Positions 1-64,000 of a stretch of 64,000 bases of DNA are shown here, one piece after another. Made by a program: the position numbers and the translations under genes. The DNA is from Lutjanus erythropterus (lineage: Eukaryota; Chordata; Actinopteri; Lutjaniformes; Lutjanidae), in NCBI GenBank assembly GCA_020091685.1, contig CM034610.1, positions 26,386,094 through 26,450,093 of the forward strand, given 5' to 3'. Position 1 is the stretch's first letter. Every line of letters starts with the position of its first letter. Under the pieces are notes generated by a model that was not told the origin of the DNA, did not search any database, and worked only from the letters and a program-made list of their open reading frames with translations.

Positions 1-299
1 AGTTACACAGAACAGCAACTAATCTTATTAAAAACACAACCGCTAACATTAGTTACACAGAATAACTGCTTACATTAGTAAACAGACCAACTGCTAATGT
101 TGGCTACAAAGAAAAGCCTCCAACGTTAGCTACACACACCAACTGCTAACGTTAGTTACACAGAACAGCCACTAACATTAGTTACACAGACCAACCGCTA
201 ACGTTAACTACAAAGAGCAGCCTCTAATGTTAGCTACACAGACCAACCGCTAATGTTAGCTACACAGAACAACTGCTAACATTAGCTACACAGAAATCC
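1..299. repeat. 26-bp minisatellite, about 11 units
   Basis: Tandem units of 26 bp (one of 24 and one of 25) run from the left edge to about 299. A typical unit is AGCTACACAGACCAACCG followed by CTAATGTT, and the CTAAC/TGTTAG core varies between units. The array sits in the arhgap44 intron that follows exon 483-594 and probably continues off the left edge, so its true copy number is unknown. Units differ by several substitutions, so the array is not freshly homogenised. Confidence 0.85.
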
Positions 300-482
300 A
301 GTTAGCTAAGTATGAACTAACCTGGCAATACTACTGTTGCACTGAAAAAAATGTTTTGAGTGTAGGTGCTGATACTGGAAACCATGACTGAGAACATTTA
401 TAAAGTAACCCTCTCAACCCTGGCCTGGAACAGGTGGGGTTGGGTGTCCCGGTGTGTGGCGGTGTTGTAGTAGACAGCTCAC

Positions 483-594
483 CTGCGATGGCGTGTGGGT
501 CTGCAGAGTACTCCTGAACATCTAACACCCCGCAGTCCAAAGACGCCTTCAGCTTCTTCAGTTTGGAGGCCGAAGGAGCGACTCTGAACAAACC
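483..594 (-). CDS. arhgap44: arhgap44 exon: RhoGAP domain with arginine finger
   Basis: 112 nt, phase 0 at its start and one extra base at its end (37 codons + G). The acceptor TCTCAG precedes GGT TTG TTC AGA, which encodes GLFR; the Arg codon at 585-583 is the arginine finger that RhoGAP domains insert into the GTPase active site. Downstream residues KLKKLK and EYSADPHAIAG are family hallmarks. The donor is GTGAGC. The catalytic residue is present, so this exon looks functional. The next coding exon (expected LKSYLRELPEPLM-type sequence) is off the left edge. Confidence 0.94.
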
Positions 595-1249
595 CTGAGA
601 CACGAAACATGACAACATGTTAAAATGACATTTTAGTTTCAGGTTTCTGTTCTTTTTTGCAACAAGGGTTTCTGTTGATGGATATTACATTTAACTCAAC
701 TGCTAATGAATGAAAAACAGACATCTGGTATCAAGATGATCAATTTGTGTTTCCTCTAAAAGCATGAATCAAATATTTTCAACCTTTCTCTGCAACAAAA
801 TCCCAAAACATTCTCCATAATGTTTAACAAACTAATTATATCTGATGAAGTTATTCACAATGATGCATTTGTCTTTTTCTTTTAATCTCATAAAGATTTA
901 TTGATGGAAAACATTTACTGTACCCTCGATATGTCTCCATTAAACAATCGTTAAATGTAATTAAAGCTGCACTGTTTCCAGTGAACGGCTCACTGGCCTG
1001 ATAACAACAAAACAGGTCATTTCTTAACATCACAAATTAATTGAACAGTTTGTTTCAGGCTTTAGCTAAATTGCTTTGAGGAAACCAAACTGCAGCTTGG
1101 ACCTCATTAGATATAATTTCCCTTCAGTAATTAAGAGCGTCTTCATCTCTGTGGCGACTTCTGCAACACGTCTCACCAGTGTATGTGTTTACTGTTTGTT
1201 TGTTTGTGTGTGTGTGATGTGCAGACAGATGTTTGTTGTGCAGTCTGAC
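595..1249. other. arhgap44 intron, no recognised element
   Basis: A 655-bp intron between the two RhoGAP-encoding exons. It is AT-rich and I recognise no repeat or conserved signal in it. Short open frames inside it carry no recognisable protein motif. Confidence 0.7.
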
Positions 1250-1377
1250 CTCCTCCTGCATGCCACATTCCAGCAGCATGGTGACACAGGCCTCGATGGG
1301 AAAGGCAATATCTCTCCCGCTGAGCGCTAAGTGCTCCTCTAATGGTTTCCCGTAGCACGGCTTCTCCACCCAGGTCT
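1250..1377 (-). CDS. arhgap44: arhgap44 exon: BAR/RhoGAP linker and start of RhoGAP
   Basis: 128 nt (2 + 42 codons). It completes a Glu codon split with exon 2569-2488 and encodes WVEKPCYGKPLEEHL followed by ALSGRDIAFPIEACVTMLLE and CGMQEE. That is the well-conserved junction from the end of BAR into helix A of the RhoGAP fold. The donor is GTCAGA and joins in phase 0 to the arginine-finger exon. The acceptor is unusual: GTTTGACAG is directly preceded by about 45 nt of TG repeat instead of a normal pyrimidine tract. Confidence 0.94.
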
Positions 1378-1381
1378 CTGT

Positions 1382-1383
<2 letters not shown>

Positions 1384-1427
<44 letters not shown>

Positions 1428-1429
1428 CA
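1384..1429. repeat. (CA)n microsatellite abutting a splice acceptor
   Basis: About 20 CA units on the plus strand with one G interruption. In the arhgap44 transcript this is a (UG)n tract ending about 7 nt before exon 1377-1250. Confidence 0.95.
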
Positions 1430-2487
1430 GAATTCAGCAGCAGCTCCACTTTTAAGAATTTTCTCTCAGGCTGCAAAAAGTCACTAAAACAAATAGGAAA
1501 TATATTGTCTGAGTGACCTAAAAGGCCACTGAAACCTATTTTTGTGATGTGGTCCCACATGAACACACAATTGTCAGTCTGGCTCCGTTAGAGGTGATGT
1601 CACATATTTCTACCAACCAATCAGAACTGAACAATAAGAGTCAGAATGTGAAGGTGATGAAAGTTAGCTTTCTTGTGTTACCATGGAAACCATTCATTCA
1701 GTTTGATGGCTGCATCCAAAGCACGCTACTCAGAATCAGAATCTTTATTGATCCTCTGGGGAAACTTATTTGCATTACAGTTGCTCCCATTCAAGAACAG
1801 AAGTATACATAACCATATAGAAAATAACAACAACATAGAAAAAATAGATGCTTTCCACAATAAATAAAGGACAAATTTTATTTCTTATTATTTGTGCATC
1901 AATCTAATCAACGTCTGCTGCCATTTTTGTGGCAGTTTTTCTGGCACTATTTTTCATGCTTGTACATGGGTGTGGCAATCATAAATTGCCACAACACTAG
2001 ACCTATATAAACTGAACAAATGACTGATGTGTGCAGCAGTGACGCACGGATTGTACTGCAGATAATCTGCAAACTGAGTGGGTCAGGTCATTAAAATTTT
2101 CTGATTAACAGCAAATGTGTTGCAGGGGGGTGAAATAGGGTGAAGCCCATTTACGCACAAGGCACAGTAGCGTAAATTCATTTTGTTTTGTTTTGTTTTT
2201 TTGCCTTTGCTGCTATCATATCATTGCATATCATTGTGCAGTATCAATTAGATCAATTATATAGGTCCAATATCAGTATTTTTTTATGGCAACAGCTGAT
2301 TTTTGATAATTAAAACATTTAAATTCCAACAAAAGGACTCCTAATTGTCTAACAGCTGATCACAAGCACACACTGACAGACATGGACACATTCTCACTGG
2401 GACATGAACTGCAGCAGAGTCTGAGCTGAGCTCCAGGTCAGAGGAGTAAAAAGAGTCACATGATGAGCATGTTGGTCTCAGACTCAC
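1430..2487. other. arhgap44 intron, mostly unassigned
   Basis: Apart from the dispersed repeat at 1729-1812, I see only AT-rich unique sequence and a short T/G run near 2178-2205. Confidence 0.6.
1729..1812. repeat. Teleost dispersed repeat with AGAATCTTTATTGATCC motif
   Basis: The segment starts with repeated CAGAATC, then CTTTATTGATCC and GGGGAAACTTATTTG. I recall this as a very common interspersed sequence in ray-finned fish, but I cannot name the element from memory. Confidence 0.5.
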
Positions 2488-2569
2488 CCTGATGAGCTTT
2501 GATCTGGGGCAGAACACTTTGAAGCAGCTCTAATGACTTCCTGTGGTACTCTGCCTGGACTTCTATCAG
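2488..2569 (-). CDS. arhgap44: arhgap44 exon: C-terminal BAR helix
   Basis: 82 nt (27 codons + G). It encodes LIEVQAEYHRKSLELLQSVL then PQIKAHQ, the last long amphipathic helix of the BAR domain. The acceptor is GTGCAG and the donor GTGAGT. The spare G joins AG of the next exon to give Glu. The intron to exon 2737-2669 is only 99 bp, typical of compact teleost genes. Confidence 0.94.
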
Positions 2570-2668
2570 CTGCACGAGACAGAAAGAGACCAGAGAGAGG
2601 CTGTGATGGACAGGCAGGGTATCTATTTATTTATTTATTTTATGGTCAGTCTGGAGAGTTGTACTTAC

Positions 2669-2737
2669 TGTCTGGAAGTAGCTTGCATAGTCAATTTCTT
2701 TGGCCACAAAACTGTACATATCTGCTGATAACTGATC
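2669..2737 (-). CDS. arhgap44: arhgap44 exon: BAR domain
   Basis: 69 nt, exactly 23 codons, phase 0 at both ends. It encodes DQLSADMYSFVAKEIDYASY plus FQT, which matches the BAR segment of RICH proteins. The acceptor is CCCCACCAG and the donor GTAAGT, both strong. No stop, frameshift or odd codon use is seen. Confidence 0.94.
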
Positions 2738-3032
2738 CTGGTGGGGAATAAAAACAAACAAACACATGTTCAAACAACAAAATGCATGAGCAACAAGGCC
2801 TCATACACAAACAGAAAGCATGTTTGAAAGAGCTTTTTAAAGGTGAATTCTGTGATAGAAAGAAAAGCACAGGTGTAATTAATTACACTAATGATGGCTG
2901 CAAGCTCTTGGACTGTCGGCACGTCGGCTCACCGCTGAGTCTTCACTAATGTTATTAGTTACACCTGTGAGTTTCCTGCTATGACGAGCCAGACTGTCTG
3001 CTGTGTAAAAGGTCATGAAACTGTTATAAATA

Positions 3033-3476
3033 CTAGAGCTGCAACAATTAATCAATTATGAATCGTTTGCTAAATTAATCCCCAATTATTCTGATAAGAG
3101 ATTGATCAGTTTGGGCTGATTTGGACTTTTTAAGAAAAGTAAAATATTTAATGTGCATTTGTATGTGAAGACTTGGACAAGCAGTGTGGAGGCATTTTAT
3201 GTTTTTTTTTCTTGTTTTTTTAAGTTTGAAAGCTGATCACCATTCACTTTTGTTGTTTGGGAGATTCTGCAGCACTTTTTTCTTGTAAAACTCTGAATAT
3301 CTTTGGGTTGTGGACAAAACAAGACGTTTGAGGACGTCATGTCGGGCTTTGGGAAACACTGATCAATACTTTTCACCATTTTCTGACATTTTATGAACCA
3401 AACAACTAACTGTTCAATCGAGAAAATAGCAGACAGATTAATCGATAATGAAAATAACCATTAGTTGCCGCCCAAG
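3033..3476 (-). repeat. MITE-like element, AGAGCTGCAAC terminal family
   Basis: Begins TAGAGCTGCAACAATTAATC and ends with the imperfect inverse TTAGTTGCCGCCCAAG. It contains the internal block GGACAAAACAAGACGTTTGA seen in related copies at 25.4, 28.1 and 42.6 kb. I recall this as a high-copy teleost family with imperfect terminal inverted repeats; no coding capacity. Confidence 0.65.
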
Positions 3477-3664
3477 ACTCCCCATATTCACTTTGAATAT
3501 TGATTGGTGGGTGGATGTTTTGTTTTGGATCTAAAAGGGTTAAAAAGGTATACTCATTTTATCGCAACTTCAACCAAATTAATACCCTGAATATAGAAAA
3601 ATCTGAATGACACTTAATTTACAGCATTATGAAACTAAAATAATGAGTGAAGGTGAGGACTGAC

Positions 3665-3782
3665 TCGACAGATCTCCATGCGGTTGGCTGCCTCCTCCAT
3701 CTCTTCCCTGAGGTGGTCGGCCTTGGCTCCTGTTGGCTGCAGGTTGCTGGACAGTCCTGAAGACTTGGTGGACTGATAATAC
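3665..3782 (-). CDS. arhgap44: arhgap44 exon: central BAR domain
   Basis: 118 nt (1 + 39 codons). The first G completes an Arg codon from exon 9415-9339. It encodes YYQSTKSSGLSSNLQPTGAK and then an acidic helix ending EEMEEAANRMEICR. The acceptor is TTTGCAG, and the donor GTCAGT is a slightly weak GT site. In the RICH family this region is a tip loop plus the following BAR helix. The frame is fully open. Confidence 0.93.
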
Positions 3783-4081
3783 CTGCAAACACAACACGAC
3801 TCTTTCAAAACATTGTCGATATCATGATGGATCTGAGTTCATATAATAAGCGAGAAAGCTGGCATCACTGAGAGATTTTTTTATTTGTGTTCGGCAGCTT
3901 TAGATTTTTGTTCCTGTGAGTGATAATCATCGACAACAAAATCTGACAGCTGCTCTGACAAAATGACTCATGTCAAACAAGTAAAACTGATTTTTGAGCT
4001 GAAGGATTACTTAAGTCTATATATCCTCAGTCATTCAACCTTTATCTTTGATTCTCTGTTCTCAAACTCTCCTGTTCCCCC

Positions 4082-4126
<45 letters not shown>

Positions 4127-4127
4127 A
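4082..4127. repeat. (CTGT)n microsatellite, and nearby A18 run
   Basis: About 11 uninterrupted CTGT units, followed at 4244-4262 by a run of about 18 A that may be a retroposon tail. Both lie in the 5.5-kb intron between exons 9415-9339 and 3782-3665. Confidence 0.95.
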
Positions 4128-4775
4128 TGGGAGACTTTTCTGTCTGAGCTGTGTGTCTCTGGGTGGAGATAATATGTCGCGCTGCCAGAGGAGCTCAGCA
4201 CACAGCAGCATGATGGGAAAAACTGTCTCAGATTTGGGTCACTTAAAAAAAAAAAAAAAAAAACTGAACGAACTGAGTGACTGGACTGCAGTGAGGAAAA
4301 TCACATTTCTCCGTGTCACTGCTGCTGAAATGACAGTGAATCGGCACAAAGAAAGTGTGGTGATTGTACGTTTCAGCGCTCAGAAAACAGTCTCTGATTG
4401 GACGGGAGGAAAAAAACCCACGCTGACATGATGATTCCAACAATTTAAGGTGACTAAGAGGTTTTTTCACACTTGTTCTGAAGTCTTCGGTTTCAAAATA
4501 ACAAACTATTCCACAGTGAGAGATGGTGCACTGACAAAAACACAAAAATAAAGGTCGGAGCATTACATCAAAAAGTCGAGGATGTGGAAAGTTTTGCAGC
4601 TTGTAAGCCAGAACTCATTCTCTCATCTGTAATTACCAGAGCTCTTTACTTAAAGGTGCCCTATGGAGCTGTTACTCACTGAAATGTGAGCTCTAACAAA
4701 TGTGTTGAATACATTTCCTCCAACATAAAACATCTGCAAAGCCGATTTCAAGTATTTTAAAGAAGCAATATGTTT

Positions 4776-5295
4776 AAAAAATAGCACTGCAGTCTAAATA
4801 TTGAGCTGGAGACGCAGACCGTATTTAAATAGGTTGAAATCCTATTTTATATATAATCTATGCTTAAAGCAAGTTGTTTCCTCCTGCCTCATCCTCCCAA
4901 AACTCAAGGAAGCTCAGGCAGAATGCAGGAACACTGCAGGAGTGCAAGACGAGTGCAAAATTATAATTTGATAATAACAAATGACGATGAGTCCTATACT
5001 CTTTGTTATGCTGAAAACAGAATACACACTCCGGAGTTTGACTTCAGTGACTGTCTTCTGTCTGCTGGACTCCATTAATTTAACAATTAATGAATTAACA
5101 TCCTGCATTAATTCAAACTGTAATTAATGTGAAACAGGCAAACACAAGTTACAGACACTGCAGCTAGCATTGACAACAGAGAAGCCAGTGTTTCAACTTA
5201 GCATGTTTCCTTAAGCTATAATGATATATCACGTTCATTTTATGTTTTTTTTTTTTTTTTGCAGTAAATATATTGCAGATTTCCACTTTAAGGAT
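4776..5295 (+). repeat. Dispersed repeat shared with 44055-44660
   Basis: Similar in order and orientation to 44055-44660: GAGCTGGAG..., GAGTTGTTTCC-like, GCAGGAACACTGCAGGA, AATTAATGTGAAA, CATGTTTCCTT and a closing TATATTGCAGATTTC. A partial third copy lies at 41300-41480. No coding capacity is seen. Confidence 0.65.
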
Positions 5296-5499
5296 AATGC
5301 ATAAAAATTTACACTCTTAAATGGAACAGGGGAAAACATCAGCAGGAATGGGCAGCTCCAGCTAGCTTTACTAGTGGTCAAACAAATCAACTTAAAAAAG
5401 CAATGATCACAACGTCATTAAAGGAGAAAACTAGTTATGAGGAATACAGTCTGTAAAAATCTTCTGCTGAAATCGTGGCTCTGTGGATAACGAAGTGGG

Positions 5500-5700
5500 C
5501 CTGCTGGTCGATCCTCCACTTTGTGTCCAGGCTGAAATATCTCAACAATTACTACACCGGTTGCTATGAAATTCTGTGCAAACGGTCCTACTGACACCTG
5601 AACAAACTCTGTGAGCATTTTGGCATGCTAACGTTGCTAATGTTAGCATTTAGCTCAAATGACCGCTGTGCTCATGAACGGTAAATTCTCACAGAGCCAT
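5500..5700 (+). repeat. Teleost dispersed repeat with GCTAACGTTGCTAATGTTAG core
   Basis: The string around GGCATGCTAACGTTGCTAA, TTAGCATTTAGCTCAAA and GCCATTAGC matches a high-copy percomorph repeat I know, also present in pieces at 16200-16376 and 45733-46270. Confidence 0.6.
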
Positions 5701-5789
5701 TAGCTTAACTATAAGTCAGTAAGGTTTAAAAACTGGGGCAGGAGAGTTTGAGAGACATTTTCCAGTCAGACAGGACCTAATAAACAGAC

Positions 5790-6236
5790 TCTATCTATTC
5801 TATCTTGTATTGTGTATTTTATTTTTAAAAAGACACATCCTATCTTATCATTGCATAGTTTATCTTTATCTTTTTTATTATTATTCTATTTCTAGTTGTG
5901 TGTTCTATTACTCACTTGTCTTTCTTTCAACTCACTCTGCCTTACTTTTTTTTTTTTACAATTTTGTGTTTATATATTGTCAACAGTTTCTTGATTTGAA
6001 TTGATAAATTGATTCTACACGTGTATGAATATTTAATAATGTGTTTTTTGTGTAGTATCCTTTTCTGTAATATGCTTCTTTGTTGAAGTTTTTTTTTTTT
6101 TGTAGTTTGTGATTTGTTACAGTCTGTTTTCAGTCTGTGTTTTTATATGTTCAGTAGTTTCAGAAATGTTTTGCTATATGTAGGTAATATGTACTGTGTT
6201 ATGTCATGCCAATAAAGCAATTTGAAATGAATTGTT
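5790..6236 (+). repeat. T-rich stretch with a retroposon-like 3' tail
   Basis: A T-rich segment that closes with ATGCCAATAAAGCAATTTGA, which resembles the 3' end of fish LINE/SINE copies. I see no reverse-transcriptase frame, so it would be a 5'-truncated copy. Confidence 0.35.
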
Positions 6237-8284
6237 TTTAAGAAAATGCTGCGTATTACACCTTTAAATATGTGCACAGTATGATGGGATATGATCTAAA
6301 AGGGTTATCTTGACGTAAACTCTCCTTCCATCAGCAGGAGTTGAGCCCTGAGTCTAATTTTGTCATCCTGCATCCAACTTCCAGAAGCTGAAATAATAAG
6401 CATCACTGTGAAACCTCAAATCAGCGTTTACATGCAGACGTGTGTCAGCAAACGCTGACAGACGCATCTAATCTCTGCGTCTCAGGTACCTTTTGTATTA
6501 AACTCCTTCACACTGTTAAGAAAATGTTGGGAAACGTCAATTTAGCAGCAAGAGTTCATTCTTTGTGCAACGTGGCTGAGCATGAATCAGTGAGCGGTCT
6601 GTGGTATTTGAACCCCGGGAGGCTGTGAAGATGGAGTTTTACAGCATGATGTGCTGCAGACTCAGTGCGAACGCTGATACTAAAGAACTCTGCTGCATGT
6701 TTCCAATTAAACCTTTCTACTGATAAATTCTTACTCTTAATTTCAATATAGTTATCAAAAAAGGAAAAAAAACTTACATTAAGGTCCTGCGGGAGCATTA
6801 CGTTATATATCATGTTTAGAGTTTAATATTTCCTCCCCTTTTATTGCCTCTAATATTTCTACTGTTTTGGTTTCCTGATTGCTTTTTATTTATTCATACT
6901 CAGTTTTTGTAATGTGGAGTATCTGGAGAGTTTCTCATATATTTGGACCTGGAGAACAACAGCTCTAAACTACATTTTCCAGTCATTTATACTGGAATAA
7001 AAAAGGCATATCTGTAGTCTTTTTGATGCCATTATAATCTCTGGAATTTCTTTTTTCTTAAATAATTGCCCTAATGAAGGTCAAGTGACTAAGAGCTTAT
7101 CTTTATTATTAAATACTTGCATCGAGCCTGAGTCTTTTTGCTATATTTGATTATTTTTGGCTCTCTTTCATCTCAGCATTGTGTCCTGAGGGCTGCGATT
7201 CTCTCAAAAGTGCTGATAAATTCCCAAAATTTCATATATTTATGCTTTTTTTCTTCTTGTTGTTGTCTCAGATATGTCAAAACATCAATTTATCAAAAAC
7301 CTTTTGAACAAAAAAATTAATCATCTTTATACTGACGCTTTGGAAATTACATCAAATATCTATTTTAAAATTAGTCTTTAAGCCTTATAAGCCTTAAGAA
7401 TATCAGCACAGAGGATTTCTTTTACTCCAACCAGGTCATGTTTGTCCCTAAAGGTGAGCAGATCTTAACAACAGATTCATTTGTACATCTCACACAATAA
7501 AGAAACAAGGCGTACAGAGTTTCACAGTTGCTGTGTGACCGAATGTTGATTGTGTTACTGTACTATTAAAAAAAGATCTACAACTAATGCATTCAATTTA
7601 AACAGTTTTATGTTTTAAATTCTCTAAACAATACAATACCAGATAGATATTTTCATGTAGACTTTTAATAAGTTTAATATATTTGTAGACAGCGTTCCAT
7701 CTGTTCTTTTTCATAATTCTTTATTTAATTATGTTGTGGCCTGCTGGACACAAATGTGCTGTTGCAGTCTGGGACATGAGCTGCTCCATTACTTAATAGA
7801 AAAAGTACAGCATCAAATTCTACGTACGACTCACAAATGAAACGCTGTAAGTCATAAATGCTGCAAGACTGGGACAAATCAGTATTCTGCCCTGTCTCGA
7901 CAGAAGAAACCTCAGTTGTGTCTTCAGCATTTAAATCCCATACCAGCTGTCCCTTAAAATATCCAACTATTTTTCTTTTCAGACCTTGAATGTGACACAA
8001 CTAAGTGTTGCTTCAGTTAAAGATATTCACACAACAACCCAGGCTCGAAGGAGTTTCTAGTTTTTACTTTTTGGAGTATTGTGCATTGAAGCATTTTGTG
8101 AAATGTGTAAAAATGTATCAGCTTTTCCTTCTTCCTCTTCTTCTACTTCTTCACATTTCTGTCAACTTTGTGATGTACAACCAATCATAATGTGTGATGT
8201 CATCTGTGACCGCAGGACCCCAAGCCAATCTGCTGGGCCACTGGCAAAGGTCAGTCCGTGTGTCTGCGTTGTAGTCCTGTGGTG
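6237..8284. other. arhgap44 intron, no recognised element
   Basis: About 2 kb of AT-rich sequence with no repeat or coding motif I recognise. Small open frames here are chance. Confidence 0.6.
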
Positions 8285-8500
8285 ACAGGCTAGACTGTTT
8301 GTGGCTAGCAGAATGCTAGCATTTGGGCCAGGTTTGGCCAGTTTGGTGTGTTCTTTGTCTTTTATGTTTTGCTAGCCTCCCTGGGGCAGTGACATTAGTT
8401 ATCAACTCATGTTTCACTAGCTTCCATATCTAGCAGGAACACTAGCTAACTGTATCATCCCATATGTTTTGCTAGCTTCCATGGCTAATAAACACTAGCT
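8285..8500. repeat. Degenerate repeat with TTTTGCTAGCTTCC motif
   Basis: The motif GTTTTGCTAGCTTCCATGGC recurs in decayed form about three times at intervals near 60 bp, along with several GCTAGC/CTAGCTAA strings. It looks like an old short tandem array. Confidence 0.45.
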
Positions 8501-9295
8501 GTCTCTAGTTAAGTATATTCTAGGTCAACATTTCTTGCTGTCATTAAATGTTTGCATAACTTAATTTTATGCTAACTTACCTTGACCTTAATTTATTAAT
8601 AAAAATAACCTTTGTACATTTGCCTAAGTATCCCTTTCTTCCCTTTTCCCTGGATTACTTTAAATTATTGTTACACCTCACCCAAACTTTGGGCTTGTAA
8701 CAAACGTTTTTGCATTTTCACAGGTAGCTGTTAGATGAAGAGCTGCAGGCGACAAGCTGCACACCTTCAACTTCTCAGCCAGGTAACTCATTTGTTTAAC
8801 TGTAACAGCTGTTTGCAGAATACAGGTGTCACGTCCACAATACTGGCACAACTGTATAATCGTGTCAAAACTGGATAAAGTTGATTTAATATTTCCTGCC
8901 AATCTGGACTCCATTCTGCAGATATGTTCGAACCATCACTCCTATACAATTTCTATTTAAATATCAAGTTATCATTAAGGATTTTTCATGTTTTTAGTAG
9001 TCTGCTCACACTGATACAGGCTAATAAAGACTTTCATGAGAAAGTGAACATATTATACAGTCACAGCCTTAATTAAGTCTTAAGGAAAAAGAATCAAATC
9101 GGCCAAAACTGGCATTAAGTTTGGTTTTCACACTCTGACAGCAGACCGTGGTGTTAGGAGTGTTGGCAGGTCCAGACGTACATGAGTACAACTTCACTGT
9201 GTGCAATCAAATCCCAGTGACATTCAGTGGGAAGCTTCAGGACCGGCCTATTCACAGGGGATGAAGTTTCCCTGATCACAGCCAACTCTCTTTCT
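8501..9295. other. arhgap44 intron, no recognised element
   Basis: No element seen. A (CA)6 tract at 9296-9307 is 30 nt downstream of the donor of exon 9415-9339, reading as UG repeats in the transcript. Confidence 0.6.
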
Positions 9296-9338
9296 CACAC
9301 ACACACAAAAAAAGAGTCACAAATTGTAACAGACTCAC

Positions 9339-9415
9339 CGTGTGCGAGCGGAGTCCATGTCCAGGACCAGTTTCGCTAAATGTTTCCTTTGTTTCTGGAT
9401 GTTTGGGATTTCCAC
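9339..9415 (-). CDS. arhgap44: arhgap44 exon: BAR domain
   Basis: 77 nt (25 codons + 2). It encodes VEIPNIQKQRKHLAKLVLDM then DSARTR, one of the most conserved stretches of the RICH BAR domain and part of the basic surface expected to meet lipid head groups. The acceptor is CCTCTCAG and the donor GTGAGT. The last two bases CG join G of the next exon to give Arg. Confidence 0.94.
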
Positions 9416-9814
9416 CTGAGAGGACAGAGAGTTTTCACTTCAGTCTGTTGTTTGTTGGTGTGAAAGAGGACGAGAAACAGATGGAGCATTGTCAGAGGGT
9501 TTGCACCTGTTGTAGCAGAACTCAGCTCTGTACATCTGCTCTCATAAAGATTAGTTTACTGGCTGATTTAGAGAGGAATCAGAGATTAATGTGCAGTAAA
9601 TCCTGCATTAGACACATGTAGGTGCAGCCGTGTTTACATGATTTTCAACAGAGACATTAAAGTGAAGGTTTGACTGAGATGTTAGATGTTCAGGGACTTT
9701 AGGCAGAAGACTAAACTCTAAAATAATTTTTCTCTTATTGTCTCATGTTTCATGCATTTATATTTCTTATTGTATGTGTTAGTCAATTAGAGCCATTGTA
9801 GGTAATTGCAGGGT

Positions 9815-10030
9815 GGGAATATTCTTAGAAAAAACTGAGAATTTCTGAGATTAAAGTTGTAAATTTGTAAGAAAGAAACTTGGATATTCTCAGAGATTAT
9901 AAATAAAAAAAAAATAGAATATTGCAAGAAAAAGCTTTGAGATTCTATGAGGTTAAAGTCACATTTTCCGGAGGATATCAGAGGTTGTTACTTGTAAATT
10001 TCCCACTTTAATCTTAGAATATTACCCCCT
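9815..10030. repeat. Degenerate GAGATTAAAGT repeat
   Basis: Low-complexity copies of a motif like GAGAATTTCTGAGATTAAAG and GTAAATTTG. I recall such decayed short-period arrays as common in fish introns. Confidence 0.45.
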
Positions 10031-10503
10031 ACCCCTGGTCTGTTTCCTTTCTTCTTTTTTTTTACACAATGGCCTGAATACAAATTCATATTATTGTCTG
10101 TTGAATTTTTAAAAATATATTACACATATTATATATAAGAGGATTTAACAGCATCTGTAAATGATGAGCTGCATTAAGAGTCTGGAGATGATATGAAGTG
10201 AAAAATGTGCATAATCAGTGTCTGTCTTTTCTTAAAAATTGTGTTCTCTCTATGGTAGCTGTGAAAAATTCTCTATAAATCTGTCACAGAGATTTTAATT
10301 AAAACATTAAGAGGATATATGGAAAAAAACTTGGTGGCTTAATTTACACAACACAATCTCAGGGTGCAGATATCTGCATATTAATGCAGAATCTGTAGGC
10401 AGGAGACCAGACTTTGGTATCAGAGCTGTTCTGGTTTCTGTTTGTGATCATCTGATGATCATTTAGCATTTTATTAGCTTTTTCTTTTAATTTATCTGCA
10501 TTC

Positions 10504-10819
10504 ACAGTACCAGCTAAAAGTTTAGACACATCTTCAATGTTTTTTCATGATTTTTATTAACTTTCTATTTTGTAGATTAATACTGGAGACACCAAACTAT
10601 GAAATTTGCAATTATTTGGATTTATGTAGTAAGAAAAAAACTAAGCAAAACGTGTTTTTTCTTTTTGTTTGTGTTTATTGCTTTTTAATATTTTTGATTC
10701 TTCAGTGTAGCCATGTTTTGCTTTTTGCACACTGTTGATATAATCTGAACCATTTCATCTTAAAAATAAAGAAAGAACATGGAATAAAAAAGCGTGTCCA
10801 GACTTTTGACCAGTACTGT
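10504..10819. mobile_element. Tc1-like MITE (ACAGTACCAG... termini)
   Basis: A 316-bp element with inverted ends: ACAGTACCAGCTAAAAGTTT at the left and AGACTTTTGACCAGTACTGT at the right. These resemble the termini of a fish Tc1-type transposon I remember, with the transposase deleted. The interior still keeps near-terminal sequence on both sides but no coding frame. It sits in the intron between exons 11924-11813 and 9415-9339. Confidence 0.8.
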
Positions 10820-11447
10820 TTATTCAGATATCTGTTTATAGAGATTAATCTCAAACTGCTCTCTTGCCTCTCAAGTTCCTAATCAGAATGTGAACAGAAG
10901 AGGAAGTCTTGGCCTGGATATCCTTTATCTGTTATCAGGATATTCTCTGGCTACACCGGAAGTCCTGAAACGTTGCCTGTTGCCCCCAGAGGCTAAATCT
11001 TTATCAGACAAAAGGAGACTGGTTCCCAGACCACAAAATTATACACAGAACACAGACATTATTCCACATCAGCTACACTTCAAAACTCATGGATAATAAT
11101 TACTGTGGAAAAATGAAGCAGGTACTTTTCTGTTGTGAGAATCTTTTTTTGTTTCTCTATTTTGGAACATAATAGGAAGCAAATATTGACATTATTCTTA
11201 TATATTCTAATAACAATGTATGTGTATTTATGTGGTATTTTATTTATGCTTTGTGCCCCCTTCTCAGTTTATTCTGTTGTTTTATTTGTAGTAGGTCCTT
11301 TTTGTTCTCTTTTGCTCTTCATGTCGTCCGCATTATTGCGTTTTTTTTTTCTATTGTAAAAGCTAATAAAATCTTGCAAAACCTAATATGTCAGATCACA
11401 GGGACCACACACAGTACACTTTAGTGTCTTTTTCTGATTAAAAATTA

Positions 11448-11741
11448 TACAACATCAATTCCAAAAAAGCTGGGATGCTGTGTAAAATGTAAATAAAAAC
11501 AGAATGCAATGATCTGCAAAAACTTTGACTTATATTCAATTTAATACAATACAAAGACAAGATATTTAATGTTCAAACTGATTAACTTTGTTTTTTGTAA
11601 ATATACACTCATTCTGAATTTGATGCTTGCAACACATTCCAATTACACTGAATATAGGTCGAAAATGATTTGCAAATCATTGCATTCTGCTTTTATTTCC
11701 GTTTTATCCAATCTGCCAACTTTTTTGGAACTGGGGATGTA
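11448..11741. mobile_element. Tc1/mariner-type MITE (TACATCCCCAGTTCC family)
   Basis: About 294 bp. The left end holds CAATTCCAAAAAAGCTGGGA and the right end AACTTTTTTGGAACTGGGGA followed by TGTA. GCAATGATCTGCAAA and TTTGCAAATCATTGC mirror each other farther in. These are the ends of the same fish mariner-like family whose transposase relic seems to lie at 37073-37615. It ends only about 70 bp downstream of exon 11924-11813. Confidence 0.85.
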
Positions 11742-11812
11742 ATTTGTTGTTGCTGTTAACGTCACCGCAGTCCATTCGTTACACAGTCCTTCGCGCGGCA
11801 CCATTTTCATAC

Positions 11813-11924
11813 CTCTGCGAGGTCGTACAGTGGCTCGATGACGTCTCTCTCGATGGTGAGCTCGAACAAGATGAGCTCCTGGGCGAGTCTTTCCTGCGTC
11901 TCGCCACAGAGCTTCAGCATCTTC
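11813..11924 (-). CDS. arhgap44: arhgap44 exon: BAR domain
   Basis: 112 nt (1 + 37 codons). It encodes KMLKLCGETQERLAQELILF and then ELTIERDVIEPLYDLAE, the central BAR helix. The acceptor is GTTGCAG; the donor GTATGA is acceptable but not consensus. The opening G completes Gly from exon 13464-13388. An overlapping antisense frame in the same place is an open-frame shadow of this exon. Confidence 0.94.
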
Positions 11925-13290
11925 CTGCAACAGACAACAGGACCGGCAAACATCAGAGAGCGTGATGATCAAACACAGAGCCTGCGTCACGATGTGAGAT
12001 GGAGGTCTCTGAGGCTGTCACAGTTCTCCTAAATAATACAAAGTGTTTTATATGTCGCTGATATTCATGCAATATCTCTGTAACAAACACTGATGCCCAT
12101 ACATGTCCTGTATGAATTAATGCAGCGAGTGATGTAATAGAGTGTAATTCACATCAGCGGTGGACATGAATGTAGCTTGACATCAACATATAAAACATTT
12201 TTCTCTATTATCTGACATAAAACACACAGACGGTTCTGTCCTCAGAGGTTATTGTGTTTGCAAAAGAGTTAGAGAAGACCAATTTCCACAGATTTTTTTA
12301 TTGTCATACAGACGTCAACTGCAACCAAAGTGACTACCACAGTTTCCTCTACATGCATGGAAGGAGAGAGTGAGATGGGATGTTTGCAATGTGCAAGTTC
12401 ACCGCTAGATGCCACTAAATCCTACACAGTGACCCTTTAAGAACGCTTGCAAATAGACAAAAGACAAGCAAATACAAAACCCCCCCCCAAAAAAAACAGG
12501 TAAATAAAACAGCTTCACGCAGCATTTAGAAAAAGAGCTGCAAAGTGAGAAAACACAACCAAACACAATCAACACTGCAAAACACACAGAACACAACAGA
12601 AATGAGTTTTAAAGAAGTTTAATTAAACTTATGGACTTCACATTATGATTTGCAAATATTTGCAGATCTTCTGAACAGTAACTTTTTTGTCCAGCGGCCA
12701 AATGGCTTGAAAATTTATATTTTTCTGCTTACTGTGTTTATTTTAGGTTCTTCACAACAACAGTCTGCTATAAAGAAATAACAGACCGTAAAATGCTTTA
12801 ATTGACCAATCAGACTTGAGTAGTTAACAGAGCTGTTTAATAAAGCTGTTTAAAACTCCAGTGGGTTGAAAATAGCAAAGTTTTGAAGTTTTATCAAATA
12901 ATGGGGATGCAAAAACACACATTTGTTTCTGGGGCAGCTGCTCTGTGAGAGCAACAGCCAATGGGGAACCTCCTACTCAACCAGATGCACCGATAGTTTA
13001 AAGGTTTAACTTTTTCCCCCAGCTGCTCAGTCAGTCAGTAACGGACAAGTGAATTTGTAGGACTGGCCCTGCTGTTGCAGTCCAGCCAAGAACAAGAAGT
13101 AGATTAGTAGAAGAGCAGTAAAAGAAGTGTAAATTACAGTAAAGAAGTTTTGCCCTCATTTGACTGTATTTATGGACATGAATGGAAAATGCTTTCCGGG
13201 TCACCAGCTGATAAAAACATTCCTTTCCATGTCAGCGCTTTTAGAAAGAAACTGCTGTCAGTGTTGCAGATAAAAGATGATGTAAATTAC
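11925..13290. other. arhgap44 intron with one short dispersed repeat
   Basis: Mostly unassigned. At about 12380-12440 the string CACCGCTAGATGCCACTAAA followed by CCTTTAA matches a frequent teleost interspersed sequence. Confidence 0.5.
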
Positions 13291-13310
13291 TGTGTGTGTG
13301 TGTGTGTGTT

Positions 13311-13358
<48 letters not shown>

Positions 13359-13380
13359 TGTGTGTATGTGTGTGAGTGTG
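13291..13380. repeat. (GT)n microsatellite beside a splice donor
   Basis: About 90 bp of GT repeat on the plus strand with a few TTTG, GAG and TAT interruptions. In the arhgap44 transcript it reads as (CA)n and begins about 7 nt after the donor of exon 13464-13388. Confidence 0.95.
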
Positions 13381-13387
13381 TTCTCAC

Positions 13388-13464
13388 CCTAGTAGAGACT
13401 CGTCCCCGAGCACGGCCGCCCCCTCCACCATACATTGTGCGAGTGTTGTGAGAGGAAGCTTCTT
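13388..13464 (-). CDS. arhgap44: arhgap44 exon: N-terminal BAR domain
   Basis: 77 nt (25 codons + GG). It encodes KKLPLTTLAQCMVEGAAVLG and DESLLG, matching the RICH2 N-terminal BAR segment. The acceptor CTCTCCGTGCAG has a strong pyrimidine tract; the donor GTGAGA is directly followed by the CA repeat of the transcript. The joining Gly codon GG|G agrees with the next exon. Confidence 0.93.
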
Positions 13465-13910
13465 CTGCACGGAGAGAAAAAAAACCACACACAAACAAAC
13501 GATGAATCAGCCGTCACACTCTCTCTGCTCGATGTGTCATTCAACACTGGGCAAAAAAACAAAACAAATTGTAATAAACACACAAATTGTAACACACATG
13601 TTGCTGCAAAGATACACACAAAAATATGAAGGACCTGGAGGAAAAAATCCATCCCTGTCCTCTCTCAAACTGTTAAATATCATTAATGTGTTTACTGTTA
13701 ATTGTGATCCAGGAGATATTTTGTAATTAAGCGCCTTTTTTATCGTCACATTTTTTGGTAATTAATCAAAACATTTGCTTTTTGTTCTCACTTTTCCTCG
13801 GCCAGCTTTATCTATTCCAAACACTTCAGTAATATTATTATTATGAATGTGTTTCTGTGTTGTTTCTTCCCCCCCGACTCCGTGCTGCTTCTCACCGAGG
13901 GTGACCTGAC

Positions 13911-14015
13911 AGACTTCTTGTCCACGTCCACGCCCTGCTGGCCCTGCAGACAGGCGGTCAACTTCTTGTGTGTGCTGTGGGAAACCTGCTTGACCAGCTC
14001 CAGACGCTTCTCCAC
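13911..14015 (-). CDS. arhgap44: arhgap44 exon: first BAR helix
   Basis: 105 nt, 35 codons, phase 0 at both ends. It encodes VEKRLELVKQVSHSTHKKLT, ACLQGQQG and a DVDKKS end. The first block is, as I remember it, nearly identical to vertebrate ARHGAP44. The donor is taken at GTCAGG after the Ser codon because that keeps the family's DKxSKKLPL join. A GTGAGA site 19 nt farther on (GT at 13892-13891) would add 18 nt (six codons, VRSPSV) in frame and could be an alternative donor. Confidence 0.92.
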
Positions 14016-14224
14016 CTGACAGGAAACAAAAGACACACGGACCTCAGTGAGAAGAGATAACAGACACACATCCACTGCAACTGTTACATGACCTTTTAAC
14101 ATTTAACCAGTAGGAATGACAGGTAGATTTTTAGTTTTCACTGCTGGAAATTACATTTCAGTATGTCAGAATGTTGATTTAAGATGTGTGTGAAACAATT
14201 TGTTACAAATATACAGTCAAAAAA

Positions 14225-14460
14225 CAGTCTGCTCAGACGTTAAACTAGAATTAGGAGGAGGGTTGTTGTTTTTTGATTTTCTAAAACTCAAACATTTAAG
14301 TTTATCTAAGGAAGAAAAGTAAAAAAGATTATAGGTCTGCAAAACTTTTTTAGTTGATTTCAAAACTTAAGAGACTGACTTGGGCTCAAAACTCAAAAAA
14401 TCTATTGCAATAAGTTGCCTTGAAATTTTGGGTTGCCTCAACTTTGTTTTTACAGTGTTG
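14225..14460. repeat. Partial copy of the 41567-41993 MITE family
   Basis: Shares AAAACTCAAACATTTAAGTT, TCTATTGCAATAAGTTGCCT and a closing CTCAACTTTG...TTTACAGTG with the element at 41567-41993. One end seems missing. Confidence 0.6.
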
Positions 14461-14489
14461 GTATTTTCAATAATTATAAATAACTATGA

Positions 14490-14640
14490 ATAAAAACCTA
14501 TATACATACATATATATATATATTTATTTTATGTACTTTTATTGTTAGATTCTATTTTAATTTTGCTGTTGTGAAGCACTTTGTAAGTACGTTTCGAAAG
14601 TTGCTATAAAAATAAAATTTATATATAAAGAAATACAAAA
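14490..14640 (+). repeat. AT microsatellite and retroposon-like tail
   Basis: A TA-rich tract at about 14505-14524, then GAAGCACTTTGTAAGTACGT and TTGCTATAAAAATAAAATTT, a tail motif common at the 3' ends of fish retroposons. A related tail is at 59105-59178. Confidence 0.5.
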
Positions 14641-14789
14641 TAACATGACTTTCAGTGGTATTGTTAATAATTATAAATACCTAACCTACCTAATTAAAAA
14701 ACACTATAAAACTTACAAATAAATAGAAACAATCTCCTTTACATTCTGTTTATTAATATCAATCGATTTGTCGATTTTACAGGAAAAGG

Positions 14790-14846
14790 ATTGGAGCTCA
14801 GAGCAAAAAGGGGCGGGACTTAGAAGGGTCAATTGCTATTACAGCT
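14790..14846 (-). repeat. Short dispersed repeat, inverse of 16377-16432
   Basis: GAGCAAAAAGGGGCGGGACT here is the reverse complement of the related CCTGCCCCTTTTTGCTC at 16390-16415, with similar flanks (CCAATAACAG versus its inverse). Two copies of one repeat about 1.6 kb apart and on either side of exon 15461-15422. Confidence 0.65.
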
Positions 14847-15089
14847 GCTGATTAAATGATCAAACTGTTTGCCATACTTCAACTACAGATTCACACATAA
14901 TGCCAGTTTCAGGACGCCTCCACTGGCAGTTACAGACATGCACATGCAGGCACTTAAAGCCTGGAGCTAAAATCCAGTCTGATTAATAAATACAGGCTGT
15001 GCAGCTGTCAGTCTGAGCTGTTTGTCTCTAAAAATACTCGTATCAAAACAAGCCAGTGACTCTTACACAACACCATTACCTGTCTCACT

Positions 15090-15290
15090 TAAATGCCCCT
15101 CGTTTCATTAAACCAGCTCAGTGGAACTGAAGTCGCTGCCACTGAGGGCGGCATTAATCAGATCAATTACAGCGCTGCACCCTCGAGTCAATCAGTGGGG
15201 ACGTTCAGCCTTTTGTCTCACAAAGAGGCTCAATTTCAGCGCTCATTAATGTTGCCCAAGGACATCTGAAAAACTCATTTTATGCACACT
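15090..15290. promoter_or_regulatory. Candidate conserved noncoding block
   Basis: GC-balanced, repeat-free sequence about 150-350 bp from the small exon 15461-15422, on its downstream side. It has dense TAAT/ATTA homeodomain-like cores, for example GGCATTAATCAGATCAATTA and GCGCTCATTAATGTTGCCC. This is composition-based inference; no alignment was possible. Confidence 0.25.
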
Positions 15291-15358
15291 GAATACTTTG
15301 CACCAATAATGATTTTTCCTACTAGAGGTAGCAAACATCATGCAGATACTGAGGGATA

Positions 15359-15370
<12 letters not shown>

Positions 15371-15406
<36 letters not shown>
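15371..15406. repeat. (CA)n microsatellite next to a splice donor
   Basis: 18 CA units preceded by a CT run. In the transcript this is a (UG)18 tract beginning 15 nt after the donor of exon 15461-15422, followed by GA repeats. Confidence 0.95.
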
Positions 15407-15409
<3 letters not shown>

Positions 15410-15421
15410 ATTCATTAGTAC

Positions 15422-15461
15422 CTGTAGTAGGTCTTCGCTCAGTACTTCTGTTTTTTCAGCC
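15422..15461 (-). CDS. arhgap44: arhgap44 exon: N-terminal microexon-like segment
   Basis: 40 nt (1 + 13 codons), encoding AEKTEVLSEDLLQ, the residues I expect directly after the first coding exon of ARHGAP44 (family start MKKQFNRMRQL...). The acceptor CTTTTTTTCTCTTCCAG is very strong and the donor GTACTA rather weak. The opening G needs a two-base partner from the upstream exon. I searched the minus strand to the right by eye for that exon and did not find it, so it is probably beyond 64000. Confidence 0.9.
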
Positions 15462-16199
15462 CTGGAAGAGAAAAAAAGGAGGCTGTTAGGGTGGAGTTAG
15501 GGGGGGAATTACTAAATTACATAACTCGTTACCGTGGGAACTGGGCAACATACACACATACTACTCTATCAATGTAATTACATCATTAATTTTTGTGCAC
15601 ATAATAAATAATATTGCAGTTGCAGCCTGGAGCAAATCATGCGGCAGGAATGTTTATTTTTCAACAGTTTCAAGGGGCCTAAAGCTGTCTCAGGTTGGAA
15701 ATCTGACAGAAACCAGAGCTTGACTGTCACTCGGGATGCTTTTTGGACGTACAGATCGACGCTGGCTCAGTCAGTCTCTTTATATATATGAAATTAAATG
15801 CATATGTACATGTCCTGGAAGAGGGATCCTCCTCCTGAGAGCTTTTTGTTCAGCTTTTCTTTTTTCTGTTGCACCCTTGAGATAAATTTCTCAGAATAAT
15901 TTTGTCTTGGCTTGAATTTACAATGACAGAGAACACAAGTGTCTCACAAAGTTAAATACCTCAGCAGTCAACATTATACACATCTCCACGGGGCCAAAAT
16001 TAGAAACGGTTCATGCTAAATTCACCACATGAAAGATCGTCTCAGAGTACGCTATGAGCCAGAACCATGACATATATCAACTGATAATAGAATAACTGCC
16101 AGATAATATGATTACTACTAAGATACAACATCACTCCATGAGAAATGTTGTTCATCAATTTCCTGACAAAGTAATAAAACAATTATGAAACAAGATTGA

Positions 16200-16432
16200 G
16201 GGTTGCAGTCATGTTAGCAGCTTTGTGAGGCTGCACACAGTGATGCATTGAGCAGAATGTTAATATTAGCATGCTACCATCCTCACAATAATGTTTAATG
16301 TTTAGCAAGTATAATGTGTACCATGCTCATTCTTATTTGAGCATTTGTTAGCATGCAAAGAAATCATTAGCAATTAACCCTTCCTAAGTCCTGCCCCTTT
16401 TTGCTCTGTGGTCCAATAACAGCAAGCTTGGT
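16200..16432. repeat. Dispersed repeats: TTAGCATGCTA-type and GCCCCTTTTTGCTC-type
   Basis: 16200-16376 carries AATATTAGCATGCTACC and GAGCATTTGTTAGCATGC, pieces of the repeat also at 5500-5700. 16377-16432 is the inverse of 14790-14846. Confidence 0.55.
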
Positions 16433-16864
16433 GGAACCTTCCTGTACATAGATATGCTATATATTATGCTTATCTATGTGGAAAAGTGTGTGTGTAAAGT
16501 GTAAAATACCCAGCTAGTTAGCTTGTGTTAATTAACCAAATTTCATTGCAATTCATTCAACAGTCTGAGTAATGTGAATAAATTGAAGATTTAAATCTTT
16601 AAAAACAGGTCACTAATTCATAGTTGAACGAAAAACAGATTATTCACATTTTTGAAGCAGGTTAAGATGAAAAAATGTTGTTATAGGATAAGGAATTATT
16701 AGTAAGAACAAAATATACAAAAAGTCCAAAATGACTGGTTAATCCACCTCTAAAATATCTTTGACTTCCATACTCTGTCTGTCACACTCAACCCCACATC
16801 CACTGGTCCATACTGAAGACATAAATCAAGTCAGGAATATTTTGTTTAACATTTAAAAAAGGCT

Positions 16865-16995
16865 TAGTGATTTACTAAAACAGCTGCTCACTTTAGATTC
16901 CAGAAAACGTGACTCAAACTTGAGGAAATAGTGTATTTGTTGGGGACTATTTTCAGCAGCGGATGAATGTATGTTTGGTGTTCTGGTGAGTGTTT
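16865..16995 (+). repeat. Dispersed repeat shared with 61733-61870
   Basis: Both contain TAGTG(TATT/GTTT)TGTTGGGGACTATTTTCAGC and GCGGAT, preceded by CCTAAAACAGCTG-like and ACTCAAAC strings. Same orientation, 45 kb apart. Confidence 0.7.
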
Positions 16996-18823
16996 GTCGC
17001 AGCAGGATGATGTGTGTGGGACTGAGTCAAAATAAAGTATAACATGTGTGTTCATAGTAATAAATAAATGTGATCTAATGCATCAGCGTGGCTCACTGAT
17101 GTATTTTGTTTTTGGACAACCATTATGGTTTCCTCATGGGATTTATTGGCAAAAAGAAAGATATAAAACACTGTCAGCTTAACGAAAGACAGTTCTGTAA
17201 TAATATTCCCTGAGTTGTTAGATTATCAGTTCCTTCAGGACATTTTTTTGAAAAGTCACAGCATGTAGTCATCTGCAGACCTCAAGGCCAGCACACAGAG
17301 AGAGCGAGGTGTGAAAAGAAACGCTGATCGACTCCGTCGCTGCCTTCAGTGGTGACGGAGATCAGATCGACAGCTTGACCTAAATCAATGTGGACGTTAC
17401 AACATGCGAGGCTACGAGGAGCTAAAGGTTAATAACAAAGTACAAGATGTACTCTGGAGAAAAACGTAGCCTGGAGTGTCATGGCCTTTAGAGAACATTA
17501 CAGCAATACTTTGATCTGACGTGGAGCAGAACGTCGAGATACAAAAGTCAAAATCTACAAGAAAAGGAGAAAGAATCCATCTCATTCAGACCCGCACTTC
17601 AGCTTCTCTGTGCCATTTTTAGAAATAATTTCTCCTTTTCTATTTCCTTTTTACATCTTAATCTATAAATCCCTATAAATCTGTTTTTAATGTTTTTTAT
17701 TTTTTTGCTTGTTTTACACATTAATTCACATCATTAAAACCAGAACCATGCAGCCACAGCAAAATCCACACACACCGATTATACATCAAACATCACTTTC
17801 CATAAAAGCATCTCAACATTAAAATCCTCTTTATTGTAATATTGTCCTCAGAGATAAAACACGTGAGTGAACTCGTGAACTTCAGTTACGGAAATCACAG
17901 AAATCAACATGGGAAATCAGAGCATGGCAACGAGACGTGCGATGTTATTTTTCCACCTCTGATTTTGGAGATAAATAGTCATGAAGCACCAGAAAACCTG
18001 TATGGTGATTTACAACCTGTTCACACCCTGCTGACAGCAACAGGCAGAACATGTTCGGACGTCGTGTCACTAACATTTCAGCCCGACACCTTTTGATCAT
18101 CCATGCCAAAAAACACACAATAATGTTTTTATGTTGATTTTTATTGGCTGAGATGCAACTCTCCTGTCAAAAGGGATTAAAACAATAGGATTAATAAGTG
18201 TGAGGTCAATCTGAGGTGAATTTCTTCAGCTCCGCAGGATCAGACTTCTTGTTAAACAGGTAGAAGAAGCTGTAAAATACGTCACCTGAGAGGACAGTGA
18301 ACGCCTCTTCAGTTGAATGAGTTAAAATACTCTTTGACCACACACTTGTAAAACATTTTAAAACTAAGTAAAGTGATCAGAACAGATCGGCGAGACAAGA
18401 AAAAGGGATGAGGTTCTACTTAAGTGTTTACATCGGCTTCATGGTTAATAAAATCATAATAATACTTCAGTCAGTTTAATTTATAAGATCCCTCTGAAAT
18501 AATGCAGCAAAACATCTGGACAACAGAAACATCTTAATTTAAAAGTAAACTAAAAGTTAAAAGAAAATTAGTTTCCTAGCTAACTCTGGCAAATAAACAA
18601 ACAAACAAATAAATAAATAGTTATCTAGACTCTAAGGGTGCAACAAATGATTATTTCCATTATAAATTAATCTGATGATTTAGTTTAAAAAGCCCATTGC
18701 AGATTTCCAGTTATATTCCATTTAAATTAAAATAAAGAGAAGCCGCAAATCATCACATCTGACTGGCTGGGACTAGAAAGTTTTTTTTTTTTTTTTACTT
18801 TTACTAATTTAATACTTACACTT

Positions 18824-18837
18824 AAAACTAATTTACT
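18824..18837. repeat. Target-site duplication, 5' copy
   Basis: AAAACTAATTTACT; an identical copy follows the poly(A) at 24907-24920. Its leading A's merge with the tail, so the exact length is 10-14 bp. Confidence 0.9.
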
Positions 18838-18977
18838 GGTGGTGGGATGGAGTGATCGGACGCATGGCGTTTGCTCCCTGACATTTTATCATTTTTAAAT
18901 ATCTACACCCAAGTTTTTGCCACCATTTTTCATTTATCAAGCCCTAAGAAACAACACTACTATTCTATCGAACCAAA

Positions 18978-19874
18978 ATGAGCAAGTCTCACGGCAGTCG
19001 CGGCAAAAGTCAACAACAACTGACTCAACATTTCAGCCCACAAGACAAGGATGCTAGCAAGACGGCTCCCTGTAGCCCCAGCACAGATGCCGCTAGCGCC
19101 CAGCAGCTAACACTTGATATGCTAGTCAGTGAGCTGGAGAAGCTACGTAAGGGCGTAACAGGTGAACTTACCTCCACCTTAACCACTGCTTTGGTCCCAA
19201 TTCAAGCTTCTCTTCAAAAGATTGCGGACACCGTGGCCTCTCATACTGCCGCTATTGCTGGAATGGAGACGGCTCTCAGTGCTCATTCAGACGGAATTAC
19301 CACTCTGGAGAATGAAGTAGCTACACTGAAATCTAAATTGGAGTCCACTACCCAGATGAATGAAAAGTTGCAGCTTGCCATTGAGGATCTGGTCTCCCGT
19401 TCCAAAAGGCAGAACCTACGTGTTATTGGCATCCCAGAGGGAATGGAGGGAGATGATGCCCGACTTTTCATGACTACGCTGTTCAAAGAAGTCACCGGCG
19501 GCGCACTGTTGGATCCCAACCTGGAACTGGACCGAGCGCACCGCAGCTTGGGTCCGAAACCACCGCAAGGCTCCCGGCCCTTCATTGTGCGCTTTCACAA
19601 ATATACGCAGAAGGAGCGTATATTGCAGTGGACCAAGAAGAATCGGGACATCTCATACCGCGGACATTCCATCAGGATTTTTGAAGATTTCAGCGCCACA
19701 CTCGCCAAGAAGCGGGCCACTTTCAACAAAGTGAAGGCTTTGCTGTACAAAGATGGAATACGCTTTGGCCTCATCTACCCAGCCCGTCTGCGGATCACTA
19801 TTAACGGTCAGACTCGTATATTTGACTCCGCTGAGGAAGCAGAGCGTTTCTACCAGGACTCCAGAAGTAAGTGA
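18978..19874 (+). CDS. L1 ORF1 protein (RNA-binding chaperone), 298 aa
   Basis: Start ATG in context CCAAAATGA, stop TGA at the end. The N-terminal ~60 residues are Ser/Gln/Ala-rich and likely disordered. Residues about 75-135 have heptad-like spacing of Leu, Ile and Met, suggesting the trimerising coiled coil. The RRM follows with NLRVIGIPEG at 146-155, and DRAHRSLG near 185-192 is the conserved RNA-binding loop of L1 ORF1p. The C-terminal domain continues with RPFIVRFHKYTQKERIL. In the L1 family this protein coats its own RNA and helps target-primed reverse transcription. Length is close to that of other L1 ORF1 proteins, and no break is seen. Confidence 0.94.
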   Translation: MSKSHGSRGKSQQQLTQHFSPQDKDASKTAPCSPSTDAASAQQLTLDMLVSELEKLRKGVTGELTSTLTTALVPIQASLQKIADTVASHTAAIAGMETALSAHSDGITTLENEVATLKSKLESTTQMNEKLQLAIEDLVSRSKRQNLRVIGIPEGMEGDDARLFMTTLFKEVTGGALLDPNLELDRAHRSLGPKPPQGSRPFIVRFHKYTQKERILQWTKKNRDISYRGHSIRIFEDFSATLAKKRATFNKVKALLYKDGIRFGLIYPARLRITINGQTRIFDSAEEAERFYQDSRSK

Positions 19875-20812
19875 ATGTAGCTGAACTGTGTATCAACGTG
19901 CCCTCTTAATTTTATTTGTCAGTCTTGGGCTATATTTTTCTTATTATCTGAAGAAACTCGGCTGATGGCCTCAGGATTGATCATTTTATTTTATTTATTT
20001 ATTTTTTCTTTTCTTTTCTTTCTCTGTTTCTGGTAACTGAACACAAGCTGCTGACACCCTCTGTAATTTATATTTTGTAGTTATTTATTTTCTCTCTCTG
20101 ATATTTGAATGCAAGCAGCAGAAGACTTCTGAATTTTAATTTATCTTTACTCCTCATTTCAGTAACTGAATACAAGTTACAAGTGACCTATTTATTTATT
20201 TATTTCTATTTTTATTTATTTTCTTTTATTTATTTATTTGTTTATTTATTTATTTATTTTATTTTTTTTCTCAATGACTGGACACAGGCTACAGTTAATC
20301 TCTAATTTGTGTTTTTTGATAATAGAGTGGATGCTGTAGAGGGCCTCTGAATCTTATTTTGTTTTTGGATAACTGAAGAGACACTATAGACTGTATTCGC
20401 CATTTTGTCAAGACTGTTCACACTAAGATTTGTACAGCGAGCACAGTTGACTGCTGTTTATGGGTGTATAAGTACTAATTCATTAGAAGGGCAGCAGACT
20501 ACATCACAGTAGACTGCTGGTGTATAGTATTTCCTGCCTCTCATCTGTCTTTAAAGATGAGTTTAGGACAAGTGTGTAAGTATTTGTTAGGTTTAATGAT
20601 GTCAGTTAAGACATCTGTTATAGTTCAAATATGTGTTTTTTCTTCATCCTTTTCTGCCTTTTTTTTTCCTTATGGGAGGAACTCTTTGTATGTAACCTTG
20701 CATTGTGACAGTGTGTTTGTTGTTGATTCCTTGCTCGGTACTATTCACTCCATTTGGCTAACTTTTCATGTCAACGCTTCACTCCAAAGTCCGATATTAA
20801 GGTTTATGTTAA
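19875..20812 (+). other. L1 inter-ORF spacer with degenerate internal repeats
   Basis: 938 nt without a long frame. It contains about five or six decayed units of roughly 60-110 bp, each with a motif like TAACTGAACACAAGCTGC... CTCTGAATTTTATTTT, followed by TTTA-rich runs (20160-20265). It is much longer than the short ORF1-ORF2 gap of mammalian L1. It could hold a second promoter or the signal for ORF2 translation; this is inference. Confidence 0.6.
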
Positions 20813-23800
20813 ATGGTTGATATAGGTCAGAGAGACAGACTGGGATCCATTAGGTTTGCAAGTTGGAATGTCAGGGGTCTTGGCGGACCAATCAAACGTG
20901 CCAGAGTATTTGCCCATCTTAAGACTATGAAAACAGAAATTGCCTTTCTTCAGGAAACCCACCTACGTTTATGTGATCACACTAGACTGCGTAAACCCTG
21001 GATTGGACAGGTTTTCCACTCTAGCTTTAACACCCGCTCAAGAGGTACAGCCATTTTACTGCATAAGCGGCTACAGTTTTCACCAGGACAAATTATTTCA
21101 GACCCCAATGGGCGTTTTATTATTGTTGTGGGCATATTGTTTCAAACCCCGGTCATTCTGGTATCTGTCTATGCTCCCAACTGGGATTGCCCTAACTTTA
21201 TGTCCTCCTTATTTTCTTCAATTCCATGTCTGGATTCACACCACCTTATATTAGGAGGAGATCTCAATCTAGTTGCTAATCCTGCCCTTGACAAATCAGA
21301 CCCTAGAAACCTAACCCCATCTAATATGGCTAGAGCTCTTATGTCACTTACAGATCAGATTGGCTGTGTAGATGTGTGGCGTTTTCAACACCCAACAACA
21401 AAGGAGTTTTCATTCTATTCGCCTGTTCATCAGACATACTCCCGCATTGACTACTTCTTTTTAGATAAAGTACTCCTTCCTTCAGTGAAATTATGTGAAT
21501 ATTCTGCATTAGTCATCTCAGATCATACCCCCCTTCTATTGGATTTGGAGTTGGTTCCTAAATGTGGAAATCATCCAAACTGGAGATTGAACACTGGTCT
21601 ATTATCCTCAAAAAATTTTTGCAATTTTATTTCTGAGAAGATTTCTTTCTTTATTCAGAGTAACAAATCCGATTCAATCTCTCCTTCCCTACTATGGGAA
21701 ACTTTTAAAGTAGTAATACGTGGGGAGATCATTTCTTACAATGCAAGAATACGTAAACAGGAAAAACAAAAGCAACAGGAGCTGATGGAAGCTATTCTGA
21801 AAATTGACAGACAACACTCTCTTTCTCCAAGTCCCAGTCTCAGGATGGAGAGACTCAAGCTCCAAACCGAATTTGATCTTATATCCACAAATAAAGCAGA
21901 GCTTCTTCTAAGGCGCACAAAGGGTACCTATTATGAGTATGGCGATAAGGCCAGCCGGCTGCTAGCACTGCAACTTAAGCGTCGATCCGCTTCTCGATTC
22001 ATTACTAAAATTCGCAAAAACCCACAAACTGTAGTTACAGACCCTACTGAGATAAATAAGGTCTTTGCTCTCTATTACACCAATCTTTACAAGTCAGAAG
22101 CCCCATCTGAAAATTCTTCAATGAATAAGTTTCTGGACAATTTAGATTTCCCTACAATCGATGAAACAACCAAAATTATTTTAGAAGCCCCACTCCGTCT
22201 GGAAGAGGTTTCAGCCACTCTTAAATCAATGCAGAATGGCAAAGCACCAGGCCCAGATGGCTTCCCAGCTGATTTTTTAAAGAAATTTTCCGATGAGTTA
22301 GCTCCATTGTTACTGGATATGTTCAACGATTCTTTACAGCATGGTAGTCTCCCTTTATCCTTAAGTCAAGCATCGATTTCACTAATTCCAAAGAAAAATA
22401 AAGATCCAGAAGAATGTAGCAGTTGGAGACCAGTTAGTTTGCTTAACTCTGACGTGAAATTGTTAGCCAAGATCCTTGCTAACCGTCTTGACCCCTGCTT
22501 ACCAGGTATTATCTCTGGTGACCAAACTGGTTTCATAAAGGGCAGACAGCTATCCTCTAATATTCGTCGCCTGCTTAATATAATATTGTCTAAATCAAAG
22601 ACACCGGACGCTGAAATGGTGATTGCTATGGATGCAGAGAAAGCATTCGACCGCGTGGAGTGGGGTTATTTATTTTCAGTTCTTAACAGATTTGGTTTTG
22701 GGCAAAGGTACATTTCATGGATTCAGCTGTTATATAGTGCCCCTACTGCTAGTGTGATTACTAACTCAACTCAATCTGATCTCTTCTCCTTAACGCGTGG
22801 CTGCCGCCAAGGTTGTCCTTTGTCACCTGCACTGTTTGCTCTTGCAATTGAACCGCTTTCTATTGCCCTTAGGAGCTCTCCACATTTCACTGGTATCTAC
22901 AGAGATGGGATCGAGCACAGGGTCTCACTTTACGCTGATGACCTTTTGCTTTATGTCTCAAACCCTATGGCATGCATCAATAATATTCTTGACATTTTAC
23001 AAACATTTGGCTCCTTTTCAGGCTACAAGCTGAACATTAGCAAAAGTGAATGTTTTCCTCTTAATACCGCTGCAAAACAGATTACAGCTCAGTCGCTTCC
23101 TTTCCACCTGGCCTCCTCTGGCTTTCAATATTTAGGAATTAACATTTCACATAGTCTCACTTCACTCTATAAGCATAATATTTTGAAATTGGTTAAGGAG
23201 GTAAAATCAGATTTGCAACGCTGGAATACTCTTCCCCTATCACTTTTGGGTAGAATCAACTCAATTAAAATGGATGTTTTACCCAGGTTTCTATTCCTTT
23301 TTCAGTGTTTACCAATATTTCTTCCCCTATCTTTTTTTAAGCAACTAGACAGGAATATTTCATCTTTTATTTGGGCAGGGAAGACCCCAAGGACTAAACA
23401 TTGTATTTTACAAATGACTAAAGAAGATGGTGGGTTTGCACTACCTAATTTTCTGGCATACTATTGGGCAGCCAATATTCAAAAAATCCACACTTGGCAC
23501 AATTTCCCTTTTACAGATTGGTGTCAGATGGAAGCTCGCTCTTGTAACTCTACCTCTTTGTCAGCTTTAATTTGTACTCCTGTAAATTCATACCCTGCCA
23601 AATACACATCTAACCCGATTATCTTATCTACTATAAAGATTTGGAAGCAGTTTAGACGTCATTTTAAAATCGTTTCTCCTTCCCTTTCAATGCCCATCTG
23701 CAACAACCATCTATTCCAGCCTTCAGCTCTTGACCCGGTCTTCTCTGTGTGGAAGGAGAAAGGTCTGGTTCATTTTAATCAATTTTTTGTGGGCAATGTC

Positions 23801-24610
23801 TTTGTATCTTTTGACAATCTCAAGACTACATTTGACCTCCCACAATCTCATTTATTTAGATATTTTCAAATCCGAGACTTTGTGCGCTGCAACTTTCCTA
23901 ACTTTCCCAATAAACCACCTGATTCTATTATTGATACAGTTCTAGCCGTCCCTGTAGTCCGTGGATTCATCTCAGCTGTGGTGAAGCCAATCATATCATT
24001 ATCATCACGTCCCCTGAAATCTAGGAATACTTGGGAAAAAGAACTTGGTACTCTCTTCTCAGCTGAGTGGTGGCTGAGGGCCCTTGACAGGGTCAGTTCT
24101 ACTTCATCCTGTGCTAGTTTGACACTGATCCAGTTTAAGGTCTTACATAGGACACACCTATCCAAAGTCAAACTTGATAAACTGTTTAACACAGGTGATG
24201 TGTGTGACAGATGCTGTTTATCCCCTGCCAATCACACACATATGTTTTTTTCCTGTCCAAAGCTGAGTTCATTTTGGTCCTCTTTTTATGATACACTTTC
24301 AAAAGCTCTAAATAAACCTGTAATTCCAAGCCCATTGACCTCTATTTTTGGTGTCCCTAAAGAATTCATTTGTTTTACCTCAAAGGAGAGCAATATCATT
24401 GCTTTTGCCTCTGTGGTTGCCCGCAGGCGTATCTTACTTCACTGGAAGGATCAGAAGCCTCCATCTTCTAATTCTTGGCTGAAAGACTTAATGTCCTTCC
24501 TATACTTAGAGAAAATTAAGTATAGTATAAGGGGTCACTCTGAAAAATTTAACAATATTTGGGATCCTATTCTGTCCTATGTCAATTCTATTCCTTCTCT
24601 GGAAGATTAA
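20813..24610 (+). CDS. L1 ORF2 protein: endonuclease-reverse transcriptase, 1265 aa
   Basis: An N-terminal APE-type endonuclease shows catalytic residues N19 (WNVRG), E48 (LQETH), D150/N152 (GGDLN), D213 (RIDY) and D237/H238 (SDHTPL). The reverse transcriptase follows, with GPDGFPADF, SLIPKKNKDPE, WRPVSLLN, QTGFIKGRQ, D607 in DAEKAFDRVEW, RQGCPLSPALFALAIEP and the YADD active site at 707-710. A C-terminal cysteine motif C1131-x2-C1134 ... H1141/H1143 ... C1148 is typical of the L1 group. No stop or frameshift is present and every catalytic residue I can place is intact. The protein nicks target DNA and copies the element RNA in place. The start chosen is the first ATG, just upstream of the endonuclease fold. 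Confidence 0.97.
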   Translation: MVDIGQRDRLGSIRFASWNVRGLGGPIKRARVFAHLKTMKTEIAFLQETHLRLCDHTRLRKPWIGQVFHSSFNTRSRGTAILLHKRLQFSPGQIISDPNGRFIIVVGILFQTPVILVSVYAPNWDCPNFMSSLFSSIPCLDSHHLILGGDLNLVANPALDKSDPRNLTPSNMARALMSLTDQIGCVDVWRFQHPTTKEFSFYSPVHQTYSRIDYFFLDKVLLPSVKLCEYSALVISDHTPLLLDLELVPKCGNHPNWRLNTGLLSSKNFCNFISEKISFFIQSNKSDSISPSLLWETFKVVIRGEIISYNARIRKQEKQKQQELMEAILKIDRQHSLSPSPSLRMERLKLQTEFDLISTNKAELLLRRTKGTYYEYGDKASRLLALQLKRRSASRFITKIRKNPQTVVTDPTEINKVFALYYTNLYKSEAPSENSSMNKFLDNLDFPTIDETTKIILEAPLRLEEVSATLKSMQNGKAPGPDGFPADFLKKFSDELAPLLLDMFNDSLQHGSLPLSLSQASISLIPKKNKDPEECSSWRPVSLLNSDVKLLAKILANRLDPCLPGIISGDQTGFIKGRQLSSNIRRLLNIILSKSKTPDAEMVIAMDAEKAFDRVEWGYLFSVLNRFGFGQRYISWIQLLYSAPTASVITNSTQSDLFSLTRGCRQGCPLSPALFALAIEPLSIALRSSPHFTGIYRDGIEHRVSLYADDLLLYVSNPMACINNILDILQTFGSFSGYKLNISKSECFPLNTAAKQITAQSLPFHLASSGFQYLGINISHSLTSLYKHNILKLVKEVKSDLQRWNTLPLSLLGRINSIKMDVLPRFLFLFQCLPIFLPLSFFKQLDRNISSFIWAGKTPRTKHCILQMTKEDGGFALPNFLAYYWAANIQKIHTWHNFPFTDWCQMEARSCNSTSLSALICTPVNSYPAKYTSNPIILSTIKIWKQFRRHFKIVSPSLSMPICNNHLFQPSALDPVFSVWKEKGLVHFNQFFVGNVFVSFDNLKTTFDLPQSHLFRYFQIRDFVRCNFPNFPNKPPDSIIDTVLAVPVVRGFISAVVKPIISLSSRPLKSRNTWEKELGTLFSAEWWLRALDRVSSTSSCASLTLIQFKVLHRTHLSKVKLDKLFNTGDVCDRCCLSPANHTHMFFSCPKLSSFWSSFYDTLSKALNKPVIPSPLTSIFGVPKEFICFTSKESNIIAFASVVARRRILLHWKDQKPPSSNSWLKDLMSFLYLEKIKYSIRGHSEKFNNIWDPILSYVNSIPSLED

Positions 24611-24877
24611 CATAATATATTAAGTTGTATTGAGGAGTGAATGGTACATGTAGCCCTACACACAATACACTTAAATTTTAGAATTTCTTTCAGTTCCTCC
24701 CATATGTGGGTTTGACTTGTTTGTCTGTTGTTTTGATGTTGTGTTTGTTAACACAGGTTTGGCTCTCAAGTTGGTGAAGTAGTAGGGTCAGCTTGTGTTT
24801 TGTGTTTATATAGTTGTTTAAAATGTAAAAATGGGTGACATGTCACACTGTGGATATACATCATATATTGATAACCC

Positions 24878-24910
24878 AATAAAGATACATGTGAAAAAAA
24901 AAAAAAAAAA
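24878..24910 (+). terminator. L1 polyadenylation signal and A tail
   Basis: AATAAA at 24878-24883 lies 11 nt before an uninterrupted A17 run (24894-24910) that joins the 3' target-site duplication. The clean tail is another sign of youth. Confidence 0.92.
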
Positions 24911-24920
24911 CTAATTTACT
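24907..24920. repeat. Target-site duplication, 3' copy
   Basis: AAAACTAATTTACT, identical to 18824-18837. Confidence 0.9.
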
Positions 24921-25368
24921 AATTAATTGACAAATTGTTTGGAGTTTTTTTTACACAGATAAACATTAAAAAATGTGAACTTTGTCTACAGGAAGCATAA
25001 AAGTCAACATATATAAAAGAATAATGTTTATAATACCAAAAGAATAACAAATAAATCCTTACTTGTGTTTGAAAGGAGCTGCTGTTTTAAGAAAATTCAT
25101 ACTTTCCAATAATTACTACCAAAGTAGGACCACATACTTCTTTCTGAACACTTTCTCTCATTTTTAGGCCGTAAATATTTAATTTTTACAGTTTATAATG
25201 CTGTTGTACGCAGCTATAATGACATTTGATAGGTAAATGACATTTACCTACTCACTTATCAAGAAGTATGACTTTTCACGAGGCCATTGTTATAACTGTT
25301 TTAGTATATTATCATTTATTATCAGTTTATAAATGGGTATCCACAGGAGGAGATATAGTTGTTGACCG
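24921..25368. other. Intron 1, unassigned
   Basis: AT-rich sequence 3' of the LINE; no recognised element. Confidence 0.6.
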
Positions 25369-25625
25369 TTGGGCTGCAACAAATGATTACTTTCCTTCTC
25401 AGAATGTTGGAAAATTATGAAAAATATTAATAAAAGCTCAAGACGACATCCTCAAATGTCTTGTTTTGTCCACAACTCAAAGATATTCAGTTTTACTGTC
25501 AGAGAGGAGTAAATAAACCAGAAAATATTCACATTTAAGAAGCTGAAAACAGAATTTTGACTTTTTCAATTGAAAAATGACTCAAAATAATAGTCAGTTA
25601 ACTATAGATTAATCATTGCAGCTCC
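25369..25625 (+). repeat. MITE-like element, GGGCTGCAAC family
   Basis: Starts TTGGGCTGCAACAAATGATTA and ends ATTAATCATTGCAGCTCC, an inverted pair. The interior has TCAAATGTCTTGTTTTGTCC and ATATTCACATTTAAGAAGCT. It is in opposite orientation to the copy at 3033-3476. Confidence 0.75.
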
Positions 25626-26300
25626 ATTTTATGTTTGTTGTTGGGTTTATTAGTTCGTCCAGCTGTTCTTTTCTTTGTTGTGTGCAATTTATTGATTGAT
25701 TTAAAGACAAAAATGGTGAAATTTCCACCCAGTGAAGCAGTTTTTCTCTACAGGTTATGATAATGAATTGGCAGCTGTGTGATCACTGTGCGTGGCAGTA
25801 TATCATTCTTTATTTAAAAATTGTCATCCTGCCAATAATCCCAATTTTTTCAAGATGCATCTGTAATTGGTTTATGTCTTTTTTCTCTATAACTGTAATG
25901 GAATACAGCTACCTTTTTTGGTATCCAGATTACACAATCAAGTTACGTGTAATCCGTTACGCTTCAAGCCTGTCTATAAAACATTAGTAAAGTAATCATC
26001 AGCAATTAATAAAGCCACACAGTTATAACTTTTTAGCCCTTTATAAAGGCAGCCTTATCAGAAAATGATACCAATCAAAAATGAAATTAAAATACATGCT
26101 ATGAAATACCAGTACAATGGTTCAAAACACACTATAACAGAAGCTAATTTCTGGATGTTTTTAAAGACGCTAAGTTCAAGAATCCATAACATACGACAGC
26201 AAACAGCAAACCAGTGAATCCTGCCTCACCTCACTTCCTCAACAACCACTGATTGTATCCTCCTGGCACAAACAGGCTTTAACTATAATTTAGTCAAAAA
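25626..26300. other. Intron 1, unassigned
   Basis: AT-rich, no recognised repeat or gene. Confidence 0.6.
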
Positions 26301-26680
26301 TAAAAAGCACCATGGCGGACGGCCCGCTGTGGCTGTGTGGACTTACAGAGCCGTGCTGTTCCTGCGTGAGGCTCTAGTCCTGCTGATCTGCAGCTTTCTC
26401 TTCCACATGCCCCCTGCTAGCAGGAGGGAGAACCACCTGTTTTCAGGCAGGAGCCGAGCGGCGGCGAGGGGAGAAAGTGGAGCGACAGAAGGAGGAGAAA
26501 GAGGGAGTGAAAGAGCGAGACAGAGAGAGAAAGAGAGAGAGAGGAGATGGGGGAGGGCAGCTTGAAGAATGAGACCTGACGATCTGGTCCTTTCACTCTT
26601 TCTCTCATCACCCACCAACCTGTGTGTGAGTCCTTCACGTTCTCACCTCTGTCACTGCAGACACACACACACACACTCAT
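26300..26680. promoter_or_regulatory. GC- and purine-rich unique block
   Basis: A sharp change to GC-rich sequence with GAGCGGCGGCGAGGGG and then a long GAGA-type purine run (26480-26570), ending near a short (CA)n at 26660-26676. A Kozak-like CACCATGGCGG occurs at 26310-26320, but its frame stops after 21 codons. It may be a CpG-type regulatory block or an alternative promoter; composition only. Confidence 0.25.
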
Positions 26681-26744
26681 ATAAAATGTGTGGATGTGTC
26701 CACGTCTCACACTGCGGTAAAGACAAGGATCCTGGAGGGCTGAG

Positions 26745-27440
26745 GTTCGTCCCAGAACCTTCTGAAGAACCCTTTTTTTTAAAGACAGGATTTGTCAAAG
26801 GTTCTTGGTAAAACTAAGGGTTCCATCAAGGACCCTTTTCCTCCAAAAATCCAAATCCAAATTTCCTGGCAGAACCCTCTGAGTGTGTTCTAGATAAAAC
26901 CTTGGAAATATTAAAAAGTTCTCAATAGAACCCCTTAGTGGGCTCTAGATAAAACCCTTGGACTATAAAAATGTTCTCAGTCGAACCAAGAGTGTGCTCT
27001 AGATGAAATCACTTGGAATATAAAAAAGGTTCTTGGTAGAACCTCCTGAATGTGTTCTAGATAAAACCCTTGGAATATAAGAAAGGGTTCTGAGTAGAAC
27101 CCCATTAGGTATTCTGGAGTGTTTTCTTGATAAAACTACTGGAATGTAAAAGTGTTCTCGATAAAACTCCCTTGATGGGTTCTAGATAAAACCACTGGAA
27201 TTTAAAAAGGTTCTTAGGAGAACCCAGAGTGTATTCTCAATAAAATCCCTTGGGATACAAAAAGGTTCTCAGCACAGATGGTTCTAGTCCTAATCCTTTA
27301 TGTCGGGTTCTGGGTAGGATTCTCTGTAAGGGTTGCAAGTAGGACTTGGTTCCACTAGGAACAAAAAAAGGGGTTATACTGTGAGAACAAACCAAAGAAC
27401 CCTTTATGGTTCTAAATAGCAGCTTTATTTCTAAGAGTGT
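26745..27440 (+). repeat. Tandem AGAACCC-type repeat, period about 56 bp
   Basis: At least seven units between 26889 and 27290, each starting near TCTAGATAAAACCCTTGGAA, then TATAAAAAGGTTCT and AGTAGAACCCC. The flanks carry AGAACCCTTTATGGTTCT and end with TTTATTTCTAAGAGTGTA, which I know as a frequent teleost repeat end. Confidence 0.85.
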
Positions 27441-27494
27441 ATAAAAGACATAAAGACAGTGGTCAGATGTTGACCTTTTAAACCCTCACTCCCA

Positions 27495-27495
<1 letters not shown>

Positions 27496-27528
<33 letters not shown>
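27496..27528. repeat. (CA)n microsatellite
   Basis: About 16 CA units between the two oppositely oriented AGAACCC arrays. Confidence 0.95.
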
Positions 27529-27532
<4 letters not shown>

Positions 27533-27819
27533 TCTGATGGTTTGTCTGGATTATTATCAGTCATCAGGCTGAAGTTGAGCAGCTGGAAACAGGAGGACAA
27601 AAGAAAAGCTCTGTTCTTTCGTTCCTCCATTTCCTCTGCTGTGAGCCTCAGCATGCAGCTCCCTCACTGGGTTCTTGTTCTGTTCCACACTCTCCAGCTC
27701 TCAGATAATTCACATATCTGAACAACTGTGTGCTCATTTAAAGGAACACTCCATGAAAAACACGTCCGCTGAGCCTCAAATAACCACTGATGGCTGAACT
27801 GTGGTTTGGTCTTTTGTGT

Positions 27820-28105
27820 CTACCTTTCATAAAGGTTCCACTGGGAACCATTTCAGAGAGTTCTACATAGAAACCAAGATAATGGGTTTTACCCAGAACC
27901 TTCTGTGAAAGGTTTGACCCAGAATCCCCTCTAAGGCGTTCCACCAAGAACTGTCTCTGAAGGATCAATCCAGTATCTTGCCACCTACCAAGTATGCTGA
28001 CAAGAACCCACTCAGGAGGTCCCTTTTTAGTATTCCAAAGGAAAACACTCAGGGGATTCTACCAAGAAGCTTTTTATATTCCCAAGGTTTAATCTTGAAA
28101 AACCT
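27820..28105 (-). repeat. Inverted copy of the AGAACCC-type array
   Basis: In reverse complement it reads CCTTGGGAATATAAAAAGCT and TTCTTGGTAGAATCCCCTGA, the same unit as 26889-27290. The two arrays therefore face each other across about 380 bp and could pair in RNA. Confidence 0.8.
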
Positions 28106-28107
28106 CA

Positions 28108-28225
28108 GGGGGTTTAAAACAAGACATTTGAGGACGTTATCCTGAGCTTTGATCAACACTTTTCACCATTTTCTGATATTTTATGGACCAAGAAATGTAT
28201 TGATTAATTGAGAAAATGACAACCA
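28108..28225 (-). repeat. Fragment of GCTGCAAC MITE family
   Basis: Contains ACAAGACATTTGAGGACGTT and CACTTTTCACCATTTTCTGA as in 3033-3476; termini are missing. Confidence 0.65.
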
Positions 28226-28599
28226 ATCAGTAATCAGTAACTATATCAGAATATATATTTTAAAGTAACCCTCCAAACCCTGATGACTGGCTGTCAATCT
28301 CCACAAAGAAGCAAGAAACAACCTTTTCAGAGCCACATGTCTAAGTGTATTCAATAGATAGAAGGGGGTTTAATCATGTCTCTATCTTTGTGTGACTGTC
28401 TGCACTGTTAGCAGAATGACAGTTTTTCTGTTAACACAGCCGCAGCAGCTCTGTCTCCACATATTGACTTAACCTAATTTATTTCTGACACTCTGTGTAC
28501 AAATCCAGGATTTTTTTTTTCCTGGAGGTTTGAAGTGGAGTAAATCACTGACAGTCCCGCTGTGTCTCTGTCTGGATTCATTTCCTCTCTGACAACATG

Positions 28600-28770
28600 G
28601 AAATGTAAGCAAGATTTACTGCCTAAGTGAATTTAACCAGGCTACGGCATAATGATCCTCGTGCTAACACTCACGAACGCACGCTAATGAGCAGGTTAGC
28701 AATTAGTCGACACTCCTGGAAAGTGCAGGGCCGCTCTTTCACACATAAGCACAGACAAACAGAAGTAATC
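28600..28770. promoter_or_regulatory. Candidate conserved noncoding block
   Basis: Unique sequence with close ATTA/TAAT cores (CTAATGAGCAGGTTAGCAAT, TTAGTCGAC). Judged by composition only. Confidence 0.2.
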
Positions 28771-28831
28771 CAAACAATGCAAAGGACTATTTCTTATTTT
28801 CTCTCCTGTGTGACAGGTGTTTAGATGTGCG

Positions 28832-28857
28832 CACACACACACACACACACACACACA
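28832..28857. repeat. (CA)n microsatellite
   Basis: 13 CA units, followed by GGCACACACC. Confidence 0.95.
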
Positions 28858-29631
28858 GGCACACACCTTGTCTCTTGCCAGGCATGGTATGATGAATGCA
28901 CGGCTTTAACACAAGCAAAACAAACTGCCGTCAGCTGCCAAAGTGAGTTTTTTTTTTAACCAGACAATGAAAAATTCACTGCTGACTTTTCCTTGACCTC
29001 ACAGTCCTGTATTCCTCCATGTATTATGTTTGCAAATGTACCTGCATAATAGAGTATAATAGTATCTACATGGATGGCAGATTATTCAAATGTCTGAGTT
29101 TGAACTGTCATGTCCTCAATTACCAGCAGGAGGCAAGATTCGATAATACTTTGACCACACGTCTCCCTGAGGGAAATGAATGTAATATTAACTGTATAAC
29201 ATTAAAGCTATATAACTGCAGCATAATGTAGCTGCAGTGCTGCTGGATGCATGAATGTCACGGTGGCTTTCTGTGAAAGCAGCTGTATACTAAATAATGT
29301 GTGTATTCAGCGCCTGTCAGAGAGCAGTGCAGAGGAGAAACATAGAGGGTAAAGAAGATAAACAAGATCGGAGACAGAAAAACAGCAAAACGGATGTTCG
29401 GATTTGGTTCACAGATGATGTAAAAATAGATATTTTGAACAAGAAAACGGTGCAGTATGAATTTTAAACCTTAAATATATCCAACTGAAGGCTTTTAAAG
29501 GTAAGGTTTGCATTATTTGACGTGGGGTTGTACAAGGTACTAATCCATCGCCAGTGTATTACATACAGCTGGCAAGAAGCAGGGAGGAGCACCAACACGA
29601 AAGCTAAGTAATGAACTGCAGCAAGGTCAGC
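28858..29631. other. Intron 1, unassigned
   Basis: No gene. The end (about 29520-29631) resembles 56190-56300, which also precedes a foldback element (shared GAGGAGCACCA and GTCAGC-type strings), so the element may extend left of the hairpin. Confidence 0.5.
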
Positions 29632-30093
29632 AAAAATCAATATCACTTTAAGTGTACACAATATTTGGATGTGTTCGCCTCTTTATTTCGCCTTTATAGA
29701 GTCTTTTCTGATGAGAAACTGTCGTTACAGATCGCTCTTTCAAACCAACCAAACCCCATTAGCAAAATCAGTCATTTTACCTTGCAGAGCACGAGAGTTG
29801 TTGGTCCATCTGTTAGTTTGTTTGTGTTATTGAGTCACTTCAATGAATCTGAACTATCCCTTTAAAGCACCAAAATCACAGAATAACACAAATTAACTGA
29901 CAGATTAAGGCAGAGGTAGACCAGCAACTGAAGTGTTCTTGCAAGGTTAAATTACTGATTTTGTCTATGGAGTTTGGTTGGTTTGGAAAGAGCCATATCA
30001 GGCTTATGTAACGGCAGTTTCCCGTCAAAAAAAGCTGTAACGAAAAAGTGAACCGGTGAAAACATTCTAAATATAACGTACACTTGATTTTGA
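29632..30093. mobile_element. Foldback element, type A, copy 1
   Basis: Two arms of about 220 bp in opposite orientation around a short centre (GAATCTGAACTATCCCTTTA). Left-arm landmarks TCTTTCAAACCAACCAAAC and TCAGTCATTTTACCTTGCAG are mirrored by CAAGGTTAAATTACTGATTT and GTTTGGTTGGTTTGGAAAGA on the right. No coding frame. Arms differ at many sites, so the copy is old. I do not recognise a named family. Confidence 0.85.
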
Positions 30094-30209
30094 TTTGTCC
30101 ACACAAATGCAAAAAACACAACTTGATATATACTTAGTGCACAAAGTAATTAATTATTAGATGACAAGTTACAAAGATAATCCATAAGGGTAACATTGTG
30201 AACAACAGT

Positions 30210-30605
30210 CCATTATATTTTCACTTCTCTCCTTTGCTGTTAGACAGCCTTTTTTGATGGGACACTTTTGTTTTATGAGATAAATACTGATCTCTCTAAT
30301 CCAACCAAACTCCATGGGTGAAATCAGTATTTTTACCTTGCAGAACTGGGGTGGGGTTGCTGCGCTATCACTGCTTTGATCTGTTAGTTTGTATTATTGT
30401 GTGACACAGTTCAGATTCACTGAAGTCACACAGTAACACAAACTAACTAACAGATCGAGGCAGCAACTCCTGTGCTCTGCAAGGTAAAATTACTGATTCC
30501 GCCTATGGAATTTGTTTGGATTGGAGAGAGTGATATTTGGCTTGTACGGTGGCTTCCCATCAGAAAAGGCAGTCTGACAGCAAACTAAAGCAGTGAAAAT
30601 ATTAA
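30210..30605. mobile_element. Foldback element, type A, copy 2
   Basis: Same hairpin plan, 117 bp after copy 1: CCAACCAAACTCCATGGG and TTTTACCTTGCAGAAC on the left; CTCTGCAAGGTAAAATTACT and GATTGGAGAGAGTGATATTT on the right. Ends: ATTATATTTTCACTTCTC and AGTGAAAATATTAATAAG. Confidence 0.85.
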
Positions 30606-31498
30606 TAAGTACCTCATACAATCCCTCATCAAATAATCAGAACTATCCTTTTAATACACTTTTTGCTTGCTGCTAACACTTCCTCGTGTTTGGCCAGGTC
30701 TGCGTGTATCCACACGTGTGAGGAGAGGAGAAGGTCAGCTGTTAATGTTGTGCTGACGTTTCCACTCGGGGGATTTGGTCCTCGTAACGCAGCGTGACGG
30801 CGGGTCACAGCTGAGGAAGGGAGAGGCTGAAAAACACATGGCTCATATTTTGGAAAGAAAAGATGAAAATCAAAGGAGAGGAAAGCTTGCAAGGGACGGC
30901 TGGATGAAATGACAGTGACTAAATATTGTATCACCTTTGCCTCATAATTTAGAGGGGAGAGGAGAGAGACAGCCAAGTCTGGCTTCATCCTGAGCATTAT
31001 TTCCTCATCACTCCTGACTCACTCTGCCCTGCTCTTCTCTCCTCTCTCTGCAGCTTTTTTGTTAATTCTTTGACACATCAAGGGCGTTACAGCAGCCTGA
31101 ATCAAAGCCTCAGCAGCACAGTCAGTACTTTACTGCAGCATCAGCTTCTGTCGTCACACCCGGGATTCCCACTGGCACAGAGAGAAGAGAGGGAGGAGGC
31201 GAGGCGGGGGAGGCAGGGGGGGTGGATGTGATGAAGCATACGGAAGCAGTGGGAGAGAATACGATAGAAGTGGGAAAGATAATAGATGAGTAAAAGAAGG
31301 TTTAACAGAGCTAAATCTTTTGAGAGATTCAGAAACGGGAGCTGGAGTCGACACACAGGGGGAGAATAAAGATTGTTTTCTTGTATAATGACTCAGCTCT
31401 CTTTGTTTTTCCAATGCTCAGGTCCAGAACTTTTGGCAGAGGACCAGACACCTTTGAATTTTCATTTTCATTTTCCTATATGCTTAAAAAAGCAAAAA
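30606..31498. other. Intron 1, unassigned
   Basis: No gene or known repeat. A G/A-rich stretch lies at 31170-31290, and an (AAAT)n run follows at about 31496-31518. Confidence 0.6.
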
Positions 31499-31629
31499 AA
31501 TAAATAAATAAATAAAATTCAGAAGCTGTTGCAGCAACACTGCAAGACTGGGAGTGATGCCTGAGGACAACGTTCACTCTCACTGGTTGAATATTCTTTT
31601 GGTTACTGCAAGGAACATCTTTTCACAAG

Positions 31630-31835
31630 CTTGAAAGTATACTGTGCAGGATTTTCCTACAAAAAACAATGTATAGACTCATACAAAAATAATCCCTCTA
31701 AATTATCCTTTATAACCCACTAGAAGTGTTTGGCAGTGTTTGCATTTTTCTTTAATGAAGATATACACTCACTGACCACTTTATTGGGAACACCTGTACA
31801 GTCTCATTCAATCCAATACAGAATCAGGCTGCCTT
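31630..31835. repeat. Dispersed repeats incl. Tc1-like terminal fragment
   Basis: 31630-31745 (TGCAGGATTTTCCTAC, AATGTATAGACTCATACAAA) matches a common fish repeat. 31762-31835 begins ATATACACTCACTGACCACT and TTATTGGGAACACCTGTACA, a terminus shared by a Tc1-type transposon family and its MITEs; the rest of that element is not seen. Confidence 0.6.
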
Positions 31836-32041
31836 GAGAGGCAGTTTCATGAGACCACATCTGAATCCATCTTGCCAGCGGCATCATGTTTTGTGCCTGT
31901 AGCTGAACCTCAGTGGTTCAGACCGATCAGTGTCCTCTGAGGTACTCCTGGTAGCTGTGGGCGTGGTTTAGATGTGACACATGGATCAAAAACTACAATG
32001 AGGGCAGGTGCTATAGTATCAGAGCTGTAGAGTATCTCTTC

Positions 32042-32164
32042 TAAGGCTGCACAATATAGTAAAATATATCATATTGCAATTATTTTGACAGATAAACTGA
32101 TTATGATACGATTCACAATTGGGAGTGGAAGTCTATAATATTTTTTGTAAATTGTGCAGCCTTA
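32042..32164. mobile_element. 123-bp MITE with perfect 14-bp inverted ends
   Basis: TAAGGCTGCACAAT at 32042-32055 and its exact inverse at 32151-32164. The interior is AT-rich and noncoding. The ends resemble the AGGGCTGCACAATTAATC family seen at 35740 and 51741. Confidence 0.85.
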
Positions 32165-33139
32165 ATTTCTTAATTGAAAGAGGAGCAAAGAGCAGCACTG
32201 AAGGTTGTTCTCGGTGGAAAAGATGTTTTCGGTTGCTTTTCATCTGCCAGCTTCAGCACGAGTTGGATTTACCTACCTCATACGGATCATTGATCTGATT
32301 GGTTTAATTTAGCCAGTGATAGATGGTTCATCCAATTACCTACCAAATATTTTTTTTAAAGTTTCCAAGGGCGACTTCTCAGATGGTCCTGTATAACAAA
32401 CTAGCAAGTCAGTTTAATAAACCACTCTGCTATAAAATAAAGTTTATATAGCTTCAGTTTTTGTTGACACCGTTAGGAAGGTAATAATGCTATTTTATTT
32501 TTATTCTCAGCACTCATTAATCATTTGTGATCTAAAAAATGAAATAAAGGAGAAAAAGGCTCTGGTATGAGGAGAAAAGCATAGCTAAGTTGATGTGTTT
32601 TAGGGGAAAGAGTGGGAAAAAAATGGGGTCGAAAGTCAAAGTCATCAAACTAATTAGAATTATTAAATTCATCTAAAGTGTGTGAACAGGTTGACCTGTG
32701 GCCCCTGAAGGGTCAGAGGTCAAACACAGCCCACCTTTATGAAGCTGCTGTGGTAGTAAAAGCCTTTTATCATGATGGCACATCATTTTCTTCACTTTAT
32801 TGTGCAAGTTTGCAGCTTTAATTACAAAATATCTCTGCATCGTATTAAAAATCTGTGCCCTCCAGGTTTTACTCAACTAGACCGTGAAATAATGGTAGAT
32901 GGATGGATACTGTTACAGTGTGCTTCAACTGCCTTTAAAACAGCAAAATACAACTTGGCAGAGACATTCACAGCAATAAAAATAGAAATGGTATCATAAA
33001 CACATGTATCCTAACAAGGCCTCCTGCTTTATTCCAGCAGATAAATGTTTCCAAAACTGTTTTCTCTTATTCAAATATTTCTCGATACACCAAACCAGCG
33101 ATCATCTGCAGGCGTCATTCATGCTGGTGAAAAATAGAC
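32165..33139. other. Intron 1, unassigned
   Basis: No recognised element in this AT-rich stretch. Confidence 0.6.
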
Positions 33140-33350
33140 ATTTAAAGAGGATCTGCTATGCTCATTTTCAGCTCTGTATTTTCATTCTGGGATTCCATTA
33201 GAGAAGCTTTGCTTGAGCCACGGTTTAAAAACTCTCTGCTCATCCTCTGTCTGAAACAAGCCACCTTAGCTCCTGTCTTTTTAAGGCTCCCCTCCCTAAA
33301 AACCCACTTTCATCATCACCTCAAAAGCTTGCTGAGGAGCAGGGCCATAG
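33140..33350 (+). repeat. Teleost repeat with CTATGCTCATTTTCAG motif
   Basis: AAGAGGATCTGCTATGCTCA, CTCTGTCTGAAACAAGCC and TTAGCTCCTGTCTTTTTAAG appear in the order of a high-copy fish interspersed repeat I recall. Confidence 0.65.
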
Positions 33351-33680
33351 ACATATAATATGAACCAGACAGGGCGCCATTTTTTTCTCAGTGGTCACTC
33401 GCTGTAGTGCAGCGAAAAATTCCCCACCATTAGAAAAGAAACACCTCAAACTGTATACAAGGTCAGTTATGGCTCTGTTTGTTTTTAATTTTTTATCCAT
33501 GGAGGTTTTGTACAACTTTACTAGAGCTGAAAAAAATTAAAACTAATACTGTGCATATTCAGTGGGCCGTATAACCAGGAAGTAAACCCAGAAACTGTTT
33601 TGGCTCATACACCAGGCAAGCAACTCTCACTGGACAGAATGGGTGCCATCTTTGCGTCCTGTATCTAGTTAATCTATGAC
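33351..33680. repeat. Dispersed repeat, GGCGCCATTTTT / CTATGACTAC type
   Basis: ATAGACATATAATATGAACC, GGCGCCATTTTTTTCTCAG and AGTTAATCTATGACTAC match a common teleost interspersed segment, partly decayed. Confidence 0.45.
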
Positions 33681-34769
33681 TACATCTGTGGGCAGGACCC
33701 TCTTGTTTTGGATGAGTACTGTACAAAAACTAAACTTTGTTCACTGATTTTGGTGAAAATGAATCATATTATATGGAGAAATTATTTTCTGGTTTTCCCT
33801 CTGATGTCCTCCAGCTGCTCTGCCTCAACTTTCAGTGATGTATAGTTTCCTGATGGAAGAAACTTTACTTGCTGTTAGTTACTTTAGTCACTAATTGCTA
33901 GTTAGCTTAATTAGCTCACATGCATCTGCTGGGAGCTCAAAAATGAATGCTTGTTAATACAGTGTTTAATATTTCTACTAATTCTCTTAGAGACAGACAT
34001 TTAACTTTTTTTGGTCCATTTTTTCATTCTACATCATTCATTTTCTAGTAAAAATTCTGAACAAAGAAGAGAACACAACTGTTTAAGCCTCTTACATGCC
34101 ACATTTCTTACTTGAACTATTAATTTCTACTTTTTCTGAGCTCTCTGCCCACTTCTCTGCCAGGAGCTCCGATCAATAAAGCAGCAATGTGTGTTTGCCT
34201 GTGTCCGCACAGGCAGCAGGAGATGACAGACCTGCTTTAATATATTTATTATGTGTCTGCAGACTGGTGATTTAACTCAGACTGTCTGGAGAAGCGGCAG
34301 CAGGCGAAGAAAAGAGTCGTGTAGTATCACTAAGTAAGCAGGATATAATGCAGCTTGACTGCATTATGCAATATGTAGGCTTAGATATGAAAAGGTCTCA
34401 CATATTGAATATTTAATTCAGTCCACCTCGGGCAGGGAAATCGGTATATGATGAGGAAGAAAATGGTTCAAGGACAGAAAAATCCCCCAGGAGAAATGTT
34501 ACAGGTGAAGTCAGATTACCCAGCATGCAACTGTGTGGGGTGTGGGGTGTGGGGTTGCTATGGCAGCAGGTGTTGCAGCAGTGGATGGATGGATCAAACG
34601 TTGAAGTGGAGAAGGCGTGTGAAGATGAATGAAGCGCCGGAGTGAAAGTGGAGTCACTCCTCCAGCAGGAGCCTGAGGCGCGGCGCCGGTGGCCGAGCTC
34701 TCATTTGTCACAACAGCAGAAAGAACCACCCAAGATGAGATCAGTATCTTCCTCTTTCTCTCTGTTGCA
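33681..34769. other. Intron 1, unassigned
   Basis: No gene or named repeat. Short GTGGGGTGTGGGGTGTGGGG run at about 34535-34555. Confidence 0.55.
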
Positions 34770-34792
34770 AACACACACACACACACACACAC
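34770..34792. repeat. (CA)n microsatellite
   Basis: About 11 CA units. Confidence 0.95.
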
Positions 34793-35739
34793 TGGTGCTC
34801 ACATGTTCTTTAGGCTTCAAGGTCATTCGGTGACTGTGGGAGTGGGGGTGGAATAAGAAATCATCGTGGAGATCTTGGTGAACTGAAGTAAAATGTAAGC
34901 GTGCACATGTGCAGCAGTATGTTTAAGTCTGTCTGTTGATGAATAATATAACTTGTCAGTGTTTCTCTCTGTGCAGATGAAAGAAATAAAGTACCTTTTT
35001 TTAAACGATATTTTATTTATAGATTTTTCTACTTTCAACTTGATCAACTCAAAGCGTGCAGGACAGCTGCTTCACATTAACTTCCTCTGCAGAGAACAGC
35101 GACTCTGTGGGTTTTACACAGGCTGAATGTTCACTTGTCCTCACTTTCAGTTAACACAGAGCTGAACAGACACACAAACTGCAGACCCAGAGTCAGTGAT
35201 CTCTCCGGCAAAAACTAAAATGTTGGTAGATCTGAACAATAAAGCTTTTCAGCACCAACACTCTTAGAAATAAAAGTGCAAGATAGTGAGAGTACAACAT
35301 CACTGGAACTTTTAACTACATGCATAACTCTGCTTTACGGGTGATCTAATAACCAGTAACATTACAATTAGGACTAACTAATTGTGACTAGACAAATAAG
35401 ACTAACAGATAGAGACCACAGGGACAGGAGGTGTTTTGTACATGATTCAGGACTTAGTACTGCAGGATCGCTGACACACACTTTTTAAACTGACAGAGTG
35501 AACAGAGGATACAAGAACATCAGTTTTATCAGCTAATTTGCATAAATATAGTCTATAGTTACATGACTTAAACATATTAACGCACTCATGACTACTGTAT
35601 TTTAGTATTCGGCGACTACTGACAAAAGGTAATTGAATAGTAGACTACTTATGTATTTCTAACTCAGTAGAAATGATCAATTCTTGTCAAAAAGGTCCCA
35701 AATATGACCAGGAAATTGTTGTAATTGCCAATGTAGGAT
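34793..35739. other. Intron 1, mostly unassigned
   Basis: Only a short piece at 35262-35290 (ACTCTTAGAAATAAAAGTGC) matches the end of the AGAACCC-type repeat. Confidence 0.5.
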
Positions 35740-35970
35740 AGGGCTGCACAATTAATCACAGTTGCAAAATATTTAATTTTTTTGAAACAGGAAAAATGTC
35801 AATTAATCTGTCAGTCATTTTCTCTATTAATCAGTTAGTTGTTTGGCCCATAAAACTGATTGATGCATCTGACAAAAGAAACTGTCAAAAAGTAGAATTG
35901 TGGACTTTGCGGTTAATATTACTATATTTTTTCCAGTGTGCTTTGGATTTAATTTTTCAGCTTTTAAATA
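35740..35970. repeat. GGGCTGCAC / ATTAATC MITE remnants
   Basis: AGGGCTGCACAATTAATCAC at the start, followed by TTAATCTGTCAGTCATTTTC and CAGTTAGTTGTTTGGCCCAT; two related families appear joined or nested. Confidence 0.55.
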
Positions 35971-35999
35971 AAGTTCAGCTCAGTCTCAGAGATGTGTTT

Positions 36000-36480
36000 T
36001 TAACCCCTGAATAAATCCTCCATCTCTTTGTTTTTGGGGATCCGTTCCAGCGCTGAGACACTTGACAGTATTCAGCCTTGTGCTCTTCACAACAGACCAC
36101 CTTGATTCTGATGTCAGCGCAGAGCACATGCTGCATAGTAAACAGCCCCAACACAACACAGCGCGAGATAACAAAACACAACCCGGGGGCTAAAGCTCTC
36201 TGCGAATCAAAATGCTGCTCACAGCCAAAAGTTTCAGGCGTCCAGGTCCAGCTCTCGGGAGAGTTTGCTATTTTTCTCGAGGAGCACTAAATCCCACAGC
36301 TTTTCTCCGCTGAATACAATGAAATGGCCTGACTCATTCCAGATTCACCCGGAGTACCTCGGCCCTGTTGGCCCTGACGATTGACAAGGCAACAAAACAG
36401 AGCAGAGACTAGAAAAATAAAATCAACCGCAGGAGGTCGTGGACTTCTTTACAGCCTCCAGAGATTCACTTTTCACCTCC
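36000..36480. promoter_or_regulatory. Candidate unique/conserved noncoding block
   Basis: Higher GC, no repeat seen, with strings such as GCGCGAGATAACAAAAC and AATGAAATGGCCTGACTCAT. Judged only by composition. Confidence 0.2.
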
Positions 36481-37072
36481 CGGGAGTGGATGGCTGAAAA
36501 TAACACAAAAAAACTTCTTATTGGGCGGAAATGTGAATATTTTTAACAAGAAAAGACAATGAAGATCCAGTTTTAGAGCTGGAAAACCCCTTAAATACTA
36601 TATATATTTCTAAGTTTCTAAGAAAAAATGTAATTGTTATTTATACCAACGAATATAATTTGCTGTGCAGCGGAAATCACTCCCTTTTCACCCCAGCGTT
36701 AGTGAGCCATGAGGAGCCAGCTGATCTCTTTATAAAACTTGACAAAAGAGCGCCTTATTAGGACGCACTGACAGAGATTCAATTTAAATGTTTCTTCAAG
36801 ACTGGAAACTGCTCAGGCAGCGACGCAGCCTCAGACTGAAAGTTTAATGCTCGTGGTTTGATGGTATCAATATTTCAGTACAGCTAAAAATACAGTCGTC
36901 TCAACATATTGTTAAAGTGGGTAGACTGAGTGCTCTGAAGGAGTGCTGCAACAATTACTTTAGTATTTTCCTCTCCATTAACCGATTCACTGTTTTAGCC
37001 ATAAAATGTCAAAAAAAGAGAGATAGAGAAATGTCAGTCGCAGTTTCCAAGAACCCAAGGTGACACAGACCA
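36481..37072. other. Intron 1, with one MITE fragment
   Basis: Mostly unassigned. 36940-37020 (GAGTGCTGCAACAATTACTT, TTAGCCATAAAATGTC) is a piece of the GCTGCAAC family. Confidence 0.55.
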
Positions 37073-37615
37073 TCACTATACACATAATATCATTAAAAGA
37101 TTCAGAGAATCCAGAGAAATCTCTGCATGTAAAGGACAAGGCTGAAAACCAACATTTGAATGTCTGTGACCTTTGACCCCTCAGGCAGCACTGCATTAAA
37201 AACTGCATTAAAAACCCACATCATTGTATAAAGGATACTACATGGGCTCAAGAACACTTTGGAAAACCGTTGTCAGTAAACACAGTTTGTCTCTGCAGCT
37301 ACAAATGCAAGTTAAGACTCTACCATGCAAAGAGAAAGACATATATCAACAACATCCAGAAACGCTGCAGACTTCTCTGAGGCCCGAGCTCATCTGAGAT
37401 GGACTGACACAAAGTGGAAAAGTGTGGTGTGGTCTGACGAGTCCACATTTCAGACTGTTCTCACAAATCATGGACGTCGTGTCCTCCGGGCTAAAGAGGA
37501 AAAGGACCATCCAGACTGTTAGCAGCGCTAACTTCAAAAGACAGCAGCTGTGATGGTATGGAGTTGTGTTAGTGCCCATGGCATCATGGGTAACTGTAAC
37601 ATCTGTGAAGACAGA
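37073..37615 (+). pseudogene. Tc1/mariner-type transposase relic
   Basis: A broken transposase of the DDE/D superfamily. Recognisable pieces are the DNA-binding part (ATCATTAAAAGATTCAGAGA, then an AAATCTCTGCATG block) and the catalytic start, with KW.SVVWSDEST followed by NHGRRVLRAKEEKDHPDC at about 37410-37520. WSDE carries the first catalytic Asp. Frames change several times, and the Tyr codon I expect after the last Cys is TAG here. The later catalytic residues and both ends are gone. I believe it belongs to the family whose MITE lies at 11448-11741, but that rests on memory of the family. Confidence 0.85.
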
Positions 37616-38344
37616 GTATTTTTTCACTGTGGTTTTACTACTTTAAGTAGCAAGAGATCTGAGTCCTCCTTTCACCACTGGACATAAGGAAGTAAATGGT
37701 GAATAACAGCAAAGTGTGTAACTCTGAGTCTGGCAGCCTGCAGCCTGTACTCCCACTCACTCACACACACACACACTGATGTAATGCTCATGTGAGACCT
37801 CAGTAACCAGCATTGCCCTCGTTGCCACCACCAACGCCCTGACTGAACTCTCCCACACTCAGGCTGTCGACCGTCTCCTCACACACAGCAGAGCCAGAGA
37901 GCACACACACACACACACACACACACTTACACATTCACAAACAAGCCTTCCTCATGTCGACATGCGATTCAATCCCGTGGCTTTATTTTCATGTCTTTAC
38001 ACAGCTGGCCTGAACAAGACTGATGGTTCCTCTCGACACCAGAGACACTGAAAGATGTTGAAATGTCCGAGCTGAGGACAACGGCCGCAGACACACTGAC
38101 TGGACACCTGTGTTTTGACGTCTGCGTGACGTCTCAGACATACAACTGCCATTCATTGCAGAGGACACATTAGCTCTGATTTTTTTTATTATTAGCAAAA
38201 TCATCCTCAATCTCTACTGAAGTAAGACAAGACTTTCCAAACAACAGCATCGAGAACTGAGCTGACAAATCAACAATGGAAATCATCTTAAATTTCAGTT
38301 TTACAGGGATAGTTGTGTCAGTAATTAAAGTATCAGCTATCAGT
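37616..38344. other. Intron 1, with (CA)n
   Basis: A (CA)12 tract at 37903-37926, otherwise unassigned. Confidence 0.6.
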
Positions 38345-38650
38345 TTAAGTAAGTGCGATATTTAGAATATTTTCACTGTCTTACTTTGCTGTCAGACAAC
38401 ATTTTCTGATGGGAAACTGACGGCACTCTCTCCAAACCAAACGAACACCACTGGCAAAAACAGTAATTTTATCTTGCAGAAAACAGGAGTTGCTGGTCTA
38501 CAACTGCCTTGATCAATTAGTTTGTTTGAACTAAACTTTTAAAACAACAAAGTCACAAGGTACCACAAAAAAACCTAACCAATTCTAAACAGCTGATGCA
38601 GCAGCAGACCAGTAACTCGTTTTCTCTGAGGTAAAATTACTGTTACAGCA
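38345..38650. mobile_element. Foldback element, type A, copy 3 (right arm cut)
   Basis: Left arm complete (AATATTTTCACTGTCTTACT, TTTTCTGATGGGAAACTG, CTCTCCAAACCAAACGAAC). The right arm stops soon after GAGGTAAAATTACTG, so the hairpin is asymmetric. Confidence 0.75.
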
Positions 38651-38714
38651 AAATGTATTTCAATTAATGATAGTTCCAGTGTACGCTTTGGATGATTTCA
38701 TGGATGTTTATTTT

Positions 38715-38830
38715 ACCATTAAACAGTCTTTTCTGATGGGAACCCGCTGTTACATAAATCAAGTATCACTCTCTCCAAACCAACTCCACAGTTAGCTCAT
38801 TTTAGTTTTACTAGCAGAGGTAATTTTAAT
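38715..38830 (+). mobile_element. Foldback element, type A, single-arm fragment
   Basis: AACAGTCTTTTCTGATGGGA, ATCACTCTCTCCAAACCAAC: left arm only, adjacent to copy 3. Confidence 0.65.
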
Positions 38831-38939
38831 CACAACGTGGCTAATTGAACACTCTAGTGCTATTTCACATTTGCACAAACCTCTATAAGCACACATCAGT
38901 TTTAGTCAAGGCCGCACCACGTATGTTGTGTTTGGACAC

Positions 38940-39105
38940 AGTGCAGTGACTGCTGTTCAAGCTAACATTAGCAAGCATCATAGTTTGTATTTCCAGGCCG
39001 CTAATAGAGCGGGCCGTAGATAGCACGGATAAGGCTAGCGCGGCTAACGGTCGCTAGCGCTAGCTCAGCTAACGTTTGCTAATGCTAACATTGCTATCAC
39101 GTTTT
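38940..39105. repeat. GCTAAC/GCTAGC-rich cluster
   Basis: Many short dyads (CTAACATTAGCAAG, GCTAGCGCGGCTAACGGTCG, CGCTAGCGCTAGCTCAGC). Higher GC than its flanks; possibly an old array of the 5500-5700 type repeat. Confidence 0.5.
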
Positions 39106-39172
39106 CATGTCGTTTCATCCGTTACAGTTCATTAGCTTCACATTGGCAGACATTAATATCTCAGTCACTCAC

Positions 39173-39440
39173 CGGGATTTACCTTCAGCAAAACGGCAGC
39201 AGGAATGTCACCGCCACAGGTGTTTTTAGGGTCAGTGAATCTGGTTGAGGAGACATTTACTTTTATACTCAATATCAAAACTTTAGAAAGTGGTGGTAAA
39301 TCACCATAAGCACGCGCATTTTACTGGTGTCGCCTGTGGTCGCTGTGTTGACACACACCTGCACCGCCCCCTGCTCAGGTAGGAAGAGGACGTGCCGTGC
39401 CTCAATACGATCGTACCCACTACGTGAGGGGGCGGGCTTG
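39173..39440 (-). promoter_or_regulatory. Candidate minus-strand promoter and noncoding first exon
   Basis: Reading on the minus strand: GC boxes (GGGGGCGG near 39371 and CCCGCCCCC near 39430), then TATAAAA at 39267-39261, an initiator-like TCACTGA near 39237-39231, and about 60 nt ending CCCG|GTGAGTGAC at 39173, a strong splice donor. It has the same orientation as arhgap44, in its first intron. There is no ATG, so it would be a noncoding first exon. Inferred from short motifs only. Confidence 0.3.
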
Positions 39441-39867
39441 ACCCCTTGATTGACATGGGTACTGCCAACAAAATTAGTGAAAAACTTTCACAGGATCAGT
39501 TCCTCCAACCATAGATTCACCTTCCCACGACTTCTAATTATTATGTCACTCGTAATTTCTGCAAAATAGTGACACATTTAATTACTTGCAGGTTATATTA
39601 GTTTCAATAACCACCTCCATTTCATTACATTAACAGAGCACTCATTTTATCTTGGTTACCCCACTTTTTCTTTTTTTTTTCTATCATTATCATTATTATT
39701 GTTTTTACAGTTAAGTAGTCATTTTATACTACTACTTATTTGTGACATTAGCTCTCAGCTTAAATCACATTTTGGATTTTTTTTCTTAAGGTTCTGGTAA
39801 CCAGGGGTTACAAATTGGTTCGTTTTTTGTGTGTTCTTGTGTGACTTGGTGTTTTAAAAGGTTGGTG
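39441..39867. other. Intron 1, unassigned
   Basis: T-rich; nothing recognised. Confidence 0.6.
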
Positions 39868-40095
39868 CAGATTCACGGAAGTCACACAATAACACAAACT
39901 AACTAACTGATCAAAACAGCAGCAGAGCAGTAACTCCTGTGTTCTGTAGAGTAAAATTAGCATTTTTGTCAATGGAGTTTGGTCGATTTGGAAAGAGTAA
40001 TATTTGGCTTATATAATGATGGTTTCGCATCAGAAGAAGCTGTCTAATGGCAAAGTAAAATGGTGAAAAAATCTTAAATATAGTGCACACATGAA
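39868..40095 (-). mobile_element. Foldback element, type A, right-arm copy
   Basis: GTCACACAATAACACAAACT, TCAATGGAGTTTGGTCGATT, GGAAAGAGTAATATTTGGCT and a terminal AAATCTTAAATATAGTGC. Only one arm is present. Confidence 0.75.
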
Positions 40096-40349
40096 CTAAA
40101 CTAGTCCTACTGCTTGTCCAAACTGGGGGTGTGTTGACCCCCATCTACTGTAGGTAAAACACTGAATATGGACTTGATGTTCTTAATACAACTCCACTTC
40201 AAATAATCTTGGGAAACAACTTTAAAGATTGAGGGATTTTGTTCGTATCAGGTGGACTGAGCAGGTAAAACCCTGTTGGGCAATCATCCAGTCTGCTGTC
40301 ACATGTTAACAAATTCTGCCAGTCTTTGAGAAAACCGAACATCTGGTGA

Positions 40350-41262
40350 AGTGGCTGCTCTTCATCCAGCTACACACATGTTGTGTTTATCCAGCCCTCT
40401 CCCTCCTCCCACCCAGTGCTCTCTCCTCAACGGGAGTTGGGTTGGAGCCAGCGATGGGGTGTACGAGGGTCTCACATATTTTGGCAGGCCGGCTGCTGCT
40501 CTGACGCTGTTTTTCCCTCCCTCCTTCTCCTGTTTTCATCTCCCTCCGGCTCCACTTTTCTCCGTAAAATCGTGCCGGTTCTGTCTGAGCCTCTCGTCAC
40601 TCGCTGTCAACCTTCCCGGCTCGGTGTAGCCGAGGAAACGCACAGCGTTTCTGGCAGCCGGGCTTGAGGACAGCTCACTGGACTCGTCTCTGCAGGAGTA
40701 TTGGGATGGGGAGGCTCCTCGCCTGCCAAGTTCTCATCATACTCAACAATTACAGGGAATGACTAATAACTGTGAGAAGAGGACTGAGGAGGAGAAAAAG
40801 AAGACAAACACCCAGAAAGCAGTCCCAAAGTTAGAAAACGCACCAAGGGTGAGAAATTTCTTGCAAACAAAAACGCCTTTATGTTCGTGTTGGCATCGCC
40901 GTGGCCGTGAAATAACTCAAGCAGGTGACAGGCGGGACGAGACAATATGGTGCAGAGGCCTGGAGTTGCGACAGTATTGTCAAACTGACGTGGGGTCTGC
41001 GGCTTTAAATGGAGTGTTTTGTTGTTCATCCCACTGAAGGCTAACAATAATCTCTGGGAGGACAGAGATGATGGACTTGTGCAGACTCCTTTATCTCCCC
41101 CCCTCGTCTCTCACATCTTCGGGCTTTTCTGTCTCTGCCACGGCCTTCAGAGAAGTGAGGTCAGGCTGTCGCCGTGGATACCGTTGACCTCGTCATGCAG
41201 CCGGTGCTTCGCTGCTCACATCACAGCCTCAGCCGCGGTCCTGCCGCATTTGCTGAAGTGAC
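40350..41262. promoter_or_regulatory. Long GC-richer unique block
   Basis: About 0.9 kb with more CpG than its surroundings and no repeat that I see, e.g. TCGTGCCGGTTCTGTC, GGCATCGCCGTGGCCGTG, CTCAGCCGCGGTCCTGCCGC. Open frames of 80-94 codons occur on both strands, but none shows a recognisable domain, so I do not call a gene. It could be an enhancer or an alternative promoter. Confidence 0.25.
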
Positions 41263-41299
41263 ATTTTATGAAGAAAGTCAGCCTGATCAGGATCCTCAT

Positions 41300-41480
41300 A
41301 CTTAAAGGAACAACATGTGACCAATGCATGTCCTGCATGTCCTCGTGGACTGTATATTAAATAGGATGAAATCCTTATTATCACAGAATCTCAGGCTGAA
41401 GCGACTTGTTTCCTCTCCAGACTTGAGGAAGCTCGCCTTATAACCTTGGTATTATAACTGAATGTCCTGCAGTTCAACTA
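41300..41480 (+). repeat. Partial copy of 4776-5295 / 44055-44660 repeat
   Basis: GACTGTATATTAAATAGGAT, GCGACTTGTTTCCTCTCC and GAGGAAGCTCGCC follow the order of the two longer copies. Confidence 0.6.
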
Positions 41481-41566
41481 ACTCTATGAATTTAATAAGC
41501 AAGTAATAAAAAGAACAATAAGTCCCATCTTCTCAATTCAAACACTATTATATATTCAGAACATTA

Positions 41567-41993
41567 CACTGTAAAATGAAAAAGTTGAGAAAACTCAAAA
41601 CTTCAAGGTGACAGACTACAATAACTCAAATTGTTAAGTTCTAAAGAAATTTGACCAACTACTGATTATTTGTTGTGATCATTTCTAATTCTTTTCTTCT
41701 TTAGATAAGTTTATTTATAAACTATAAGGTGCTAAAAAAAAAAAGTCAGAGCAGGTTCACAGCTCTCTGTGACCAATTTTTACTTTTTTTTTAGTTTCTA
41801 AAACTCAAAGATTCGAGTTCATCTAAAGAAGAAAACTAAATGATCTCAACTAAAGATATAATCATATATAACCAGTTTAGTCAGTTTTAAAGTTTATTTC
41901 AAACATTAAGAGTTTGACTTAAAACTCAAAAATCTATTGCAGTACGTTGGCTTGACATTTTGAATTTTCTCAACTACAAGTTGTAAAAAAATG
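41567..41993. mobile_element. MITE with long imperfect inverted ends
   Basis: About 427 bp. The left end ACTGTAAAATGAAAAAGTTG with AGAAAACTCAAAAC is mirrored by ATTTTGAATTTTCTCAACTA ... TTGTAAAAAAATGG on the right. No coding frame. Fragments of the same family are at 14225-14460 and 46500-46640. Confidence 0.7.
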
Positions 41994-42166
41994 GCCTCGC
42001 TATGGTGAAATGGCTACTATGGCAACTGACATCATCAAATGGACTCATTGAATCTGCAAGATTCTCAGCTTTCCAGTCAGACATAATTTATTCAATTCTA
42101 AAACTGTTTATGGACCAAAGTTTGCAGAAACATTCCTCTAAAATAGGTGAAAATAACACGTTTATA

Positions 42167-42235
42167 CTAGAGCTGCAACGATTAATTTTTCTATTTATAT
42201 CTTTCTAAGCCATAAATATATTAGACACAGTAGTT
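42167..42235 (+). repeat. GCTGCAAC MITE terminal fragment
   Basis: CTAGAGCTGCAACGATTAAT end followed by a decayed interior. Confidence 0.55.
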
Positions 42236-42578
42236 CAAACAACAAAAATGTCTGCACACCACATAATCATGCATAAAGAAAAAGAAGTCTGTTATTACAC
42301 ATACATATTCTCTTAACACAGTAAAATACAAAGACGTGCAGAATGAAATGACAGGCCCATACAATATATCTCCAGTGTAGGTAAAACAAACATCTTATCT
42401 GACTGCAATAAACAACAAAGTGTAAAATATTCAGCCTCAAAGGTTTTGACACAACATCTGAAGACAAAGAGAAATCTTTGAAATGTACAGATCTCTTTAG
42501 CAGCCTTTAGCTCACATTTTTGTTAAAGTCACAGCATGAATTCTCCCAAACAAATATAAACTGTTGTTCGTCATAGTT

Positions 42579-42872
42579 GAGAAGCTGCAACGATTAACTG
42601 ATTAATCAATTATTAATTGACTGTTGAATTTATCTCCAACTATTTTGGTAATTGTCTTCTTTCAAAATTCTCTGATTTCAGCTTCTCAAATGTGAATAAT
42701 TAACTTGTTATGTTTTGTTTTTACCCAACACAAGACATTTGAGGGTGTCATCTTCAGCTTGGGCATTTTTCACCTTTTTCTGATATTTTACGGATCAAAC
42801 AACTAATAAATGAATCGATAAAATAATCAACAGATTTATCTATCATGGAAAATAATCATAAGCTGCATCGCT
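42579..42872 (-). repeat. GCTGCAAC MITE, near complete
   Basis: Ends AGAAGCTGCAACGATTAACT and AATAATCATAAGCTGCATCG mirror each other; the interior shares ACAAGACATTTGAGGGTGTC with other copies. Confidence 0.7.
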
Positions 42873-44054
42873 AATTTATACTGCATGCAATAAACTGCGT
42901 GTTTTTCCCCCTCAAATCTTGGGTACCCATTAAACCCATTTTTATTGAGACTTCATGAGGTGAGAAGTCAAGGAACGGCTTTAAAAATGGCCAAGCCAGT
43001 TTTTCCTTTGCCAGAATTTAGCCTGTTGCATCGTTTAACCCACTTCTCGACAAGCTGGCATGACATGATTGGTGTCAGTAGATGCTTTATGTCATTTAGT
43101 TTCGTATGATATGGTATCTTCTAGCACATGTACAACAAAACACATGATAAAGATCAAAAGGTCAGAGGGAGGACTGAGATAAAACAGCATCAGTGATGAA
43201 GTACGTCTGTGAGTGTATCTGCTTTGACTTGAACATATGTAACTGTCAATCATGACACGTTCACACACATGCAGACAGCTAGAGAGCCAGCCACACACAC
43301 ACACACACACACACACAGCATATGTACGCATGAATTATGAGTTAACACACACACACACAAACACAAACATGAGACTCCCACAACAGGGAGGAGACAGCAG
43401 GCGTGAATCCAGGCATTACAGCAACACTGATGTCACATTTCACTGTCAGATCAAATTAATTAGTCTAACAGCTGTTTCCAGCTCAGACAGCGAGGCAGAC
43501 TAATGTGAGGAGCACCGAGGTACAGACAGACAGATCTTTGATAAGTGAACTCATAAAATCTGTGACCTTAGAGGAGGAAACTTTAATGAGCCACAGATTC
43601 AACCGGAGACAGACTCTTAACTCATGACGTTTCCTTTGACTCATGTTCTCAAAACTTTTCTCTTAAAAAGTGGTGATGTTACAGGATTATTCCAGAGTTT
43701 TGTTCTTTGTACTGGTTTTGATGATGGGAATGCCACTGTGAGGCAAGAAACAGGAACAGTCAGATAATCGGGCAGGTTTTAATTTACTATACCACCATAA
43801 ACCCAAACGAGAGCAACCAAAATGTCTGCACAAAATGGACCAATCGTGTGCCCCCTACTTTAGTTAAGAGGAACAGGTTGTTATAATGGAGAGCTATGAA
43901 AAATATCAAATATATACAGTATATTACAGCAAAATAAACACTGTCGCTGCAAATAAGACAGTGGAAAATTCCTGTTTGCATAACACTAAACGCACTCTCA
44001 TTATTTCTAATGTGACAGTTGCAGATTAAAGCTCTTAAACTTTCAACTTGATAC
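42873..44054. other. Intron 1, with (CA)n
   Basis: A (CA)13 tract at 43292-43317 and short (CA)n at 43346-43360; otherwise unassigned. Confidence 0.6.
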
Positions 44055-44660
44055 ATTTAAAGGAGGAATATGTGGAATTTGCTTGTGCAAAATGAGTACT
44101 GCAGTCCAAATTGTGAGCTGGAGCCATAGACTGTATATTAAATAAGTTTAAATTCTATTTAATATACAGTCTATGGTTAAACCGAGTTGTTTCCGCCCAC
44201 CCAGGTCAGGCAGGCTGCAGGAACACTGCAGGAATGCAGGACACACCTAACATCATAAATTGACACTGAAGTGAAGACAAATCCTCCACTGCAAGTTGAT
44301 CAGCTGTTTACAACTGTCAGTTGTCTGTCAATGTAAAGTTAAGCCTGTTTTTCAGAAAACAAAAGCCCACTGCTCTGAAGATACACACTGGAGTTTGAAT
44401 TCTCACTGCTGCCAAACTCCATTAACATTTTGTTCAGTTGAACCATTATACCCATCTACTCCTTCTAAAAGATTATTTGTGATTTCCTGTGACTCATAAA
44501 CAGACACTTAATCATTCAGTGAACATTTGGCTTTAATTTGAACTCTAATTAATGTGAAATGGTCAAACAAATGCAACTTGCATGTTTCCTTGACCTAAGA
44601 TGACATATCATAGTAATTTTATGGTTTATTAAAGTAAATATATTACAGATTTCTCCTTTA
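44055..44660 (+). repeat. Dispersed repeat shared with 4776-5295
   Basis: Same orientation and landmarks as 4776-5295 (GAGTTGTTTCC, GCAGGAACACTGCAGGAATG, AATTAATGTGAAA, TATATTACAGATTTC). It contains a perfect 21-bp inverted repeat (44124-44144 with 44156-44176, loop 11) built on CATAGACTGTATATTAAATA. Confidence 0.7.
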
Positions 44661-45130
44661 AACAGTCAAGTTAAGTCAAAGTGATCACAGATATACTAAT
44701 CAACTTCCTAATCAGTGTTCTGAGCAAATCAGCAAATGTTTTTTAATGTCTGGATGATCTGCTGTGTAAAATGTAAAGTATAAATTAATATGAATGATCT
44801 TCTGCATCACTGACTGAATGCATGTAGGTTCCCGTGGCAACGCGGTGCATGCAGTCAGAGCTACTGTGACTGCACGGCTTCATTCACTGACATTACTGTG
44901 TGCATGTGTATGTTCATCCTTCTGTCCTTGTGTAAAAGTTTCCTCCTCCTCCTCCTCCTCCTACGCGATGAAAAATTTAAAGTTAAAGAGATTAGCAGAC
45001 GCGCCCAGTGTAAAGCATATTAAGTCAGAAATGGGTTGATAGAATTTGACTGTAGCCTACATTTTCTTCTATAAATGATGTTGAGCCTGGCAATGACCAA
45101 AAATAGATCTGAAGGTACATTCTGATGCAG
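44661..45130. other. Intron 1, with (TCC)n
   Basis: (TCC)7-8 at 44941-44963, otherwise unassigned. Confidence 0.6.

Positions 45131-45131
<1 letters not shown>

Positions 45132-45163
<32 letters not shown>
45132..45163. repeat. (CA)n microsatellite
   Basis: About 16 CA units. Confidence 0.95.
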
Positions 45164-45167
<4 letters not shown>

Positions 45168-45624
45168 ATAAGAGCCAGCTTTGATACACAGCACTACACA
45201 CACCCAGCACCTCCCATCTGATGGCGCAGACATGTATATAAAATATGTTTAGCATGCAGCCTCTGATGTGTCCTCGTGTGCATCTGGCTAATGGCCGCCT
45301 TGGGGAATCCTCCGCTCTCACACAGCACCGAGTCCCTGTCAGCTGCTTTAACCAAGGCTCGCTGTCAGAGCTGAAATACGCAAATACATACAGGACACGC
45401 ACACACATGCTCTGTGACACACATGGTCACACCCATGCATGCAGTCACAAACACACATGCTGCTGCTGGAGCACAACTGGTTCATGTAATTATGATGATA
45501 TGGTGCTTTAGTGAATGTGTGTTGGTGCCCACATGTGATGACTTTATCACTGGATGGATGTGACGTTTAAAGAGGCCAGAATCTGCACCGGCACTCACCA
45601 TCTTTATCCTCGTCAATCTGCCGT

Positions 45625-46270
45625 TTGTTTCATAATTCATCTCCACTTCGTTTAAAGGGAGATGCTGTAATTCTTAGACATGTACTAGCCACTCTTCAGA
45701 TCGCTGCCAGTCTATCATTCCACTACTTCCTGACTTACAATCTCTGCAAATTCTGGATGGATTTCCATGAAATTTGGTTTGGACCATGGTGGATCACGGG
45801 AATCGAGGACCGCAGTTCCATATCATCAGATCCATCTGAACTGTTTGCCTTCGAATTTATCTAATCCCATCAATATGCTTTTCTTACAGTTGTGCATTGA
45901 AAAATAATGACGGTAAATTCATGCAGCCACACTAATGGTCCAAAGTGTGACCTCATTTCACAATGAAAGATGACAACAGTGCCAGTTGTAATCTCTGTAA
46001 AATGATCGTTTAATTTCCTTGACTTTTCATCTAGTGGCATCATGAGATTAAAGGTTTTAGTTCTCAGACTGGTTCATCAGCTGTGAAATTTGGTTCAGAC
46101 ATTCATGTCCCTTGCAAGATTAATGGTACTAACTTTGGTGATCCTCTGACTCTTCAACGTGTGCCACCAACACATCAAATTTTTTAATTCTTTCAATACT
46201 TTTCAATACGTTTATGATCAAGCTTCAGCTGAACTTTGCTTCTTAGGAAAAGTTAGCATACTCACATGCT
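45625..46270 (+). repeat. Teleost repeat with GGATTTCCATGAAATTTGGT motif
   Basis: Two adjoining pieces: TGGATTTCCATGAAATTTGG at 45759, and from about 46015 CCTTGACTTTTCATCTAGTG, GAAATTTGGTTCAGACATTC, ACTTTGGTGATCCTCTGAC and TTAGCATACTCACATGC. This is a well-known interspersed sequence of percomorph fish. Confidence 0.7.
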
Positions 46271-46499
46271 AAATTAAGAGCAAGCACACATCCCAAAACA
46301 CTGCCTGCTGAATAAAGACCGACTGAATAAAGTCCTCCAGCAAAACCAGTCCAAAATCTTTAGGGTGACCCTCCATACTGGTGTGGTGACATGGAGAAGT
46401 CATCTGCCCAGTACAGAGGAAAATGGGGGGAAAGCATCATGGCATTGAACTGAATTTACCATTTAATTTTAAAGCACCAAATAAATGACTGATCAGGTT

Positions 46500-46640
46500 T
46501 ATAGTTCACTATGAACAATATTTTGGGGTTTGTAAAACTCAAAGTTTAAAACTCTAAAGCTAAAGAAGAAGAGTAAATTATATCAAGAAAAGACTCGGAA
46601 AAACTTTGTTTAGTTCGTTTCAAAAGTTTGTTTGGTTTGT
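46500..46640. repeat. Fragment of the 41567-41993 MITE
   Basis: GTAAAACTCAAAGTTTAAAA, GAAGAAGAGTAAATTATATC and GTTTCAAAAGTTTG resemble the interior of that element. Confidence 0.5.
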
Positions 46641-46799
46641 CCGTTCTGAGCTACTGTAGAAACATGGTCCTCTAAAGGGCTCATTCTATGGTAACAAAAA
46701 CACAGTTATTTTTATCTTCAGGTGATTATTCACTGATGGAAACATGCAAATTTATACTCCCTTTCTGCAATAGTCTGCCAATAAATTCCCGTAAATCTT

Positions 46800-47140
46800 A
46801 CGATCAGGAAAAGTACAAAAGTATGAGCAAAAGTAAAAGGAATGCAGAATAGATCATTACAGGATTATATGTATTATACTATTGGATTAGGATTATAATA
46901 GGTACATATAATAATAATTAAATCAATTAATAATTCATTTGCTCCTTATAAAATATTTTGAAGAGTAACTATGGTGTAGTAACTAAAGCTGTCACATAAT
47001 GTAGTGGAGTAAAAAGTATATTTTCCTTTGAATTGTTGTAGAGAAACATAAAGTGACAGAAAATGAAAAATACTTGAGTACCTAAAAACCAAACTTCTGT
47101 ACAGTACTTAAGTACTCAGTTATTCCCTCTCTACCTCTGT
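46800..47140 (-). repeat. hAT-like nonautonomous repeat (AAGTACTTGAGT type)
   Basis: Strings like AAAGTACAAAAGTATGAGC, GTAGTGGAGTAAAAAGTATA, AATACTTGAGTACCT and ACAGTACTTAAGTACTCAG match a common fish repeat related in its ends to Tol2-type hAT elements. The opposite orientation is at 60320-60480. Confidence 0.6.
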
Positions 47141-48513
47141 AAGATTTTGCATGGAGTACTCTGAACATAGTATTTATACTGTGGCATATTTTCATCACTG
47201 TGGTATTTAAATTGTGGTATTATATAAAGGATCTGAATACTTTCCACACCATTATTCATACCTGCCAGGTGTCATTACACACATACTTCTCATAATCTCA
47301 GCTTCTTGAAAACAGTCGTCTAAAATACACTCTACCACAGTCATTTACATACAGTGGAGGAGGTTAATTACTCTCAACTGCTGCGAAGAAAACAACAACA
47401 ATATTAATTATATTGAACTGGTTTTGGTTCAAGTGAAACAACACAAATTGTTTGGAGAGGCTCGTAGTGACATCGTGTCGTACACTGTGCGATGTTGTGG
47501 CGGCGCGTGTCTTTGTTTGAGGACGAGGGTGAGGCCTCGCCAAGGCATATATTAACTTTGTGTGTGTCAGAAAAGTGACAGCAGAGTGACAGGAGAGAGC
47601 CACACACTCAGACTGCATGAGATGACAATCAGGCGACATTCCTACGAGGGGAATGTGGGTTTGAGTCCTGCGCTGACGGAGAGATAATGTTGCTGGGTGT
47701 CAAAATGTACGACAGCTGAATATGTGTGCATACGCTTTCCTGGATGTATGTGTGTGTGCGTGTCATCCTGCCATCTAAACGTCTTTGTGTAGCTGCACAG
47801 GTAGAGAGTAAAAATCTTGGCATCTAACTGGGTTTGCTGCGGTCAAATTGAGGGTTTCTTTTACAGTCTGTCTTCTCGAAAAAGGTAAGAAAAGAGAGTT
47901 TTCTATCCCTCTGCTAAGATAACGAGATATCTACTACAATACAGAGCACATCAGTTGTTATCAATAATTATTACTATTTTTTTTTTCTTTTTAGTTAAGA
48001 CTGGGAGAAAAGAGAAAATAGGTTGAATTTAAGCACTTTAATTTGAGTTTTACCACCATTTTTTTAATGTAACAACTTTATTTATCAAAAAAACTGCCCT
48101 ACCAGCAAGCTGACCTGCGCTTTTATCATGTTTTTATCACTGTCTGCACTCGTTTTCTCACGTCACGCCTTTTCTGTTGTTGTGTCACATGTTGGTGGTG
48201 CAACTAAACAACACATCTGTTAAATGATTGGTTGTTTGTGTGTCATTATCAAGGGATATGATAGGCTGTTCATGAGCCAGGGTTTGTTTGTTTATTAAAC
48301 AATTTTCTTATTGTGTGTCCGATGCTGATACTTATCACCCCTGTTTTATCGGCCAGGCCTACTTCAAGGTACTAAAAAAATGTCAACATGGTTCTGCCTC
48401 CGTGTTCTGCTGATGTTACAGCATGTCTGGACTCGCTGCAGCCACTCGATTGAACCCTCTGGTGCGCTGGTGACATCTGAAGGTGGGGTAAGCGATTCCA
48501 GAGAAAGATAATT
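47141..48513. other. Intron 1, unassigned
   Basis: No gene; no repeat recognised. Confidence 0.6.
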
Positions 48514-48644
48514 GATTGTTGAATCTCATTCCCAGGTCATCAAACACCCACTCTTTAGTTTGGGTTGACTGTTGGGTCTCATTGATTTGTTGAGTGGCTC
48601 GGTCTGAGACAGTAATTGATGACCTGGAATGAGACTCAACAATC
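48514..48644. repeat. Near-perfect 29-30 bp hairpin, 72-nt loop
   Basis: GATTGTTGAATCTCATTCCC... at 48514-48543 pairs with its inverse at 48616-48644 with one mismatch and one single-base gap. The flanks do not continue the pairing well. Confidence 0.8.
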
Positions 48645-48837
48645 ATCTGTCCTTTAAACTGAAACAATCTGGGACTCGTCCTAAACAGTTTTTCTTCAAA
48701 TGCTTCAAAAACAGAAATTTTACATATTCTACATCATTCTACATCCCTCCCTACACAGATCGACATGATTTGCAGTATTACAAGTCTGAATGAGGTTTTC
48801 TTACTTCTGGAACAAAATATTCCAGTTTCACTTTTTG

Positions 48838-49855
48838 GCTGTGTTCAGACCTGGTATTAACACGCTTCCCGAGTGAGTCTGATCACAAGTGGACTGCTCT
48901 AAATACAGGTGTGAACGCACTCAGGGCCACACTGAAAGACCACCTTCTTAAGTAATGTCCCGTAAAGTCCTGCACCGGGTCGGGTAGCTATGGTTACCAA
49001 ATGGGTGACCCGCAAAAAGCTGCATAACAGGTAAAGAATATATTTATTTAAATCACATCTCCAAAGGCCAACTTTGATGACTGTTGTTCACCCAAAGACT
49101 GTGAGAATAATGTGTTAGTGACTTTGATGCTTGTAAAAAAAAAAGTTAAAAACAGTATTAGCTTCCGATAGCCGCAAGCTAGGCCCGTGCAGGACTGTAA
49201 AGTCTTATGACTACATGATTTGTTTCACTGAAATTACATTTATGGGCTCTCTTACCTGCTGTGGATGTTTGTGAAGACAACAGTCACCCCAGACTCCATT
49301 GAAAAAATGCACTATTTTGAGAGTTGTTGAGCGAGAAGAAACTTTATAAAGTTTGTGAAACACTGTCTTCACAAATTTTTAATTATCTTGGTCTGCTCAT
49401 AAATTCGGCAAGTGTTATACATTAAGTGGGCTATATATAGTTATATCTTTTATAGTGGAAAAAACATTATGTCCATTTGTCTCAGTGAGATGCCAGTTTA
49501 AACAACAAATGTGTTTATTTGTATACAAAAAGGGGAAGTAAAATGCCTAAGGTGAATTCTTAATCAGTTGCACCTCATTGGAAATTCGGCATTAAATGAA
49601 ATATATTGAGTTATTTCTTTCCTTGTAAAAACACATCACAGACGGCCTAACAGACGGTAATGGACATTAAATGGACAAAACAGTGTTTATTTGCATATCA
49701 GGCGGGGAAGTGAGATCCAATCACAAGTGGTTACTCAGGACGCATCTGGAGACTCATTGTCATGCCAGGTGTGAATTCACAAACTCAAAGCTGTCCACTT
49801 GTTAAAGGAATAGTTCACCCAAACTATCCCTTTAATTCCAGGTCTGAACAGGGCC
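48838..49855. mobile_element. About 1-kb nonautonomous element, GTTCAGACCTGGTATTAA ends
   Basis: Left end GCTGTGTTCAGACCTGGTAT, right end AATTCCAGGTCTGAACAGGG, inverted. Sub-terminal AATCACAAGTGG blocks occur at both sides. No transposase frame. At 49802-49834 the insert TTAAAGGAATAGTTCACCC / ACTATCCCTTTAA is an inverted pair of another repeat's ends. Confidence 0.75.
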
Positions 49856-50167
49856 TTGACTCTCCGAAACACACCACCGACTGGGCTAAGCTAAACTGTA
49901 AAGATAAACTGTCCCATATGCTCTGGATTTAAGTAACCTAGGAAGTTTTAGGTGAATGTCCCTGACTCAGACCTGTAAAAATTAGTTGATTCATCTCCAG
50001 CTCATTAACTAATGAAACAGGCATTGAGCTTCACCTTGATTTGCCTTCAGAAAAATTAAGTGTGACAACATTTTGTGCTCTCAGCGTGCAGCACTGTCGA
50101 AGGAGGTAACTGTGTCTTTGTGTGTTTTCTTCATCCCTCACACTGTGTCCTTTTTTTTTCTTTCAAC
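49856..50167. other. Intron 1, unassigned
   Basis: No recognised element. Confidence 0.6.
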
Positions 50168-50169
50168 AC

Positions 50170-50218
<49 letters not shown>
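50168..50218. repeat. (CA)n microsatellite
   Basis: About 25 CA units, the longest pure CA tract in intron 1 here. Confidence 0.95.
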
Positions 50219-50221
<3 letters not shown>

Positions 50222-50459
50222 CACAGTGTGAGTCTTTCCCTTTCATATTTCACTTTTCCTTTTCTCTCCCTGCATTTTACTGACACAAACACTCGCTCAT
50301 GTTTTTTCATTCCGAGGAACCCCACAACGCCTGATGAAATAAAAAAAGGAGAGATCTCTCTTGCTCCACAGACTGCAGATGAAGCAACACCTTGCCCCGG
50401 GCTCCTCTGAGCTCCTCTGGGTTTCCTCGGACCTGTTACTGTGAGCTGCACAGACACAC

Positions 50460-50600
50460 GGCCCTAATAAAGCACAGCCATTAAAACCAGAGATATTTAT
50501 GGTGCTCCCCGCAAGGCCTTGCTTCCTCGACGCGACCCACATTCCACGTTCTGTAACGGTAAAATATTCATCGCTGTTATCTCAGCTGATCAGGATGGAG
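50460..50600. promoter_or_regulatory. Candidate conserved noncoding block
   Basis: Unique sequence with CAGAGATATTTATGGTGC and AAAATATTCATCGCTGTTAT, then a short (CAG)6 at 50605-50622. Composition-based only. Confidence 0.25.
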
Positions 50601-50694
50601 GAACAGCAGCAGCAGCAGCAGCGTGAGTTGTGTTTGGAAACGCTGCATCAGGCAACATTGAATATTTTAACAAGAGAGAAAACGTGTCAGATGT

Positions 50695-50812
50695 AATCCT
50701 GAAAAGAACCTTTGCCAAACCCTTTCTTTGAAAAGGGTTCTTCAGAAACAAATGGTTGTGGGTGGAACTTCAGCTCTTCAGGAAGAACCCTTGTTTCTGA
50801 GAGTGTAATGAT
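50695..50812. repeat. Short AGAACCC-type repeat with inverted halves
   Basis: AAAGAACCTTTGCC / AAAGGGTTCTTC and GAAGAACCCTTGTTTCTGAG AGTGTA; same family as 26745-27440. Confidence 0.65.
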
Positions 50813-51740
50813 GAGCCAGAAAAGGTCGCTGATGCAGACGGAGGGGAAACAGAGAGGATGGAGGACAGAAGGAAGCAAAGAGGGAAGAAAAAAGGTGAGA
50901 AAATCTGAGCGTATTCAGCTCTGAAGCAAACATAATCCTTCAGTCGCTACGCTTCATCTGCTGCGCTGGGCTCGTTCTCTGTTTTCAAAATGTCAGCTGT
51001 GATTTCATCAGGCATCATAAGGCTCTCCAACCGGGCACCAGATGCCTTTAGAGGAGAGGCCCTGAGGCAGCACGCCCTGGTCCCTCATCTGTCTGCAAAC
51101 ACACACACACCCACACACACACACATAAAAACACACTCGCTTTGTTCAACACTGGAACGACATGAGACAAAAGCTCATGAGGTGAGGCTTCATAAGAACC
51201 ACTACTGTTCTACAATTCAGCAGAAATGCAGAGCTGATGGGCGGAGACAGGGAGGGGGGAAAAAAAAAGCCTCTGCGTTACAGTCTTGGGAGGAAGACTT
51301 TGAAGACTAACACACCATAGCGAGTCTGCTCCACAGCGTGCACTGAGAGGAGCACCTGCTACGTTATTAGGCAGCATATGTTCCTCTTCTCAGCTACAAG
51401 TCATTGAGGGCGTTTCACCACAGGAGGATCTGAGAACAAGGCATCCATCATTACAAAACACTGGCGCTGACATGGTGCAAATGCCACTGAATCTGGCAGT
51501 TTTTAAAGACTACATTTGTCGAGGGGAACAAATGTTGACAAAGATGGAACGCTATAAAATCTATTATCTTATATCTTTTTGGAGATGTTGAAGATCAGGC
51601 GATTGTTTTCCAAAGTCTGGGATGTACCAAGACTCATTTTCATTTCACAACATTTTTACATTTCATTTTTACATTTCACCACAAAAAAACAAGCCAACAT
51701 TTACATTACGTGTCCCTCATTCTTGAGAACTGGGACAAAA
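50813..51740. other. Intron 1, unassigned
   Basis: No gene. A small CA-rich patch is at about 51097-51135. Confidence 0.55.
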
Positions 51741-51850
51741 CTAGGGCTGCACAACTAATCGAAATTTTAGCAAAATCGCAATAGGGCTTGTTGCAATTTT
51801 CAAATTGCAGGGATACAATATTTGTTAAAGGAAAAATGTGCGTAGTAAAG
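51741..51850 (+). repeat. GGGCTGCACAA MITE-like remnant
   Basis: CTAGGGCTGCACAACTAATC and AAATTTTAGCAAAATCGCAA belong to a common teleost family; only one end is clear. Confidence 0.6.
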
Positions 51851-52859
51851 TAAACATTGACTTTGGGCAAGTGGCAAGCGGCCCAAAGTCAATTTTTAGG
51901 CAAAAAACCCAAACAAATAAAAAAAAACAACACTGCACACTGGATAAAGAGCCCTATGAGTAACTTCTCTTAACAATAATAATAATAATGCAGACCAAAG
52001 TGCTCTACAACAAAAAAGATTACATGCATCATGTGCTTCACATAATAAAGACACAGAATGACCATAAAACAAGAATATAACAAATAAAATCCTATTAAAA
52101 TGACTTGCATGATGACATGCGTACATTTCTGTCCCTGTGCACCTACAATACAAGCTATTTCATTCTTTTGAAAAAGTTTGGGAACAACAAAGCAATGATT
52201 TGCTGATCTACAACGGACATGTGACACTTCAAATCAACTCTATTTCAACTCTTCTTCTTCTTCTTCTTCTGCAAGAATTCCCACACTGCAGTCAGCGAAG
52301 GCCTGGATGTGCAAGAAAGCGTGTCATGACAAAAACGCACCGCGAGCCGACGTCCTTTTTCTGCTTTAATCAAAGGAATTCCTGATCTCGGATAGCACGT
52401 TGATGATTGTGAGCATGAAAAATTAGCCATGAGAGTCGGATGAAAGAGAAATGTTCCTCTAATCTTTAAGCAATCAAGCAGCATTTTCTGAATATGCTCC
52501 TCTGAAACTGGCAAATCAGAGGGTGTTTGATTTTTCCACCCAGACAGATTTTATTTTAGAGTAATGCCAACTTTCCCTAAAATGAAAATGTCCTTATGGT
52601 AACCTTCCACAGAACAGTCAGTGTTCAGCTGCATGTGTCTAATTGTCCAATGAAACCAGACAAATGTGTTAATAACATCTCCAGGTTAAGACTCTTGTTT
52701 ACCTACAGTGCATACTGTAAATGCCAGTTTAATGTTCTCAATCATGTGTGAGAGTGTGAGCAGTGAGGTGCACTAATCGTAGCTCTAATTCTGGCTTGAA
52801 AACAGGAGAGAAAACCGACGTGAATGTGCAGTAACCTTTCATATCCAGAGCCATGGAAC
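51851..52859. other. Intron 1, with (TTC)n
   Basis: An (AAT)n run near 51977-51990 and (TTC)7 at 52249-52270; otherwise unassigned. Confidence 0.6.
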
Positions 52860-53100
52860 TAATCGCTATTTACAGTGTTACATAAATGACATTTTCCATT
52901 ATATGTGCTCATCACAGCCTCAGTCAGCTGCGCGGTTTGTTGCAGCGCTGCAGAAATCCACCCCGAGACGTTAAACGGAGCCGAGGCGAGATGAGACGGA
53001 GGGGGAAGCCCGGCTGCGTGAGTCATCACCTGCATCATCAGGCTGCCAGGACACCGAGACAGTCTGAGCCCGGTGAGGATGACTGAGAAAAGGCTTAAAG
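52860..53100. promoter_or_regulatory. GC-richer unique block
   Basis: CGCGGTTTGTTGCAGCGCTG, GAGCCGAGGCGAGATGAG, GCTGCGTGAGTCATCACC (an AP-1-like TGAGTCA inside). Composition-based only. Confidence 0.2.
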
Positions 53101-56100
53101 ATGCAGTCCAGGAATTATTTCAGGTTCGTTTACATGCTTTATATATGAAGATTTAAAGGGAAACACCACCATTTTAACATGTCAAATCAATTCACTAGTC
53201 ATGGAGAGCACGACCCAGCTTATCAGTGTGTCTTCTGAGAAAATAACTCCTGCTGACATCATGCTGATGTCATCAAGATTATCACTGATTGGGCCTGGAT
53301 AAGAGTGTAGGCAGAGAGTGAGGAGGAGGAGGAGGAGGAGGGAGATCTTGAACTAGTAGTAATGAAAATATAGCCCCTTTTACACTGGAAAAAATCCATT
53401 AACATCCGGCTTTTATCCTCAGTGGGAAAGGGCACACGGGGGGGATTCATTCACACGCTCATTTTTGTCCCTTTTGCTGCAGCTTCTGTAACGTCTGCGA
53501 CTCTTTGACATCTCAGCCACTAATTCCACCCGTGTCCGTTCAAGCAGCGCTCAAATTCATCCAAATTAGTCTGCGCTGAGTTTAAAAGACGGACTGAAAT
53601 AAAAGATATATAAAAGAAACCACTATAACACCTTTGTACTGCTTTCTGCTGTTTATTAACCCTGTTTACCAGATATGTAAATGCTATTTCCTGCATACTG
53701 CAACTTAAAGCTACAACAAGGAGTTTTAACTGTTTATGAAACAGTCTCAGTTTAATACTGATGTCTCTATATGACATATATAAGCAAACAAGACCATCAG
53801 AGAGATGAAGGGCTTTATCTGTATAACTGATCTTAATGCTACTGGGTCAGATTCTCCGTGAAATCAGATGAAACAGGCCTATGTTTAGCGTTAGCCAGTG
53901 GAAAAGAAGCAGGAGGAGATTTTTCTTTGATAATTATAGTTTTTGACGTTATATTTTGTGGAGACACTGCTGCTTTTGTCTGCAGGGGAAATCCAGAATC
54001 AACAAAGTTCTTTGTAGTAGCTTTAAGTAATATCACTGGACGACTCATTGTCTTGGTCATTTTTTACGAGCAATTTTAATATTTGATAGATTCCCAAATG
54101 ATGACATTTATCACATCACACTTAGCACAATCATGCTGATAATCGTGATAATTACGGTCACTATAATCATGTTATGAAATTTTCACACCGTTTGATCTCT
54201 AGTGTCTGCAGGCCTCCCCTCAGGCTGCAGGTACTACCTCAACCAATCAGAGGAACAGGCTAAACCAATGTCTAGCCTGAGAGTCAAAACCCAGGGCAAA
54301 GAAAGGCCGAAAATCACTTACTGCTGCTCTGATGCTAACTGCTAACTGAACACTAATATCTAAATATGACTCGGACAAGTGTTTTCCTCCCTCTACTGCA
54401 CATTAACAGTTCTTCGACTTCTTATTATTTGATTAACTTCGTAAAACTTCACACTATTTAATCTGGAGTTCCTCAGAGATCAACAGTTTATTAAAGTGTT
54501 TAGCTGTCGTGACGTGCAGGTTGACTGGACGTGAGAAAAGCAGGAAACCAAAAAACAGAGAAACCCACTTAGCCAGTCAACAAACTGGGTCAGAGCTTTG
54601 TTAAGTATGCCAGAGGAGCTGCCTGAGGGCCTCGCACACCGATGTTTCTGAGCAGACGCAGACAAGGTGCCACAGAGGATCGGCATTTCCTACATGCAGT
54701 TTTTTCTCCGTCAAATCATGATTTAACATGTAATTATTACAACAGCATTTCACACAGGTCCCGACCAATCACTGACTGTCACCCAGTGTAAGCAGAGGCG
54801 GTGAACAGCCTCCTGATGAATGCTAAACTCCCACCCAGTCATCACAGCCACCATCCTCGGGGTCGTCCTACATCAATAATGACTGAACGCCTCAGCGATG
54901 CAGCCGTCGCGTTCGCAAAAAGTCCTTGAAGGCAACTTGTGATGACACACAGAGTCCGTAAATCAGCTCAACAGCCGCTGTCACCGTTACAAAAGGCTCA
55001 CAAAGATGTATGGAGTGACATGAAGCCTCTATGCATGATAAACAGCATGTATCCGTGGCCCAGCAGCTACACAGGCATCAATGAAGCAGAGATTTGTCAT
55101 TCCTGAAAGGGAGAGGACGGTCTACTGGAGCTTTTTACTGTGAATAATGAGGATAAAGTCTTATTACACAGCAGGGTATCTTTGCCACAGATAGGGCTTA
55201 GCCTCTGTTTGTTTGTTTGTTTGTTCAATTCTGAGCCAAACCTACACTGTAGAAATACAACCATTTACTGGAGTCACACAAAAACTTCTGGGACAGACTG
55301 AAGCTGTGCAGTTTTTAGGTTTAGTTTAAGTTGACTATGTTTAGGTTGCCTGTCAAATGCCTTTTTTTAGAAAAACAGACTGCTGATGGACTGTTGTGTA
55401 ACATGAATAGTGAACACAGGGGATGAAGTGATTGTTGCCTCCACCGTACTTCCCACAGTTGTCGAGTAAATCCTGACTCATGGTATTGTAAACCTCTGTG
55501 CAGCGTCTGATAAGCCCTAAAACCCATGGATCTATTGCTGAAACCAGCCTCACTGGATTGTATTTCTGCGTCTCTCTCCTCCCTGAAGCAGCACGCTCCC
55601 TCCGAAGCAGACCGCTGTGATCGTCTAAAAGGTAACTGTCCATCAAACAGACCATAAACACTTTAAGCCTTCGGCCTGCTGAGACCTAATCTGCTTTAGG
55701 ATAAAGGTTTATAATTTTGGTGTTTCACGAGAAGAAGCTGGAAGTTTTCCTCGTCGGGGTGTTTCCTGAAGCCAGCAGAGTATTATAGGAGTTCCCTTTT
55801 ATGACTCAGCTGCTGAGTCATAGCAGACAGTACCTGCCAAACAACGTCTCTGTGGTTTAATTCATCCTCGTCTGTGGATATGTGGGATTTAAATCACACA
55901 ATGGAGCTTATACCAAGCATTATTAAGATCCATTAACATTATTTTTTGTATTAGTATTGAATCAAATGCTTTTGACATGTCAGAGATACTGCTAATGCCA
56001 CTGAGAATCAACAGTCCAGTGTGCATTTCCGCAAATTTAAATTACTTTTAGGTGGAATTTTAAGGTGGCTTCTATAATGTCAAAACTAAACTTGCATCCA

Positions 56101-56358
56101 AAGTTTGCATCCACTAATAACTCGCATGTGGACTGTGATTTTTTTTGTCATTTTAAATGGGATAGTTTGGATTACTTGGTGTGGAGGTTTGATGTAAGTA
56201 AGTAGTCAGCTACAGAAGATGCCAGTCGACAAGGAGAATCAGCGAGGAGCACCAGAATAGAAGCTCTGCAATGTTGCTCTGTCCTGTCCTGTGGACAGGA
56301 TCAGCAACAAAAGGGATTTCAGCCGTTAAACTAGGTCCACCTTAAAAAAAAAAACTCT
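53101..56358. other. Intron 1, mostly unassigned
   Basis: Over 3 kb with little I recognise: (GGA)8 at 53320-53343, (GTTT)n at about 55208-55223, and a stretch near 56160-56340 whose GAGGAGCACCAG resembles sequence left of foldback copy 1. Less AT-rich parts at 54760-55130 may be unique functional sequence, but I see no specific signal. Confidence 0.5.
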
Positions 56359-56828
56359 ATCAGTTTAATTGTACATTATATTTAGAATATTTTACTGTTT
56401 TACTTTGCTGTCAGACAGCCTTTTCTGATAGGATGATGTCGTTATACAAGCCAAATAATGCTCCCTCCAAAGCAACCAGACTCCATAGGCAAAATGAGTC
56501 ATTTTACCTTGCAGAACATGGGAGTTGCTGGTCTACCGCTGCCTCGATCAGTTAATTCGTTGATGTTACTGTGTTACTTCTATGAATCCAAATTATCAGT
56601 TTAAAACACCAAAGTCACACAATTACATAAACAAACTAAGAGATTGAGGCAGCAGTAGACCAGAACTCCTGTGTTCTCCAAGGTAAAATGACTGATTTTG
56701 TCAGTGGAGTTTGGTTGGTTCGGAGAGAGCAATATTTAGTGAATATATCAGTGTTTTCCTGTTAGAAAAGGCTGCCTGACAGCGAAGTAAAGCAGTGAAA
56801 ATATTCTAAATATAACGTACAACTGATA
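56359..56828. mobile_element. Foldback element, type A, copy 6 (best preserved)
   Basis: 470 bp. Arms of about 205-215 bp: TATATTTAGAATATTTT, GCTGTCAGACAGCCTTTTCT, GTCATTTTACCTTGCAGAAC and TGCTGGTCTACCGCTGCCTC on the left are mirrored by GAGGCAGCAGTAGACCAG, CCAAGGTAAAATGACTGATT, AGAAAAGGCTGCCTGACAGC and AAAATATTCTAAATATAACG on the right. Centre about 35 nt. No coding frame. The outermost bases are TATCAGT and ACTGATA. Confidence 0.88.
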
Positions 56829-57020
56829 TTAAAGGGGCAGTTCACCCCCAAGCCAAAAGTAGGCCTATGTATTTGTGCCTGGGCATCTGGTGCTCTTAGT
56901 TCATCTAGATGTTTTTGGTGTGAGCTGCAGAGTTTTGGCCGAAGAGATGTCTGCCTTCTCTCCAATATAATGGAACTAGATGACACAGTCTCCAAAAAAA
57001 TCAGAAACTGCAAGTCTTGT
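56829..57020 (+). repeat. Teleost repeat with GGGGCAGTTCACCCC start
   Basis: AAAGGGGCAGTTCACCCCCA, TTTTTGGTGTGAGCTGCAGA and GAAGAGATGTCTGCCTTCTC follow the order of a common fish repeat. It directly abuts foldback copy 6. A purine (A/G) run follows at 57040-57070. Confidence 0.65.
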
Positions 57021-57088
57021 TCAGAAACAATCCATTGGGAAAAAAAAAGAAAAAAGAAAAAGAAAAAAATGATGATCATGAAAACCTG

Positions 57089-57311
57089 TGTTGGTCGCAA
57101 TGCATTTGCCATTTTACCACTTTTTGATGTGTAAAATAAAGCCAAGTTAATTTTGCACAAACCTCACAGTGTGCCTTGGATTGTTTTTGAAGGAGACCAA
57201 CATTTTTTCTTTTTTTTATTGAGACTGTTTCACCCATGCAACGAGCCTTTCTCTGCATGAATAAGCACAAATAACCCCAAATATCGAAAGAGCACCTGTA
57301 TGCGACCAACA
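57089..57311. mobile_element. 223-bp MITE candidate, 11-bp perfect inverted ends
   Basis: TGTTGGTCGCA at 57089-57099 and its exact inverse TGCGACCAACA at 57301-57311. No coding frame; family unknown. Confidence 0.55.
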
Positions 57312-57704
57312 GAAAGACCCAACATCGCTTTGACTCCATTGTCTTCATCCTAAAATAGCTTTATTTATTCTGTCCAGCTGCCAAAAGAGTCCAGAGTAGC
57401 TCAGTTTACAATGATGCAAAGTAGATCCTCCCATTTGAGAAACAGGATACAGCAAAAGTATCCTGAAACAATTACCTAAATACACTGACATGTCTAAATC
57501 TTAATTTCTGCTTTGTTTCATCTCCTCATTGGTGCCATTTATTCAGTGATCTCTATAGGATCCACCATCATTCAGCACCTTGTGTATACGAACAGTCTTC
57601 CCTTGGTCTTATCAGCTGCTAACACCAAGCAGCAAAAGCTGAACTCCTCTCAAATGTTAAATTAAATGACAGAGACACAGAGTCAAATTCATTTCTACGG
57701 CTCA
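57312..57704. other. Intron 1, unassigned
   Basis: No recognised element. Confidence 0.6.
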
Positions 57705-57960
57705 AGAAGAAGCGGGACGGGGGCTAAAGGCGCCCCCCGTTGTGTGACAGCTCGTTACGTTGGCATCATGTTATCGGCGGTGACACCTTTATGTGCCACT
57801 GAGCTGTTTATCTCAGATCTGCTCTGCTGATTTCTCTCCGACAAAACTTATTTTTGAAGGGAGGGCAACAAGAGTTCAGAGAGCTAAAATAACACTGGAA
57901 ACACAAACAGCTCTCACAGAGGGAGTCCACGAGGGGTGTTACACAGTCTGTCTGAGGTTA
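57705..57960. promoter_or_regulatory. GC-richer unique block
   Basis: GGGGGCTAAAGGCGCCCCCC, a near palindrome at about 57720-57739, with GTTACGTTGGCATCATGTTA close by. Composition-based only. Confidence 0.25.
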
Positions 57961-57984
57961 CTGTGTTTGTAAAAACACACTCCT

Positions 57985-58050
57985 GGGAGGAGGAGGAGGA
58001 GGAGGAGGAGGAGGAGGAGGAGGAGGAGGAGGAGGAGGAGGAGGAGGAGA
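57985..58050. repeat. (GGA)n microsatellite, about 22 units
   Basis: A pure GGA/GAG purine run of about 66 bp on the plus strand. It could form G-quadruplex or triplex structures; the arhgap44 transcript would carry the (UCC)n side. Confidence 0.95.
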
Positions 58051-59104
58051 CGCGTGTCATCAGGTGTGTGATGAAATGCCCGGATCACGCTTGAACTGCT
58101 CATCTGTCTGTTGTCAAACTGAATTTGACCCTGTTACTCTGTGCAGCGGTTCGGACCTGAAGGTTCACAGCGGGAACCTTGTCTGTGGCTACGCTGCAAT
58201 GCTTCAGAGCAGGGTGGTGCAAAAAATGTACCTTTCATTGCACTTTAACACACTCCAAAAGAACATCGTGTCAGCATGTTTCCTTCAGAATTCATTCATA
58301 TTTATAACCAGGCAATAGGCAAACTGACCAAGACGTAGTGGATATTAAAAGAACGTAAGACGACTATTTATGCTATTTTCTTGAAGCTAAACCTGTGTGC
58401 TACATTAACAAAGTACTGATAATATCTCCTCTGTTGTTGCACTAAATGTCCGATTTTTTAATTACTCTAAAGGAGCAATAAAATAATGTCTGTGTTTCCT
58501 TAATGTGATGCATTTCTTTCTCCATCCTCTCTTAAGTATTTTCATTACTGGCCATGTAGGTACAAATATGGTATCCAGACTTTACAAATTTCTCCATGTT
58601 TCATATTTTCAAATGAAGCCAAACAAAACAAACAAACCAAACACAACAACAGGAAAACAAAATAAAATGACTGTTACAGTCTCTTCTGTTTACAGTAGGT
58701 TACAGATTGACATCGATTAAGTCTTATGGCTACGGCCACTGTCCAATAACACAAAAAATAATAAAATAAATTAAAAAATAAATGGAAAAACTTGCATTGG
58801 TCTCATTAGAAGATAGTCATTTTACAGGTACAAACATATTAAGTCTCACAGACCTGAGCATTAAGAAATAAAAATGTGTAAGAGGACCAGCAAGCCAAAA
58901 CTATAAGGATAAAGTTCAAGAATGACAAATTTGGCACAATATGGGTAAAATTATAGGGCACATCTCTCAACACAATCAAGTCCCTGTTCCGAAGACAATT
59001 TTGCAAAATAATAAAGAAATGGCTGCCATTTTTATTAAAATCGTTCTTTGTATTTATGTATGTATATTTAATTTTTTTCTGCGGTTAAATTGTTGTTTTT
59101 TATA
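58051..59104. other. Intron 1, unassigned
   Basis: No gene; A-rich patches at 58620-58800. Confidence 0.6.
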
Positions 59105-59178
59105 TGTAAAGCACTTTGAGCTGCATGTTTTGTATGAAAGGTGCTATATAATTAAAGTTTCTTATCATTATTATTATT
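59105..59178 (+). repeat. Retroposon-like 3' tail
   Basis: TAAAGCACTTTGAGCTGCAT, AAGGTGCTATATAATTAAAG and a TTATTATTATTT run, the usual end of many fish retroposon copies. Confidence 0.55.
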
Positions 59179-59499
59179 TAAAAAGGCAATTAAATACTGG
59201 TATTTATGTTTTGTGTGTATAATGTGGGCATAGCAACAGTTTAACTACTTCAATAATTGTCAGTTTCTAAAGATGAAGCAGTTTTACCTTATAGACAGTC
59301 ATCAGTTTGGTAAGTAATGAGACAACAGTCATTGTGTTTCCCACAAATCAGTTAAAAAAAGGACAAGATTGTGTATTTTATTTTGATCCTGACTACTTTA
59401 ATAAAAGAAGAATTTAAAGATGAATGTGATCCACATCCAGACTAATGATAACTGTGTTCCTGAATGTGTCCCAATTTCTCTAGTTTACTGGTTCGCTTT

Positions 59500-59940
59500 A
59501 ACAGCAACGGACTCCTAAAAAGGAGCAGAATCCATTTGCATGTTGTATGAGGGCAATTAGCTCGGTTCACCCACTCCTGTCCAAAAATAACACTTTATTA
59601 TGGACAACTGCTGCGGTTTGGGCTGAAAAGCTCCGTTAGCAGATTAGCAGCTTTAATGGTGTTTATGAGGTGTGCAGACTAAAGACATTTGAGGGCCCCT
59701 GCAGAGGAGGAGAGACTCTTTTTGCAATTGTTAAAAACGAAAGATTAAGTGCAGCTGGCACTCGTCTGCCAATCCTGAACAACCTGACGGTTAAAATTCA
59801 AGCATTAATGCGCCGTCTGTCAGAGTGTTTATACTATGAGGAAAGGCCAAAAGTCTTTTCATTTTTCAAAGCAGGAAAACATTTTATGACAAGTGAAGCA
59901 TCTCGGGAAGTGTTGCACAGATAAAACCTAAATTTTACAG
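59500..59940. promoter_or_regulatory. Candidate conserved noncoding block
   Basis: Repeat-free stretch with an octamer-like ATTTGCAT (59533-59540), GGGCAATTAGCTCGG, GCAGATTAGCAGCTTTAATG and TTCAAGCATTAATGCGCCG. The frame at 59670-59924 (84 codons) shows no known domain. This is my best guess for an intronic enhancer, but it is not tested by alignment. Confidence 0.3.
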
Positions 59941-60319
59941 GCAGAATTACCTCAGACTCCCTCAGCGTCTGTCATAGTTACACTTGATTAAGTCACCTAT
60001 ACACTATCAGCATGTTTGCATCATCATCACAGCAGCTCGCTGAGTAACTGACTCAACTGTTGCCATGGAATTCCTGCGCTGGAATGAGGCCGCGTGGGTT
60101 GAGACCTATTAAAGTGATCTATGGCTGAGAATCACTGGGGCTTCAACTGAAAGTAAGAAATGAAAAATAAAAAAGGATGTTTCTCCAGCTCTCAGCTCAT
60201 CACTCACACTATCTGAGCCAGAATAAATGTTTTTTCTTGTGATCATATTCTCGAAATTGACAGTTCACTAAAACCAGAACAACATCAACAAGTAGAAATA
60301 GAGTGCAGGGGAATAAAGA

Positions 60320-60480
60320 AGAGAGCTAAGTACTCAAGTACTGTAATTAACTACAATTTTGAGGTACTTGTACCTTTCTATGCCACTAAATTTTACAGGG
60401 AAATACTGTAGGCCTACTTTTTACTCCACTACGTTTAACAGGTTTAGTTACAAGTTACTTTTCTGTGGAAGAGGATAAGG
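60320..60480 (+). repeat. hAT-like nonautonomous repeat (AAGTACTCAAGT type)
   Basis: AAGTACTCAAGTACTGTAAT, TTTGAGGTACTTGTACCTTT, TTTTTACTCCACTACGTTTA; inverse partner family at 46800-47140. Confidence 0.7.
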
Positions 60481-60489
60481 GCAAGGCAT

Positions 60490-61005
60490 AAGAAAAAAAA
60501 ATGAGAAGGGGAAGATTTTTTTTAATTTGCATTTTGAGAATAAAATCAAAATATGTCAAAATGGAAATATTTGAAATAACATTTTGACTTCATTCTCAAA
60601 ATGCCGAAATTATGGAAAAAAAATGCAAGATTACCAATAGAAGAAAGAAAGTTCTTTATTTTCAACATTTTGACTTCATTGTTGAAATGCAAAATGAAAA
60701 AAAAAAGAAAAGAAAACAATGCAGCACTAAGACTGTTGTTGTAGTTTCAGATTCAGATTAATTTGCTAGCTAGCTACAGCTTATAACATCTACTAGCTAC
60801 AGTAGTTATTTAAAAAAAAAACCAAAAAAAAAACTTTCTAATGGAAAATCTACCAGTGTTAGCTTAATTAGCTATCTAGCTACAGCTAGAATAAAATCTG
60901 CCAGGGACAGTTGGTGTTCACGTAACATTGACAGCTGGAGGCCAGAACTGAGAAGCTGCTTTTCTCCCTGAAATCAGGACACCCTCCAACCCCCCCACAA
61001 AAAAA

Positions 61006-61040
<35 letters not shown>

Positions 61041-61045
61041 AAACA
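60490..61045. repeat. A-rich low-complexity and CTAGCTAG-rich stretch
   Basis: Decayed TTTTGACTTCATTCTCAAAA-type units at 60490-60720, TAGCTAGCTACAGC motifs at 60765-60890, and an (AAAT)n run at about 61004-61040. Confidence 0.55.
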
Positions 61046-61732
61046 AACAAAACAACATCACAAAACTGAATTTTGTGACTAAGTATAGAATATATAAAAA
61101 ATTTAAAGATCTTCAGGTACCATTTTCTTTCAATACTTATATCACTTCCTATACCTGAACTGTGGACTGATATAGAGTTCGTACTGTAGCTAATACTTCA
61201 TTGTTGTTTGGCCTGCCACTGTTATCATTTGGTGAGCGCCACAGTCAAATGTGATGCATCAAGACAGCCAAAACAAGAAAATGAGCCTGGAATGAAAAGC
61301 AAATGGTCTCTCAGTCTGGTCAAATCAGTGCTTTCTAGTCACTGTGCACGCTCTCCTCTGAGTGCTACATCCACAAGGAAGTATTGATCAGCTCTTAGTG
61401 CTGGCTTCACCCAGACTGAAGTTATCCGTGGTGCTGCTGCGCATCAGGAAGTGTGTGTTTGCTTCACGGCTGACGGTCCATATCCTTATTCAGATAGTGA
61501 TGAACACGTAACATCATCATGTCCTGCCACAGCATCCTGTTTCACCCAGAAATATGTGAAATTACAGATGTAATAGACAAATAAATTTTCAATTTAAACA
61601 GGCTGGTGGAAAAAAAAAAACTTATTAAAAAAACAAAATCAGAAAATCTGTTTGTCCGGCTCTCACCCCAGGCCCACTGGCTCCCAAATCTTTAACAACA
61701 GCTCACATATACAGAGTTTAATTTATAGAAAA
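61046..61732. other. Intron 1, unassigned
   Basis: No recognised element. Confidence 0.6.
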
Positions 61733-61870
61733 GCTCAGTAATTTCCTAAAACAGCTGGTAACTGTAGTTTTTATTAAATGTTACTCAAACAAGAGTAGAT
61801 AGTGGTTTTGTTGGGGACTATTTTCAGCTGCGGATTAAGACACAATTGGTGCTCTAATGAGTATTTCAGC
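61733..61870 (+). repeat. Dispersed repeat shared with 16865-16995
   Basis: GTTGGGGACTATTTTCAGCT GCGGAT core and preceding CCTAAAACAGCTG match the copy at 16.9 kb. Confidence 0.7.
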
Positions 61871-62556
61871 CTGATAGAAGAGGCTTTGGATACACTTACA
61901 ATACTTATTAGTAGGATTAATTTTACAAGATTTGCTGTCAATTAGAAAAATACAGAACATCACCAGACTTTTATTTTAATAGTTTGAAATGTTCTCAGCC
62001 ACGTCACATCTTATCCATCCAGACAAATGCAGACAAGACTCCCTCCTTTTTGCCCGTGAAATTGTCCTCTTCACCCCTGCCCCTCGTCTCACACCACAGT
62101 CTGCGAGGCAGTGACAGTGACACCTGAGCTCCGAGGGTTTGACTTCCCATTAAAGTTTAACAGACACAGATAGGAGTGGAGGCAACAGAGGCAACAGGTA
62201 CAGTAGAAGAAGCTCTCTGGGCCACACCTTCTGTCTGATTCCACATGGATCAATGGGGAGACGTGACTTTACTTTGAAGTAATGAATCCTAATTACCACG
62301 TTTAACTGGTCTGATCAGAAGTGTGTTCCCTGCTATTTCTCACTGAAGCTGATTTACATGTTTGCAAGTCAGGACAAGTTAGCTGGAGGCAATTTGGAGC
62401 TTGTAAACGATCAGTGTTGATTGTTGAGTGACATGCAGAACAATTCCCACTGAGAACCTCATAGCTGAAGATGCTGAAGATGAAATACCGCCACAGGAAA
62501 ATACACAAATAAACCTATATATACATTCAAAAAGAAAGCTTCATTTTGTTGTGGAC
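61871..62556. other. Intron 1, unassigned
   Basis: No recognised element or gene. Confidence 0.6.
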
Positions 62557-63815
62557 ATTCTCTACTTGCACAAGGTAGTGTGATGTATATCTGTTTTACG
62601 TCTGTTTACTTCCTGTCAGATATACAAACTGAAATGTAAATCTAAAACTACAGACCAGCACAAAAATGACAGCCACCAACGTAAACCACCATGTTCTGAA
62701 CAGACAAAAACACTAACAAACTTACAAAACAGTCCCTAATTACAAACAGCTGTTCCCCGAATCCCAAATCCTGTCCTTTTTGTACTGAAAATTAACCCCT
62801 ATACTAATAAATAATACGAACAACAACAATATTCTGATCAAATCAGTTATGTAGGATATAATCCCTGGTTTTAGTTATTAAAAACATCCTGTTTCTGTCT
62901 TTAAAATCTGTATTATTGATGTGTTTTCACTTGCACTGATTAGGTTATCATAAATAGCAGATTGTTGAACCTGTTTTAAACCAGATGACAGAGAATGCAG
63001 CTGCCACTTACGATAGAAATATCTATCATCATGTGACGCAAAATCTGCAGCTGATCTCCATAATATTAATACAAATAATGTTACTCTAAATTATTCTATT
63101 TTAATCCCTCTGACACGACATGAAGTGATGAGTCCCTGACCTGAATTTCACCCACAGTCACTCTACTGGGGGGGGGGGGGTTATATGACATCGCCTGCAC
63201 CTGTGTCTTTGGTACCTTTCATGTAGTCTTAGATGACCGTTAGCAACATTAGCTAGCTAGCATCATCATTTTCATTCAAACTCGACAGAAACAAAGTTAC
63301 ACTGACCAAAAACGTCTTGGTTTGTCTTTCCACTGCTCCAGCCGTCACCAACTCTCTTTGTTTGGTCAAAATAAACCCATAATTCACTGAGGTAGATGAA
63401 AATATTCTGCGTATACGCACTGCTTCTCCGACCTCTCTCTCTCAGCCCTCTTCCGATGATATTTTTACTTCTAACTGGATGAATAAAGGGTTCATTTCTA
63501 CCAAACCAGAGCTGGTGATTGTTGGAGCAGTGGAAAGACGACCTAAGATATTTTTTGTGAGTTTTATTTTGTTTCTGACTCCGACAAGGTGGCAGATATT
63601 AAGATTAACTGTACAGAAATAGCCAATCTTCTTGTGGACAGTCTCATTACCTTATGTAGGTCATACAGAGGCATCAGTAATAACCAGTGTAGTGGCTTTA
63701 AGGATGAACAATCACTACATTTGTAGGCAAAGGTAACGTTACTATAGCACTGACAGTAGGTAAACAGAGGTGCAGCCTGTGTAACGTCTCACACGTCATT
63801 GTGCAAGTAGAGAAT
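62557..63815. mobile_element. Foldback element, type B, with interrupted left arm
   Basis: Outer inverted ends ATTCTCTACTTGCACAA (62557-62573) and its exact inverse (63799-63815), followed on both sides by a related CTGTTTAC(T/C)T.CTGTCAG block. An inner hairpin pairs GTCTTTCCACTGCTCCA (about 63329-63345) with TGGAGCAGTGGAAAGAC at about 63523-63539, arms about 120 bp. The outer left part is longer than the right by about 500 bp, which suggests an insertion in the left arm; a G13 run (63168-63180) lies there. No coding frame. Confidence 0.7.
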
Positions 63816-64000
63816 TATTCCAGCAATCTGAAACAATATCATGTCATTTGTGTAATATTTGCAGTGCTCACCCTTTCCCTTTCAATTATCTATTGCATTG
63901 CTCTGTGTTTGATTGAAATAAACAAACCCAGAGAATGAAAACAGTGCTTGCTGCATCATTTCCCTGTCTGAGACGGCCTGTCTCAATCACCCTCTGCTGA

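Follow-up and report, generated by a model that had tools for sequence, protein, structure and literature searches.

The plus strand of a 64-kb window from Lutjanus erythropterus (the window being the whole stretch of DNA analysed) carries an L1-type retrotransposon at positions 18838-24893. This copy is almost certainly a very recent insertion, full except for 9-10 nt at its 5' end, which belongs to a low-copy teleost L1 family and arrived by ordinary L1 target-primed reverse transcription. Such an origin is indicated by the anatomy of the element, its intact frames, the TT/AAAA site, the 14-bp duplication around it and the presence in the host genome of near-identical copies with duplications of their own. 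The features are collected in Table 1.

Table 1. Features of the element and of the host gene beside it; positions are those of the window.
Feature	Position	Strand	Remarks
Left target-site duplication AAAACTAATTTACT	18824..18837	.	EN site TT/AAAA
5' UTR, 140 bp	18838..18977	+	without the 9-10 nt carried 5' by C8
ORF1, 298 aa, unbroken	18978..19874	+	predicted: N-terminus unstructured; residues 46-143 in a long coiled-coil helix; RRM and C-terminal domain
PIP-box-like QQQLTQHF, ORF1 residues 12-19	19011..19034	+	motif definition from background knowledge
Spacer ORF1-ORF2, 938 bp, AT-rich	19875..20812	+	
87-codon ATG frame over ORF2 start	20557..20820	+	no codon-position signal
ORF2, 1265 aa, unbroken	20813..24610	+	AP-like endonuclease, reverse transcriptase, C-terminal CX3CX7HX4C
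3' UTR	24611..24893	+	AATAAA at 24878-24883
Poly-A, 17 A	24894..24910	+	
Right target-site duplication AAAACTAATTTACT	24907..24920	.	
arhgap44-exon-like stretches	15422-15460, 13959-13997, 11900-11929, 9377-9412, 2675-2734, 1127-1465, 334-684	minus	

The original prediction, made from the letters of the window, described an apparently complete element with two unbroken frames, all the endonuclease and reverse transcriptase catalytic residues that could be placed, a clean A17 tail and a perfect duplication of at least 10 bp beginning at TT/AAAA. Both frames proved intact and the tail of 17 A was found as described. The flanking repeats agree at 14 of 14 positions, so that the duplication is longer than first thought, with TT/AAAA as its left context; CTAATTTACT occurs at the two flank sites only when both strands of the 64 kb are searched, and its chance per given position is about 4e-6 at the local composition. 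Completeness held only in part, as the copy is nearly full but starts 9-10 nt short of the 5' end present in another copy. Up to four of the 17 poly-A residues may belong to the duplication. Within the 5' UTR, a YY1-core-like ATGGCG lies at element position 27 (compare the available text of PMC2912911).

During insertion, ORF2p would have nicked the bottom strand at TTTT/AA, and the freed T-rich end would have served as primer for reverse transcription, starting in the poly-A of the ORF1p-bound element RNA. Second-strand cleavage would have produced the duplication, while cDNA synthesis would have reached either a point about 10 nt from the RNA 5' end or that end exactly.

ORF2 aligns with human L1 ORF2p over residues 13-1233 (E 3.1e-181). 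Endonuclease and reverse transcriptase motifs occur in it, each of them once: WNVRGL 18, QETHL 47, VYAPN 119, GGDLNL 148, YSRIDYF 209, VISDHTP 234, MDAEKAFD 606, RQGCPLSP 665 and YADD 707. The CX3CX7HX4C pattern, a C-terminal hallmark of L1-type elements, likewise occurs once, at residues 1131-1148. With a putative AP-like endonuclease and reverse transcriptase collinear with L1 ORF2p, the element is classed as an L1-type non-LTR retrotransposon. A short frame overlapping the ORF2 start was also considered. Among 2000 shuffles, a fraction of 0.003 gave a frame of 87 codons ending at that start and 0.03 gave one somewhere in the spacer; a coding role was rejected on the lack of third-position excess against older copies (C20b 6:10:6, C4 17:14:16, C24 4:1:0), and the frame is probably non-coding.

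For ORF1, the predicted model (pLDDT 86.5) returned LINE-1 ORF1p for all of the best 12 PDB matches in a fold search; Pfam Transposase_22 scored 16.2 bits, where the cut-off is 22.4 bits. The protein is modelled as a coiled coil, an RRM and a C-terminal domain, as expected for L1.

A search of the 938-Mb host assembly, from which copies may be missing or in which they may be collapsed, placed the 5' probe of the element at five sites. Only one other copy, C8, in the region C8:19440900-19447000, is near-complete; it has its own poly-A and duplication, and both frames match it at a single place. C8 differs from the window copy by 39 substitutions over 5963 aligned bases (0.65%) in BLAST and by 60 in MAFFT, and also by 64-70 indels, nearly all of them deletions and probably assembly errors; identity is 97.8% when the deletions are counted. 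Four further copies are short and from the 3' end only; their identity to the window copy is 98.9-100%, with three mismatches in 452 bp in total, and they are bounded by duplications of 15 bp (C10), 14 bp (C1), 16 bp (C14) and 15 bp (C16). The window copy shows the TT/AAAA site and poly-A of L1-type integration, and its duplication and those of the four short copies span 14-16 bp; duplications are about 15 bp for human L1 and 5 bp for ZfL2-1 in the part of PMC4245944 consulted. From the copies recovered, the family is apparently small in this host and recently active in the species. Neither blastn with the element nor tblastn with 222 proteins found further L1 pieces in the window.

At its 5' end C8 carries 9-10 nt more than the window copy, and seven of these (GGATCAC) also adjoin the match in C24. 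An E-box-like CACGTG in C8 and C24 is completed by 5' nucleotides missing from the window copy, whose promoter strength may therefore be lower.

The original prediction that the insertion is young was to be judged against the closest genomic copies, and these lie well under 5-10% away (0.65% substitutions for C8, 0-1.1% for the four short copies). When the 39 differences from C8 were polarised, 28 were derived in C8 and two in the window copy (five had both states in outgroups, three had no outgroup and one was of another kind), with outgroup cover patchy and many ORF2 positions covered by just one or two old copies; the imbalance of 28 to 2 points to a very young insertion. This comparison supersedes an earlier bound on age that used only the unbroken state of the frames and put d at no more than about 0.4-0.5% under assumed indel rates, or 1.7% when these were left out.

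It had also been proposed that the copy may be a live source element, currently seeding others in the genome. Intact frames, a private branch near zero and family members less than 1.1% away agree with this, but the private T at 24783 is missing from every one of the nine other copies with sequence at that position (C8, C10, C1, C24, C19, C13, C5, C3a and C18; C14 and C16 stop short of the site), C10 and C1, very young themselves, having G. The 5' end is moreover short by 9-10 nt. A live source is therefore unlikely; no progeny of the window copy were seen, although the copy itself may be competent.

The intact frames could also suggest an old L1 copy held by selection as a domesticated gene, as could the third-codon-position excess, observed for ORF1 and ORF2 against the older copies C20b and C4 and for ORF2 against C19 (it is almost nil for C3b, 22:19:24). 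That excess is measured against older copies and belongs to the active lineage, however, and with duplication and tail perfect, C8 so close and so few differences derived in the window copy, domestication is scarcely credible. Nearly as improbable is a mosaic with ORF1 and ORF2 of separate origin. ORF1 has relatives at 78-79% whereas full-length ORF2 relatives reach only 60%, and GC is 51% in ORF1 against 40% in ORF2; yet vertebrate L1 generally has an ORF1 less AT-rich than ORF2 in the available portion of PMC7140322, C8 matches both frames together, and P0223 (ORF2, 80.4% over 735 aa) and P0122 (ORF1, 77.9%) lie on equal-sized ENA contigs (29,074 bases), probably a linked pair, the identity of the contigs being judged from size alone. 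A recent target-primed insertion of a low-copy teleost L1 remains the preferred reading.

The element resembles human and mammalian LINE-1 in its predicted ORF1p fold (2ykp, 2yko, 2ykq), in its ORF2p alignment, motifs and C-terminal pattern, and in site, duplication length and poly-A. It is unlike mammalian LINE-1, with the UTR and spacer lengths known there, in having a 5' UTR of only 140 bp and 938 bp between the frames. ORF1 is 74-79% identical to L1 ORF1 proteins of Seriola dumerili, Chaenocephalus aceratus and Pagothenia borchgrevinki over 89-100% of length. The nearest ORF2 relatives are P0223 (80% over 735 aa), P0053 (73-74%) and P0001 (60%, full length). Teleost L1 branches named in the consulted part of PMC4746887 are Swimmer and Tx1-a/b/c, and the families described there are, like this one, diverse and recently active with little genome cover; against the 80% ORF2 line given in that text, assignment to a new or a known teleost family is borderline. 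Searches of viral contigs gave nine pattern matches and no relatives, those of plasmids and Rfam families no match, and the fold of 24611-24910 was no better than shuffles (z 1.05).

The element lies upstream of, and antisense to, exon 2 with its splice acceptor in a putative arhgap44 gene, so named for the likeness of its exons to arhgap44 peptides. Of four of its frames scanned with Pfam, one matched RhoGAP and one BAR, both under cut-off, and two matched nothing. A search of the 64-kb window did not reveal exon 1, and the intronic location deduced from the exon 2 acceptor agrees with the antisense, intronic setting proposed at the outset.

Where human ORF2p has Q in its PIP box, the fish element has N (N-x-x-F-x-x-[FY]-Y in nearly all aligned relatives), and a PIP-like motif occurs in ORF1 instead. 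Under the usual PIP-box definition, the strict motif was present in the first 60 residues of eight of 102 ORF1 relatives (shuffles: mean 0.1, maximum 2) and the relaxed motif in 11 (mean 0.5, maximum 3), the bearers being mostly close kin and so not independent, and some N-termini incomplete. It is absent or changed in close kin P0122, P0123, P0129, P0131-P0133, P0134, P0135 and P0143. Among 14 relatives hand-picked from the 102, mean identity was 0.78 in the motif, 0.69 and 0.48 in its flanks and 0.71-0.74 in the folded parts. That the PCNA docking site shifted from ORF2p to ORF1p in this family, with QQQLTQHF in the otherwise unstructured N-terminus as candidate, is a speculative and improbable proposal; if the motif does bind PCNA, L1 elements would have solved one and the same step in two ways.

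On the sequence comparisons made here, the element is an ordinary fish relative of human LINE-1, and this copy a well-preserved, very young insertion. The family is small enough for its copies to be listed nearly one by one, so that turnover of fish L1, its 5' truncation and its choice of start site can be read directly.

The L1-type element reads on the plus strand (see the table of features), and the perfect duplication with a TT/AAAA start and the A17 tail named in the original prediction were both recovered, with identical 14 bp on either flank, the start at a TT/AAAA site and 17 A after the 3' UTR. ORF2 was matched by human L1 ORF2p at 608 bits (E 3.1e-181, residues 13-1233) and by the Pfam profiles RVT_1 (2e-40) and Exo_endo_phos (4.5e-12). 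The match of ORF1 to human ORF1p by sequence was weak (9.6e-10). Its structure, predicted from a 52-row alignment (51 relatives picked from the 102 found; mean pLDDT 86.5), would comprise unstructured residues 1-45, a 98-residue helix, an RRM and a C-terminal domain, the names being assigned by comparison with human ORF1p, and a PDB fold search with this model returned LINE-1 ORF1p as all twelve best matches.

Features of the element and its surroundings in the window
Feature	Position	Length	Remark
5' UTR		140 bp	upstream of ORF1
ORF1	18978-19874		
Spacer ORF1/ORF2		938 bp	
ORF2	20813-24610		
3' UTR		283 bp	AATAAA at 24878
Poly-A		17 A	directly after 3' UTR
arhgap44-like exon stretches	from 15422-15460 down to 334		minus strand
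arhgap44-like exon 2	15422-15460		ag and gt at edges
Minisatellite	1-295		units of 26/52/104 bp, based on words like GCTAACGTTAGC
Tandem array	26871-27103		about four 55-bp units

The element lies 3.4 kb upstream of exon 2 of a gene that we take, from peptide resemblance, to be arhgap44. The exon-like stretches are on the opposite strand, in agreement with the antisense orientation expected. A profile scan of four arhgap44-like frames gave RhoGAP in one and BAR in one, both below cut-off, and no hit in the other two. Exon 1 was not found within the window, so it is from the splice acceptor at exon 2 that an intron is inferred around the element.

Copies of the family were sought in the host assembly (937.6 Mb, 444 contigs; window at C20:26386094-26450093), where all counts are lower bounds. 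The RT probe gave at least 19 rows, comprising the window, C8 (98%), C20b (a copy at C20:32.92 Mb, its two main pieces at 85-91%) and further fragments that are shorter or more divergent. With the spacer/EN probe at least five rows were obtained (window, C8 98%, C20b 84%, C24 92%, C4 80%), and with the 5' probe at least ten at five places (window, C8 97%, C20b 77-81%, C24 88-95% and C4 77-89%, the last two in pieces). The 3' probe gave at least 43 rows from 38 candidates, so most 3' matches have no 5' counterpart; given their identity range of 65-100%, other families account for some of them. Of the places seen, the window and C8 are the only two that are almost full-length as well as almost identical. 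The original prediction would have given way had the closest copies been more than 5-10% distant; in the host assembly C8 differs by 0.65% in substitutions (39 in 5963 aligned bases by BLAST; 60 by MAFFT, some adjoining gaps).

C8 has its own poly-A and its own duplication, TGACTCTGCAT with as many as 5 A in addition. In the assembled sequence its many deletions disrupt the frames: MAFFT counts 64 and no insertion, BLAST 69 and one insertion, and 52 of those 69 are single-base losses within a run. C24, for comparison, has 96 substitutions in the part compared, seven deletions and one insertion. Such one-sidedness suggests uncorrected long-read error in a locally unpolished assembly at C8:19440900-19447000.

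Ten copies (C24, C20b, C3b, C19, C13, C5, C3a, C18, C4 and C3c) served as outgroups to polarise the 39 differences. Twenty-eight were derived in C8 (three adjoining a gap) and two in the window (one adjoining a gap); five had both states among the outgroups, three had no outgroup and one was of another kind. The C8 changes are partly clustered, with six at 21713-21722, and those clustered may be error. From these counts the window's own branch carries about 1-2 changes in 6056 bases, with an upper bound of 0.24% even taking seven, and the element is indeed young as proposed.

The claim of completeness stands for nearly all of the element. Before GTGGTGGGATGG, C8 reads GGAGGATCAC and C24 GGATCAC, whereas the window has a single G, so the window copy either lacks 9-10 nt at its 5' end or began from a later start site. 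An E-box-like palindrome, CACGTG, occurs at the 5' end of C8 and C24 where the window copy begins, and is absent from the window copy at 18838-18870. ATGGCG stands at element position 27 (seven occurrences in 64 kb on both strands, or 0.002 expected per 40 nt on one strand). Human L1 initiates at varying purines, directed by YY1 at nt 12-22 (PMC2912911, in excerpt); the parallel was drawn post hoc.

Flanks were inspected at 11 of 12 fetched loci, the twelfth being more of C8. Four short copies share the same 3' end base, and each has a poly-A tail and a perfect duplication whose first A is possibly shared with the tail: C10 (181 bp, two mismatches, 15-bp duplication), C1 (153 bp, one, 14 bp), C14 (61 bp, none, 16 bp) and C16 (57 bp, none, 15 bp). 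At C3b (C3 at 30.51 Mb, 91%) a candidate duplication of 15 bp misses the junction by one base. Candidates were short or misplaced at C13 (11 nt), C18 (8 nt) and C3 at 32.66 Mb (6 nt), and flank inspection gave none at C5 and C3 at 10.12 Mb; the C24 result is not meaningful, its ends being set by a stray match. In their main pieces, these six loci show 89-97% identity.

That the window copy is itself a live source, as had been suggested, was not borne out. At 24783 it has a private T, and all nine other copies read there (C8, C10, C1, C24, C19, C13, C5, C3a and C18) have G; C3b is gapped and the remaining copies do not cover the site. C8 likewise has a private A at 24791, absent from C10 and C1. 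Neither near-complete copy in the assembly therefore looks parental to C10 and C1, and their parent may be unsampled or polymorphic.

Against C20b, substitutions at the three codon positions numbered 27:18:52 for ORF1 and 103:98:162 for ORF2; the corresponding figures were 15:6:24 and 30:21:47 against C4, and 1:1:4 and 11:8:18 against C24, with 59:62:106 for ORF2 against C19. This third-position excess against older copies indicates selection on both ORFs in the active lineage. An 87-codon frame compared with the copies gave no such excess. Against C3b there was almost none in ORF2 (22:19:24); this copy (C3:30504500-30513500), with 29 deletions against five insertions, may be a further unpolished stretch or may have been dead on arrival.

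ORF1 residues 12-19 (19011-19034), QQQLTQHF, resemble a PIP box, the PCNA docking motif. A strict match occurs in the first 60 residues of eight of the 102 ORF1 relatives (shuffle mean 0.1, maximum 2), and the distant P0198, P0202 and P0205 have QKSITPFT or QKTITPFT near the N-terminus. Since the motif is shared mostly by close kin, we hold this sequence-based reading at low confidence. The human PIP box lies in ORF2p (helix 404-419) and is needed for retrotransposition (PMC10830420, in excerpt). At its position the human row reads IQTTIREYY, whereas the window ORF2 has N in place of Q; in the alignment of the window with 120 of 635 relatives, N is found in 116 of 121 rows and F at the fourth place in 120, with a gap in the one other row. 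ORF1p is depleted in the PCNA-bound nuclear complex of human cells (PMC5821460, in excerpt), so an ORF1p-PCNA contact, if true, would be a real difference from human L1. A literature search for a PIP box in fish ORF1p showed no title on it among the papers listed, which does not imply absence from print.

The full-length ORF2 search found 635 proteins, the best among 120 of them at 60% over the full length; with residues 560-1260 it found 1574, the best among 120 being P0223 (80%). The best of the 102 ORF1 relatives stood at 78-79%. One of them, P0122, probably belongs to one element with P0223, because the ENA contigs of both have the same length, 29,074 bases. In a 45-row tree (window plus 44 of the 120 listed ORF2 relatives, made before P0223 was found), the related protein P0053 adjoins the window with support 100.

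Teleost L1s are described as diverse, small in genome share and recently active (PMC4746887), with many families active simultaneously in fish (PMC5872511), and vertebrate L1 ORF1 as less AT-rich than ORF2 (PMC7140322); from the excerpts of these three sources the window element shows no departure. It is a real L1 insertion, very young and almost complete, which belongs to a small, recent family and is of an ordinary kind.
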